This document shows, piece by piece, positions 1 through 64,000 of a stretch of 64,000 nucleotides of DNA (position 1 is the first letter of the stretch; every line of letters begins with the position of its first letter). The translations under genes were made by a program, and so were the position numbers. This DNA is from Sipunculus nudus. Lineage: Eukaryota > Annelida > Sipuncula > Golfingiida > Sipunculidae. A model generated the notes under the pieces. The model saw only the letters and a list, made by a program, of their open reading frames with translations. It made no database searches and was not told where the DNA came from. The stretch covers positions 54,324,917 to 54,388,916 of the forward strand of contig CM049319.1 in the NCBI GenBank assembly GCA_026874595.1. Direction: 5' to 3'.

Positions 1-580
1 GGTCCACTCCTTAAGTCAAAACCTCCTAAAGCCTATAGGTCTCACCTGCCACGTCCTTCGACGGTGTCTCACGGTTCAACTACGCCAGGCGAGAACGTGG
101 CAGTGTCGGGTATGAACGTGACGTTCGTGGCACATTCTTCCGACGGTATTTCACGTTCATCCACGGAGCTGCTACGATAATAACCACGTTCTCCTACCGT
201 AAAACGTGGCTTGTCGTAGAAGAACGCCACGTTCTCGCTACGGTGCAGCTACTGTTATCTACCTTCTCCTGCGGCAGTGTCACCACAGCGTCCAGGAACC
301 ACGTTCAGTCACGTTTTACTTACGACAATGGACCACGTTCTAGGGTGCCAAGTCGATTTACCGTGGTCCAGCTCCCAGGGTTTGACACGCCAATTCAGTT
401 CTATCCAGGTGCCACGGGGTGCACATTTCAATGCCTGGGACCACGTTCTGTCCCGTTCGTTTTGAACATTTCAAATTTACGTTAATTCATTCACACCCCC
501 CTACGGTAAAGGCCACGTCCTACAAAGTCCTCCCACGACCTTCTAGAAGATTATGAACCGTAGACAAAACGTGGTAAGTG
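1..580. repeat. CACGTTCT-rich degenerate minisatellite
   Basis: At least ten copies of CCACGTTCT or close variants on either strand, near 48, 91, 124, 182, 204, 224, 299, 331, 441, 510 and 570. They are often extended to ACCACGTTCTCCTACGGTA. GC-rich against its surroundings. The short frames inside it are by-products. Confidence 0.6.
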
Positions 581-2780
581 AGACCTTGGCTTTATATACC
601 GATGAACTGCCCCGGCGGTCGGCTGAAATAGATAAAGGAGCCTATTCTGATATCCGGCATCTATAAACTGAAGATAATCCCCTATACAGACTCTTTCATA
701 AAATAAGCCAGAAAGTGCCATCCCACGATGCAGGAACCGTTCGTTTTGGTTGTATACAGGTGTTTATAAAATGAGAGGGCCCGCTAAAATATTCAAAACA
801 CATTTAACCAGGACATCTGGCGGCAACTCAGCCGATCCAGAGTTTGGCAAATGACGTTTTCAGCTAGTGATATTTCAGCTTATTCAGATGATTAATATAT
901 ACAATGAGTAAAACTGAAATCACGGGAATTCTACAGATAAAGCAGGCAAATAGCTGGTTTTAAAGGGGCCTATCACCTTTAAAAATGTTGAATCAAAATA
1001 AACATAAACACAGCGCGTGGGGCCACAACACATGTCAATCAGACAATGCCCTGACTGGCTTGGCCCAAAAATGTAATACATGTTCCTGCTGGATGAAACA
1101 TCGCGTGTTGCGGTGATACACGGGGTCTCATTGTGCTCGGCGTTTCATTTCAGGTGAGGCCCCTGAACCTATCGCACAATTCTGTTGAGATATGTTCTTC
1201 AATGAAATGGCATTCGGCCAAAGGCCCGTAATGACCATCCAGAAGGGATATATCAGAGGACATAAAGGTCGATGTATGGCCTAGTTTGGACCAGTCCTTG
1301 TTTTGGATTTGTATCGCATGCGCAAAATCCCACCTCCGTTCACGCGGCCTTGTTATGGTAAACAGACACGTAGATTATGTTTATTCACAACGCAAAACCA
1401 TAACAAAGTGTTGAAGAGCCGTATGGGAGGTAGAGACTTTGTGTTGGGATGGTTTTGCTGGAAAACCTGTGTATAAAGCAAATCTGAACTGATAGTGTAA
1501 AAGAATAGACATAATATTGTTCCAGATTATGTTCCTTTAAGAACTTGTTACAATGGTATGAATTCAAAATATAATACGGTGATACAAATTATTTTCAACA
1601 TTAGCAGTTTGTTGCAGTTGACTCTAACATTGTTAAAAATGTTATAAAAACTTTCCATTTAACATAGAGGCAAAGTTGCTAACAATCTAAAATACACCCA
1701 AAAAGGTGTAAAACGTTATTCCTCGCCACAAGGTCGAGGTTTAACAAGGCCCTTATTCCCAGAGCTAGGTGGTGTTGGTGGAGGGAGGGGGGTATCTATT
1801 TTTTAGATACTCTCGTTCATGTCTTTTCTTCGGGACTTCCAAGACTTTCCAAGGCAGTTCTGCTTCATTATTTCTCATGCCGACAAAATGTAAGCCAGTG
1901 CCAGTCAGGATTTACTCCGCAGCTTACTTATAGGTCACCAAAGCAATCGTGCTTCCCATTCCCATTAGGAGTTTCTTATTGTAAAATTTTTCCGTTTTTT
2001 TTTAATTAGTCAAGTAACATATGAGTGCTTTTTATATCTTAACTCCTTTGTTTTACACATCCGCTTGGATTGTGCAAATATAAATAAAACATCAACTATA
2101 TATACATGTATGATATATATCCCTTCACGAGACTGCGAATAATGAATCATGTTTTTACTCTTGGTCCTCGTTTGGCTGAAAAGAAACGAAAACCTGAAAC
2201 CGGAGAAATGTATATCTGTATGAATATATCCAGTTTATTACCGCAATAAAAGTCTGAAGTGTCAAGCACAGAAAAAGCGTTCCAAAGACATAAGTGAATT
2301 TATTTTCATATTTAAACGTCAGAAAGAAACAGGAATACATAAATAATACAGCTTGGCAAAAGAAAAGTTTTACAAAAACATTTAGCAAAGCATAAAATGC
2401 AAACCAACTGGCAGGGTGTTGCTTAGCCGTTATTATGCTGGAAGGCCCCCGGTCTAATCCTGTAAGTACCTCGAGGGCAAAATGGTTAAACCATAAAAAA
2501 ATCTCAGAAAATTCGTTCTCTGATTATAGCCTTAATGTCTCAAAGATTAATGCCTTAACGGCAGATTTTGACGTTTATTCCCAGCCCCATGCATAGTAAA
2601 CCTAAAACCAAAAGTTTTTTATAGAATTTTTCCTCGAGCATGCGCACAGCCTGCGCTTAATGTCGTTTGCCGTATTTGGGTTCAATGAGCCAGCACATAT
2701 AGATGTATAGCAATGTAAGTTTTGTCTAGAGAAATCCGATACATGTTAGAGACTATCAGATATACCTCACCACGAAAGAA
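581..2780. other. Intergenic, nothing recognised
   Basis: Mixed composition with no splice-supported frames. A 77-codon minus-strand frame at 2155-2388 is hydrophobic but isolated. Confidence 0.5.
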
Positions 2781-2859
2781 AAAGTATTTATTTTTATTAA
2801 AGATCATTAAAGATTTAACAAACGTAACTGTTATTGTCTATATAATAGACCCTAACGCT

Positions 2860-3190
2860 CATTTTCTGTGGTCACCGACAGGTGCCGCTGGTGTGGTGGA
2901 AATATACCGTGCCTTATACATACACCAGCGGTGTAGGTTTAACGATATTGTAGTTCGTTCAAAAACGTCGGATAAAAATTGTTTCAGGGCAAATTATATA
3001 AACATGTTTTTGTGGTAAGATTTTCATGGTATAAGTAAAGTTTGTTAACATACGCATGTGAAATATGAACAGAAAGTGTTTCCTTGAAACGTAACAAATT
3101 TTCATTGTAAAGTTTGACAGGTAAGACAAGTACTTCCGGCCACGTCACAGTAACTAACAAGAAGAGGTTCGGTGATATGGCCAAGCTGAA
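2860..3190 (+). repeat. Dispersed repeat D1, copy a
   Basis: Shares with 23870-24070 the blocks ACACCAGCG..GTA, GTTTCCTTGA.A.GTAACAAATT, AAGTTTGACAG and GAGACAAGTA/AAGACAAGTA. It explains the open frames at 2722-3018 and 3114-3347. Confidence 0.5.
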
Positions 3191-3349
3191 ACCACTCTGT
3201 GTGGGCGAATATTATTTTACAAGCTGCAAGGTTTTTCGTTCTCCACAAGGAAAAGATACGTTGCTAAAGTTATTAAAGAAATTCTTTCTATCAGACACAT
3301 GGAATTATGTCAAAGGAAGGTCTCTGGCTAGGAATATGAATGTTTAACA

Positions 3350-4260
3350 TAACCTATCAATCATTATCTAATGATATTCGAAGACTTGAAATTACACAAA
3401 CTTTGACGTTACATAAAACTTTAAAATTAGTGATTAACTTTAAAAATTAATAGGATTGTGTAATAGTAATTGAAGATGTTTGCAAACAATACGACTTCCG
3501 TTGAAGATAATATCACTCTAGAAAAGGATTTTCAAGGACAATTACTGTTCTATCGATAACATTAAATAAACCATGCCGTACAGAAGGAGATTCGTTGGAA
3601 TCATATATATAAATTTTTGGAGGTTTCATCCATGTTTGGGAGAACTGGGTAAATAACAATAGAAGCGTCAGATTATATTAATTAGGCATAATTGCGATGA
3701 TGGTGACAGAACAAAAGATGCTTTGGTTCCAGTTTATTTTTATCAAAATAAACACAACAAATATCCTATGGAAACAAAAGGAGCCAAGCGGGCAATAAAT
3801 GAAATTTGATTATCGAGGCAAACCCCGCTAGCCCCACTTCCAGCTGCACGTTTAACGTTTTGATTATGTCGGCTAACTTAATTAGTACCCGCTTGGCAAT
3901 CTCGTACGTGAATACACAACAGACAATTATAATGTTTCTTTGTGGGTGTAGAAAATCTGAAATATATTCCGAATCTGCTCCTCAATCATCAGTTTTCGGA
4001 TATGTGCACTTGTTAAAACAATATAAAGACAAATTGCTTATATGCCCATTAGATCAATAACCAATAGCAATATAGAATTGGTAAATATTATTTTCTCGGG
4101 CACGTTGATAATCTGTCATATATGCCGTGAATGGTCTGAATTTTAGTATTTTCCGTATATCGAATTATGTTACAAAATTAAATTAAACGGTTTTCATGTA
4201 TCTAGTATTAACAATGAAACATATGATCACATATCACCAATACTTAACCCTCTTCACTTG
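3350..4260. other. Intergenic, nothing recognised
   Basis: AT-rich. The 84-codon frame at 3806-4060 has no splice or homology support. Confidence 0.45.
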
Positions 4261-4297
4261 TTTCGTGTGTGTATGTGTGTGTGTGTGTGTGTTTTGT

Positions 4298-4708
4298 GTG
4301 GAGGTAACCACCTCCATTCTTTAATGCTGACTTATCTAATTCTTTAACTAAGTAGGTTCATGTGCAGAGTTTCCATTTCGATTTGAGATTACTTGACAGG
4401 GTGGTAGCACTCGCTTCCTATCAATTTTTTTTCTTTGTATCCTGGAGTCACCCAGGCCCGGTATCTACCGCACCTGCGGGTCCTGGGTGTGTAATCATCC
4501 TCATTGCTGGGTCATAACACTGAGGTAACCCCTTAAGACGCACTCGTGAGTGATACACGGTTGTGGGGCTCAGCTTCCCATTTAGCCTGCAGAGCGCTCA
4601 CCCTTGGTGGGGGCCGACCGTCAAAAACCTCACCGCCTCGGCTGAGATTCGGACCCACGATCTTCCGGCTTTGAGTACTGCGCTCTACCCCTAACCCCAA
4701 AAGCCGGC
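4298..4708 (-). mobile_element. tRNA-derived SINE, copy 1
   Basis: Nearly full length. The tail end reads GGAGGTAACCACCTCC, the core matches copy 5, and the head ends AAGCCGG. The A box is damaged (CTACCCCTAACCCC on the + strand). No clear target duplication; a GT microsatellite abuts its tail. Confidence 0.7.
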
Positions 4709-5277
4709 CCTTCTTCATTTGTTACCAAATACAACAACGAATAAAATTTTATGATCTGGTCTTTTTGTGTTTAAAGCAATGAAATTATATATTATTACTT
4801 GGCTCCTGTGTATCTGCAAGCATTTGTCAACCGCCATGAATCAAGGAGAGAACTGCTTTCAAATAACCAAATTTATTTAATAGGACCCTTCACGAAATTA
4901 ACAGTGATTCAAATGCAGAATTTAGAATTCCGGCTCCGGACTATAGTATTGGAACAACTTATACTACCCAAGACAATGAGAATCAGTAGTTATCTAACTT
5001 AATTCAAAACCATACCTATTTTTGAGGAGTACAAATTTACTGACACTGACACTTGTTTCACTTATTCATGTATGTTTCAGTGATTAGACCATTCATCGAA
5101 ACACTAATAAAAGAGAAATCGCGAAATGTTAACCCCGCGAATATGACCCCAACCATGCACGGTATACCCAAAACCGACCAGACAATTTTTGTAATGAATT
5201 TTTGATAACTTTCTTGCATATACGATCCCCATCATATCTGATTCGTCTTCATATGTTATCCTATTGTCTAGGTGTAG

Positions 5278-5328
5278 CGATTTCAGATTATCCCGCTCCA
5301 TTTAACCCCCGGGGATAATCTGAAATCG
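5278..5328. repeat. Perfect 17 bp-stem hairpin
   Basis: CGATTTCAGATTATCCC (5278-5294) and its exact reverse complement (5312-5328) enclose a 17-base loop. Related AATCTGAAAT/ATTTCAGATT pieces occur at 5640-5730, 32333-32345 and 32690-32713. Confidence 0.7.
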
Positions 5329-5639
5329 ATTTCACCTTACCCCTTATGGTTTCAGAATTACCCCCCTCAAAATACACCCCCTTTACTTAAAATTTCTTTC
5401 TTCTTGATTTCCCATTTTAATGTGAATCTCTGTATATCCTTTGTTTGCATGAACCTTTGGTTTGCAGGATGTGTCATGTCGTTTAGTGAATTTTTAATAA
5501 ATAAAATTAACATTTTGTAACAATTTATTTTTTCATAGATTGATTCAATCTATTATTTTGGTATCCTTCATGTGGTTTGATGATATAATATTTCTCGTGT
5601 TAAAAACATAAGAATTAATTTTTAATTATTAAACTAGCG

Positions 5640-5790
5640 AAGAGGTAATCTGAACAATCGAGGGGTGACGCGAAATAACATTCAGACTACCCCAAGTGAT
5701 TAATATGAAATCGATTTCAAACTACCGGGGGTGGGGAGGGGGTGGGGGTAACTAGAAATGAGGGTAATCTAATGACTTTACACCGGCTCA
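5640..5790. repeat. Companion segment of the AATCTGAAAT foldback family
   Basis: Contains TAATCTGAA, GAAATCGATTTCAAACTACC and GGGTAATCTAA around a G-rich stretch. Together with 5278-5345 it looks like the two arms of one decayed element with an AT-rich centre. Confidence 0.35.
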
Positions 5791-5799
5791 TAAAGGGGC

Positions 5800-6650
5800 C
5801 GGTTTGGTTCGAATCGATTTCGATACAGCGTTTGTGTATATGAAGTTATCTTTATAGCCACAGGCATGAATGCCCATTCAACAGGTCCCATAACTCTGAA
5901 ACCACAGACATGTTTAGTACCGCAAAATTTCATTCTATATAGACCGTGATAAAGGCGATGTGCATTGGGATGCGAATAAATATTATGTACAGATTGAGAT
6001 ACGTGTCACCGGGCCGACTGGTCAGTCACTTCTGTTACTTGGATTCTAAATCAAACGCTTAAAATCTCCCTCTGAGCCGGTTATGTTTGTATTGACATTT
6101 ATTCTTTTCGCCCTTGCCTGTATCGTGAAAGTGTTGTCTATATTTTTTTATACAGAATATCGCATACTATAACTTATGAGGATTTATCCTTATAATAAGA
6201 CGTAAATTCAGATTTGTGGTCCATTCAACTGCTCATCCAAGATAACTGTCTTTCTGGCAGATAGCGGCAGTCTTCATAAATATAGGTAAACGCTCATATT
6301 TCGTGATATACCGATGAAATATAGAGTGGTCCCTGTCAGATGTTTGGGTCGTATACGTCTAACAACGTGGTCTTGGAGTATTAGATTATTAAATTACTTC
6401 TATCATATGGTACTTTATTGTTATTCATTCGGATTTTGTAGAAGTACATCAGATCAGCTGAGTGCCATGTTATTCAGAAATGAATATTGCAATAAAATGG
6501 TTTAAAATTACAAAAGACTGTAATATTTCAGGGAATTTATAATTTCCCTGCAATGCCCTCAGCTCATTGCCTTAAGCTCATTTTAATTATAATGCCTCAG
6601 TTTATAACGTCTGCAAGTCTTTCTCTGAATCGAGTGAGGCTATATCGACA
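5800..6650. other. Intergenic, nothing recognised
   Basis: No repeats or splice-supported frames seen. Confidence 0.4.
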
Positions 6651-6669
6651 TGGACCCATGGTAACCATT

Positions 6670-7000
6670 ACGCAAAAAAGAAAATAAGGTTAGGTTCACA
6701 GGCACTTTTTTTTCAGAAATCTTAGCTGGCGGGCGATTTTTAAATATTTTTTGTATGTTTCGAATAAAGTTTTTTATGATCAGGGAAAAGCATGATAATA
6801 ACATATTTTTTTTTGCTAAACAGCTAAAAAGCATTACATAACAAAGGACATTTGATCAAAATTGTATTATATCATTTTTTTAAAGAAATATCCGAGCAGC
6901 TGGAGCACAAAATTAGTAAGTTACTATTGATAATCAAAATAAAAAATTATGAAGCGGGGGATTAAAATTGACGGGGCGGTGCCTGAGAACCACACCTTCT
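6670..7000 (+). repeat. Dispersed repeat D2, copy a
   Basis: Shares CAGGCACTTTT, GGCGGGC, TTTTTGTATGTTTCGAA, AAAAGCATGATAATxACATATTTTTTT and a final GCGxGGGxxTTAAAA with 33460-33690. Confidence 0.55.
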
Positions 7001-7205
7001 ATTTATTATGTCCTTATGAAGTCATAATGTTTACCTTGCTCAGTGTTACATTTAAGCCGAGTCCTGGGTAGGATGCAAAAAAGCGTCTAAAGTCATATAG
7101 GAGATTTAAGCCCAGTGGCATTTAGACCCGCTAATCGGCTGAAGTCTAGAATATTATTATCGCACCATGCCTGAGACGAATCTGGTTGGAACATGGTCAG
7201 AATGG

Positions 7206-7210
<5 letters not shown>

Positions 7211-7303
<93 letters not shown>
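7211..7303. repeat. Compound (CA)n-(TA)n microsatellite
   Basis: About 40 bp of CA passing directly into about 53 bp of AT. Confidence 0.95.
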
Positions 7304-7304
<1 letters not shown>

Positions 7305-8140
7305 CTGAAAGGGTTTGGATGCCATTCCAGTGTATATTATGAACACTCTATCCTGAGGATTAGCCCAGCGCCTCCCGACTCAAGTATTTTTCAGCTTTAC
7401 CAATAAAGCAGAACAAGTTAGCAATTCCCCACTACAAAACAGCTTGAATTTCATGCGTTGCCTCGATGCAGCAAATATCGGGTTATCATAGTCTGTTCAA
7501 CAAATGGTTGGCCCAAAGAAATCGGATGATTATTCTTCAACAGTCATAAGGAGGAGCTATAAATAGCTTTGCTTAATCAAGCTTCCCTTTAAGTGGCCTA
7601 TTCCGGTATCTGACTTTTATTAACTTTAGATAATCCCTTGAACATTCATAAAAAACAGGAGGGAAAATGCCGATCCCACCTCACATATAGGCTGTTCGTT
7701 TTGTTAATATCCACCTAGTTACAACATGTGGCGCGCCAAAATAATCCAGTATCATTAAACAAAGACATCTGGTGGAAAAACAGATGAACCATAGATTTGC
7801 AATGGGTGTTTAGCATTTAGTGACCTTTCATTTCAGCACATATGCAACCTTCTACATCATCTTACATATTTTGTTTGTCAAGGTTGCTGATAAAAACAGC
7901 TTGAAGATACCCAAACAAATCCATCGGTCATTGAGGCTTTCTAAGACCATTTTCTAAAAGGAATTATCTAGAGTTCCTTAATATTCAATCAGAGTTAAAC
8001 AGGAATAACATAATTTAAGTCCAGAATTTATGAAAAAAATTATAGACCAGCTTCAGAACTTTCATTTTTGTCACATCTTTTTCGAAGGGTGGAGTTTTAT
8101 TTCATAAAGTACCTAGCATGATCAATTTTTAAAGATTGTT
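7304..8140. other. Intergenic, nothing recognised
   Basis: No frames or repeats identified. Confidence 0.4.
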
Positions 8141-8148
8141 TTTTTTTT

Positions 8149-8548
8149 GTGGTGGTAACCGCCCCCGTTTTTTAATGCTAGCTTAACTTTAAGTATATGT
8201 ACATCTGCAGAATTTCATTCCGATTTCGTGCTGCGTTACAGGTTAGTATCACACGCTTATTCTCATTTCAAATCCTCGTGTTAAACCAGGCCCGGTAACT
8301 ACTGCACCTGCGGGCCCTAGGTGTGTAATCGTCTCCATCGCTGATTCATACCACCGAGGAACCCCCGAGAGGCACACTCGTTTTATGAGCGATACACGGC
8401 CGTTGGGCACGGTCTTCCAATTAAGCCTGCAGAGCGCTCACCTCGGATGGGGCCGGCCGTGAAAAATTTAACCGCCACGGCTAATATTCGAAATCACGAT
8501 CTCCCGGCTTTGAGAGTCCTGTGCGCTACCCCTGAGCTACATAAGCCG
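8149..8548 (-). mobile_element. tRNA-derived SINE, copy 2
   Basis: Starts in a T-run then GGTGGTAACCGCCCCC. The A box region is intact (CTACCCCTGAGCTACATAAGCCG on the + strand). More diverged in the core than copies 1 and 5. Confidence 0.7.
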
Positions 8549-8549
8549 A

Positions 8550-11030
8550 TTAATATGATCATGTACATGATATCATTGACCCAAATAATTAAGTACATTA
8601 TATCATTGACGAAAATCAGTCCGCATAAATCAGAAAATGCTTTAATTTACAGAAACATCTTTTTATTCGTATATGAATGATATCTTGCTTGATGGAGATG
8701 AATAAACAGTTGTGACGATAATGTTGGACCTCTTTACTGCTTTTAATATAATATAATCAACTGGCTTAATCGTATAATTACATGTATAATTAACCTACAT
8801 AAGTATTTTGTAATTGGATATACGGCGACATTTTATTTTCCTAGCAGCATTTTAAAGGTGCAATGCATGATTGCTTTAAATGTCTTTAGATGTCATTTGA
8901 AATATTAAAGAATGTCTATCAACGTTAGTTGGACACAATATTAGACTGTTTTCACAAGTATTGAATTTATAGCATTGCTTAAATGATTTGAAAGTTATAT
9001 TTTTTGTATCATTCTTGTTGATTGGGCCTGATTTTTTTTTTTTCAATTTATCAACCGTTTTATGAAAATATTGCCTAATTTCGATGGGCAGTCATGTGGA
9101 CATACAAAATACCAAATCTGTTTTGGTCAAGAAAAAAAAGTGGTATCTTTGGCTTTCATAAAGCTGCTTGGTTTTAATAGAACTTTAGTTTACGTTTATG
9201 AAAACTGATACATCTGTCTTCAATAACGCAGAGCAATTTCAGTTATTGACTTACCCCATACTCTTTTCTGCACAGCTAGTCACACGTAATCAAAATATTC
9301 GCTCCGTGTCTTCGTCTTATAGCCACAAACGATATAGGGCTGTCAAGCAGAAATCGGTTATTTTATATATTAAGCAGAGCCACTGGTCGCCGGACAGTAA
9401 GTCATGACACGTAAATTTGCAATAAAATGTGTATAACTGCGTGGCATTAGATAATGTTGGCTGAATACAAAAGTTTTCCAGCAAAACAATCCTGGTAGAC
9501 GGGCTAACTATCTCAAATTTGTCTGTTTTATATTTGGTGGCGTCCGCGCTATGATTATATTTTTGCACCACTGATTGCGCCCAGTGCACGCTTTTTCCAC
9601 TTGTGTTTTTTTAAGAATGCAAGCCTATTAGACATAGTTGCGACGTATCTATAAACACATGTGTGGTGTCCTTAGGAATTTGTTACTGTTCATTGTGTTG
9701 AACATGGGTTTTTGATCTGTTTTGTGGAATATCAGTGAAAATAAAGCTGTTAAAAAACGGCGCGCCTGAGTCGGTAGCAGATAAAGTTATGTACCTTGTT
9801 TATTATTTGTATACAGAAGCCGGCCTTCTATAGTAAATAGGCTTTTAATTACTTAAATTAACCTGCGATTTGTGACAGGTGCCTGTTGTCTTGCACTACA
9901 GTTTCACGCTTCAGTTACACGGTTTCACCCGGGCACTTTATAGCTGCATGCACAAATGCTGCAACTAATACCTATGAATGGGGCAGCCAATCTAGGATCA
10001 TCGAGTCAAAGTTTTAGTCCTTGAAAAAGAGGATTCTAGTCTGGTTGATCCATTATACACGCAATGCATGGTATTAAAGTACATTACGTATTGATACTGC
10101 CGTCCCTTCCACGATACGTTATAATGATCCAGGGGTAGCTTAGAGCAAGGTTATTGTCATTTACGGTAACTAGAGCATATGTTTTTTTTTCTCAGCCCTA
10201 TCTGGTTAAACGTTAAATAATTTAAAGTTTCAGATATCTTTCTTTCCGATTTAACGTCAGCTTTAATCATATTTTAGCTCCACGCAGTGAAACTTTACGT
10301 ATTCTCATTGGCAAAAAAACTAAGACGTCGGAAAAGCCCGTTCTGACAGCGAAGGGCGATATTTTACGCCATGCGGTTGGTATTGAAATGTGACGTTCGG
10401 TTTACGTACGTTCAGCTCGGATAACCAGCTCTCATCGAATTAAAAATGTGATTCCTAGCCTTTGTTTGGTAACATGTATTCCGATAGGCGTGTAATCAAA
10501 TATTCAGCGGTTTCAAATCATTCCTTCAATGGCCTTACAATCATATTTGTTGGTTTCTTGTTGGTGGGTAAATTTTTTCATTCATGCATACGACATTTGA
10601 TATATCGATATGCTACTCCTGAGGTCGCAACGCCTTACCGTATCATAGTAACCAGTATGACGTAAACCTATAACCCCTTGTCCATTTATAGTTGATCAAG
10701 ATTTTAACTCTTAAAACGCTGTTGGAATGTCGCAGTCAACTTTTTTACTTTATTTGTTTCGTTATACATGGGTTTGTTATTTTCCATTCCAAATATTGGA
10801 ACTAATTGTTAGGTCAACTCGAACACCAAAAAGGGAAGTTAAAGGGACCTTTTGGCATGACATGTACATTAAATATACATCATATATAGTGCACAATCCT
10901 TTGATATCACGGCATATGTGAATATTTTGTTCTAAAGCTGTTGCTTACCATTGTTATGGTCATAAATTTACATCACATACAGTGCATAATACATAATGAA
11001 CTGGAGATATAGAGTCCATGTGCCGCCCGG
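8550..11030. other. Intergenic, nothing recognised
   Basis: The frames at 9198-9407 (+) and 9317-9589 (-) overlap on opposite strands, and those at 10462-10921 are low-complexity. None has supporting splice sites. Confidence 0.4.
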
Positions 11031-11032
11031 GA

Positions 11033-11385
11033 TTTTTTTTGGTGGAGTTATGCTAGCTTAACTATATGTGGTATGTACTGCTGTAGAGTTCCATTCCGGT
11101 TTCGGTCCACGTGACAGGGGCTTACACTGTCAACCAGTTTCGGTGTACCACTCCTGCGGGTCCTTGGTGTGTGTCCTCCCCTTTGCTGGGTCATAACACC
11201 TAGGAACCCCCGAAAGGCGCATTCGTTTGTGAGAGAAACACGATGGTTGGGCAAAGTGTCCTCATTAAGCCCGAAGAACGCCCTCCCTGGGTTGGGACCG
11301 ACCGTGAAAAATCACACCACCTCGGCTGAGATTCGAACTCCCGATATCCCGGCTCTGAATCAAGTCCTCTACCCTACGGAAGCTG
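11033..11385 (-). mobile_element. tRNA-derived SINE, copy 3 (decayed)
   Basis: The B box (GATTCGAACTCCCGAT on the + strand) and core (CCTGCGGGTCCTTGGTGTG) remain. The A box is degraded and the tail end is shortened. Confidence 0.6.
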
Positions 11386-11389
11386 TTTT

Positions 11390-12530
11390 GTATATAGCAA
11401 AAACGAGCTAAATACGTGAGATAATACCCATCACATTGCATATGGAAATGAACCTGCAAACCCAGGCTACGGCAGCCGAATCGTGAGGAAGTTTGGGTAT
11501 TTGTAATTCTGTCACTCCTGCTGATATTTTCTATAAATTGATATTCATTTCGAAATAACAAGGATTTCTTCTTAGAATTTTAAAAATAGGTATTCACCAT
11601 CTTTTTATGTATAATTGATGTGACTTCTGGCTTACTCTGCATATATATTAATGAACTGTAGGTAATTCCAACCCCACCCCCCCCCCCTCCACACACACAC
11701 ACACCGGAGAGAAAACATTCAAAATAAAAGCGGTAGAAGATTAACCTTTCAACATTGGCTTGCCGCCTGTGCGAAGTACCTATTCATAATCACTCCCGAC
11801 TTCCAACGCAGGATCAAAATATATTGTGCATACGAATAGACCCTGCTGACAGAGATGGATCTAAGTAGGTTTGGCTTGACCTTTGACCCTGTAATGGCCC
11901 ACTTTTATTCTCCTTGCTTTGAAGAAAATGTGACTCTCAAGCCCTAAGCTTTCATATCCTGTGTGGGCATGAATTTTAATGCTCAATCAACCAGTTCTTC
12001 CTGGTAACCTTTTGCATAATATGAAAATGATATCAGCAGGTAATATTGCATTATCACATACGATGAAAACCTTCAGTGATATCTCGTTAACTGTTCAAAC
12101 AAGCACGTGCATAAGTTTCTTTTTATATTCACACTGCCGCATCTTGGATATTAAACCGCAAAATTGATCCACAGGTTTCGCAGAAAAAATAAAATATGAT
12201 TACCCGGCAAATATTTTATTTTGAATATATTTGGAATAGATGTTGCGTACACATGCTCTACACTTCCAAAATTTACTTAATTTGTTCACTTAATTTAATA
12301 TTCAATTTCTTGGCGAAATATAGTTCGATTTCGGTGAAAAGGCATGCTTGGCGCATGAATTTCTTCAGAGGTTTATCCTTGACATTCAAGGATAAATCCT
12401 TTCCTTGGCGGAGAGAGCGCACCCTTTAGGTAAAGTCTTTTTCAAGGTCTAAGCGGTGAAAGCGATGAAATTGGCTATATACTTGCTGTCACAGGTACAT
12501 TACGTCCTAACCATTACGTCATCATGCTCA
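11390..12530. other. Intergenic with a C-run/CA patch
   Basis: A C-run followed by CA repeats lies at 11668-11703. Otherwise nothing recognised. Confidence 0.4.
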
Positions 12531-12539
12531 TCATTTTGC

Positions 12540-12800
12540 TTCAACCAGGAGGGATGCAATCACTCCGTTGTTTTTGTGTGTGTTTGTGTTCACAACATAC
12601 CTCATATAATTGTGAACGGAATATTATGACATTTCACCTCATTTTGGGAATTGGCCAAGCAAGAAGAGATAAAATGTTGGTTTGATCCGACAACTTATGC
12701 AAGATCCTGGAATGTCATCAAATAATATGCACAAATGTACGGTCACTTATGCAAGAATGAACCTGGGAATATTGGCAAAAATAAGTTAGTGCACCCATGG
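12540..12800 (+). repeat. Dispersed repeat D3, copy a
   Basis: Shares GTGTTTGTGT...TTCAC, GGAATxTxATGACATTT, GGGAATxGGCCAA, and GTCACTTATGCAAGAATGAACCT (one base different) with 36700-36930. Confidence 0.5.
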
Positions 12801-14930
12801 TATATAGCCTCATGCGCCCCGCAGTGTGGCCTGGCCAGCTGTTCATAGTCGAGCAAACGCTCGTGTTCTCAGGTGAATGGATGCAAACATGGCGGAGGCA
12901 TGTATCCATTGGGATGCAGATTTCTGGTTATATTTTGTTATCATAATTTAATTAGATGTAGATATTTTCTTTTCATTTTAATTTCATCACAATTTTTGGA
13001 GATCTTGATTTTAAGCTCCTCGAGAGTGAGGGATGTACTGTGCATGTCAGTGCTTCATAATGGTGGCATTTTGTTGGGCAATAATTTCCTGTGGAAATAT
13101 CACATCTGAACGCATGGGACTTGTTTGCCGAGAAAATGAGAATTGGTCTATCCAAAAGAATACTGACAGAAGACATCCCCCCATATTAGGACAGCCAAAA
13201 AATAATTCCGACCCCCCCCCCCCCCCACGCCCAAGGCAATATCCTTCTCTAAGAATATCATAATTTTCTTCAGTCCCATCATAAATAATAAAAAAAAATA
13301 TCAAAATCATATACCAAAAATTTATTTGTTCCATTTTCTGCACTATATTATTAATAATTTACATTAATTTTAAACATTAAAAATGGACTTACATTTATGA
13401 TAATTAAATAAGGTAATTAACAAGCACAAAACTGTTAAGTAAATATCTGTCATTTAAGAACAAGTAGTCGACACTGAAGATTGTACAGCACACGGCTTGT
13501 CCTACTGTAAGTGTTTGTTAAACCCAACTGGTCGCGCCTCGTCATTATCTTTGTTTTCATGGTGTCACCTGACCGGCTGCCGGGTTTAGCATTATAATTG
13601 GGTATTTCTCCACTTTCATTACCATCAGTACTTTTATATTGATCAGCTGTGGTGGAGCGACAGCATTATATCTAGATCTCTACCAGCGAGACCCTCGACC
13701 TGATTGTTCCCACCTGGCCTTCTGAAAGACGATAAAACATCAGCTCCAGAAAATTGGTGGCGTCCCATGCATTTTTTCAATCAATAATTTATACGATTGT
13801 TTTTCTGGTTTTGAGACCGTCAAATGACAGCAATTATGTCAGTTTCTCATCTGTGGTTACATTCAGTGCCCCGAAACCTAGTGTTCATTGATTATGACTG
13901 GTTTCTTCTGTTCCTGAAGACGGGTGTCGCCATCTGGTGAGACTGGTTAATTACTATTTATCAGGGTGATGGGGTAATAAGACCCAATGGTCATAAGTCC
14001 TACTACTGTGTACTAGTAGATGTTCATGTGAACTTTAATACATAACTAGGATGATGCAATCAAAGCCCTTGCCCTGAAAATTGTTCATGAGTCAAACTTT
14101 TTACTGAGTGATGCAGTCAGGGCCCCTGACCATGACATGTGGGTTTCTCAGGCCTTACATGGCCAAAAAGTGATTATGAATATTCTGTTGTTGGCAACAT
14201 ATTCACTGCAATATATTTTAGCATTTTTCAGTTTTATACTAATTATAGTGTTTCATGAGGGTTCATTTTAACAATCTAATCATACAGTTAACATAGCATT
14301 TCCATCCTTATATAGACAATAAGTATGTGCACAAAATCTAAAAATTTGACAATGGATGACCTAGCTAAGGAAATAAACAACTCGTGGAAATCTTGTTAAT
14401 TATCAGATAATGTAAAAGATAATATCATATTTTAGTTTATGGCAAGCATAAAAGATCTCTTATTATTTTTAAAATCAATCTTTTGCTTTTTGCCATTTTA
14501 AGCTACAGGCATTCAAACATACATGTTATGTTAGTGAGACTACATGTGTATAAAGGACTTTTCATCAGTGTAAATGGAACAACTTTTTGAATTGGGGAAA
14601 AACTTTCGCATATATCACAAAATTTAATCCCTTGTGATCAAAAAGCCAATCAAAGAATCTGGTTATAAGCTTACAGTATTAGCATTCATTTATAAATTGG
14701 CAGTAATGGAGGTGGGAGACCTCAGAATATGATTTTGGGATACAAGCCAAAACTGTCATTTGGAAAACCTGAAGTAGTGTTATATTCATTTGTTGCTTTT
14801 GTTTGTATCATGGTTTATTTCTTGAGTTTGAATAAAGTGTTCCTTACTTTAAATTTGTTGAGCATATTTCTGTAATGCATTTAGCTGTGTAACAATAAAA
14901 CATAGTTTAATGCAGTTAACTGCAAGTCAT
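12800..14930. other. Intergenic, mostly AT-rich
   Basis: A C15 run at 13212-13226 sits in a segment resembling 57760-57910 (C-rich core, TTCTC.AAGAA..TCATAATTTTCTT), a weak dispersed repeat. Nothing else recognised. Confidence 0.4.
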
Positions 14931-14934
14931 AGGT

Positions 14935-15060
14935 GAGGGTAAGTAAGGTTTTAGGCAGTTAAAGGCAGTTTTAGGCAGGTTATAACCTATTTTAGGCAGT
15001 TAAAGGCAGGTTTCAGGCTCTGCCCTGCCAAAAACAGGTTTTGGGCAGCCTAAAACCCAA
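14935..15060 (+). repeat. Minisatellite of TTTTAGGCAGTTAAAGGCAG units
   Basis: Four to five imperfect units of about 20 bp, ending in an inverted stretch (CTGCCCTGCC...GGGCAGCC). Confidence 0.6.
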
Positions 15061-15149
15061 CCCTGTGTATGTCCATCACTTTTGTTTACTGATAAAAATC
15101 CCAGTATGGGTTGACATATCAATTTCACACTTGAATTAAATATGGGCCA

Positions 15150-15840
15150 CCTCTAAAGCAAGAAATCAATTGATTTTTAGGTCATAAGTTCAAAGGTCAC
15201 TGGAAAAACTTATTAAGAAAGATTGTGGATGCATTTTAAGCAAAACTTTTCATCCCAAACCTTTCATCTAGCACTTATAGGTGACTTGCAAATAGGATAT
15301 GAACCTGATTTATTTTAGGGTCACAAGGTCAAAGGTGAAGGTCATGGAAGCCATCTGTCCACATATTTGTTTCTGAATAATTACTCCAGTTTTGCTGAAC
15401 ATAATTATTTCAAACTTTATTCATATATGGCCGACCAATGAAGTAAGGACCCTTTTATTCTGGGTTCATGAGTTCAAAGATCAAGGTCACTGGGGGCATC
15501 TGTCAACATACATGTATTTGTTTCCATACAAAACCTTCAGATTGTATTGAAATATTAGTTTCAAACTTTACATATATATGGCCAACCACTTAAGTAAGAA
15601 GCCTTTTCATTTTTGGGTCATGAGGTAAAAGGTCAAGGTCACAGGACCTACTTCTTTCAAATAATTGTAGATCCTTTTATAGCCAAACTTTTCATCTTCA
15701 ACATTTCATCTTCAGCATTTTACTTACCTGTCAATAGTGGAGGAACTTATGAATTCTGGGGTCACAAGGTAAAATGTCAAGGTCACAGGTGCCATCTGTC
15801 CTCATATATATTTACAAATGATAACTCCAGTTTGGATTAA
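15150..15840 (+). repeat. Diverged tandem array with repeated TCAAGGTCA
   Basis: Units of about 145-160 bp each contain GGGTCA..AGGT(C)AAAGGTCAAGGTCAC, then CATCTGTC, TTTGTTTC and TTTCAAACTT. Exact TCAAGGTCA occurs at 15481, 15633 and 15777. The frame at 15613-15840 is a by-product of the repeat. Confidence 0.65.
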
Positions 15841-16340
15841 CAAATGGATATCAAACTTGTTCTGATTTGTAATGGATTTTTTTTATTTTTGATTGACACC
15901 CTCTTATTTCAGTTAATAAATTCAATGTGTATTATTATACTTTTAACAACTCATCTCCACTTTGTTCCTTTTTTATAATTTACATGCATATTACAGTCAC
16001 GTAGTTCAGATACAATACTAACATATATATGTGATCATGAGAGGCTCCTGCGTCTTTCATGTAGCCCATAAAAGTTAACAGGCAATCAAAATATATGTAT
16101 TATGCACATACTCTCAACAGATTTGATACATTATCTAAAAAAATAAAAAAGATATAAAAATGTTCACAATTCATACAGAGCCAATTTCATAGTGTATAGC
16201 CTTCATATATGTGATCGATAAAATTCAATGATTGACTCATACAAGCATAACAGTGGATTATCCGCCTGTGACTAGAACAAAACTAAAATTTTTTAGAGCT
16301 GCACAAATACAAATTAAGGCCGCACGTTTTCATAAATAAC

Positions 16341-16342
<2 letters not shown>

Positions 16343-16398
<56 letters not shown>
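16343..16398. repeat. (TA)n array
   Basis: About 55 bp, directly abutting the Tigger-like end. Confidence 0.95.
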
Positions 16399-16401
<3 letters not shown>

Positions 16402-16900
16402 TCGAGCCCACTTTGTGTCATATCGGTTAATAGAAAATCCCGTTTATTGTCACATAAATCTTAAATCCCAAACCATTTCCTAAATGAACAACGATAAATC
16501 TGACAGTTTAATGTCATGGGATATTGTCATAATCCCGTTTACTGTCATGCTTGGAACCCTTGGCAGTGATACCAGTTCGCAGTTAATATCACATCAAACG
16601 CCGACACGGCGATCAACGAGGCCAAGAGCGTGTAATCGGTCAGTTGTATCGAACGATTACATCTCCCACTTGTGTGCGGCATACAGTGATGCATGCAGGT
16701 CACTCCCCGTCAATTTGCTAATTACAGTCTTAAGATACCATGGTAATCCAGTTCATTGCGTTTTTTCGAACGATAGCAAGGGCGATGTTTGCCATTACAT
16801 GTCGTTCATAATGAATTCCCAGCCTTTACAAGGCCATGGTTTACACTTCGGTGACGTTCCGCCGAAATGATATGAAGCACGAGCTCTAAACAGGGCTTAC
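16399..16900 (+). mobile_element. Pogo/Tigger-like transposon end
   Basis: Right after a TA array the sequence reads CAGTCGAGCCCACTTTGTGTCAT, then AATCCCGTTTATTGTCAC and repeated TTAATGTCA/TTACTGTCA blocks, a layout I associate with Tigger-type elements. No second inverted end was found, so it is truncated. The 128-codon frame at 16484-16870 runs through these blocks and shows no transposase motif that I can name. Confidence 0.4.
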
Positions 16901-17480
16901 GACTGGAAATCCCCTTTAAGGGTCCACAAAAAGCTAGAGGTTTTGTGAGCCCTGCAGGAGGTCTAAAACCTAAATCGCGGCGAAACTTCAGAAAGTTGAC
17001 AATGACATGACGATACCCGCTCCCCCGACAGTCCTATCATAAAGACGATCATGGAAGTTTGAGTTATTAATAAGATATCCGGAAAATAAGGCGCGATAGT
17101 CGGGGAAATAATTATTTAGAAAAATAATTTTCCCAGGCATATAGTAAAAACTGTGCCACATATTTCCAGACATTTGACCTCATGACCCAGACGTTACGTC
17201 ACTTTCTGTTGGCAAGTTGGATTTTTGTCAGTTATTGCGGCATGCGGAGCAAAACTGACAGGAAATAAATTGTCAGGTGCGCATAAACGTAATTTGATAT
17301 GCCGTTGTGCAATAAAAATATTCATAAACGTTTCTGTTTTCTTTTTATTGACGATTTATCAAATATTATTTGAGACATAACGCTCCTTCCATGACATCGA
17401 TGTTGAAGCCCGCATGTCACATTCCGGTTATTATCAATATTTATGCATGCACCACCGACATGACAATAAGCGGGTATAAC

Positions 17481-17534
<54 letters not shown>

Positions 17535-19080
17535 TGTCATTATACCCTGAAAATACGCTCGTATGAACTCTTTGAATATCCCAGAAACTATTTTAAAATT
17601 ATTCACTGGAATGTGTGACTCAGATTCGCTCAAAGATTGCTGTTGAAACGAAATAAGTTTATTTTTTCTAAACCATCTCGACATGTGTGAAGACCATATT
17701 AAAATAACAAAACAGGAAAAGGATCTTTAAAGGAACCAATCATTTTCTTTAAATTAATACATCCGTTTTAACCCTATCCGATTATATTTTATCTGAAAGA
17801 TATGACATATGACAGGCATCTTGTATCATTCTTTATGGACATTATACAATACAACTAAGAGTTTTTACTTCTTGGTAGTTTCGAAGCGATACTTTTTCTT
17901 GTATTTTATTCTCGAATTCCTTTAATTTCAGATTTCTAATTTCTCCCACCGCAGTAGGTTGACGTCTTCCCATGCCAAACCTCCTCAGGCAGTACACACA
18001 TTCGACAGTCTCGACTACCTGAAAATACTTGTCCTCGCCCTCCAATACTGGGTTCTTGATCAACCATAACCGATAACATTATTATTATTTTGCTATATTA
18101 CGAAACGGGGGAGGGGCCTGTGTGTGTAAGGGGGGGGGCAAGTCCCCCTACCACTCCTCCACACACACAAACATTGCAAATGGCATCTAAGCTGGTTGGT
18201 TTCATACTTGCATGCGGAATTTGAAAGGTCACTAATTGCAAAACACCCTGTTAAAAAACTCTGCTTTCACTGACTAGCCGCCAGATGATATGTTGGTTGG
18301 CCTCTGCCATGTAATAAACCCATGCATAAAAAGCAAAATAAAAAGCATTGTGTGATAGGAATGTCGTTTACTGGACTATTTATGTTGAAAAAACTAGGTC
18401 CAAGGGATTGATTTTAATTAATTGACATCAGATATCGGGACACCGAACAATCTCCCGGCTCAGCTGTATCTGCGGCTCCTCAGAAGAAGGCAAACATATA
18501 AGGGACGCAATACCAAAGAATATGTCTGACTCGACATTCGCCTTGTTCAATTGTTCCCTGGTCTGATACCTCCTACCGTCCTGCCGTCTTTATCTCACTT
18601 TCCCAACGGTCCTGCGGGGATTTTTCTAAAGAAAATACATGAATACTCGTTCCTTTTCTTCTCCCGCGGGAACCTCGGGCAAGAAAGGTTATAACGCGGT
18701 TCTTGTTGCTCTTTTTGGTGTGGAAAATGTTGCGCATGATTACAATATTAGTCTGGTTTAAAAGAAAATAGCTGCTACGCCAATGGCTACGAAAGCGGAT
18801 TATCCTATGACAGACGTCTCGGTTCTAGTCCACGTGTTTCCTCCCATAACTGGTTGATTTATTGACTTTCACAAAACTCGGAAAGAAACATCGTTTTTAA
18901 GCCATTTTAACTACACGGTTTTGAATCCGGTCAGGAAATAAGTAATGAACGTGAACGATATAGGTTATTTTTTTTTACACAGGTATCGCATAACTGCATA
19001 TACATTGTACGTTAAAATTTCACAATTAATTATTATTAATTATTAAAGTCCCAGAATTACTGTAAATGTATAAGTTTAAA
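16900..19080. other. Intergenic with a (TA)n array
   Basis: A TA array occupies 17482-17532 and creates matching Tyr-Ile frames on both strands. The 73-codon minus frame at 17842-18063 has a plausible composition but no splice support. A G9 run lies near 18130. Confidence 0.4.
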
Positions 19081-19114
19081 GATTTTGTCGTTTCAGGAAA
19101 CTTAGTACGGTTTT

Positions 19115-19620
19115 TATACGCCTGTCTTTGACGGGACGAATTATGGTAAACCCACGGTCCGTCTTTTTGTATGTCCGTTCGTTAATTTTTACTGTCGCCG
19201 CGATGATGGATTTTTACGAAATTTACCATAACTAACATACCAATAAAATATCTCACCCGAGTTCGATTATGGGCAAAATCTACGCATATTTAATATGGTC
19301 ACAGGTCACAAGGCTATTTTGTTGTGTCGCTGCGATAACTTAGAATTTGATCAAACTCAACAGAAATATTAATCAATATAATATCTCGCCTAAGTTCTAT
19401 TTCTAGGAAAAACCACTCGGGTTTAATGAGGTCCGAGGTCAAAAGACTTTGGTAGCACCAAAAACCTTATGGTTTTGATGGCACTCATTATAAATATTTA
19501 CCAATAGAGTTCCTCACCTGATTTACATTCTCAGCAAAATTCGCGCATATTTATTGAGGTCAGAGGTCACCAGATACATGACGGGCTTTTAATGCGCCAT
19601 TTGCGGTGTGCTTGTTACAC
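19115..19620 (+). repeat. Decayed GGTCA-type tandem element
   Basis: Starts TACGCCTGTCTTTGACGGGACG (imperfect hairpin), then GTCCGTC-rich sequence. About three diverged units follow, each with an ATATTTA..GAGGTC.GAGGTCAC block (near 19300, 19430, 19555). Same architecture as the other hairpin-ended arrays. Confidence 0.45.
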
Positions 19621-20339
19621 ATTTTACATAGAGGACATTTCATTGCTGGCTATGGCATATGCTTGCCGGAGTTCGAATGCAAAGTGATAGCCTCAGCTGG
19701 TGAATCCGGATTAGACCCACGTGTACGCAATCAGTCCCAATGTAGAAACCTACCATGCACAATACACAGGTAACGTTCCTGATAACGTATCCACATATTG
19801 AATTAATTAAGGCATCGGCAAGCCCAATCTTCCGATTAATTATCCTACCCCGTAAGACGGGAAGACTTACACTGCGTGGTGGGTTTATTACTGTATTCAT
19901 ATTTCTGTAACAATTAGTTTTGCACCTGATTTAATGTTTTACCTTAAGCTTATTCTCCATAGCCGATCCTGCTTTATAACTCATTGTTTTAGTGATTGTT
20001 GAGCGATTGCATACGTCTAATTTTAAATCTCTGGTTGTATTTGGGCTTTGGCGGATACTTGCAACTGTCAGATTCGATTTCTCCACTTATTTTCTATTTT
20101 AATGGTCCTTATTTTTTCTTTTAAAGGTTGTTTCCTTGGCAATGGGCTGAAATTGTTTATCATACCTCAGCGACGAGGTTTTTAGTTTTACTTTAAGTTC
20201 TCATGCATGTTACGGAAACATAATTGACGGGGAAAAAAGGTAAACAGATTTTTTTTAATTTTGTGGAGAGTTAGGGTAACACCAAGAAACCCTCCGTTAA
20301 ATTCTGAATTACCTTAATATGTTTTTAATTTATATATAG

Positions 20340-20520
20340 GATTCTATACCAAATCTCAAATGGTCTAAGCAAAGGACCCCGTCATATATTGGTATTACGG
20401 CCGGTTTTATTCCTGAGGTGACCTTGGATGGAGTTCTCCTTGAATCTTTGGCAGCTGTGAACACAGCAGAGTTTATTAGGATTCTAGGAGCAGTTTTCGT
20501 CTCTAAATGCAAACCTATAG
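20340..20520 (+). CDS. Exon of an unidentified gene (internal)
   Basis: Bounded by ATATATAG|G and CCTATAG|GTAAGTTC, and open in phase 0 for 60 codons, ending in phase 1. A stop directly precedes it in frame (the TAG of the acceptor), so the acceptor is what makes it an exon. The peptide has balanced composition (begins D-S-I-P-N-L-K-W-S-K, later I-T-A-G-F-I-P-E-V-T-L-D-G-V-L-L-E-S-L) and no domain that I recognise. The next exon candidate at 21396 matches its phase. No upstream exon was found with confidence, so the gene's 5' part is missing or lies in unexamined intronic DNA. Confidence 0.45.
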
Positions 20521-20595
20521 GTAAGTTCGGCTGACGCATAAAATTGTTTTTTTGCGAAAATAAGCGTGGGACTTTCTGTTTTTTTTATTGACTTA

Positions 20596-20911
20596 AAGAC
20601 AATGCTGACTTAACTACGTACATGTTCATCTGCAGAATTCCATTCCGGTGTCGGACTACATGATAGGGCAGAATCACACGCCTCCTTTCGTTTTAAATCC
20701 TGTCGTCAACCAATTAGCCCGTTGACTACTGCGCCTGCGGGCCTTGGGTGCGTTATGGGTGTTTGGTCATACCACCCGGGAACCCCCGAAAAGCACACTC
20801 GTTTGTGAGGGAACCACGGTCGTTGGGCACGGCCTTCCCATTAAGCCTGCAGAGCGTTCACCCTGAGGTGGGTGCCGACCGTGAAAATTCTCACCGCCTC
20901 GGCTTAGATTC
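20596..20911 (-). mobile_element. tRNA-derived SINE, copy 4 (head truncated)
   Basis: Tail and core match copy 5. The sequence diverges just after CGGCTTAGATTC, so the B box is interrupted and the A box missing. It lies between the two exons of the unidentified gene, in its intron. Confidence 0.6.
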
Positions 20912-21395
20912 CCGGGGACTTCCTGTAAAAAAAAGTGTTTTTTTTTCAAGAAGCCAGATCATTGTTTTTTCGACAGATGGTCTGATTGAAAGTTACTTCT
21001 AAACCAGTTTTTTTACTCGTCCACAAATCTGAAGGCGGTTTCGATATGCTCAATTAAGGAAAAAATGTAATACCCTGGTAAATAAGAATTATATTCCCTC
21101 GGCTCATATAAAACATAATAAATGATATGAAAGATATAAATTTCACTTAAAAACTTCTTCTGAAACGCCAAAGGCTTGTTGTTTCCTGCTAAGTGGATAT
21201 GGATTTACAAGTGTAGTTGTAAAACGCAGTGCTTTTAAAGTTAGTAATACAAGAAACACTCTTTCTACATCTAAAATTGTAGGCGAATAAGTTTTTATCA
21301 TGTAAATTCCTTTAACATCATTTTAAACGAATTGAAAAAAATTAACTGAGGACTTTTGCATTTTACATTCAATTTTTTTGTTTTCCCGTCATTAG

Positions 21396-21514
21396 ACACT
21401 CCTGCCGGCGGGCTGAAAATTCAACCCATGACACCAAAACTACAGCGAAGAAGCAGACACAAAGAAAAACACTATTTTTTCTTGGAAACAAGACGTACCG
21501 TGATACAATATTGA
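21396..21514 (+). CDS. Terminal exon candidate of the same unidentified gene
   Basis: Follows TTTTCCCGTCATTAG. In phase 1, joined to the exon ending at 20520, it reads D-T-P-A-G-G-L-K-I-Q and continues for 38 codons of basic sequence (R-R-S-R-H-K-E-K-H) to a TGA at 21512-21514. The phase match and pyrimidine-rich acceptor support it. It is short enough for chance to remain possible. Confidence 0.35.
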
Positions 21515-23590
21515 AATGCCGCGAGACATAATGTGATATTAATTGCCAAAAAAATCATCCTAATAAATATTTATTTGCGGCTCATGCGATGGTTTCTTTC
21601 ACAAAGACTGACACATGTGTAGATTATTTTATCAAAGCTGTCAGTGGACCACTTCTCAAGTCTTGCTTAGACACTAAACAAGGTTAACGGGCGAGATAGT
21701 ATTACAAGATGGATATGTCACACATAAGATGTAATGGGGCCTCGCTACGGGACTAATAACTATCACTCTCCGCTGCAGGTATTTATCAATTCTTAGTTCT
21801 GTCAGAACCCAACAGCTATAAATATTCCGTCTGTCGTCTCACAATGGGGTTGCTTTCGACTATTTTGTGACCATGTGATGGTGAAGGCTTCAGCTGCAGA
21901 CAAGTTAAGTCTCTTCAAGTAAGGGGCGCGCACATTGTTATTTGACAATATTTAATAAAGAGACCTATTCATATGATAGGTATGTTAAGTGAAATGTACC
22001 TTTTTCCTAAGTACAAAGGTATCTGCAAATATCTCGATCTGAAAAAAAATTTGCTTACTCCTGTACACAATTTGGAAATAAACTGACACCGGGCATGATC
22101 AGAGGCGCAAAACATAAACACGCAACTTCACACATCTTTATTTTACAAGCTTCCATGCAACCGGTGTTTTTCTTTCTTGTTTCTTCTCCTTGCCGGGTCA
22201 CACGTAGAATGTTTATTCAGTTTGTTAAACAGTTGATTTGCAGATATTAAGTGCGTTTATTAAAGGATGTTTTTCTTCTGTGAAACGTTTGTAGTCAGCC
22301 AAAATAAACTAAGAACGTGAGATAATACACTATTATTGCTATTGATTATGTACCTGAACCCTTTGAGACTTAGTGTTTTCATCGATACTGACCATTTCCT
22401 TATTCCCTTACAAATAAAATAAAGTACGCTAGAGCCATTATTCTTTCTTTTTATTGAACTTCTCTGATGAAGAGTTTATCCATAATCTTAAGGGTTTTTA
22501 TTTATCAAAATGTCCATTACCATGGCAACAGATTCTCCATATTCTTTTTGAGTCACCCGGTCATCAATTTGACATGCTATAATTACCTCTACAGCTGCCT
22601 TATGTTATTCCTTGCTGAAGCCATAAAAACAAAACAAGAACATTTATAGCACACAGTGTTATTCAATGGTCCGCATATCTGAATCAGCCTGAAGCAAGTG
22701 TGTGGAAATCACCCTCTCAACCTCTGACATCAGTCGATTAAATTAAACATTAAGTTCCAGTCATACATATTCATGAATATTTTTCAATCTCTACTATAAT
22801 GGCAATCGAGTCAAAAGGGGTTAATTGACGGAGCAACTCCAAAAAGTAAAGTCCGATGAAGGGATGAGACATAACTAAACTGAAACCAAAATCATATCTT
22901 GCAAAATATATAAGTAATGCAACACAATCAATTTTTTAGAACTGTGTTTTATAAAAACAGCATGATCAGATAGCTTCATTTAAAAGGTGATGATTGGATC
23001 TTTAGTATCAGAAATATATTATAAAAAAGGTAACTGTCTATTTAAAGCTGTTATCCCATGAAAGACGCAATGTCACCTGGTTAACAAAGCTAAGTGAACA
23101 GAGGGTTGTAAAATGTAAATGCCGGGGTGTGTCTAGTCCAGAACTGGACGCTGACGGGCCTCACAAACACCCCCCCTAAACGCCCCATCCCGTCTGCGCC
23201 CAGCAGGAAAGTGACACTTTCCGTTCTTCCAACCGGTTAAATCTTAATTCCCAGTCCAACCAGTGCATTAGAATTATGAAATGTAACATGCTGTACCTTC
23301 TGACAGCTATACCTGGATTCTCTCCTGCCAAAATATTCAACAATCCCTTAAATTGTGACTGAAAGCGCTGCTTAAATTGTTTCCAGTTTTCTAAATGTAC
23401 GGAAACGCTGTCATTGTACAAGTCACGGAATTATTGGAAATGGTGTCATGGGACAAGAATGATATCGTTGTTGGAAGCAAAAGCATGCTACATTCATAGT
23501 TCCAAAGTAAAATTAATCGCTGGTGAGACTGCGACTTGAGCATTTAGCTGGCTAACGGGCTAGGAGAACTTTCGTGCTGGTCGCGACCGG
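21515..23590. other. Intergenic, nothing recognised
   Basis: AT-rich, ending at a G17 run (23595-23611). Confidence 0.4.
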
Positions 23591-23765
23591 GCCCGGGGGG
23601 GGGGGGGGGGGTTTGACTACGTTTTCCCATTCATACCTAGCATTTGTTATCGAGTTTAGAGTCAAACTGTGTGGTCACTTTTAGATATATAAGAGAATAG
23701 CCATAAAATATGAATGATAATCCACTGGTTGAATACACTATAGTGTTGCACTGATTCCATAAAAA

Positions 23766-24070
23766 TGCCCGTTGACAAAGATGACATCAAATCTCACTGC
23801 GCAGACTCGGACGTACAAAAAGTACGTCTCTGCTGTTTAGGATTGTGGGAATCAAAATCTGACCCCTACAAATCACCAGGGCTTCTAACTACACCAGCGA
23901 CGTAAGTATAAAAGTAGTGACGAGGTGATTTAGTTCGTGTTAGTAAATGTTTAATGTTAGTAAAAGGCGTTTCCTTGATATGTAACAAATTGAAGTTTGA
24001 CAGTTGAGACAAGTAATCAGGCCGTCAGACAGTTTCCAAAGTGAAGAGATTAATTCCGAGCAGAGACCTC
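23766..24070 (+). repeat. Dispersed repeat D1, copy b, with a 46-codon frame
   Basis: Aligned with 2860-3190. A frame from the ATG at 23766 runs 46 codons (M-P-V-D-K-D-D-I-K-S-H-C) to the TAA at the start of the shared block. It has an alternative donor-like GAC|GTAAGT. Since it overlaps repeat sequence, coding status is doubtful. Confidence 0.45.
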
Positions 24071-24129
24071 TGGTGGAAGGTTGAAATCAAATGCCATGGC
24101 ACGCCTGAAAAGCACGTGCTCAAATGTCC

Positions 24130-25490
24130 CTGCGTTTTCCATCGATTTTTTGTATACATGTTTCCGGGGTACAGTGCTTTACATCGGCATTTATCTGTAA
24201 AATTGTCTAAATATAATTTTTAAGAGAGGTTATATAGGAAATATTATGGGGTTCACGTGTCGAGAATAGAACCCGATGATTCGCTGATAGGTTCGGCAGG
24301 ATATCACATGACCTTAATCATCGAACATTATGTTACGCCAGTTTGTTATTACTGGCGTGGCAGTTCTTATGATAATCAGGCAAGAGGGTCTTTACCTCAC
24401 ATGTATTATTCATATCTGTAAATGCCAAGAGACACAGAGTTTTATAAATAATATCTATATACAGTTATAAAGCACTATCCTTCTCTGTAACTGCCGTCTA
24501 TTGACATGGTCTTATGAATTACATATGAACCATCAAAGGCCACCCGTGTTATTTCTTTATTGATCCTTGTATACAATTTATTTAAAATTCATAAGAGAAA
24601 ATGTGGCTGGACAAGACTGATGCGGGTTGCTCGGCTTGTTCCTTTGGAAAGAAAGTGTTTCTGCTTTGGGCAACCTAAAAAAATCTCAAAATAGAAAATA
24701 AAACAAGAAGAGAAAATGTTTGCAGACTGCCTGGGGACAAAATGTAAACCAATCCAAAGATCAAATTGGTATTTATAATGATAAATGGTCACAAGTATTA
24801 ATGTGATCTTTTTTTGCAACTCATCACATCGGGCAAAAACAGGTTTGAAGCAGTACGAAGGAGAAAGAGATGAAATTATCTTTGGAATTTTTTTCCCCTG
24901 ATAATTGTAGCATAACACAAAATATAATACCTATGACTCAATGTAAATCACAGCTTTTGAAAGCGCAATATCTTTGACCTTACAATGAGAACAGGGTGCC
25001 GCGGGGTTGGATGCACAATGCGATACAGCGCTCTAATTGGTCTCATTACAACTCTTTGCTCTTTTACAGACCAAGTGGTAAAACACCGGAATTTTGCTAG
25101 ACAAAGCAATGGTTAAGGCGAATCGAAATAAAACGAAAGTAGTGCATTCAATATGTGAGGAGTATATATTTTGAATAGTTTTATATTTTTTAAACAAGCG
25201 TGAAAGGATCTCTGAATTGTTTTTTGCTTTGTGGATAACTGTGGATAACTTTAATGGTTATGGAATACATGTGAGCTCAAAACAAATGTATAAATCCATT
25301 AATATGGTAACAGACCAGTTGCTGAGTGGCGTACACGTTGGCTATCGTCCTGTAACCCGTCCGGATCATGCGGTCGGAAAATAAGCAAACATGCAAGAGG
25401 TTAACAGTTATGCCGAGTTAAAAGGAATTTTCATCGCCCATGTTAGGTGTTTTTAGAAAGTACACAAAAATAGCTAACCATTGGTTTCGT
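24130..25490. other. Intergenic, nothing recognised
   Basis: The 109-codon minus frame at 24589-24918 is Phe/Ile/Lys-rich and unsupported. Confidence 0.4.
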
Positions 25491-25495
25491 TTATT

Positions 25496-27508
25496 GTATC
25501 GCCAGACATAGTCTGGAGATACTATGGTTTAGGCACGGTTGCGCCGCCGCCGCCGCAGAAATTTCTTTTGGACACAATAACTCAAAAAATATTTCAAGGA
25601 TCTTTTTCAAACTTGAAACATTTATAGATATAGGTGAGAGGACGAAGCCTATTTAAAATGGGGTAATGACCTCAACTAGGAGAGTGACCTTGACCTTGAA
25701 TAGATCCATTTTTGGGGAAAATCACACAAATTCTTAAATATCTCAAGAAATCTTTCATGGATTTATCCAAAAATCAAGTTGGACAAAGATCTTGGATAGT
25801 GATGTCATGTACCGGAAACTGGTGGTGCCACCCAGTATCCTTTTCTTGTTTTTGTGCCGTTTAATACCTCCATCATTGCCACTTGACAGTACTTTTAGCA
25901 TCACAAGTCAAAAACTGATTGACAGATTTCTTTAATATTATGCATGTACATAGGTATGGGTTATGGGATGATGTATATTAAAATTGGGGTCATGACCTTT
26001 CCTTTGAGAGTGGCTTTGACCTTGAATATTACCATATATGGTGAAAATCACATAAAATCATGAATATCTTAAAAAGGGATGCATGGATTGGTCCAAAAAT
26101 CAAGTTGACAGAAGATCTTGGATAGTTTTGTCTTTTGCAGAAGATGTGTGTCGCCACCTGTTGTCCTTTTCTTGTTTTTTGCGCCTTTGAATACCCCATC
26201 ATTGCCACTTGACAGTATATACTGTGAGCATTATAAGTCAAACAGTAATGGACAGATTTCTTTCATGTTATGCTTGTATATAGATATGGTTTATGGAATG
26301 AGGTATATTTAATTTTAAATTTAATTTTAAAATTTAATTTAATTTAAATTATTTTTTTTTAATTTAATTTTTTTTTTAAATGTTGGATATTTTGGAATGC
26401 AGTTTATTGATTTGGGGTCATGACCGTGACTATGAGAGTGACCTTGACCTTGAATATTCCCATATTTGGTGAAAAACATAAAATCATGAATATCTTAAAA
26501 AGGGCCACTTGACAGCACTGTGAGCATTATAAGTCAAAAACTAATGGACAGATTTCTTTTATATTATGCATATACATTGATTTGGATTATGGGATGAGAT
26601 ATATTTAAATTTGGGTCCTGACCTTGCATATGAGAGTGGACTTGACTTTAAATATTGCCATATATGGTAAAAATCACCAACAATCATGAAAATCTCCAGT
26701 GAACCTGGGGGATTGCTTCAGCTAGTGGTCTGCACATGGTGTTGCATCATGTTTTGCCCAAACATCAGCAGTTCTTGGCCATGGTCAGATTCTATAAATA
26801 GATATGATGGTCAGTGATAAATGAATTAGTGCACTGGGTGTACCACAGAGTCACAACTGGATCATTTTCCTTTGAGAGTGGTCTTGACCTTTGGACGAAG
26901 ACTATTTAAAATGGCTCATGAATGTTGCCTATATGGGACTTGACAGTATTGTCAGCATTATAAAATAAAAATTAAAAAGTTGTTGGATAGTGTTATCATG
27001 TGCTGGAAACTAATTGGCAGATATCTTTCATATTATGCATATAGATAGATATGGGTAATGTGATGAGTCATTTGCTGGGAACTGTATGGTGGCACCCCCT
27101 ACTCTATTTTCTTGTTTATCCACAATTTATGCTATTGATAAGGAACAAATGACAATTTTTATGACAATATAACAATTTATTACAAAGAACAAAATATGAT
27201 GTGAAACAAAATATAACAGATATTATTATTTCATTCTCAGACAATATACCTCACTTATATATTGATGTTTGTAGAATTACTCAAATCTTTGCTTATGTCT
27301 AATAACATGATATTACTGTTACAATTACTTACTTGAGTTTTTTATAACAGTGTTTGAGATTTGTTTTGTCTTTTCATATAATTATTGCTAGTTATTAAAT
27401 ATAATACAGATTTATACCATTAATCACATATATAATAGCAATGCTAAAATACAAATACATCACATTATATCAACAAAATACCACAAAACCTCATTTGTCT
27501 GGCGATAC
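25496..27508 (+). mobile_element. Hairpin-ended element with internal 300 bp tandem units
   Basis: The left end is a palindrome: GTATCGCCAGAC, ATA, GTCTGGAGATAC (25496-25522). The right end, TGTCTGGCGATAC (27496-27508), is the exact reverse complement of the first 13 bases on the left. After the left hairpin come (GCC)n, then diverged units marked by CCACTTGACAGTA (about 25880, 26206, 26505, 26936) and GACCTTGACCTTGAAT. An AT low-complexity block (26300-26390) interrupts one unit. There are no coding frames, so it is non-autonomous if mobile at all. Confidence 0.5.
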
Positions 27509-28069
27509 TATGGCACCAGCGGTGCCAAGAAATGTCTAGTTGTAATAATAACTTAAACATTGACATAAATGATGAAAATATTTTCATCCTCATTCGCAGC
27601 CATTCTGTAGGCGATACAGGAAAGGACTCGTTACCATAGAGAAGGCTCATCAGGCTTTGGTTTCTTAATGTTAAGATTATAGGCTTTTTGCTACAATATC
27701 AATACAACAGGATGGATGACGGTTGCTGTACATTCCCCCGTATTACTTGTATCACGATTCGAGTTAGGCTTACCAGCCCAGTATAAATGCCTACTGAATC
27801 GTTTCCTTCATAATGTATGCCAATGGGTGGTACCCTGCCAAACCGCTAATACATAGAGAATACCCTGACAGTATGCCAGGCATTGCAGGTCCTAATAAAC
27901 TATAATCAACACTTATATGCTTCATTACAGATAACTGTACATGCATGACTTTCATGAAAATAATCTCTCTAGCAATGTCTGTCTGGACAGACTCACATCA
28001 GTCACGTGATTCTTCTTTCTGAATGTTAAATTTTCATTCCGGAAAACTCTATTTTCTATGCTATTTTGC

Positions 28070-29135
28070 AGGTGGACCGGTCCGAGCCACAATTCTGGGT
28101 TCGACCGGACCGGACTGCTAACCAAAAATACCGGCAAGCCTATCCGCAGACCCGTCCGGTCCGGGCCGCTTTACTTAATATTTTATAGTTTGAGCTAAAC
28201 AGATGACATCTTGGATTAAGTTTCAACTTACAATTCTTGTTATTAACAATTTGTAATTAACCTCTCAAGAAAGACTCCTTAGCTACTCATATGTGTTTAA
28301 AGAAATGGAAACTGCTAAGGTATAATAATATATACGTGTATTATTTTATATTTCTATTCTCTGCGTAAAAGTTAAGGGTAATTTTATGTTATAAATTTAT
28401 AATTAAAGTAACATGTTCACCCTTTTAATTTTTTGTCCACTGCCGAGTCGCACAATGTTGATACTTTTCCTCTGTATCATTGTGTATCAAAGTTTAATTT
28501 TTGTAATCCTGTTGAAATAAATATGTTTAACCTAATAAGAACAAATTCAATACATTGATATCATTCAACAGATAGGTCTATATATATTTATATTCTCTAT
28601 ATATATTAAATAATTAATATTAGATTGCTAAGTTTCCTATTTTCAAATCGCACATAATCCTGTTTATCCACATTCAGCTAATGTCAACCCGCAGCCATCC
28701 CTCGCCCAGCAACTTCTTTGAATCAGCTAACCCCGACCTGCAATATTTGATTTTATCCTGACCTCTATGCCCCGCACATTAATACAATATATTCCACTGC
28801 TGTCACTAAAAAATCAAACCAAGATCTTGCGATTCGCTTATATATTATAATATTACAGTTATTGCATGGTTTATTGTGTATGCAATATTCGGTTTTGTCA
28901 AATATGTGAACAAATGTGTGAAATGAAAAAATTATGCAGAATAAAAGCAGAATAAAAAATAGTTTTATTTATTCTTTATCATATTTAATAAATGGACCAG
29001 ACCGAATGGACCGGTCTACCTTCTGGACCGGACGGCCTACAGCTGGACTGGATCAGGAACGAACGACTTATGTGATATACCAGACCAACAGTGGGGTTGG
29101 AGGATGTTCAGGTCCGGTCAGGTCCCCACCTCTAG
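28070..29135. repeat. AT-rich block bracketed by GGACCGG clusters
   Basis: Four GGACCGG/CCGGTCC-type motifs lie within 28075-28165 and five within 28995-29125, with over 800 bp of AT-rich sequence between. The clusters are partly inverted relative to each other (CCGTCCGGTCC against GGACCGGACGG). They could be the ends of one decayed element. Confidence 0.4.
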
Positions 29136-29193
29136 GCAATTGACCTATCCACCACAGCCCAAATGCTCCGTCCATTTAAACCTAATTATTATA

Positions 29194-29290
29194 ATGAGCC
29201 CCCAAAACAATCCTACACAGAAGGTCTTCCACGCCCATGGTAGCGAAAGCTGTTTAGCTGTTTTGGATTATTTGTTGAATTTCGTGCCAG
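29194..29290 (+). CDS. Short exon candidate of an unidentified gene
   Basis: Ends in a strong donor (TGCCAG|GTAAGTCATT), phase 1. It can be read either as a first exon from the ATG at 29194 (A at -3) or as an internal exon from the acceptor CTACACAG at 29220. The shared part reads K-V-F-H-A-H-G-S-E-S-C-L-A-V-L-D-Y-L-L-N. No family is recognised. Confidence 0.35.
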
Positions 29291-29569
29291 GTAAGTCATT
29301 ATTATACACTCGGTAGTCGGAGGAATTGCTCCTGCAACCTATGGCCCAGAACATTATACAATGTCTCCCTTGTATAATAAAAAATATCCCGGAAAACATG
29401 CCGACATGGGTACTGGTACAGACTACACGTGTTCTGTTTAGCAGAGCTCTGTCATATTATGCAAATATGGTTCTTGTCAGATGATAAACATTTTACAATG
29501 CTTACGGAAGCGAAGAAACACTTATCGCGCCCGAGACATTAATCAGGGCCAGGCTTTGAAAAATATAGT

Positions 29570-30455
29570 GATCGACCGTGCCTGTTTGTCCATCTTCCGT
29601 CCTTCCGTTCGTCCGTCAGTGACGCTTTCTTTTGTGAGCGATATCCCGAAGATAATAAGATGGCTCTTTCTCAAAATCTCAGGGATGATTGATGCCAAGG
29701 TTTGATTGATTGTCCCTATCAAAACTAACACCCGCAAAATATTCAATATGGTCGCCAGAGCACAATTGGTGATTTTCTCTCGAGCGCGATATCAAAAGAG
29801 AATACCATGGATCTTTCTCGTACAATCGGTGCACAACCGGTGATTTTCTTTCGCGCACGATATCCTAAAAAGAATAAGATGGATGTTTCTCAAAATCACA
29901 GGGATGATTGGTGCATAGGAGGGCTACATCCCTCAGACCCGCAAACAATTCAATATGGCCGCCAGAGCACAATCGATGATTTTATTTCGCGCGCAATATC
30001 TCAAAGAGAATTCAATAGATCTTTCTCAAATCCACAGGGATGATTGGTGCCTAGAAGGGCTCCGTCCCTATCGAATTTCAGACCCGCATAAAATTAAACA
30101 TGGCCGCCAGAGCACAGTCGGTGATTTTCTTTCGCATGCGATATCCCAAAGAAAATATGATGGATCTTTTTTTCAAATCCACAGATATGTTTGGTGCCGA
30201 GAAGGGCTCCGTCTCTATTGAATTTCAGACCCGGAAAAATTCATTATGGGTGTCAGAGCACAATCCGTGATTTTCTTTCGCACCTGATATCCCAAAGAGA
30301 ATATGATGGAACATTCTCAAATGCACAGGGATGATTGGTGACTTAGAGGTTTCCGTCTCGAACGAATTTTTAGACCCGCATAAGTTCAATATGGCTTCCA
30401 GAGCACAATCGGAGATTTTCTTTCCCGCGTTATATTCCTAAGCGAATATATTTAG
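29570..30455 (+). repeat. 146 bp tandem array after a GTCCGTCC-type head
   Basis: The head reads CCGTCCTTCCGTTCGTCCG, then units begin near GATATCCC at 29641, 29789, 29859 (partial), 29994, 30140, 30286 and 30430. Full-unit spacing is 144-148 bp. Shared blocks are GGATGATTGGTGC, AGACCCGCA, CCAGAGCACAATCGG and TGATTTTCTTTCGC. Open frames across it (29807-30221) repeat because the DNA repeats; the period is not a multiple of three. Confidence 0.75.
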
Positions 30456-31100
30456 ATACCTTGTCTGATCTTAATGTCAGTACACGACACCTAACGTTCA
30501 TGTTCCCAGCTTAAAGCTCTATACAATTCAGTTTTAAAGCATAGAGTTTATTCATCGCTTATCTTTTAAGGCAGTTGGTCTTATTGGGTAGGTCGGTTTT
30601 AGACAAGTTCCACTATACATCAATTCATTCTGCAGAGCCCTCTGAGGATCATTGTCCAATTACATCTAGTTTAACTTGATTACACGAGTAAGCAAACTGA
30701 AACAGTTTAAGAAAGAAATATTGATTTATTCCGTTATATTTTAAGAAGAATACACTCTATTTTATGTTTACTTAATAAACCTGACATGAACGCTATTGAA
30801 CAGGATCTAAGGCAAAATCCCTGTTATCTGGCACGAACGCCTACGAGGGACATCTTATGATGTTTATGTTCCTATGGTAACACTGGCATTACCGTTATTA
30901 GTGAAATATGACAAGACCACACCTTTAAATCTGAACTTGTATTTATCTTGAAAACTGCATTGATGAGCATCTGCAATGTCGTCACATTTACGCAACTAGT
31001 GAAAGTGACTTTGCCTCGTGTTATTCAAGACCTCGCCCTATAGTCTATGAAAATTATCCCCAAAACGATACCATATATAGTGGTTATAATATATTATTGG
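30456..31100. other. Intergenic, nothing recognised
   Basis: No frames or repeats identified. Confidence 0.4.

Positions 31101-31101
<1 letters not shown>

Positions 31102-31156
<55 letters not shown>
31102..31156. repeat. (TA)n array
   Basis: About 55 bp, 140 bp before the putative LTR. Confidence 0.95.
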
Positions 31157-31161
<5 letters not shown>

Positions 31162-31295
31162 TATATAAATATCATTATAAAGTTCGGTATAATTGCCGAT
31201 AGCTCCGACAAGAATCAAAGTTAAAAACAATAAAAAATGGATTTTTAAACGATACCGTGCACGGTTTTTTATTACTCTGATTCTGTGTCGCACAT

Positions 31296-32016
31296 TGTTA
31301 CAGGTGCTCTTTTTATTGTGTGACACGGGCGTAACTCGTGTTGTGACACCCTCGCCGGGCCGTTTGTTACATTCTATGTTTAATCCGTACTGGTTGAACT
31401 CTCGTTGTCATGATAGCTTGGGTCGCCTCACGTGTACACCATGGTGTGTAGAGGCACGCCGATAATCTTCTAGGTGATTCCTGTAACGCGTGTTTACTGT
31501 GTTGTGTAAGATCTTTTAGACTGTTCGAGAAGTAGAAAATTCTCGGCTTAGGGTGAAGAGTATATAAAGGGGCTGTGTTTTAGAGCCGACAGAGAGAGCA
31601 GAGAAGATTTCCAGCGGACGCAGAAGCGTGTGGCAGTTACTGGGACCTTATCCGACGTGTGCGGCAATTATAGATTTTCTTCAGAGTTTTCTGAGTTTTG
31701 TGCATTTTGACTTCAGTTTACTTTCTGGATGTTACAAGAGCTTTAAAATGGACTATCATTCTCCGAGAGTATACATTTAAAGAACTTATCGTTGTGACGG
31801 TGGTGGTATCAAGGTACTGTGCACTTTGTGTATTTTACTGTGTGATTGTATTGATTTGTTGTTATACCGCTGTTTTACCAGATAATTGTATTGATTTAGT
31901 GTATTGTAATGTTAGGGTTGTTTTAAGAATAAATTATGGTTATTTGTTAACAAAAAAAAAAAAACACTGACTTCTTTATTCGTACCCCTTGACATTTCAC
32001 GCTGCCTAGTGTAACA
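31296..32016 (+). mobile_element. Putative solo LTR
   Basis: The segment begins TGTTACA and ends TGTAACA, a perfect 7 bp terminal inversion with the TG...CA ends of an LTR. Inside, a canonical TATATAAAGG box (31561) is followed by a GAGAGAGCAGAGAAG leader-like stretch and AATAAA (31928-31933), in the order U3-R-U5. No matching target duplication flanks it (CACAT against GAATC) and no primer-binding site follows, so it is an old solo LTR or a misjudged boundary. The frame covering 31698-31970 has no ATG and is not taken as a gene. Confidence 0.4.
31561..31570 (+). promoter_or_regulatory. TATA box of the putative LTR
   Basis: TATATAAAGG, a near-consensus TATA box, lies about 365 bp before the AATAAA in the same orientation. 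It is the best core promoter I see in the window. Confidence 0.45.
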
Positions 32017-32284
32017 GAATCTGATTTTTTTATCTTCATTACAAAACTTGTGTTCATCACGCATACGTGATCTGTTTATCTTCCGTAACAAAAATATTCA
32101 TATAACAAAGTAAAACATACAGATATTTCATGGCAAGTCAAATATAGATAAAACATGTAGCCTTGTAAGCGGTGATTTTTAATAAATTCCATACTTTCTA
32201 TTTTCACAATAGTTTTGTGTCGATATATCGAAATTATCAGACAGCCAGTCTTATTGGTATCAATTACTCTTCGTCGGATCAGGT

Positions 32285-32760
32285 GTTAAGGCTTCAGGTT
32301 ACAACCCGTTTAAGGTTTACCCCCCCCCCCCCCGATAATCTGAAATAAGTCTGAACCTTATTTACTGTTACTCCAGCATTGTTCAGGTTACCCTGCCGTT
32401 GATTTAGCTGAATGATGATACATTCATATGTATTTTTGCGTGACAGATGATAAATTTAAAAGATGAAAATCTATGAAAAAGGCTTGTCGCTAAATGTTTA
32501 TTATTTTGTTTATTATATTTATATTGACTCGTACATTTCGCCAGAGGACATGGCATTTTACATGGGAACATAAAATGTACAAAAGTACAAACATATTTGG
32601 GAAGTCAAGAAAACAGAAATTATATGAATTTAAAGTACATTAACTTTGAGAAACAACTGTTTTGGGGAGCAATCCAAAACCATAAGTTGTAATCTGAAAT
32701 TTATTTCAGATTAACCCCTCTGCCCCACCCCCAGTAATCTGGAGCATGGGTTATAAATCT
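32285..32760. repeat. Second locus of the AATCTGAAAT foldback family
   Basis: A left arm with a C14 run and ATAATCTGAAATAAG (32320-32350), and a right arm with the palindrome AATCTGAAAT-TT-ATTTCAGATT (32691-32712) followed by AACCCCTCTGCCCC. The layout matches 5278-5790. Confidence 0.45.
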
Positions 32761-33450
32761 AGTTTGCTACACCTGGCCAATAAAAGCACTAACATTTTTT
32801 TTTCCAGACATTCAGCCGTAGTTTCAAGCCTGCATGTATGATCTCTTGAACCTTATATAATTATTTAGATACATTTTTTAAATTCTGGTTATGCTGCGAT
32901 ATATTTGGAATAAGTTTTGAAAATTAAATTCAGGGTGAAATTCCTGTTCGTCCAAGTAGATAGAATTAGAAAGCTAAGATGAACACGTAGAGGTTGGATT
33001 ATTTTGAAAGTCCTTGATTGACAGTTCTATGTAAGAAGCTCTTTTAAATCGGTTTCTGTAAATACTATAAAAATGATAACAATTGTGATTTAATCAACAG
33101 GAGTATTTTCTTTTAATGATAAATAAATCGGAATATATATTCATAAAGAAAGATTACTTTTTATAGTCTGTTTCTCTCCTAAGTTGGCTCAGTTCTTAAA
33201 TGATTTCTAATTTGCTCATGCATAATGTAGAAACATAAGAATACCATGTCAGCAGTTTTGCTACTTATGACGTTTCATTTATTAGGTACATGTATCCTCA
33301 ACGAAATATACAGAACCATAGGTTTTAAGTCCTGCTTCACTGAAGATTTCGCACAGGGGCGTTGATATATGGGATGGATGGATGGTATATATCCATTTTG
33401 TTTACAATTGTGGAGGGAGGGGGGATCAGTGTATTAAAAATGTTTAGACA
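32761..33450. other. Intergenic, nothing recognised
   Basis: AT-rich, without supported frames. Confidence 0.4.
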
Positions 33451-33459
33451 AAAATAAAG

Positions 33460-33690
33460 TATGGCTGTCAGGCACCTTTTGAAAAATCAGTCTGGGCGGG
33501 CATTTTTTTTTTTTTTTTTTACCTTTTGTGGATGTTTCGAAAATGTCATTTTTTTCCAATGAAAAGCATGATAATTACATATTTTTTTATCTTAACAGGT
33601 AAAAGCACAAACAAAGTCAATCTTATCTTTATGAAAGATGAAAACCAAAATTACAATTTTTAATGCGAGGGGGTTAAAACAGAACTCTAC
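33460..33690 (+). repeat. Dispersed repeat D2, copy b
   Basis: Partner of 6670-7000, in the same order and orientation. A T20 run sits where copy a has a short T run. Confidence 0.55.
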
Positions 33691-33887
33691 CTTTTTTATG
33701 AGTTCTAAGCACTGTTACGCAAATGCAAATATAACTTATGACATTATTAATGGGAATTTAGAAAACTTAACTTAGTGCTTAAATGAAAAAAAAGCAACAA
33801 GAGATCCAGGGGGAGGGCCCTGGTGGTCCGGTCTTCCCTTTTTTCAGCCCCCGCAGGCTTTTTCCTTTTTTGTCACAAGTTCTGCGT

Positions 33888-33924
33888 TGGACCCCTCCTT
33901 TGCCTAAATCCTGGATCCGCCCCA
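33888..33924 (+). repeat. 37 bp dispersed motif (TTGGACCCCTCCTTT...)
   Basis: TTGGACCCCTCCTTTGCC then TAAATCCTGGATCCGCCCC. Near-identical segments lie at 46834-46870 and 53352-53389, and a reversed partial one at 54462-54481. The frames at 33779-34100 on both strands derive from this repeat and its surroundings. Confidence 0.6.
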
Positions 33925-34246
33925 TGAAGAGATTACCATCTTTCAGCTTAAGGGTGGAAACAACTATTGTTTTGATATTCGTCTCGTTAATATTTACTTG
34001 TATATATACAAGTATTCCGCAGTTAATAAAATATTTGTTTTTGTTTTTAAAGAGGGTCACAAAAGGATTTTTCCAACACAATCTTTTCATCCATAGATGA
34101 AGGATTGACAGGTTTGCATGATAAGCAATGAAGCATCATCGTAAATAATCATTAATCAAATTTCAAATAACCCCATTAATTCTGTGCCGAGTGCAGACCC
34201 AATCAACGTGATGGTTTTGTTTCTTAATCTTAATTTCCCTTTTCAG

Positions 34247-34371
34247 GTCGAACATTTCTTGGATCTGCAAAGAATAGCGCCCGGAGTGGATGTTATCTAG
34301 CAAACGCCTTTGTCTTCAAATGGGATACAGTTCTTTTTGTGGTAGCAATATTACAGATCGGATTTAATTAA
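34247..34371 (+). CDS. Terminal exon candidate after CCCTTTTCAG
   Basis: A strong acceptor (TTTCCCTTTTCAG) opens a phase 1 frame that fits the donor at 29290. It reads G-R-T-F-L-G-S-A-K-N-S-A-R-S-G-C-Y-L and ends in a hydrophobic stretch (V-L-F-V-V-A-I-L) before the TAA at 34369-34371. Joined to the exon above it would make a 73-residue protein, or the end of a longer one. The family is unknown. Confidence 0.35.
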
Positions 34372-35064
34372 GGCCATTGTAATTCTATGCAGGATTTAGC
34401 CCGCTATCGATGTTGGAGGAATAATTTGTCAATTTTGGAAAATATTTTGATTTAGGATTAACATTAGAAAATTACATAATATACATAACCGGGTGTTCAG
34501 GAGTAAGACCTATTTTGTCATAGTTAATTCTTCATTATGAAAACTGGAGAAACGCCCGGTGATATATGCAAGTAATCAAGCTTTTACCGATTGTGTTGCT
34601 CAGCACTAATACGGTGAAACCCAGCGGGTACAAGACTCGGCAGAAAAGGGACAAAGAAGGGCGCGCCTCAACAGGAAGACGGTGACAGGCAGGAAGACTG
34701 GTCAGACATTCCCTGCTTAATGAAACCTGATTTAATACCGGTTCTATTGTCGCACGTCTGAGAACTCCGTCTATCAAGCTCGTCTATCCGTTTTTAAGGA
34801 AATCCCTGGAGGAACGGAAACAGTGTGACAAATTCTCTTTCCCAAATCTACAAACTGTTAGAAGACATCGAAACCTCAAATACATCAGGACATACAGGCA
34901 TATATACGCCTTCCACGCTGCCCGAACCGGATGCGTGCTCTGGAAACGGATACAGTACCTTCTGTGGCGCTTTCGGATGTGATCGGTGTCTGATACCCGT
35001 TTTGAATGCAATAAAATGAATCGTATTCAGATTGTTTACGGAAACTTCTAACACGGGATGTAAC
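34372..35064 (+). other. Upstream region and probable 5' UTR of the receptor gene
   Basis: From about 34550 the sequence is clearly richer in GC than the neighbouring intergenic DNA. No convincing TATA box is seen. Open frames of 60-95 codons here lack an ATG in a good context or lie on both strands at once. The stop at 35017-35019 blocks an in-frame upstream extension, though GTATTCAG at 35023-35030 could be an acceptor for an unseen first exon. Confidence 0.35.
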
Positions 35065-35314
35065 ATGTCGTCTTGCAGTAACTCATCCCGCGGAGAGGTA
35101 CAGATGACGACGGGGGCAGTGGCTGAGTGCTCCATCTTACTGCTCTTGTTGACGCTGATACTGGCTGGGAATACTATTGTTTATCTCAATACCAAGAAAG
35201 CCTTCAATCGTGAGAACCACAACGCTACATGTCGTCTTTGGCGGGCGTTGTCTGTGGTTGGCGCCACTGGAGGTACCATAAATATATGTGGACATGTGTC
35301 TACAAAACTTGCAG
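35065..35314 (+). CDS. Receptor exon 1 (N-terminus, TM1, TM2)
   Basis: Encodes residues 1-83 plus one base of Gly84. The extracellular N-terminus is short and Ser-rich, with one N-glycosylation sequon (N-S-S), then a Leu-rich TM1 containing G-N-T. A perfect donor (GCAG|GTAAGT) ends it in phase 1. TM2 lacks the usual LAxAD motif, which is unusual. A second in-frame ATG lies 13 codons downstream and could also serve as the start. Confidence 0.8.
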
Positions 35315-38300
35315 GTAAGTAGAATATTTTTCAAAGACTTTATACACGTAATTCTACATAAACATATCCTAGTGGGTTGTAGTTCTGAAAGGAGTCCGAA
35401 ATCAAACATCCATATTGATCTTTCATTACTTATTCAGTTTTTAATTATATACGCGACTTTAATTTGTTAATTACAAACATAAATACAGTGTATTTAAATA
35501 CAAAGTCATTTCAACTTTAAATATGGCAGTTATTTTTTTTTTATTTTAAATGTTCCGTTGCAGTATGTCGCCATGGTAACAAATACTCGTATGAGACATA
35601 TTTCATGTATGTAATGATGAAATTAGCAATTATCTTGATAAAAAATTCGATAATAATAAAATAATAAACATTCAAATCATTTTATGTTACAATAATACCT
35701 TACCATTAGTATTGCTAATATGATGCTCAAATTTTCAATATTATAATAACGGTCACTACGATTAGTTTATGGATTATTTATATTAAAATGCATGTATACG
35801 GTTTCGACTGAACATTTTGTTGATGCCTTTGCCATTAATACAATCTACTGTCTATTACACGTTCTCAGATTCACTTTCATTGTTAATAACAGAAACAACA
35901 GGGACCAAATGAAAACACAACCAAGCTTTATGTGCTACCCCGATCACACTTATTTGAATAACAGAGAAAAAGCTCTCAGAGACCACAAACACCTCCACCG
36001 ACATTTTATTATCACCAGATCCGTAAAATTACCAAAATCATGAACACAGGTTTTATTTTGTTACGCCAGCGCAAGTATTATATTAATCCAAGCCGAGAGA
36101 AATGTGTCACGGTTCACCAAGTCCACAATTTCCTCAATGTCAACTCAAGCAACCTCCCCATTTCCCTCTATTCGGCCCTAATTAGATCGAGCAGAGGATA
36201 CCTAAACCTGCAAATATGGTGGAAACTTTCTGAATTGATGCTATCTTTCATTGGAAAAAGAGTCCTTTAACACACTGAATTTGTCCAATTTGCCTGCAAA
36301 ATAGTAATGGATCGTTCCTTGGCGTCTTAATGTATCCCTTCCCCAAAATGCCTCAAAAATTTTACATGAGGTTTAAAGTAAAGCTAATAAAAGACAAACT
36401 GATCAACAGCGGGTTAAACATAATCTCCTTGTGGGGCTTAAGAAAAATCACGTTTATAAAGTTCTCATAGCCACCTGAGGATTGCCAAGGCACGTCGAAA
36501 CCAATTCCCTCCCCATTTAGCCATGTTTTTTATATATGTCCAGAAGGTGTTGTCAGAATACTGGTTAATGAGGTCCAGGCTATGGTATTTCGTGTATGTA
36601 CCATATGAACGCCTTAGTTGTTGTCTCAGGGGTACACATATGAATTATTTGCCAAATACAAGCACATTTATCTCCCTGATTGCCTTTGCCAGGACAGTAG
36701 CCCCCCCCCCCTATGCGTTCATTCCGTGTGTGTGTTTGTTTGTGTGTGGCTTTGTTCACGATCTTCAACGGAATCTCATGACATTTGCAGGACATTTCGG
36801 GAATGGGCCAATGAACAACCGATCAGGTATTGGTAAGGATCTAGCACATGATCCGGAATATTATCGAGGAGTACTCACAAATGTATAGCCACTTATGCAC
36901 GAATGAACCTTAGAATATGGGCCGAATAAGTGAATGTAAACACGGTTTAAGGAGCATTCTACAATAGGGATCCTTAAACGCAAATTTCTAGTTCTTTCAT
37001 GGTAAATAATCAGATTATGTAAATATAGAGCGTCTCCTAGTTTTCCGGTAAAGCTGTTTATCGAAACATTTTTTAATCACTTTTATTGGCTTAGCAGGGT
37101 TCCAAGGCATCCTTGATTAGAGGAAACATGCCACATGAGTTTATAATCAGTTGACATAAACCTGACATTAATGTGTCAAATCATGAAAAAGCTGATTGAA
37201 TTCGATTGGCCGGAAAATTATCAGCCCTTTAAATTTCAGTTAAGCGTATCGGAACTAGTTGATAAGTTTGAGTGTGGGCTTTAAATATGGAAATCCCTCT
37301 TTTACTCTCTGATGACACATCACGAATGTATGAATAGACCTACAATATACTATAGTACCAGTGTCGTAGTTACATCATGTTAAATGCAATAGCCAGGAGT
37401 AAAACTTTATGTGCTTAAGTATAAAATTTTTCCTCGATTTTTTAAATCCATCTGTTAAACCTTTGAGAACCCCAAGCATTTATGTCGATGTTTGGAACCA
37501 GGCATTGGCTCGGCGAAATGTTTTAATAAAACAATCAATTGAATGTTATTACATTTTTCCGGCAAATGATTACTGAAAGATATTGATGATGTATTTGCTA
37601 GATAAACTGTAACATTCATCGGCTTTTTCGCACCTGGCAGCAAAGCAAAAAAAAAGGATATAAACAAAAATAGGCAAAATTAGATTGCCTGTTTCAGCTT
37701 AACAAAAACTTCCCTTAAACCTTAAGGTTTTTTTCGAGATATCGGGTTATGCATTACACAAGAGGAAATGTCGTAAAATTTTGCGTAAAAGGAGACATAT
37801 GCCTTGAATTTCATCACAGATTTGCCCTACCATAGAATTATCACAACAGGAGATGAAATTAGGATATTTCCTGACTAAAATAACAAATAAAAAGTGACCT
37901 GTCAACATTAATTCCTTCTCCCACGGGAGATCAATTAAAAAGGTCAGTTTTATTTTGGAATGATTGATCATAATTTTCGCCGAGAACCATAAATTATATA
38001 AAAGTATATATCCCGTAGAGACCAAACGTGTGCATGTTCTCGAGAACGATAACACGTTAATTTGAATGGGCCATTCATCTGTATCAGAGATGTATTCACT
38101 GGGGGCACCTTAATATCGAAACAGTTCCTATAACGAATCGCTAAATTAATATAATAGGGTTCTGGTGAAAGTTTATAAAATAGTCCTCTGCAAAGGTTAC
38201 ACCCTTTGAATTTGTCATAATTATTGTGAACACCCCAAGCAAGTGACATATTTTGAGTAGAAAAATAAGGGATAACATTTTCGAATATTAGAAGCCAAAT

Positions 38301-38779
38301 ACATTTGTACAAAAAAACCTCGGTTTATATAAAATCAACAGTCTAGAACTGATCTAGATCGGGCTTTTGTCAGTGTTCACCAGGTGGCGTGCTTCTTTGC
38401 TTAAAAGGGCGAATTAAATGAAAATAAACTGACTTCATAATTAGGTATTTTCAGGAAGTCTTTTTTAAGGCTAGTTCTTGGGCCACCAGATGGTGCTCCC
38501 TGTTAAAGGGAGATGAATGTTACCATAAAAATACGCTTTTATTACTAGGCCTCATCAATTTCAGGTTTAATTTGTACGAGTGTAGGGATAACAAAACATG
38601 CCAGCTCTGAGTTTCCTTTCACCATTTTGTTTTTGACGCATCAGGATTTTATCTTAATGTCTTTGAGGCATCAACATTTCACCAATTTGTCTTATAGGCC
38701 AAAGGATTTCACAATTTTGTCTTCGAGTCATCAAAATTTCACCATTTGCATTACAATCTTTTATTTTCCCCCTGCTATT

Positions 38780-38820
<41 letters not shown>

Positions 38821-41321
38821 CCAGAGTTTACTTTGTGCTGGATCAAGGTCCATGTAAATCTTAACGATCTGCTTGACCGTGTCTATATATACATATATAT
38901 ATATAAATTTACAATATTTTATGCAAAATCTGCTACAACACATAAAAAAACATCTTGTAACTCCTTTTCTATTCGGCTCCCAATACAATTTTTATTGTTT
39001 ATCACCTCATCTTTAGACTTATTAAATATGACCCCTCTGTATGTAGTTCCTGAAAGGTCTGTTAAAGAAACCCATAACTTATCAAATTCCATTAATTTCT
39101 CACATTGTAAACACAAATGTAAAAACTGAGTCAATGTTGGTGTGTTTATAACATATATTCAAATCATTTTCTGTTGATGGAACCGTTAGAAATTTTATCA
39201 GCTTGCGTATTTTAACTTTGTGTAATTTTCTTCGTTTGACTATATTATGCCCTTTGCATATTTAAGTACCTGATAGAGTCACCCTTCACTTCTAACGATA
39301 CAAAATCGTTCTTGAATTGTGTATTCATTATGCGTCCTTTAATTATACGCTTCCAATGTTAATTATCTGTGAAAGTGCATTTGGTAATATATTCCTGTAT
39401 ACATGTAATACATTTTCTAATTCATATACATGTATATGACAAACATTGATAAAATGCGGAACAAACCTTTTAGTTTCAAAATCATCTTGCATCAAGAGGA
39501 ATTTAGACGATCTGTATGTAAATATAGTTTTGGTTGGTGGATGTATACCTTGTTTAACAATTCTGTAAATGAATCTTAGTTAAATATGACATGTCAGCGC
39601 AATCATATCACACCAAGCAATAAAACCTCCCCATGAAATCTAACCTTAACGCCTTAAATCACTTTAGCTGCATAATTCTGATTTCTGTTAAACATTCGTA
39701 TCTCTGTCATATCTTAATTTGACCGAAGCTCAGCTTCATGTAGCATTGATGGTAGAGACAACTTCTCCGTCAAGAGGGAGAAGATAGTTGGGTTTAACCC
39801 TGGCTCCATAATTCCTGCCCTAGATAGTGCAGCTAACAAAGATTTGCCCTTTTCACACGTGGGTTCAGTTCTTGTTGTTGAGATAAATGATGCTGTTAAT
39901 TCTATTCCAAGATGAAAAACACTTTAGATTTTCTCGGTTATATTATTACCCAAACGAAATGTCTTTATCACTCTAATTGTTACTGGGTGCTGCACCATGG
40001 TCCATGTAAAATTAACGGTCTGACATGGTCCAAGTAAACATAACGGTCTGATCGACCGTGCTTTTATATATATAAATTTGGCAATTTGGCTCCATCGTGA
40101 ACTTTTACCTGTTCAACATATTTTAATATTCACTTCGTTCATCATCACTAGCCAATCAAACATCGTTTTTGCGCGTCATATGATTTCGGTAGTGACATCT
40201 GCATTAGTCATTTTAACATATACAAAGGGGGCGCAACCCTAGCAGTTACGTTCACTACTTTAAGGTACATATTTAAATCATCAACATTAACTAAATACGG
40301 CACTACTAAATTTTCATTTTAAACGCCAGCGGATGTCATCTAGCTTGGCACACATGGACTTCAGACATGTCCGATAAGGGTCCAGTTATTCTACCTGAAA
40401 TTAGAGTAAAAACACGAGGCTCGATGGATTGCACTGCACGGCTGAAGATTAATTACAACTGTCGCCACCAATCGGCAGCTTCTGAAATTTATGCCTATGG
40501 CCTGGTATGCATTCAAAACTGCATGGTTACAATTTCGTGGTAACAAAGTTACCTTGAAAATCGCGAATTTGAAGCCATGACAAATAAGAACTCAACCACA
40601 GTATATATAATATACATATGTATTTTTCTATATTTTGTTCCGTAGGTTACTGGGTGTTCGGACATGATTTCTGTCAGTTTCGCGGCCTGACTGTCCGTGC
40701 CTGTATGTATTTTTATATATTTGTTCTGTAGGTTACTGGGTGCTCGGCCATGGTTTCTGTCAGTTTTACGGTCTGACCGTCTGTGCCTTCGTTAGCTGGT
40801 GGATCTGGCTCCTCGTCTGTATCGCTATGGAAAGGTCAGTAAAGGTCAAATGTCAAATTCTAAGTCAGACCCCCCCCCCCCCCAACAACACACACATACA
40901 CATCTGTTTTCACTAGATTAAACTAGCAAAAATAACGTACGAAACCTGAACACAGCAGACGACATTTGCACGCATTGCGCATGCTCCTTGGAAAGAGATC
41001 TATAGATAATTATTGCTGATGATTTTGTGACAGATTTAATTGATATTTTGAAAGTATTGATGAAATTCAAGGTTATATATTCAATTCTATTAGGTATTTA
41101 AAAAGCCGTTATGTGTCATTCAGCCCTTTGATACAATAACAGCCCAAAGCGGACAGTGATAACTACAATTGCCTAAACTTCGGTGGTTTGAACTGTAAGA
41201 AAAGCAGCGTTCTCACAGATTAATTTAATTATTGTTTTAGTAATCATTTTGCAGTTTTCAGTTAAACCTTGCAGGACTACACTTCGGTCAAATCGGTTCG
41301 ATTTTATATCCTGCCTTTCTG

Positions 41322-41369
<48 letters not shown>

Positions 41370-44300
41370 AGCTCTATTGATCCCATAAGTTGATTCGAAA
41401 AGAATTTCACTTATCTGTATGAATTCCTCTGACATAAAACTATTATTTAATAACTATAACAAATAGAGCGTTTCATAGAGAACAACCCTATTGTCTTGTT
41501 GGGCGCGCAACAAATAATTGTTTTATCATTGATTGGCCCAATCTCTATAACTTCTTATACAGCGGGGTACCAGTCTTACGATATATTTGCAGGTTTTTGA
41601 AGACTTTCCACCCAGAGGACCACCCATCTTTATTCTCAAAGACAAACCTTTGGATCATCGTGTGGGGGACCGGTCTGGTGGTGTCAGCCGTTTATCTAGG
41701 TCCTACATACGGCTGGGCTGAGTATTCGTCGTTCTGGGGTATGTCTTGTTCATCAATAGAGAGCACTTAGAGAGAGCATGCCTCCACCAGCACAAAACGT
41801 TATAACTGAAAATTGCGGATTAAGAAAATGTCGTTAGCTTACGATTTGGTTATTCCATCTTCAAAAGAATTCCATGATGATATAAATTTTGCGGGTTTAG
41901 CTGAGTCAGACACATAGAAAAGTTTAATAAATGTTCAGTTTCACATATTGTTCACTATTTCCCTCATATTATACTATTATAAAATTTTTTTTCAATTTAA
42001 CTTAAATTTTCATAATCAAGACTCAAAACTTAGACTTTACACAAAATGTATTTTAGAACCTTTCCATGCGAAAGAAATGCTCTGTCAATGTTTCCTTATA
42101 GTGCATAGATTAAGATTACTCACCAATATTAAAAAAAATATAATATATATATTAAACATAAGTATTGAGGATGATTATTGCGATATGGCTTTATTTACAT
42201 TGTTAACGCGAATATTAAATTACATTTTACGCTCCTCTTCTTTATCTTAAATTAATCGTCATTATATCGTTAACTGGCCCACAGTAATTGACATTTCTAC
42301 CGATTGATATGTTTATCACATTTATAATAATGAAGTCTTTAATTTTTGGATAGTGGATAATAATGATGAGATTATTACTATTCCAACTGACCGAGTCCTT
42401 TTTTTCAGGTGCTGTTGAAATGACCGTTGACATCAATGCTACTGTGAACGCAGGCTGGCAACCGGAAGTAGTACCTGTTTTACAAAATCTTCTGGCTTCG
42501 TACACTGATCCAAACAGGCGAGCGCGCATGGTGATACACCTTCAAAACTACTTATCTATATATGGACCTACAATTACAAGAAAAGGGACTTTTAATGGCT
42601 CAGTTCTCGTGATACCGCTTCAGTTTTCCACACAATGCGGATTAAACCATTTCCTTCAAGACCTGGCGCACGGAAATATTACGGACGTCTTTTCAAGTAT
42701 ACTGTTATGGAAGAGTCTTGCCAATAATTCGATTCCGTCGAACTTAACGCTCTCCTTGTCCGTCTCTGAAGCTGCTGTGAGACGCTATGAAGACATGTTT
42801 CTTGTTTACCAAGGTAAGAGGTTGTTATGTTATCAGTTTTTACAATGCAGTCTCTGAAACATGAAACAATTTAATGCTCTAAGTAATAGACAGTGCGCTT
42901 AATGATCATCTGCAGTGCAAGGTTTGTCAAATGGAATTCAGTATTATCCAGACGTTCAGACAGGTGACTCCATGTTATATTAAAGGTATTATATTAACTT
43001 TTGTCACTTAAAAAAAAGTTCGGTTGCTTTTGTCAATATAACAGACCCGAATACTCTATTAGGCTAATGCATGTAAGGGCGCTGTATAAATACAGTAAAA
43101 ACATTTATAACATATTACTTCTGCTAATAGTGATAATAACTAGAATACGGGTAGTCGACAAGCGACTATGTATATCCGCCGAAATCAGAGTGGGTCGGTG
43201 AAGTGAGCCTTGGATTGAGTGGCAAGGGGAAATAGAGTGAGGTGTGTTGCATAATAGCATGGATGTCTGCAGCCGAAAATTGTATAAGTAGGTTGCGCAA
43301 CCTACCACAAAATCCAGAAAGCTGTCCAAGTTGAATACACATGCAAAATTTTAGGCAGGTAAGTCAAACCACTACTTGTATATGAGTGATTTTATCCCGC
43401 AGCAGACAAACATAAGGACGCTGTGCAAAAATGGTGGCAGGTGGCGCCACCAATTTTGTATATGATTAAGAGCTATGTACGGTCTATACACATGCAAAAT
43501 TTCAGGGGGACATGTCAAACCAGTCCTGAGATATATGCCTGAATGTCTGCAGCGTAAACATAAATTTAGGTGGCGCCACCTTCCACAAATTCGGGAAATC
43601 TATCCAAGATGCAAAATTAAGGCAGCTTTGTCAAACTGCTGCCGAGTTATGAGTGATTTTATCCCACGCAAGACAAACAGACGGATCCTGTGCAACAATG
43701 GTTTTGTGTATGATAAAGAGCTGTGTGAGATCTATACACATGCAAACTTTCAGGGGGATATGTCAAACGGTTCCCGAAAAATGAGCTTGGATGTCTGCAG
43801 CGTAAACGTGAACGTAGGTGGCGCCACCTGTCATAAAACCAAGAAAGCTGTCCAGGATGTATAAACATGCCAAATTCCAGGTGGATACGTCCAACCAATG
43901 CAGATACTTTTAAATGCAACCAGTTTAACTAGTTATGAATTGAAACGGCAAGTCATCGATATAATCAGGTAATTATCCTATAAATGTTTAATGAGTTTAC
44001 ATGATGCCAGTCGCAACTTGTACGGTAACTTAGCGGTCATGAAAACAAGCATTCACCCTGAACCGATAGGTTGTGAATTGAGTGGTCACGACAGACATGC
44101 CGTTAACTGAACTATAATGACCAGTACCACCACTATACATGAATATCAGCGTGCCTAGCCAATAAACTTAACATCGGCTTATGCTTAAGGAATATGGACA
44201 AAAGAGAGCTTGTGAATAAAAAAATCAATCCCCGTCTCTGTAGTGACTGTAAATTTGTTTTAGGTTTCCATGGCAAAGCTGTCAATCACGGAAAACCTGT

Positions 44301-47300
44301 GAGATTTTCCGATCAGAAACCCATCATATATGCAAGAATATTTATCATTTTAATTACTTGGTTAGATTAATTCGAAGTTACACGATGCTCCTCATTGAGA
44401 CTTTGGACCCAGTTTTTGATATGACTCTTTCTGTCATGTTACAGTGACATGTAAACTCTCTAACCTTCAGAGGGAAAACTCCCGACGAGAATTCACTGAC
44501 ATAATTTTTGTGTTTTCACGTACGCACATTTCCGACATCCTGTTGGTACAGATTAATTTAAGCTGCGGTTACCAGGCGCACGGTATGCGGCAAGCGGTAT
44601 GCGAAAAATATATATATTTTTTGCTATATTGTTTTTTTTATCATAAACCGTTCACTGGGCCGGCGGTATATGCGGTGTGCGGAATGCGGTATAAGACACG
44701 CCGTAAAACGGAATTCTTATTGGAGAATTGGATCCGCATACCGCGCAAGTAATATAGCGCTCATGGGCTCTGGTTACCATATGTATGACCTAGGATGCAG
44801 TGTGATCTAGCGGTTTTGATATCATCGGGCCTATGTCGCATAGTTTTAAAAACCACCAAGTAAATGCCCCACACAATTTTATACGACATTCTGCATATTG
44901 CTTATATGCTCTGTATATTTTATACACATTAACATTTGTAAGATTTTTACATGGAGAAGGTTCATCATCACACAAATTAAATGTTTGCTTTACTCAAACA
45001 CCAACATTATTTGCATTTATTTTTCCACAGAATATTTAATGCTATATTTGTATAATCGATCGAGGAAGAAGCATATTCCAATTAACTTACGCCAACCATC
45101 AGCATAATGGCGTGGCTTAACTCCAACAATTATATATCATAGGAATTTTTATTCCGTTTATCAATAAGCTGACACAGCTATCTTGATATAGCTGCATTGT
45201 TATTATTAAGCCAAAGCTTAGTATACTGCTATTAATTCGGTTAGCGCGAAATTAAATATATAAGCTTCGCCAATGAAAATGGTTGAAAAAGTTCCATTCT
45301 AAAAATAACTTATATAAAGCAAAGACGGTGACAATTATAATTTTTGCCTCCGTCAACCTCGGACAGTACTCTTAAATCTCTTGGAACTGAAGCGAAGATA
45401 TCAGCTAATCAGCTACCCTCCGAGGCCTGGAGAAAAATAGGGGAAACACTGGCGATATAAAAGGTTCCAATGGCGGGATGCCCTGCAATGGGACGACGAT
45501 TATATACCAAGAAAATGATAATGTAATTAGTCAAAGTTTCGAGTGGTGTTGATCTTGTGCTTTGAAAAGAGAATAATATATCGCGTGTCTATCTAGCAGA
45601 ATTTAATTTATGTTCGAATAGTAGCGGCAGGATTGTGTAAAATAACAAGCAGAATTTTTTTATATTTTATTTTTTGTTGTTGGAGGTAACCTCCTCCATT
45701 TTTTTAATGCTGACTTAACTAATTCTTAACTAAGTATGTACATCTGCAGAGTTTCCATTTCGGTTTGGGACTACTTGACAGGGCGGTAGCACTCGCTTCC
45801 TATCATTTTTTATATCCTGGTATCACCCAGGCCCGGTTTCTACCGCACCTGCGGGTCCTGGGTGTTTAATCATCCCCATTGCTGAGTCATAACACCGAGG
45901 AACCCCCCAAAGACGCACTCGTATGTGAGTGATACACGGCTGTAGGGCACAGCCTTCCCATTAAGCTTGCAGAGCGCTCACCTTTGGTGGGGGCCGACCG
46001 TGAAAAACCTCACCGCTTCGGCTGAGATTCGAACCCACGATCTCCCGGCTTTGTGCTCTACCCCTGAGCCACAGAAGCCGGTAACAAGCAGAATTTAATT
46101 TATGCTCCAAAATTAGATGTAGGATTGTGTAAAAAAACAAGCAGAATTTAATTTATTTTCGAACTGTGTAAAAACAAGCAGGATTAAATATATGATCCTA
46201 TTGTAGAGGCAGGATTTGCAACAACGACATGAAAAAACTTAAACCTAATAATACGTTCTTTGGACTCGGGTATTAAATTTGGTGATCTGGGAATAAGGCA
46301 AGCATCCATACCTTTTTCGCTGACAAACTTGGGCGAAATAAACAATTCCATTAAATCATCAAATATCCTAACCTGTATTCATACATTCGTACTCCGAAAT
46401 ATCTGTTTAATCAAGCTGGATTTTTTTTAACTTGATTACAAATTCCTACATGTTTCAACCCGATAGACCTACCACAGTTGTCACTGCGTATCTTCTCTCC
46501 TTTTATGTCGGGTATGAAATTTCTGTTTGAAAAATGACACCTCTTTTGTCTTTAAAACAAATACTGCACCTTGGGCCAGGTCGGTGCTACACTGAGGACG
46601 GGTAGGTTAGCAAATCCGCTTCAGTGGAGTCTCATTTAGACACGTCTTACATATCGGCCGCTTCGCGTTTGGGCATTTCGAATACCATCTTTCAGTAGTG
46701 GTTCCAGAGGGGTATCCGGAGGGTCAGCCCCTCCCCCTTTAATGAGTCGAAACAACCTTTTTTAAAGGGTTTCAAATTTTGCGACCTGGCCCCCTCCTTT
46801 TTTTGTTTTTTGTTTTCTTTTAGTCTTCCTCCCTTGGACCCTCCTTTTTCCTAAATCCTGGATCCTCCCCTGGGTATAAATCACACCGATAGACAGAACA
46901 GTCGGTGCCCACGGATGACTTGTTCTACGAAGGCAAAAACGACCCCAGTTAAAGCGCTCTTCAATGAAACGTTAACAATAAATCTCGGCGATATCGGGCA
47001 GTTATCACTCTTATGTGTTTTAGAATACATAATTAGTCTTGTAACCATTGATGACTTCCAAAAAGTCGGTTCTTTTTTAAAATATGTTATATTTCTGTAT
47101 ATTTTCATTTTAAATCGGCATTTGTCTATACGGATTGGAGGTCCAAACATTCGATTTTCACTATATAGAGTTGTGAATATATGATCTATTTTTATTTATT
47201 TATTTTTTGCCTTAATTAACTAAAAGCGTATTATTTCTAAGAATTTCATATAAGAACCTAACTAATGTATATTGCAGTTATAAATCCACTGTAAACTCTA

Positions 47301-49907
47301 AAATTTTGAAAATTGAACGTACCCTAAAAGAATCAGAATATTTCATGTAAATACGATTTTTAACTGAAAGATATGAAATTGATGGGATAAATGTTTTTTT
47401 ATAAAATCCACCTGCTTTTGAAAAATAAGGTTTCCATAATGCACTATATAGAGAATATTGTTAATTTTTAATGTGTTCATTTTAATTAATTGGCCCCAGG
47501 CAGTGAAATGTTAAGGTAAATCTGAAATAATTTTGACACACACTCCTGTGACAGTTCGGAGACATTTACGTTCTGTGTGCCTGGCCAGCGTATCACTTGG
47601 TCTGCTTTTTGTTTCCTTTATAGGATTTCTCCTGAAAAACAACAAAACAACACAATATTTAAAATCTATAGCTAAACCGGCTGTCCAATTAAAAAAATAT
47701 TATTAATATTCAGCCAAATCAAGGGATACTGCTAGTCCTCGGGTAAGTTCCTCCTTTGGTAGAATATCCTACGCCCTATCATCCCGGTATTCATAAGAAA
47801 AGAATATCCAGGAAAAATAAGAGAGTCTGAGAAAACCATGTAAATAAATCAGGTAAATTTTCAGTAATTTGATTAACCCAAAATGATAAAAATGAGTTTG
47901 TCATGTTCAAAAATCAATCTAATGAATGATTTACTCAGATGGCATTTAAAAATATGAATCCCTCTATACAAGGTGTCCCTGGTGAATGCCATTTTATTGT
48001 TTGAATTATCAACTATTGCCAAAAAATCCATTCAAATACTGTAAAAATACAATACATGTTACCACTATGACTACTCTTTATTGTCATGACATTTAAGATA
48101 TATAGAACTTGGAAAACGGGTAAAGAAAATTAAAATGGGTTTCTGAAAATTCATCCAAGTATATTTTTTATGGAATGCTGGGAGCCCTGGCGTTCCAGGG
48201 GAGGCACCAGGTGTAGTCAAGACGTGAACTCATTTAACAGAGAAAATGGCACAGAAAGACACTCTGAAAGACACATTAATGGATCAGTTTTGCGGAGGAC
48301 AATTAAGATTTAAATATGAGACAAACGGATCGTTATCGCTGTTGTAAAGCTCCGGGGAACAGCTAGAGCTTTGTTGCATCTGACGTCTTTGTTGAAACCA
48401 GATGTATTATCTCACGTAATTAAATTTGTAAACGAGGTCCACACAAAACTTGCGTTATTAAGCACTACTTGTGGGTGAGTTACGATTCTAGGGGTGTCAT
48501 CTGTTCGCGGTATCTGGCTGTTTATAGAAAGATAAACTCAGATGTGCTCCTTTATTATGTACAGTAAGAAAATACGAGAAAATGTTTAATTGACGATCTA
48601 CCATGTTTTATATGATGATTGGACATCTCTCCGTTGCTGGGTAGGCATATTCTGCCATTCTGTGGGAATAAACAATAACTGTGTTCTTGAAAAAGTGCAT
48701 ATGAACAACATGAAAGCAAAAGACAATTGTCAACTCATTTTATATATATTTTAAGATAAAATAAACACATAAGACCACATAATATTTAGTTCTACGGACT
48801 CAGGGAACAAATCATATTGTGCGAGACACAATATATACATGGAATTGTGCTCGATTCTTTAAATGGTGTATATGCTTAATACTAAATTTAGTCCAATTAT
48901 TCATGTATTTGTAATTCTTTTCGGGACTTTATGCCATAACACAAATTAGCAACATTCCATTTCACCTGGTCTTATTTGGCAAGTCATACTTTGAGCACTC
49001 TGGGAGACATTCTTCCCATTTTTTTCAAGGTCCCTTTTCAAATATTTTTCACAACATCATTATATCAATTTATAATGCATGCTTCACCTGTATGTCAAAT
49101 TCAGCTGAGCGTCATGGCCAATAGGTCACATGTTTCCCCTTAAATGAACAGGCGTACAGATTAAAATCTCCATAAAAAAAATATTAAACAAATAAAATGA
49201 AAATGTATGACCTTTCTGAACTTGTGTATATGTATATTTGTGTTTGTCTATATGCATGTTTCCTTAGTGAAACAAATACGTAATGCGTATTTTCTTATTT
49301 CACAGGTGTCAGCCTATGCCAGCTGGACTACACGCATGTCAACGAACATGTGACGTCATTCCTTGCTTTTCATGTCATCACCGCCAGCGTAATCCCTTTT
49401 GGAATCATCATATACCTGGCCTGCAAGTACCCCCTGTTGACGCGCATGCGCACTGGGCCTTGTAGGCGGAGGATGTCCCTTCTGGAGCATGTAGAGTGCT
49501 ACACGGATTTAGCGGGGGACAAAGGTGACCCCCTTACATTAACCGTGATTGCGTCTTTTGTGGCCTTAAACAGTTTTTTAATAGTCAGTATTGTATGTGG
49601 AGCTGGAGTAAGAGTCAATAAATATTGGCTGCAGACTTGTTATATGTTCCATTATGCACTGTATACAGTTCCATATTTCGCTTTTCTCTGGAGAACAAAA
49701 GCTGTTTTGCTCAACGTCAGATTACCCAGTGTAAACCGTGCCATCGCAGCGGCTGCCGACTCGGCACCACGTGACAGTGTGAAAGAGAGGCCGCCAGTCG
49801 CCACGAGGAGGCGCTCTACTTTAAACTTTGGCAACAAACTTATGGCGCTGTATATGACGCAAAAACGTTACAGCTACCAGAAAGCTACATGTGAGAGTAT
49901 ACTGTAG
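35065..49907 (+). CDS. Opsin-like class A seven-transmembrane receptor with a large inserted loop-2 exon (5 exons, 501 aa)
   Basis: Joined exons are 35065-35314, 40732-40834, 41593-41738, 42409-42813 and 49306-49907. All introns are GT-AG, with phases 1, 2, 1 and 1. The product should be a plasma-membrane G-protein-coupled receptor; its ligand is unknown. TM1 is about residues 19-41 (N36 = 1.50), TM2 58-80, TM3 93-118 (C93 = 3.25, then E117-R118-F119), and TM4 136-155. TM5 is about 318-340 (P332 = 5.50), TM6 378-402 and TM7 408-430 (P424 = 7.50). Loop 2 carries G158-W159-A-E-Y162 before the inserted module and C306-Q-L-D-Y310 after it, an opsin-like pattern; C306 should pair with C93. Position 7.43 is H417 instead of the retinal-binding Lys, TM6 has no CWxP and NPxxY is degraded, so it is not a light-sensing opsin. 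The tail (431-501) is basic. The start is the ATG at 35065, because an upstream stop lies at 35017-35019 with only a TTG between. A poly(A) signal lies 130 bp after the stop. The family is unnamed; class A membership is firm. Confidence 0.85.
36700..36930 (+). repeat. Dispersed repeat D3, copy b (receptor intron 1)
   Basis: Partner of 12540-12800. It explains the 121-codon frame at 36523-36888, which is therefore not called. Confidence 0.5.
38783..38817. repeat. (TA)n array in receptor intron 1
   Basis: About 35 bp, ten bases before exon-2-like segment C. Confidence 0.95.
38827..38905 (+). pseudogene. Degenerate exon-2-like segment C in intron 1
   Basis: This resembles segment B more than the exon: GTGCTG...AAGGTCCATGTAAAT...TTAACG.TCTG...GACCGTG, followed in both by a short TA run and AAATTT. 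It is open in no frame of interest. Confidence 0.35.
39738..39802 (+). mobile_element. tRNA-like SINE head (candidate)
   Basis: TAGCATTGATGGTAGAG resembles a Pol III A box and GGTTTAACCC a B box with one change. Between them, CTTCTCC (39762-39768) pairs with GGAGAAG (39777-39783), like an anticodon arm. The fold does not close as a functional tRNA, and it differs from the SINE family found five times elsewhere. Confidence 0.3.
39979..40066 (+). pseudogene. Degenerate exon-2-like segment B in intron 1
   Basis: It starts GTTACTGGGTGCT like exon 2 and continues CCATGGT...TGT...ACGGTCTGA, with substitutions and in-frame stops. It contains an internal 28-29 bp duplication (CATGGTCCA repeated). 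No acceptor AG precedes it. It could be an old duplicate of the exon or a repeat that shares its origin. Confidence 0.4.
40646..40702 (+). pseudogene. Truncated tandem copy of receptor exon 2
   Basis: The 5' half of exon 2 and its pyrimidine-rich acceptor are duplicated in tandem, with a period of 86-87 bp (40617-40702 against 40704-40789). The copy reads Y-W-V-F-G-H-D-F-C-Q-F-R-G-L-T-V-R-A, diverged from Y-W-V-L-G-H-G-F-C-Q-F-Y-G. It has an acceptor (CCGTAG) and a usable donor (CT|GTATGT), which would define a 57 bp phase 1-1 micro-exon. Read through, it meets the TAG at 40729-40731. Probably non-functional. Confidence 0.6.
40732..40834 (+). CDS. Receptor exon 2 (extracellular loop 1 and TM3)
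   Basis: Encodes residues 84-117 plus two bases of Arg118. It holds W-V-L-G-H-G-F-C-Q-F-Y-G leading into TM3 and ends in I-A-M-E-R. The acceptor is TTCTGTAG|GT and the donor AAAG|GTCAGT, phase 2. A phase 2 intron inside the Arg codon of the D/E-R-Y motif is a recurrent position in class A receptors, as I recall, which supports both frame and family. A truncated copy of its first half lies immediately upstream. Confidence 0.85.
40835..41592 (+). other. Receptor intron 2
   Basis: A phase 2 intron of 758 bp. It holds a C14 run with CA repeats (40870-40910) and a TA array (41324-41368). Nothing else is recognised. Confidence 0.7.
41324..41368. repeat. (TA)n array in receptor intron 2
   Basis: About 45 bp, roughly 225 bp before exon 3. 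Confidence 0.95.
41593..41738 (+). CDS. Receptor exon 3 (intracellular loop 2, TM4, start of loop 2)
   Basis: The first base completes Arg118 and the last base opens Gly167. It reads F-L-K-T-F-H-P after E-R, as in many class A receptors, then TM4 and the loop start G-W-A-E-Y. The acceptor is TTTGCAG|G and the donor TGGG|GTATGT, phase 1. Confidence 0.85.
41739..42408 (+). other. Receptor intron 3
   Basis: A phase 1 intron of 670 bp. AT-rich, and no repeat or RNA was recognised. An open frame of 100 codons at 41948-42250 is low-complexity and has no splice support. Confidence 0.65.
42409..42813 (+). CDS. Receptor exon 4: symmetric 135-codon insert in extracellular loop 2
   Basis: A 405 bp exon with phase 1 at both ends, acceptor TTTTTTCAG|GT and donor CAAG|GTAAGA. 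It encodes residues 168-301 plus two split Gly codons. It has five N-glycosylation sequons (N176, N229, N256, N272, N278), one Cys (C243) and no membrane segment. It falls between the G-W-x-E-Y and C-Q-L-D-Y halves of an otherwise opsin-like loop 2. Because it is symmetric, skipping it keeps the frame and yields a 366-residue receptor of normal length. I do not recognise its domain with confidence; see the findings for a possible MACPF-core resemblance. Confidence 0.8.
43138..43905 (+). repeat. GGTGGCGCCACC tandem element, direct copy (intron 4)
   Basis: Starts with a hairpin, TAGTCG...CGACTA (43152-43168). Two units of about 280 bp follow, containing GGTGGCGCCACC, GAGTGATTTTATCCC, CACATGCAAA.TTTCAGG and TGTCTGCAGCGTAAAC. 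The 129-codon open frame at 43475-43864 lies inside it and repeats with it, so it is not called. Confidence 0.65.
44560..44750. repeat. Small element rich in GCGGTATGCG
   Basis: GCGGTATGCG at 44594-44603 and its exact reverse complement at 44735-44744 enclose further GCGGTAT/GCGGTGTGCGG motifs and an AT core. Possibly a MITE in receptor intron 4. Confidence 0.4.
45595..46210 (+). repeat. Short tandem array (about 37-54 bp units) split by SINE copy 5
   Basis: Units of the form GCAGAATTTAATTTATG...GGATTGTGTAAAA.AACAA occur before (45595-45657) and after (46082-46210) the SINE. The SINE therefore landed inside an existing array. Confidence 0.6.
45658..46081 (-). mobile_element. tRNA-derived SINE, copy 5, with target site duplication
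   Basis: On the minus strand the element starts with a tRNA-like head: A box TGGCTCAGGGGTAGAGC (46055-46071) and B box GGGTTCGAATC (46026-46036). A body with a conserved CACCTGCGGGTCCTGGGTG-type core follows, then an A/T-rich tail (45658-45685 read in reverse). It is flanked by identical 15 bp TAACAAGCAGAATTT copies at 45643-45657 and 46082-46096. This is the best preserved of five copies, so the others are judged against it. The host site is itself a short tandem array. Confidence 0.8.
49306..49907 (+). CDS. Receptor exon 5 (end of loop 2, TM5-TM7, cytoplasmic tail)
   Basis: The last coding exon, from acceptor ATTTCACAG|GT to the TAG at 49905-49907. It begins G-V-S-L-C-Q-L-D-Y, then TM5 (V-I-P-F-G-I-I-I-Y), a basic loop 3, TM6, TM7 and a basic tail. 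TM7 reads F-H-Y-A-L-Y-T-V-P-Y-F-A-F: the Pro is kept, while the Asn and Tyr of NPxxY are lost. Confidence 0.85.
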
Positions 49908-50036
49908 TCCATAGAGACGTCTCACCATGAGGGTTCACGTGAAAGATCAGTTGTTACCATGGGAACCTACTGTACACGGTGCCTGTATTTGACCTTCTGT
50001 ATTTTTAATGTTATAAGAATATATATATACCAAGCC

Positions 50037-50042
50037 AATAAA
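50037..50042 (+). terminator. Poly(A) signal AATAAA of the receptor gene
   Basis: A canonical AATAAA lies 130 bp after the receptor stop codon, followed by a T/G-rich stretch (TTGTGTTGCTTTT). It is the nearest signal on this strand and gives a short 3' UTR. Confidence 0.6.
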
Positions 50043-50059
50043 AACGCATTTAGTCCGTG

Positions 50060-51260
50060 AATTGTGTTGCTTTTAATGACCATTTGAATCTTAAAAGAGA
50101 ATTCTCAAATATTTAAAAAAGGAAATTTGCCAAGGGAAAACTTTGTTATCGATAATGAGATTTAGAAATCGCCTCTGCGTGGGAAACAGACGCCACCCTC
50201 TGGAACGGACGGTTCTGACCACTGAGGTTTGATAAAAATTTGCGGGGTTAAATTTTCGCGATATCATCTTTTCAGTGAATCGCGAAAGTTCCGTTTCCGC
50301 GATCTTACCAGTATTTACGGAGATTACATCCTTTATTATTTTAATAATTTAACTGACACGCATAAAAAGTAGAGAGCATGGTGTTACTGAGTACACAGTT
50401 ATACATACAGGTCTAGGCGTACACTTGACGTCCAGCCGTTATGTATTAGTTCTGGTCCCTCTGGTCTGATTGCGTAAGGGGCCAACCAGCCCAGCGTCTG
50501 CACGATGAGGCTGATGGCTTCCCCTAGACCCCTTATCACCCCTGTTCAATATCCTATATGGATATATACATAGAGTGTTTCTGTTCAAGTATTTTTTTTC
50601 ATTTGCAAGCGGATCCTAATTTATATTTCTTAGAATAATAGATTATCAAGTGAGCCCCTTTGTTCTCATTATGTACATATATTCCAAGATACCCTACCTT
50701 GTTTCATTTTTCAGTTATTAATCATTATTAGTGGATAAATAAAAATCCGCATGGTATCATCTAAGTTTATTTCACATAATTAGTTAGCTATAATTCATTA
50801 TTACGTAACAATTAGAATCACTGATAAAGTGTTTCACGAACTATCTGGCAAGGTTATATTTATTGTTGAGCGTATAGTAGTATTTGATTTATATCTATTT
50901 TAAGTGAAAGCAAGAAGGACACATTTACTTTGACGGGGTAGATAACGATACCAGCATCAGCCTTGTAGCCCTTGTTTCTTTCAGGTCCTCCTTGCGTCTC
51001 TAGAAATTATAAGTCTAGAGGGATGACACCGAGAGCGGGGTCTTGAGTCTAGAGTGAGTTCTCCAGTGGCCTGTTGTTTTGCTATGTTTAGCGTATGTGC
51101 ATGGTGCGAACCTGCACTGCTATGATATATTGATTAAACTCCGTCTTATAACGTCTGCCTTGGGTTCAAGTTTGACGAGAGAACCTGCGAGTCGGCAATC
51201 CCTGACAATGGAAAACACAAGAAATGGAAATGTTGGTAATTGTAAATAATTTAAACAATC
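50060..51260. other. Downstream of the receptor gene, nothing recognised
   Basis: AT-rich with no supported frames. Confidence 0.4.
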
Positions 51261-51271
51261 TTATATTAATT

Positions 51272-51480
51272 GTATCCGCCAAAACAAACTTTTGCGGATA
51301 CTATGTGTTTGACCGGGTTCCGCCGCCGCCACCGCCTTGTTTGTTTCCGGAATAGAACTATGAGACCACTGGACAGATTATTCCGAAACTTTACACGTTT
51401 ATCGGATCACATGTGAACTGGTGCCAAAATATTTTGCGTTGACCCCTGGCCTTTCCTCTCTCTAGTGCATCAATCTGTGC
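51272..51480 (+). repeat. Hairpin plus (CCG)n head of a decayed element
   Basis: GTATCCGCCAAAA pairs with TTTTGCGGATAC (51272-51301, one bulge) and is followed by CCGCCGCCGCCACCGCC. This copies the left-end layout of the 25.5 kb element. It runs directly into the inverted element at 51.5 kb. Confidence 0.45.
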
Positions 51481-52196
51481 GTCTGTTTTGACACATTAAC
51501 TTACATATCTTCGGAATCGTTTGACCAATCAGGAAAAAAAAATTCACAAATGTAGCTCTTGGATAGCTTTATAACATACATGAAAAATGATGGCGCCACC
51601 TGCAACAATTTTTGCACGGCGTCCGTCTGTTCATCTGCCTTGGGATAAAATCACTCACTGTGCATGTGTATTCATCCTGGTTGGCTTTCTTGATTTTATG
51701 ACAGGTGGCGCAAACCTACTTTCACGTTAAGGCTGCAGACATCCAGGCTTATATCTATGGACTGGTTTGACGTATCCTCCCGAAATCTATAGATCTCACA
51801 TAGCTCTTTATTATACGCACAACTGGTGGCGCCACCTGCAACCATTTTGCACAGCATCCTCTGTTTATCCACCGTGGGATAAAATCACTCATATCTCGGC
51901 AGTGGTTTGACATATCTGCCTAAAATTTTGCATGTATATACATCTTGGGTAGCTTTCTTGATTTTGTGGCAGGAGGCGCCACCTACATTCACTTTCAGGC
52001 TTCAGACATTAAGGCTAATATCTCAGGACTGGTTTGACATATTCTCCTGAAATTTTCCACCTTCATATACACATTTCGGCTGCAGACATCCATGCTAATA
52101 TGCAACACACCTCTCTGTATTTCCCCTTGCCCACTCTGATTTCGGTTTATATACGTAGTCGCTTGTCGACTACCCGTATTCTATCTAGTTATAATA
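51481..52196 (-). repeat. GGTGGCGCCACC tandem element, inverted copy downstream of the receptor
   Basis: The same repeat as at 43.1-43.9 kb in opposite orientation. It shows GGTGGCGCCACC, GGGATAAAATCACTC, GACTGGTTTGACATAT and GCTGCAGACATCC, and ends in the perfect hairpin GTAGTCG/CGACTAC (52155-52173). The left boundary is approximate. Confidence 0.6.
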
Positions 52197-52890
52197 CCAA
52201 TCTTTGGTTTACCGACAACATAAAATGTATAATCGTATTATCAGTCTTTTTAACTATATGAATAACGTAGATGTGATGCTGATGAGGCGGTGGGATTAAA
52301 GTAAGCTGTTCAGCTGCGTAAATAGGGCATATTATTCGCGAAAATAAAAACCATGAATAAGAAGCTCCATCTCCGAAGGGAGGTCGAATTTGCCTACAAA
52401 TTGTTACTATAATTAATTCATATAAAAATAGATACCCTCTGCAAGGAATAATATCCCGAAATATCAAAAATTTAACCCTCGCGTTAATTGAAAGCCGCGA
52501 AATTTTAATCCCACGAATATGAGGCCAGCCACGAAATGTTTATAATATACTGGCTATGTTACCAGTAATAACAAAGTAGGCAAACAGATTGTTGTTAGCT
52601 GTATACAATATATGGCACATTATTTAATACATGGAGAGATTGCTTTGTGTACAATCGTGATCGTGTTAATTCCTGAATTGTTGATGATTAAAGCGAATCA
52701 TCTCTTTGCCGGCTAGAGGTAATATATCCAGCAATTTCACAAACAATGAATTTCATCTTTGTTAACAGAGCGACCAAAACTTACCAGATCTAAATAACCG
52801 TTCTTATTTGTATTTGAAGGGGATAACAAAGGACCAGATAGACCACGCATTATTCTCCGTCACACACACACACACATATAAATATATATA

Positions 52891-53060
52891 GTAGAGCTTC
52901 GTTTTTCCGAAAGCGTTTGGGGACAATTATTTTGTTCGGAAAAACGAACTTTCAGAAAAACGGTCAGGCGTCAAGCGGCAAGTTCGTGCCACAATTAATG
53001 ATTGACTTAATGCAATTGTCCCTGGGGATGACGTTGTTTCTAATCGACCTACTTTATTGA
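52891..53060 (+). mobile_element. Second pogo/Tigger-like end fragment
   Basis: After a short TA run: GTAGAGCTTCGTTTTTCCGAA, then GTTCGGAAAAACGAAC. This is the CAGTAGAGnnTCGnnnnTCCGA style of pogo-type inverted end. No partner end or frame was found. Confidence 0.35.
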
Positions 53061-53387
53061 CGACCGTGACATGTAAAAAATAAACAGTTTTAGGAAACGT
53101 TCATGTTTTTAGGATGTCCTTTTGGATAATCTGTTCAAACGCTTTCTAGGCTATCTGTATTTTTCACACCTTTGCCCCGGCGACAACATCAGCCCGGAAA
53201 TAATCAATTAGGGGTTAGGGTTTAAACTTGGCTTAAACACCTGACTTTTCATGCAACATATATTAGATGCCACATAAAACTTAAAAAAGTTAAAATAAGT
53301 TTCAACATAAAAGCTGTATTTTTTTTCAGGGATTTCATTAGTCCTCCTGGGTTGGACCCCTCCTTTTTCTTTATCCTTGATCCGCTG

Positions 53388-53390
<3 letters not shown>

Positions 53391-53441
<51 letters not shown>
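53391..53441. repeat. (TA)n array
   Basis: About 51 bp, directly after the third copy of the 37 bp motif. Confidence 0.95.
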
Positions 53442-53444
<3 letters not shown>

Positions 53445-53449
53445 TAATA

Positions 53450-55010
53450 GGGCACAAGAAATGTGTCCGACCGTTTGTACTCTACATCAGGTATATGAAG
53501 TTTTTTATCGGGATTGACCCGAGGGGCCATGAAGGGGCCCAGACCTGCCAAGAATTTCTTATAGGGCTCAATGATTTTTTTTTTTGTTTAAAGGTAAAAG
53601 TCTCATTTAGTTTTATTTAAGGGTCTGAATTTCCAAAAATTCATAAGAAAATGCTCGAAAATGATTAAGTCACGTCTTTTGAGAAGCGTAAATGTAGTTT
53701 CTAATATTAAGGGATCGAAAGTGTTACTTGCTTGTAGTTATTATATTATAATAGTTATTCAACCGGTGAAATAAAAGGTGCCCAGTCAAGTAAATGCTTG
53801 TTAATGCGGAACTTATTCTTTTTATCTTAGGTATTAGATTTTCGTTTTTTTTTTTAACGGAAGTGAGAGGAAGGGCCTTAGGGGACCCAGGCCCATGCAG
53901 GAGTTTCCAAGAACACAATAACGAGAAAAAGTCTATTTGTCTCATTAACCCCTTATTATATATTTTCCTGTAAATTCTATTTAATTCTTTAAAATTTTAA
54001 TTTTTTGTTGTTATTGTGATTGTTGTGTTGTTAATCTAATACTTACAGAATGAATTCAGTCAACCTTTGTTTACAATGTTCTCTGAAACCGCGTGACGTT
54101 TGACACTATGCAATAATTCATTTTAAAGGATATTATGTCCTCAGTGATCTCGCCGATATAAAAATAAATATTTTTTTAATGTACATCATTTTGAGTGACT
54201 TTTGCGTGTTTTTTTAATTGCGTGGAGGCTACAACTGATAACAGCCGAACTGCCTTCGACATAGACCGTAATGCCTCTGTATTGGTTAACTACACAACAC
54301 AAGCAAGCGTATGACACACGCGCGGGTTTGTGTCTATTGTACACATGAATAACCCCTGCTGTCAGTGACAGATTTAAGCATGTTTAGCCTGACATTTAAC
54401 CAAGTCACTGGGCCGATTGCATGGACAGTAAATGTGAAAATCATGCGACCCCTTATTAAGGAAAAGGAGGGGCCCAATGCTGGTGGGTTAATGACCGTAG
54501 CTTATAAAAGGTCCCAAGGTCTTGGAAAAAGTCGGGGGGGGGGGGGGGGGTCCATGCCGCCAAAAAAAAAATCGTCTGAATCCCTCAAAAAAGTTGCTAG
54601 TCTGAAACAGGGGGGAGGGTCCGGACCCCATGAGCCAGATTTCCTCATCTCATTTAATACAACCCCCCCCCCCCCCCTTGCCCGATAAAAAGTCCGATTA
54701 CCGGGTTTATCAGCTAGTAATACATATAGCATGAATGGCACAGACTGTTCTGTGGGTTGTCATTTGACGGTGTTTATGAGGACCGTCAGCGTTCTGTTCT
54801 GGTCTATGGACACCTTTAGCGGCAACTATGTTTACTCTATGGTCATTGACGCATACAGTGCTGATTGCTTTGCCTGCTGTGTTTTCTTGGACTCTGTTAA
54901 TTTTCACTGATACACCTCATAATGACTTTTAATTCAAGTGTAGATCATGGAAAGGGACCATTTGATCTTTGACTTCCTAGTTTTACTTTAAAGCAAAGTA
55001 CCCCATCCTT
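53450..55010. other. Intergenic with homopolymer runs
   Basis: A G17 run (54534-54550) and a C15 run (54663-54677) create mirrored Gly- and Pro-rich frames on the two strands. These are not genes. Confidence 0.45.
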
Positions 55011-55012
55011 GG

Positions 55013-55360
55013 AAATTAAAGGAACCAATTTAAAGGATTGTAAATATCTGCATAACAAATTAATTGCGCCTCTCAGTTATTCTATTGAAGAGGTATGTGA
55101 CCATCCACCAGTGTCCCTTTTTTATGGCACAAAATTAAAGGAGCCAAATTAAAGGAGTTTAAATAACTGCATGACAAATTAATTGCTCCTCACAGATATT
55201 CTATTAAAGAGGTATGTTACCACCCACCAGTTTTTGTTTAATGGCACAAAATTAAAGGAGCAAAATAAAAGGAGTGTAAATATCTGCATATCCAATTAAT
55301 TGCGCCCCACAGATATATTTATCAAGGGGGCTATTACCACCCACAAATGATTGATAAATT
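55013..55360 (+). repeat. Three-unit tandem repeat, about 117 bp
   Basis: Units start at AAATTAAAGGA near 55013, 55132 and 55248. Each contains TAAAT.xCTGCAT, AATTAATTGC and GGTATG..ACCA.CCACCA. A shorter duplication, GTAATTATCCTCTCTG, follows at 55428-55460. Confidence 0.7.
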
Positions 55361-55538
55361 ACACAGTAGGTGTGCCTGCTAGTAATCAACCAGATTACTA
55401 GTATCCGGTTTTGAAACTGATCAGACGTAATTATCCTCTCTGTTCCGTAATTATCCTCTCTGCTCTGTGAACTAACAGTGTGAATACACAGTACAGACAT
55501 AAGGAGTCACTCGGTGCACTGAATAAGTTGGGTCATAA

Positions 55539-55540
<2 letters not shown>

Positions 55541-55582
<42 letters not shown>
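55541..55582. repeat. (TA)n array
   Basis: About 42 bp. Confidence 0.95.
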
Positions 55583-55585
<3 letters not shown>

Positions 55586-55599
55586 GCATAATTTTCGCT

Positions 55600-58190
55600 C
55601 TCAATGACTGAGCTTTGCCGAGGATTATGCGCGTGTCGCTTGTAATTTCAATCCCCCTTAAATTTTCAGTTTCTCTCGTCTGTCTGGGAGAGTATAATGT
55701 GCCGCCTAAAACTTTCAAACTCCCAAAATATTATCATTTTATAGAACACCGAAGTTCTCTCATGTTTTCTAGGCGATCCTTTCTTTGTACACCATTAAAA
55801 GTTACAAATCATGCACTTTTTACGCACACGGCAATGGTATAAAGATTATATCTATAACTGCATGGTACAATAATCGAAATTGATATAAGTAAGAAACCCG
55901 TAGTGACAAGAGTCTTCAGGTCATCACCTAATTTGAGCCGGAATATATAATATATGGGGTGCAATTAAATGTTTACCGGTTTATTAAACAGAAAGATCTG
56001 GTAAAGAAAATCAGAAAGAAAAACGGTAATATTAAGAAGTCACTGATAAATCTAGAATAAAATTATGGAGAAGCAAATTAAATAATTTGTCTAAAATTAA
56101 GAACTGGGATTCAGCTGCAGTTTATGACGTTCCTGAAACCTCGTTCTTCTTTTTTTTCACCAGCCTAAGCAACTCAGCAGACTTTTTGCCAGGCCGCCAG
56201 ACCCTCAACAGCGTACATTTTTGTAAACACTTTACTTTTAAGTAATCCGCTTATACGGTTACGTGCCGGAGACGTAATCGATTTCGCCGTTGCTGGTGTA
56301 ACCAGAGAATACCTAAATTACCAAGGGCGTTTATATATATATATATAATTGAAAAATCCATTTAATTAATTTACCATCGCAAGCAACCTAATCAGCTTAG
56401 GATATTTAAGTCTCTTTGATAATTTAATGTTTCTCTTTCCATATTTTTCTCGTCTGCCGAACATCGTGCAGTCTACATCCTCGCTATATATATGACCATT
56501 TTAGGGATAGACTGGAAGATTGTCATGTTTCCTAACCCTTTCTGAATCCCTCTACATAAGAAATTTTAAAGTATTAAAATGTGGCTCTAAAAGTAAATAA
56601 AATTTAATCAAACTAATAACAAATTAGTATACTAAGCATTATAATGCCTCGATCAAATAAATGAAAAAAATTATTTTCAAGTCAGAAATAGAAACTGTAT
56701 TACATGCTCAAATTTCGCGTACTGAATAGACAAACCTTTCGAGAGCATGTTATTTTCGCGAATTGTCTTTACTTTTTTATTAATATGAAATTTAAAGAAC
56801 ATTACTGCATCAGGATGATCCAAAACTGATATATATATATAATGTATGAATGGTCAATCTGGGTATACATTTAGTTGTGTTAACACAAACCGGCGCTTTG
56901 TATTTGTACAAACGGTTAATGTAGAATCACATGCATTTTCTCCAATATGAATTAAAGTAAAATTCGCGAAAATTGAGCGCTGGTGAAAATTTCTGGTTTT
57001 ACCATATCATCTTTCGCCTGTCATTATAACTTTATGATGAATTATTAAACTAAAAAACAATTGTTAACGGTGATTTCGAATGCCTGTAAAGTTTGTAATA
57101 TAACTGTAATCGCTGGAGCGATGATTGTCGCTTAACAACTTACTACATGACTATAGAGCGTGTGTTTAGTTCAATGCAAGAGAAAGTTTCCTCATCCCTT
57201 TATATGAGAAGGTATATATGATATCTGAAAGGGTAAATGAATATTTTTTATTAACCGGGAAAAACTGAGTTAGACATAGATAGAAATACAGACAAAAAAA
57301 ATAATATAAATCAATGAGAGAACAAGAATAAAAATAAAGAAAAATGATGAGTTAGTCAATTTCCTTTAAAAAATGACTCGGCAGTCAGATGCCTCTTGTA
57401 GCATTCCTGAAGCCTCGTTCTCATTTTAGTAAGATGCAACGCCATACCCGGCATTTATGTGCGTACAAGTTATGTTATGAACAGACACAGTCACGAACGG
57501 GGATGAACGCAAACATTTCCTCTGGATGAAATTAAAAAAATAAAACGTATCTCTAAATGTAATAAAGCACGGGCTGTTCAGGGACATGGCAAACGCATAA
57601 TGAGTATAATCCACTGACTTTGTTTCGTGCACATCTTGAATATTGGATTACTCTTCCGACTTCGGATTATCAACATCCCTGTCGAAATACCCAGAGTCAC
57701 ATTCCTACCAAAGAAGGTAACACATGTACAATTTTTTCTGAGTGCATTTGACGGAGCCAATCTACAGAATTACCAACAAAACCCCCCGCCCCATCTCCCT
57801 ACTCCTCCTCTAATAAAGGACACCTGTTCAAAATTTCCGTACAACCAACCCCCATTAGAAAAACGGAAAAATCTTTCTCAAAGAACTTCATAATTTTCTT
57901 TCCCACCACATATTCTGGAGCATATATTTTCATCATACAAAAATGTTTGCTTAGTTTACCGTACTTTGGTATTCATACTTTACTTTACAGTAAGTGAACT
58001 GACACATGTAAAGTCCGATATTTTGTCATCATGAGATGGATAACTGAAGGATTATTTTAGTATATGTGACGAAACTCTAAACTAATTGACTGAATCATCT
58101 CGAAATAAAAAAATAAAAAAAATGCCCCCCCCCGGCCCAAAACAAATAAGTCAGCCGAAATAACATATACTGGTTTTAAAGAAGATCTCC
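55600..58190. other. Intergenic, nothing recognised
   Basis: Very AT-rich. The 88-codon frame at 57627-57893 ends in a C-rich segment resembling 13150-13290 and is unsupported. Confidence 0.4.
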
Positions 58191-58194
58191 CTGG

Positions 58195-58320
58195 TTCATT
58201 CGCGGTGTGGCTATGAAAGTGGGTTCCAGTGACTCATTCAAGGCTGGTGGTTTTCTCCGGGTTCTCCGCTTTCCTCCACCTGTAGAAACTACTAAACATC
58301 ATTATCTGAACAATGGAGAC
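58195..58320 (+). repeat. Dispersed repeat fragment (GGTTTTCTCCGGGTTCTCCGC)
   Basis: Contains TTCATTCGCGGTG, GGTGGTTTTCTCCGGGTTC and CTTTCCTCCACC, a signature I recall from dispersed repeats in many marine invertebrate genomes. No ends were resolved. Confidence 0.35.
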
Positions 58321-58834
58321 TTCTTAGGATTAATTATCATAACTGTTATACAATTCATCTATATAAAATAAATAAAGTTTAAAAACACTTTACCTTGTTT
58401 CTGCGATGTAAATTTAGAATCATATATTTCCCAAAAGTCCATATAATTAATTAACTCGCGTCAAGTTTGTCAGATGACTATCAGGTTATCTTGCCACTGA
58501 TTATGTCATAGGCCTATGGATCAACTGTTAAAATATATTTTAATAATATGACAATTTTTTAAAAGGGACCAGCAGGTCAATATTATTTCTTCATCTCATT
58601 ATAATGCTTTAATCTTCTATATAATTAATACGGAGTTGGGTTTTTTCTAGACCACAGTTTACCTACTTCCGTTCTGATTTGACTCTCCAAATTTGGCAGA
58701 CGTATCGGCGATGTGCTCTTCAAGGAGAAGTTTGTTTTATTTTGCGTGATTATGCCCAATTAAGCTGAATAATTAATCATTTTAATATTTCCCCATTACG
58801 TGCCCCTATTTCTTTTGTGCTGCGAGGTCCTCCA

Positions 58835-60960
58835 CGCCTGTACCGCTTTTTCAGGAGGCACCTCGAGGATTTTCACCGGCCTCTTAAGACCGTGGCCAGA
58901 GCGCATGTCGGCTGCCCAAAACGCATTTCCGTGCAATACGCGGTCACGCGGGTCCACTATAATCCCCATTGATTTCCCATATTCATTGTAACGCCTTTAA
59001 AGGAATTTTCTCTCTCAAAATGAAGTAAAGTTTTTCAATCCAAAGACCACATGGCTCCGCTTTCAATGCGAGGGCTTTCCAATTTGGTCAACACTTGGCA
59101 CTGAGTCAGTGATGTGACCACCGTTTGACAAATTTTTTATGTGTAACATGTATGTTCATTTTTATACATTCAAAAATATCTTTCCATGATAACCATGGTT
59201 TCTAAATTTCGGCCAAGTCATGTGTTTTATGAAGTTTTTTTTCAAAAAGAAGCCCCACAACTTAATTATCATTCGGGTTGGGTAGGGGTGGGGTCGGGGG
59301 GGGGGGGGGGGTGTTCACATATTGTTTTTTTCAGATCCGTTGTTTGTAGGGACGGTGAATAATGAAAAAAATATCAGCAGTACATCTTTAAATTGATAAC
59401 AAACTAAAATCTGCATTCAGGGCGTACAGAGCTGCATCAGAATCTCCTTTAATATCAGTCATGTGTTCACGTGTATGCGTTTCATGTTAGACTGTTACCC
59501 CGCTCTCTTATGGTTTTCTACCGACAGACTGGTTCCAACTTCAATATGGATATATATACGAGAAAAATAAACATCTCATTTGCTCGGAAAAGGTGCCAAA
59601 AGTTGGCTGTACATTTCATGTGACATTAATGATTAGATTAATAGATATTAATGATAAATCAATGTCACATACAGTGGAATATCAAACGTATTCAGCAAAA
59701 TGTATAATCTATACATTCATCATTCTATTTTTGTGCAACAACTCCAACAATATTTTAAACTAAATAGATATAAAATGACTTAAGAAAGTTATTTTACAAA
59801 AATTCCTCATGGATAATCAACCATGACCGCGTGAGAGTCCCTGACAACCGGTATGAGCGTGCATATCGGAGTTGGAACCAGTCTATCGGTAAGTCAGGAG
59901 TTGCAACAGGGAGTACCTAAGATGGCGTTGTACGCCCGTCTCTATGATCGGCTGAAGGCAATAATAGACCGAGGTACAAGTCTAGTTTCATGTGTGAACA
60001 CTGTCCTGCTTCAGTAACACGAGTTCACCTTGCGAGTGGCAGAACAAATAAATACGAATGGGTGGCTTCCACATGGGGACAAAGGAATGGTCCTTTGTTA
60101 TTATGGTTTATAAGAAAATATATATTGTGGTGATTCTTATTACCTCCAAAATGAAATGGACTATTGATATGTCTTTACCTTAACCCTCTACAAATGTCCA
60201 GCAAATCATTTTTTTCGCCTGTCACGCTTTTTCAGGAGGCGACTTGTTATCCCCACTGAACCCCATTTCCATTATATCGCCTGTTAAGGAATTTTAGTAA
60301 AGATTTAAATTAAAGCGCGGAACGCATGTCCACATGAATCTCTTAATAGGGATCATTTTTCCGTTGAGTGGACACAAAGAGAAGAGACCCTTTAAACGAT
60401 CACCGTTTTATAGGTTTACGGGTTGGTCAATTTTATATATTCAGAAGTATCTTTCCATGATAACCATGGTTTTATTGGTTCGGCCGATTTATGGGTTGTA
60501 TGAAAAAGTTTGTTTTTTTAAGGAAGCCCGGGGGGGGGGGGGAGGGTTGCACACACTTCTAAGGGTCCTCAATCCCTTGAGGACTTTAAAACCCCCGCCA
60601 GAATCGACTAATCAGTCGTTCGTTCATACGTGTACGTTTCATGTAAAACATTGTCATGGTTCAGAAACACGGGTTCACCAGGCGAGTGGCAGGTCAACTG
60701 CATACGAATGAGCGGCTTCTACTCGGGGACAAAGGAATAGCCACTTATATTTATTCCTTTGTGGAATTGTGATTATGGCACTTAAGAAAAAATATATTAT
60801 GGTGATTCCGATAACCTCCAAAAATATAATGGATTATGGATGCAGTTTTACCCTACCCCTCTACAAATTTTCAGGAAAATCTGTATATTACATTTTGCGT
60901 TCATTTGCTGAAAGACAATGCAACGAACCAGGGCTGAAGTGGTTTCTTTGCTAAATGCTT
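58835..60960 (+). repeat. Local two-unit duplication
   Basis: Matching blocks recur in the same order. TTTTTCAGGAGGC is at 58849 and 60230; ATCTTTCCATGATAACCATGGTTT at 59180 and 60450; a G-run after GAAGCCC at 59296 and 60530. CACGxGTTCACC.xGCGAGTGGCAG is at 60017 and 60671, and TATATTxTGGTGATTCxxATxACCTCCAAAA at 60120 and 60791. The first unit is longer because the foldback MITE and flanking sequence interrupt it. Open frames here (58800-58991, 60334-60711) differ between copies and are not called. Confidence 0.6.
59519..59891. mobile_element. Foldback MITE with 20 bp terminal inverted repeats and TA target
   Basis: Between flanking TA dinucleotides the ends read CCGACAGACTGGTTCCAACT and the reverse complement of CCGATAGACTGGTTCCAACT, one mismatch in 20. 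The interior is also palindromic (ATGTGACATT near 59618 against AATGTCACAT near 59662). At 373 bp with no coding capacity and a TA target, it fits a Tc1/mariner-type MITE. Confidence 0.65.
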
Positions 60961-62650
60961 CATCGAAATATATCAATCTGCTTTCTTTTTATCTGGGAGA
61001 GTTGTCAATTTTGCAACATGATCTGCAACATGTTAATTGTCAATCATGTGACAATTTACAGTACTTAAAAGAAAAAATTTAATACTGTTGGAATATATTT
61101 TTCTGGGCCTATCTTTTTCACATTGACAGCTATACGTTTCGCGTACAAGAGACTTCAACGTCATATGCATCTGTATACAAATAACGCTTGTGCCTTAGAC
61201 TATACCCACAACTGACTACACTGATCAAACAGAGTGTTTTACGATGTCACCTGAGCTTCAAATAATACAAAGCATCGTTCATATAATTTCACGGTAGAAT
61301 GCTTCTTTATACAATTGTTATATCTACGATATTTCCAAAGCAATAAAGCTGTCGGACCTATGTTGTTTATCGGAAAGAAAACTTCTCACTAAAAAATTCG
61401 TACACCCTGTATATATGTCTCACGTCTCTTTCCAAAATTTATTTTTTTTTGTGTGATTTTTTAGTATAGAATAATTTTTCTTTCTATGTTGATATTTCGG
61501 GGAGGGTGTTCCTTGAGAATTCTAGCAGAGGTAATCTTTATATCATACAAGTGAAACACATGATAAACGTTCCTGCAAAAACCTTAGGATTAAAATATAC
61601 GTCGTTTAGTTCCTATCAGCTCATTACACAGATATGCATCAGATCGAGTCGTGGATTTTCCACGGGTGCAACTAGTCATCAATTAATAATAAAGCAACTG
61701 GAAGCACGTGGCTGGATGACCAGATTTACATTTAATAACACTTCGGTCTCTCTTTTTACGTATTTTTCTAAAGCTATGGTCTTGTCCACACAAACTGGTA
61801 TCTGTATGTGAAAAATGCTACTTATAGGAATTAAAACTGAATAGTGAATAAGGGCGAGCGCGTTCGATACCTGCATCGGTGTTTCTTGAAATCCGTATAT
61901 GTTTTTGATTGTTACGAAACATTTTTCTCAGGGGAAAACACATGGTGGCGCACATGTCCCGAGATCCAACCGCTTTGCTAGAAATGCAAGCTTCACTAGC
62001 GAGACAGTTCGGACCGTTTTTATGTCACCCCGTAACATAATGCTTTTAATGAATCTCTCTATATAGTATATTATTCTCTGTTTAGTCCTACGAATCCAGT
62101 ATACGCCCCGCTGAGGTCAAACGGGAATCCGCAACTTGTATTGGATTCTTATCTAAGATGTTTCACGTCTTACCAACGATACCACGCCACATGGCTAAAT
62201 ACGACTCATAGACCTTAAAAATAGGTCACATGCCAATTATACAGCCAAGCATCCATTAAGATCTCAACAGGAACTCTAAGGTAAATGGAGCGGTGCTCTG
62301 TGTGTTGCGAGCTCCCATTGAGTAACATGTCCTATCGTCTGGTGGCCTGCCAAGATAAGCTCTATCGTGATTAGTACCGATAGAGGATCTGCAAGATATG
62401 TCTAAGGTCATCTGGCGGTGTTCCTCCGCCGGAAAAAGAAATATCTTAAAACCCCACTAATATGCCTTTCAGGTCTGATGACTACTCACTTTGGCGTCAG
62501 TCTCATTTTGTTCAGACTTCATTTATAACATGTTCGTCCGGTGCGGATTGGATTTCTTAATCGTCATCACACATCTTAACCTGTCGTCTGCATTTTCCCG
62601 CTCACGAAGTGCAGTGTAATAATTTTCACTCCGGCAAAGGGTAACTGGCA
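60961..62650. other. Intergenic, nothing recognised
   Basis: A 101-codon frame at 61506-61811 has no ATG and no splice support. Confidence 0.4.
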
Positions 62651-62659
62651 GAAATTGTT

Positions 62660-62855
62660 AACATTATTTCAATTGAAATACTTATATTAATATTATAAAT
62701 TATATCATATCAATTTTATAAATTATGTTACATTATATCAATTAATGTTATATTATATCAAATTATATATATTTTATTGAATTATTTTACACTAATTTAT
62801 AGTGTAAAGTATAGTTTAGTATAGTATAGTAAAGTATAGTATAGTATAGTATAGA
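62660..62855. repeat. AT-rich tandem followed by an (AGTAT)n pentanucleotide array
   Basis: Imperfect TTATATCAA-type units run to about 62780. AGTAT/AGTAA repeats then occupy 62807-62855. Confidence 0.8.
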
Positions 62856-63385
62856 CGATAGCGAGAATGATGAGACATCCTCAAGTAAGTGATAAGAAAA
62901 ACATGGTTCCCTAACGTCCAGGTTTGATACAAATATGCTTCTAGCATTGCCGCATTGTTTACCTGATGCTGCGCATTATTCAGAGAACAACTTTATAGGT
63001 CTAATGTTTCCGTCTAGCAATAGCATATTAATCAACTGACATGTAAACATGCTTGTTTATTGCCGAGTAGTGTTTTATTCATTTTTTTTATAGCCAAGAG
63101 TTTGTAATATTGGCTTATCCTTCCTGTTAAGCCGCGCGGCAACCTTCGACCGACATTTTGAACCTCCATAATTAAAATAGTCTTACGTCGGCCAATTGAT
63201 ACTTATGGTGAAAAAAAAGGCTTCAAACTATCGCCCCGGTTCACGGTAAAATGTAATTGCCGTGCCATTATCAAGTCAGCGGCCTGGGCGGTCGTCTACA
63301 TTTAGTCGGCTGGGACGTCAATACAGGGGATGGGGTTTTATGTATGTTTATATATCCCTCCCATCCCTCGTTTTATGTATGTATT

Positions 63386-63393
<8 letters not shown>

Positions 63394-63446
<53 letters not shown>
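63394..63446. repeat. (TA)n array
   Basis: About 53 bp. It produces Tyr-Ile frames in several readings on both strands, none of them genes. Confidence 0.95.
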
Positions 63447-63449
<3 letters not shown>

Positions 63450-63777
63450 ACCGGGCATGTGGGGGTTGGCGTACAGCTGTCCCAGGCCTGTGAGTGGGGT
63501 CGGGAAGGGGTGGCTCCAAAACCAGAACACAAAGTGTTTTACCCAGTTTAATGCCTGTAGAAGTGACAAAAAGTGCAATCATATAAATGCTGTGTAGCAC
63601 TCGGGTCTCGACATGGCAAACTGCGCCGATTCCCGCGCTTCACTTCTACTTATATCATGTGACCTCTGACCTTTAATTAAAATAACAAGGTACCCTATTC
63701 ACTGCAAAAGTATCCCCTTTCACAACATTCGTGATACGGTCGGCTGCGCGCAAAGCCAACTCTAACAGTAAACATGA

Positions 63778-64000
63778 AACACACAACAATATAATTGTGA
63801 TAGGGCAATTGATCTGCACTTACTCAGGGAAATCTTGCATCAAGCCAGAAAGAAGGGACTTCCTGGATTGAGGTTCACCGATGATATGATTAAGAATCGG
63901 TTTTGGACAGGTCTACGAGAGGAGAGACTGAAAAATGCGACAAGGCACAAATACGATGCGTGTCGAAATTTCGATGATCTGAGACGGGAAGTTAAAGCAG
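63778..64000 (+). mobile_element. gag-like fragment of an LTR retrotransposon, cut by the window end
   Basis: An open frame runs from just after a TGA (63775-63777) to the last base. From about 63799 it reads like the capsid region of Ty3/gypsy-type gag: ...F-T-D-D-M-I-K-N-R-F-W-T-G-L-R, then L-K-N-A-T-R-H-K-Y-D and F-D-D-L-R-R-E-V-K. The F-x-x-G-L-R ... L-R-x-E-V pattern is typical of invertebrate gag and gag-derived proteins. There is no ATG, so this is a 5'-truncated copy, a spliced exon or a decayed element. The rest of the element would lie outside the window. Confidence 0.5.

Follow-up and report, generated by a model that had tools for sequence, protein, structure and literature searches.

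A Likely Soluble Domain, Encoded by Its Own Symmetric Exon, in Extracellular Loop 2 of a Divergent Rhodopsin-Family Receptor of Sipunculus nudus

Introduction

When animal receptors gain a domain, they usually gain it at the N-terminus. Large additions elsewhere on the extracellular face are exemplified by human C3aR, a class A receptor whose second extracellular loop is described as some 172 residues long, as taking part in ligand binding and as predicted to be highly flexible (PMC10518620). Modules on the outside of a seven-helix receptor are also described for adhesion receptors: a crystal structure revealed an SEA domain in GPR126, and GPR110 and GPR116 are reported to bear motifs of the autoproteolytic kind in the loop between strands 2 and 3 of their SEA domains (PMC6954182). 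The autoproteolytic SEA motif is given as GSxxV, in which x is V or I (PMC9478142). Opsins, for their part, are recognized by lysine 296 (7.43) in TM7, and opsins that are devoid of K296 are described under the names gluopsins and nemopsins (PMC9368030).

In this article, we detail a receptor gene, R1, found in a window of 64,000 nucleotides (the whole stretch of DNA analysed, C14:54324917-54388916) of the Sipunculus nudus genome, and compare it with these systems; the genome searched for relatives was the window's own (1.43 Gb in 153 contigs). From its sequence, we consider it likely that a soluble domain of some 135 residues, in all probability N-glycosylated, forms a separate unit within loop 2 of R1 and is encoded by a phase 1-1 exon of its own.

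The R1 Gene and Its Surroundings

The five exons of R1 (Table 1) join in open frames across introns that are all bordered by GT-AG. We infer that the start codon lies within exon 1, whose donor ranks 3rd of the 3527 GT dinucleotides on the + strand by weight-matrix score. A preliminary description of the locus had put the product at 501 aa when exon 4 is included and at 366 aa when it is left out, and the joined open frames bear out both lengths. Exon 4 itself is as described there, a stop-free exon of the size, phase and position listed in the table, in a + strand frame that stays open from 42354 to 42854, past both exon ends. The five N-glycosylation sequons claimed for the module are likewise present, at residues 176, 229, 256, 272 and 278 of the 501-aa form, and no segment reaches a Kyte-Doolittle value of 1.4, so that the module has no membrane segment, as had been stated. 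It contains a single cysteine. Across the whole of R1, the same hydropathy cut-off of at least 1.4 is passed by five segments only, TM2 and TM7 having been assigned by eye.

Table 1. Coordinates of the exons of R1 and R2 and of the candidate motif within exon 4. R1 positions are those of the window; R2 positions are those of contig C14.
Feature	Position	Strand	Length	Phase	Content or relation
R1 exon 1	35065..35314	+		ends in phase 1, at CAG/GTAAGT	putative start codon, N-terminus, TM1, ICL1, TM2
R1 exon 2	40732..40834	+	103 bp	1 to 2	ECL1, TM3 with conserved Cys (C93), ER motif
R1 exon 3	41593..41738	+	146 bp	2 to 1	TM4 and first half of loop 2 (GWAEYSSFWG)
R1 exon 4	42409..42813	+	405 bp	1-1	putative loop-2 domain, five sequons, no hydrophobic segment
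Codons N-G-S-V-L-V in exon 4	42594..42611	+			N-G-S doubles as a sequon
R1 exon 5	49306..49907	+			second half of loop 2 with conserved Cys (VSLCQLDY), TM5-TM7, C-tail, stop
R2 exon 2'	C14:28428370-28428472		103 bp	as R1 exon 2	41% identical to R1 exon 2
R2 exon 3'	C14:28447880-28448025		146 bp		46-48% identical to R1 exon 3
R2 exon 4'	C14:28448616-28449029		414 bp	1-1	26% identical to R1 exon 4
R2 exon 5'	C14:28449520-28450082				25% identical to R1 exon 5

Several repeats occur in and around the gene. Directly upstream of exon 2, positions 40636-40731 partially duplicate the opening portion of that exon (59% over 27 aa). Two stretches of intron 1 (38825-38900 and 39975-40075) align with the same portion and have TA-rich runs after them. 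A small repeat family may have arisen from exon 2 or have affected it. A dispersed repeat is found at 45677-46081, 4294-4707, 8126-8548, 20609-20911 and 11146-11357, each copy 76-86% identical to one in intron 3. An internally repeated element lies downstream of exon 4 (43141-43904), with inverted relatives after the gene (51563-52183). Exon 4 itself was ruled out as a repeat, since within the window its DNA matches only itself; the same comparison did pick up repeats elsewhere in intron 3.

A Paralogue with a Matching Exon

A second receptor gene, R2 (C14:28428370-28450082), lies 26 Mb from R1 on the same contig. When exon 4 was used as a genome query, it gave one weak match beyond the window (C14:28448735-28449031, E 0.74, 28% identity), and this match falls in a 180-aa open frame between an exon-3-like and an exon-5-like frame. 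R1 and R2 agree in the places and phases of their introns over exons 2-5, and the cysteines of TM3 and loop 2 occur in R2 as in R1. R2 is known from exons 2'-5', no exon 1 having been found in the 40 kb upstream of exon 2'. It is also the only close paralogue found. Queried against the genome, exon 3' returned R1 and R2 alone below E 0.1. Exons 2 and 3 of R1, queried together, returned R1, R2 and the partial exon-2 copy in the lead, followed by weaker matches, for the most part in long open frames. A 418-aa frame (E 1.8e-4) heads this weaker group, and ten such frames, once translated, look by eye like ordinary class A receptors.

Exon 4' occupies the 1,494-bp gap that separates exons 3' and 5', on the right strand and in the right frame and phase. 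Its local score against exon 4 is 71, compared with 28.1 +/- 4.9 for shuffles, which did as well in 0 of 5000 trials, a figure that is not a fair p-value because the match had been picked beforehand from the whole genome. Among the 343 open stretches of at least 40 aa in the 32.5 kb R2 locus, exon 4' is the best partner of exon 4 (the next scores 41), and in the reverse direction exon 4' as genome query reached exon 4 at E 0.436. Two sequons, at 94 and 103, are carried by exon 4'; they share a region of the domain with the last three of exon 4, at different positions.

The height that a genome-wide best score can reach is gauged by another stretch, L009 (C14:52037800-52038102, minus strand), an open frame of 101 residues of which 28 are 43% identical to exon 4'. 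With exon 4' its score is 75 (shuffles as good in 0 of 2000), with exon 4 it is 26 (833 of 2000). Its neighbours are an exon-3-like frame of 32 residues and exon-5-like frames of 15 and 19 residues, and we take it for a chance match. Since a picked stretch can score this high, the score of the exon 4 pair carries less weight than position, phase and length. The R2 exon owes its credibility to its position, in the gap of a receptor that matches R1 independently, and to its strand, its phase 1-1, its length and its splice sites; such a placement would be hard to reach by chance in 1.43 Gb. Very probably, exon 4 encodes a loop-2 domain that arose before the gene was duplicated.

Six weak genome matches were considered as further members of the family and dropped. 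Two of them, the exon-5-like L004 and the exon-4-like L009, have no credible companion exons within 40 kb each. The other four were looked at in loci of about 3.1 kb, where L008 and L010 have a stop inside the match and L013 and L014 were set aside as weak.

Receptor Class

R1 is best placed, by sequence comparison, as a divergent class A (rhodopsin-family) receptor. Without exon 4 it matches Pfam 7tm_1 (cut-off 30.5) at 44.2 bits in one stretch; with exon 4 the score drops to 32.9 bits and the match is split in two. R2, taken without exon 4' and exon 1, reaches 43.5 bits. In both genes the join of exon 3 to exon 5 yields a normal loop 2, and in the 501-aa form of R1 the cysteine pair is C93 (TM3) and C306 (loop 2), between which a bond is predicted. 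The best solved relatives of R1, with next to nothing between them, are Kumopsin1 (E 2e-7) and the alpha-1A adrenergic receptor (3.5e-7); exon 5 alone found nothing in the PDB at E 10.

NPxxY, a common yet not universal class A motif, is missing from both genes when they are read by eye, the corresponding residues being VPYFA in R1 and NLSLV in R2. CWxP and D2.50 are also missing from R1 by the same reading. In TM6, R2 (exon 5') keeps CDVP, which R1 has lost. As CDVP is kept in R2 but not in R1, and NPxxY is gone from both, the signalling of the two receptors may differ. Ordinary signalling by R1 is itself not assured, given the missing motifs and the fact that only five of the seven helices pass the hydropathy cut.

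The retinal lysine is absent from both receptors: R1 has a histidine seven residues before the TM7 proline, and R2 a leucine six residues before the TM7 asparagine. The term opsin-like, used for R1 at the outset, thus holds for the pattern of loop 2, through which Kumopsin1 aligns, but has to be qualified for the receptor as a whole, which lacks the lysine and matches the alpha-1A adrenergic receptor nearly as well. "Opsin-like loop 2," short of "opsin," is a fair label. With the lysine missing, the receptor may be expected to sense a chemical or a contact and not to act as a photopigment.

Placement and Proposed Role of the Loop-2 Domain

Once exon 4 is taken out, Kumopsin1 aligns through loop 2 of R1 ungapped, in agreement with the proposal that a symmetric exon splits an opsin-like loop. 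The insertion point lies within a glycine codon (GWAEYSSFWG/VSLC), and only three residues (V-S-L) separate the split glycine from the loop-2 cysteine; in opsins, this point lies close to the turn between the two loop-2 strands. The predicted spacing between TM4 and TM5 is about 159 residues (158-316), compared with 24 in the form that is joined without exon 4.

We propose that the domain was gained once, when a symmetric exon entered an intron located within the glycine codon of loop 2, and that this took place before R1 and R2 separated, so that it would now be part of the mature receptor of both. The domain may form a lid over the ligand pocket, in a loop still tied to TM3 through C306 and C93; such a lid with its tie retained is suggested by the mere V-S-L between the split glycine and C306, near the turn of loop 2. 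Its likeliest function would be to recognize a ligand or partner outside the cell or to gate access to the pocket, comparable to the part that the long loop 2 of C3aR plays in ligand binding.

The domain appears to be without a credible solved relative. By sequence, exon 4 found in the PDB only a weak match to Centromere protein O (E 1), and a two-sequence profile of exon 4 and exon 4' found no match there. Pfam gave no match for the domain. Searches for relatives of exon 4 returned 4 pattern matches in viral contigs and 55 in prokaryote genomes, none of which was confirmed. A single-sequence structure model of the domain was poor (mean pLDDT 41.6).

Constitutive or Optional Splicing

The preliminary description further held that one gene could make two products, with exon 4 serving as an alternative cassette: a capped form of 501 aa, and a receptor of 366 aa whose loop 2 is normal. 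The symmetry of exon 4 allows this, since skipping it preserves the frame, and the same symmetry is seen in exon 4' of R2; the skipped form is also the better match to 7tm_1, as given above. Set against these points are the splice sites, which were ranked on the + strand with a weight matrix built on consensus frequencies. Both sites of exon 4 rank 12th (acceptor among 3072 AG, donor among 3527 GT), above those of exon 2 (acceptor 205, donor 36) and exon 3 (acceptor 189, donor 80), and R2, a diverged paralogue, retains the exon at the matching place. Strong sites and an exon kept in R2 favour constitutive use. What survives of the claim is therefore that skipping would keep the frame, while optional use finds no positive support; we regard a cassette as unlikely, and exon 4 appears, from its sequence context, to be spliced constitutively.

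An Unlikely Alternative: An SEA-Like, Self-Cutting Domain

A more elaborate reading takes the domain to be SEA-like, with the order beta-alpha-alpha-beta-beta-alpha-beta, and supposes that it may cut itself between G and S of NGSVLV. The receptor would then consist of a piece with TM1-4 and a piece with TM5-7, which the domain and the disulphide between TM3 and loop 2 would keep joined. It is the motif that invites the comparison: GSVLV of R1 resembles the GSxxV of autoproteolytic SEA domains, including those of the adhesion receptors introduced above, though with L as second x it fits only if leucine is allowed, and R2 carries GTVEI in place of GSxxV. In R1, moreover, the asparagine that precedes GS belongs to a sequon, whose glycosylation might prevent the cut. 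The low-confidence model of the domain runs helix, helix, strand, strand, turn at G63-S64, strand, helix, strand, an order that would accord with part of an SEA domain but is without its first strand and fourth helix.

Sequence comparisons do not support this reading. Pfam SEA (PF01390) matches neither exon 4 nor exon 4' at E 10, under conditions in which the MUC1 control scores 49 bits (E 7.6e-13). Pairwise alignments of the domain with SEA domains are no better than those of shuffles, which scored as well in 468 (local) and 306 (global) of 2000 trials with MUC1 and in 1857 (local) and 166 (global) of 2000 with MUC16. An SEA profile was matched as well by shuffles in 139 of 200 trials for exon 4 alone, and for the pair of exons in 53 (local) and 27 (global) of 100. 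Fold searches of the poor model with VIA-align and Foldseek, which exclude nothing, brought up no SEA chain among the 50 matches listed by each.

We accordingly hold an SEA-like fold, with or without cutting, to be quite unlikely, and it serves as a lead only, in view of the sequence tests against it and the absence of the motif from R2. The full proposition, that loop 2 of R1 is a folded, self-cutting SEA-like domain with the core in two pieces (TM1-4 and TM5-7), is highly improbable. Were it true, a cleavage mechanism familiar from adhesion receptors and mucins would have been relocated to the central part of a rhodopsin-family receptor, and pulling on the self-cut cap could release or switch the seven-helix core. 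A literature search found no joint mention of SEA domain, opsin and extracellular loop, which does not establish that the combination is absent from print.

Exon 4 Against Chance

The reading we prefer, that exon 4 encodes a soluble loop-2 domain, presupposes a real exon. A simple filter was applied for symmetric, stop-free, phase-1 segments of at least 300 nt with a YAG acceptor (pyrimidine tract of at least 60%) and a GTRAG donor. On both strands of the real window three segments pass: exon 4, most of exon 5, and 36521-36832. Any passing segment was found in 3 of 200 dinucleotide shuffles of the + strand, one of at least 405 nt in 0 of 200, and in shuffles of intron 3 none passed in 1000. 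Segments like exon 4 are rare in shuffled sequence.

The segment at 36521-36832, a second symmetric phase-1 open stretch (312 nt), lies in intron 1, contains runs of C and TG and has passable splice sites; it is probably due to chance. Used as a control, it ranks 155 (acceptor) and 45 (donor), and the sites of exon 4 are far better.

Composition gives a mixed picture. Codon usage lends exon 4 no support, at -0.066 per codon when the score is trained on the other four exons of R1 (a set that is few in number and membrane-rich); those exons, each left out in turn, score from -0.033 to 0.160. Across exon 4, the true frame is beaten by three of its five alternatives when stops are skipped. The composition of its open frame is protein-like, ranking 4th among the 36 frames of at least 100 codons by best 100-residue stretch.

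That exon 4 is a chance intronic open frame, and its match in R2 likewise chance, is scarcely credible: the second passing segment, the codon usage and the weakness of the genome-wide match, which L009 rivals against exon 4', speak for it, but the match sits at the one place expected in the paralogue, in the same phases and at nearly equal length, exon 4 and exon 4' both have splice-like ends, and at both acceptor and donor exon 4 ranks far better than the control segment (12 and 12 vs 155 and 45). Judged by these features, exon 4 very probably does code for protein and predates the split of R1 and R2.

Comparison with Known Systems

In two diverged genes, R1 and R2, a module with its own phase 1-1 exon is placed between TM4 and TM5, where the loop overlies the pocket. 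If transcripts confirm the gene models, the pair would offer a clean case for studying the control that an inserted domain exerts over access to a class A receptor, and a route to how a lysine-less opsin-like receptor adopted a new task. As the domain has no Pfam match, inserts of this kind can go unnoticed.

Of the adhesion receptors, GPR126/ADGRG6, GPR110/ADGRF1 and GPR116/ADGRF5 share with R1 an extracellular module on a seven-helix receptor, and the GSVVV or GSIVA motif reported for GPR110 and GPR116 is close to the GSVLV of R1 (PMC6954182). Their SEA domain, however, is N-terminal to TM1, whereas the module of R1 lies between TM4 and TM5 and has no SEA match at the level of sequence. Opsins and gluopsins are like R1 in their loop 2 pattern, and lysine-less members exist among them; R1 and R2 differ from them in having a histidine and a leucine, respectively, at the lysine site, in the loss of NPxxY and in the large loop-2 domain. 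In size and description, human C3aR is the closest known counterpart, as a class A receptor with a hugely enlarged loop 2 (about 172 residues as described, compared with about 159 in R1) and a cysteine bridge. Unlike that of C3aR, the insert of R1 would be the product of a separate phase 1-1 exon that has been kept in two diverged genes.
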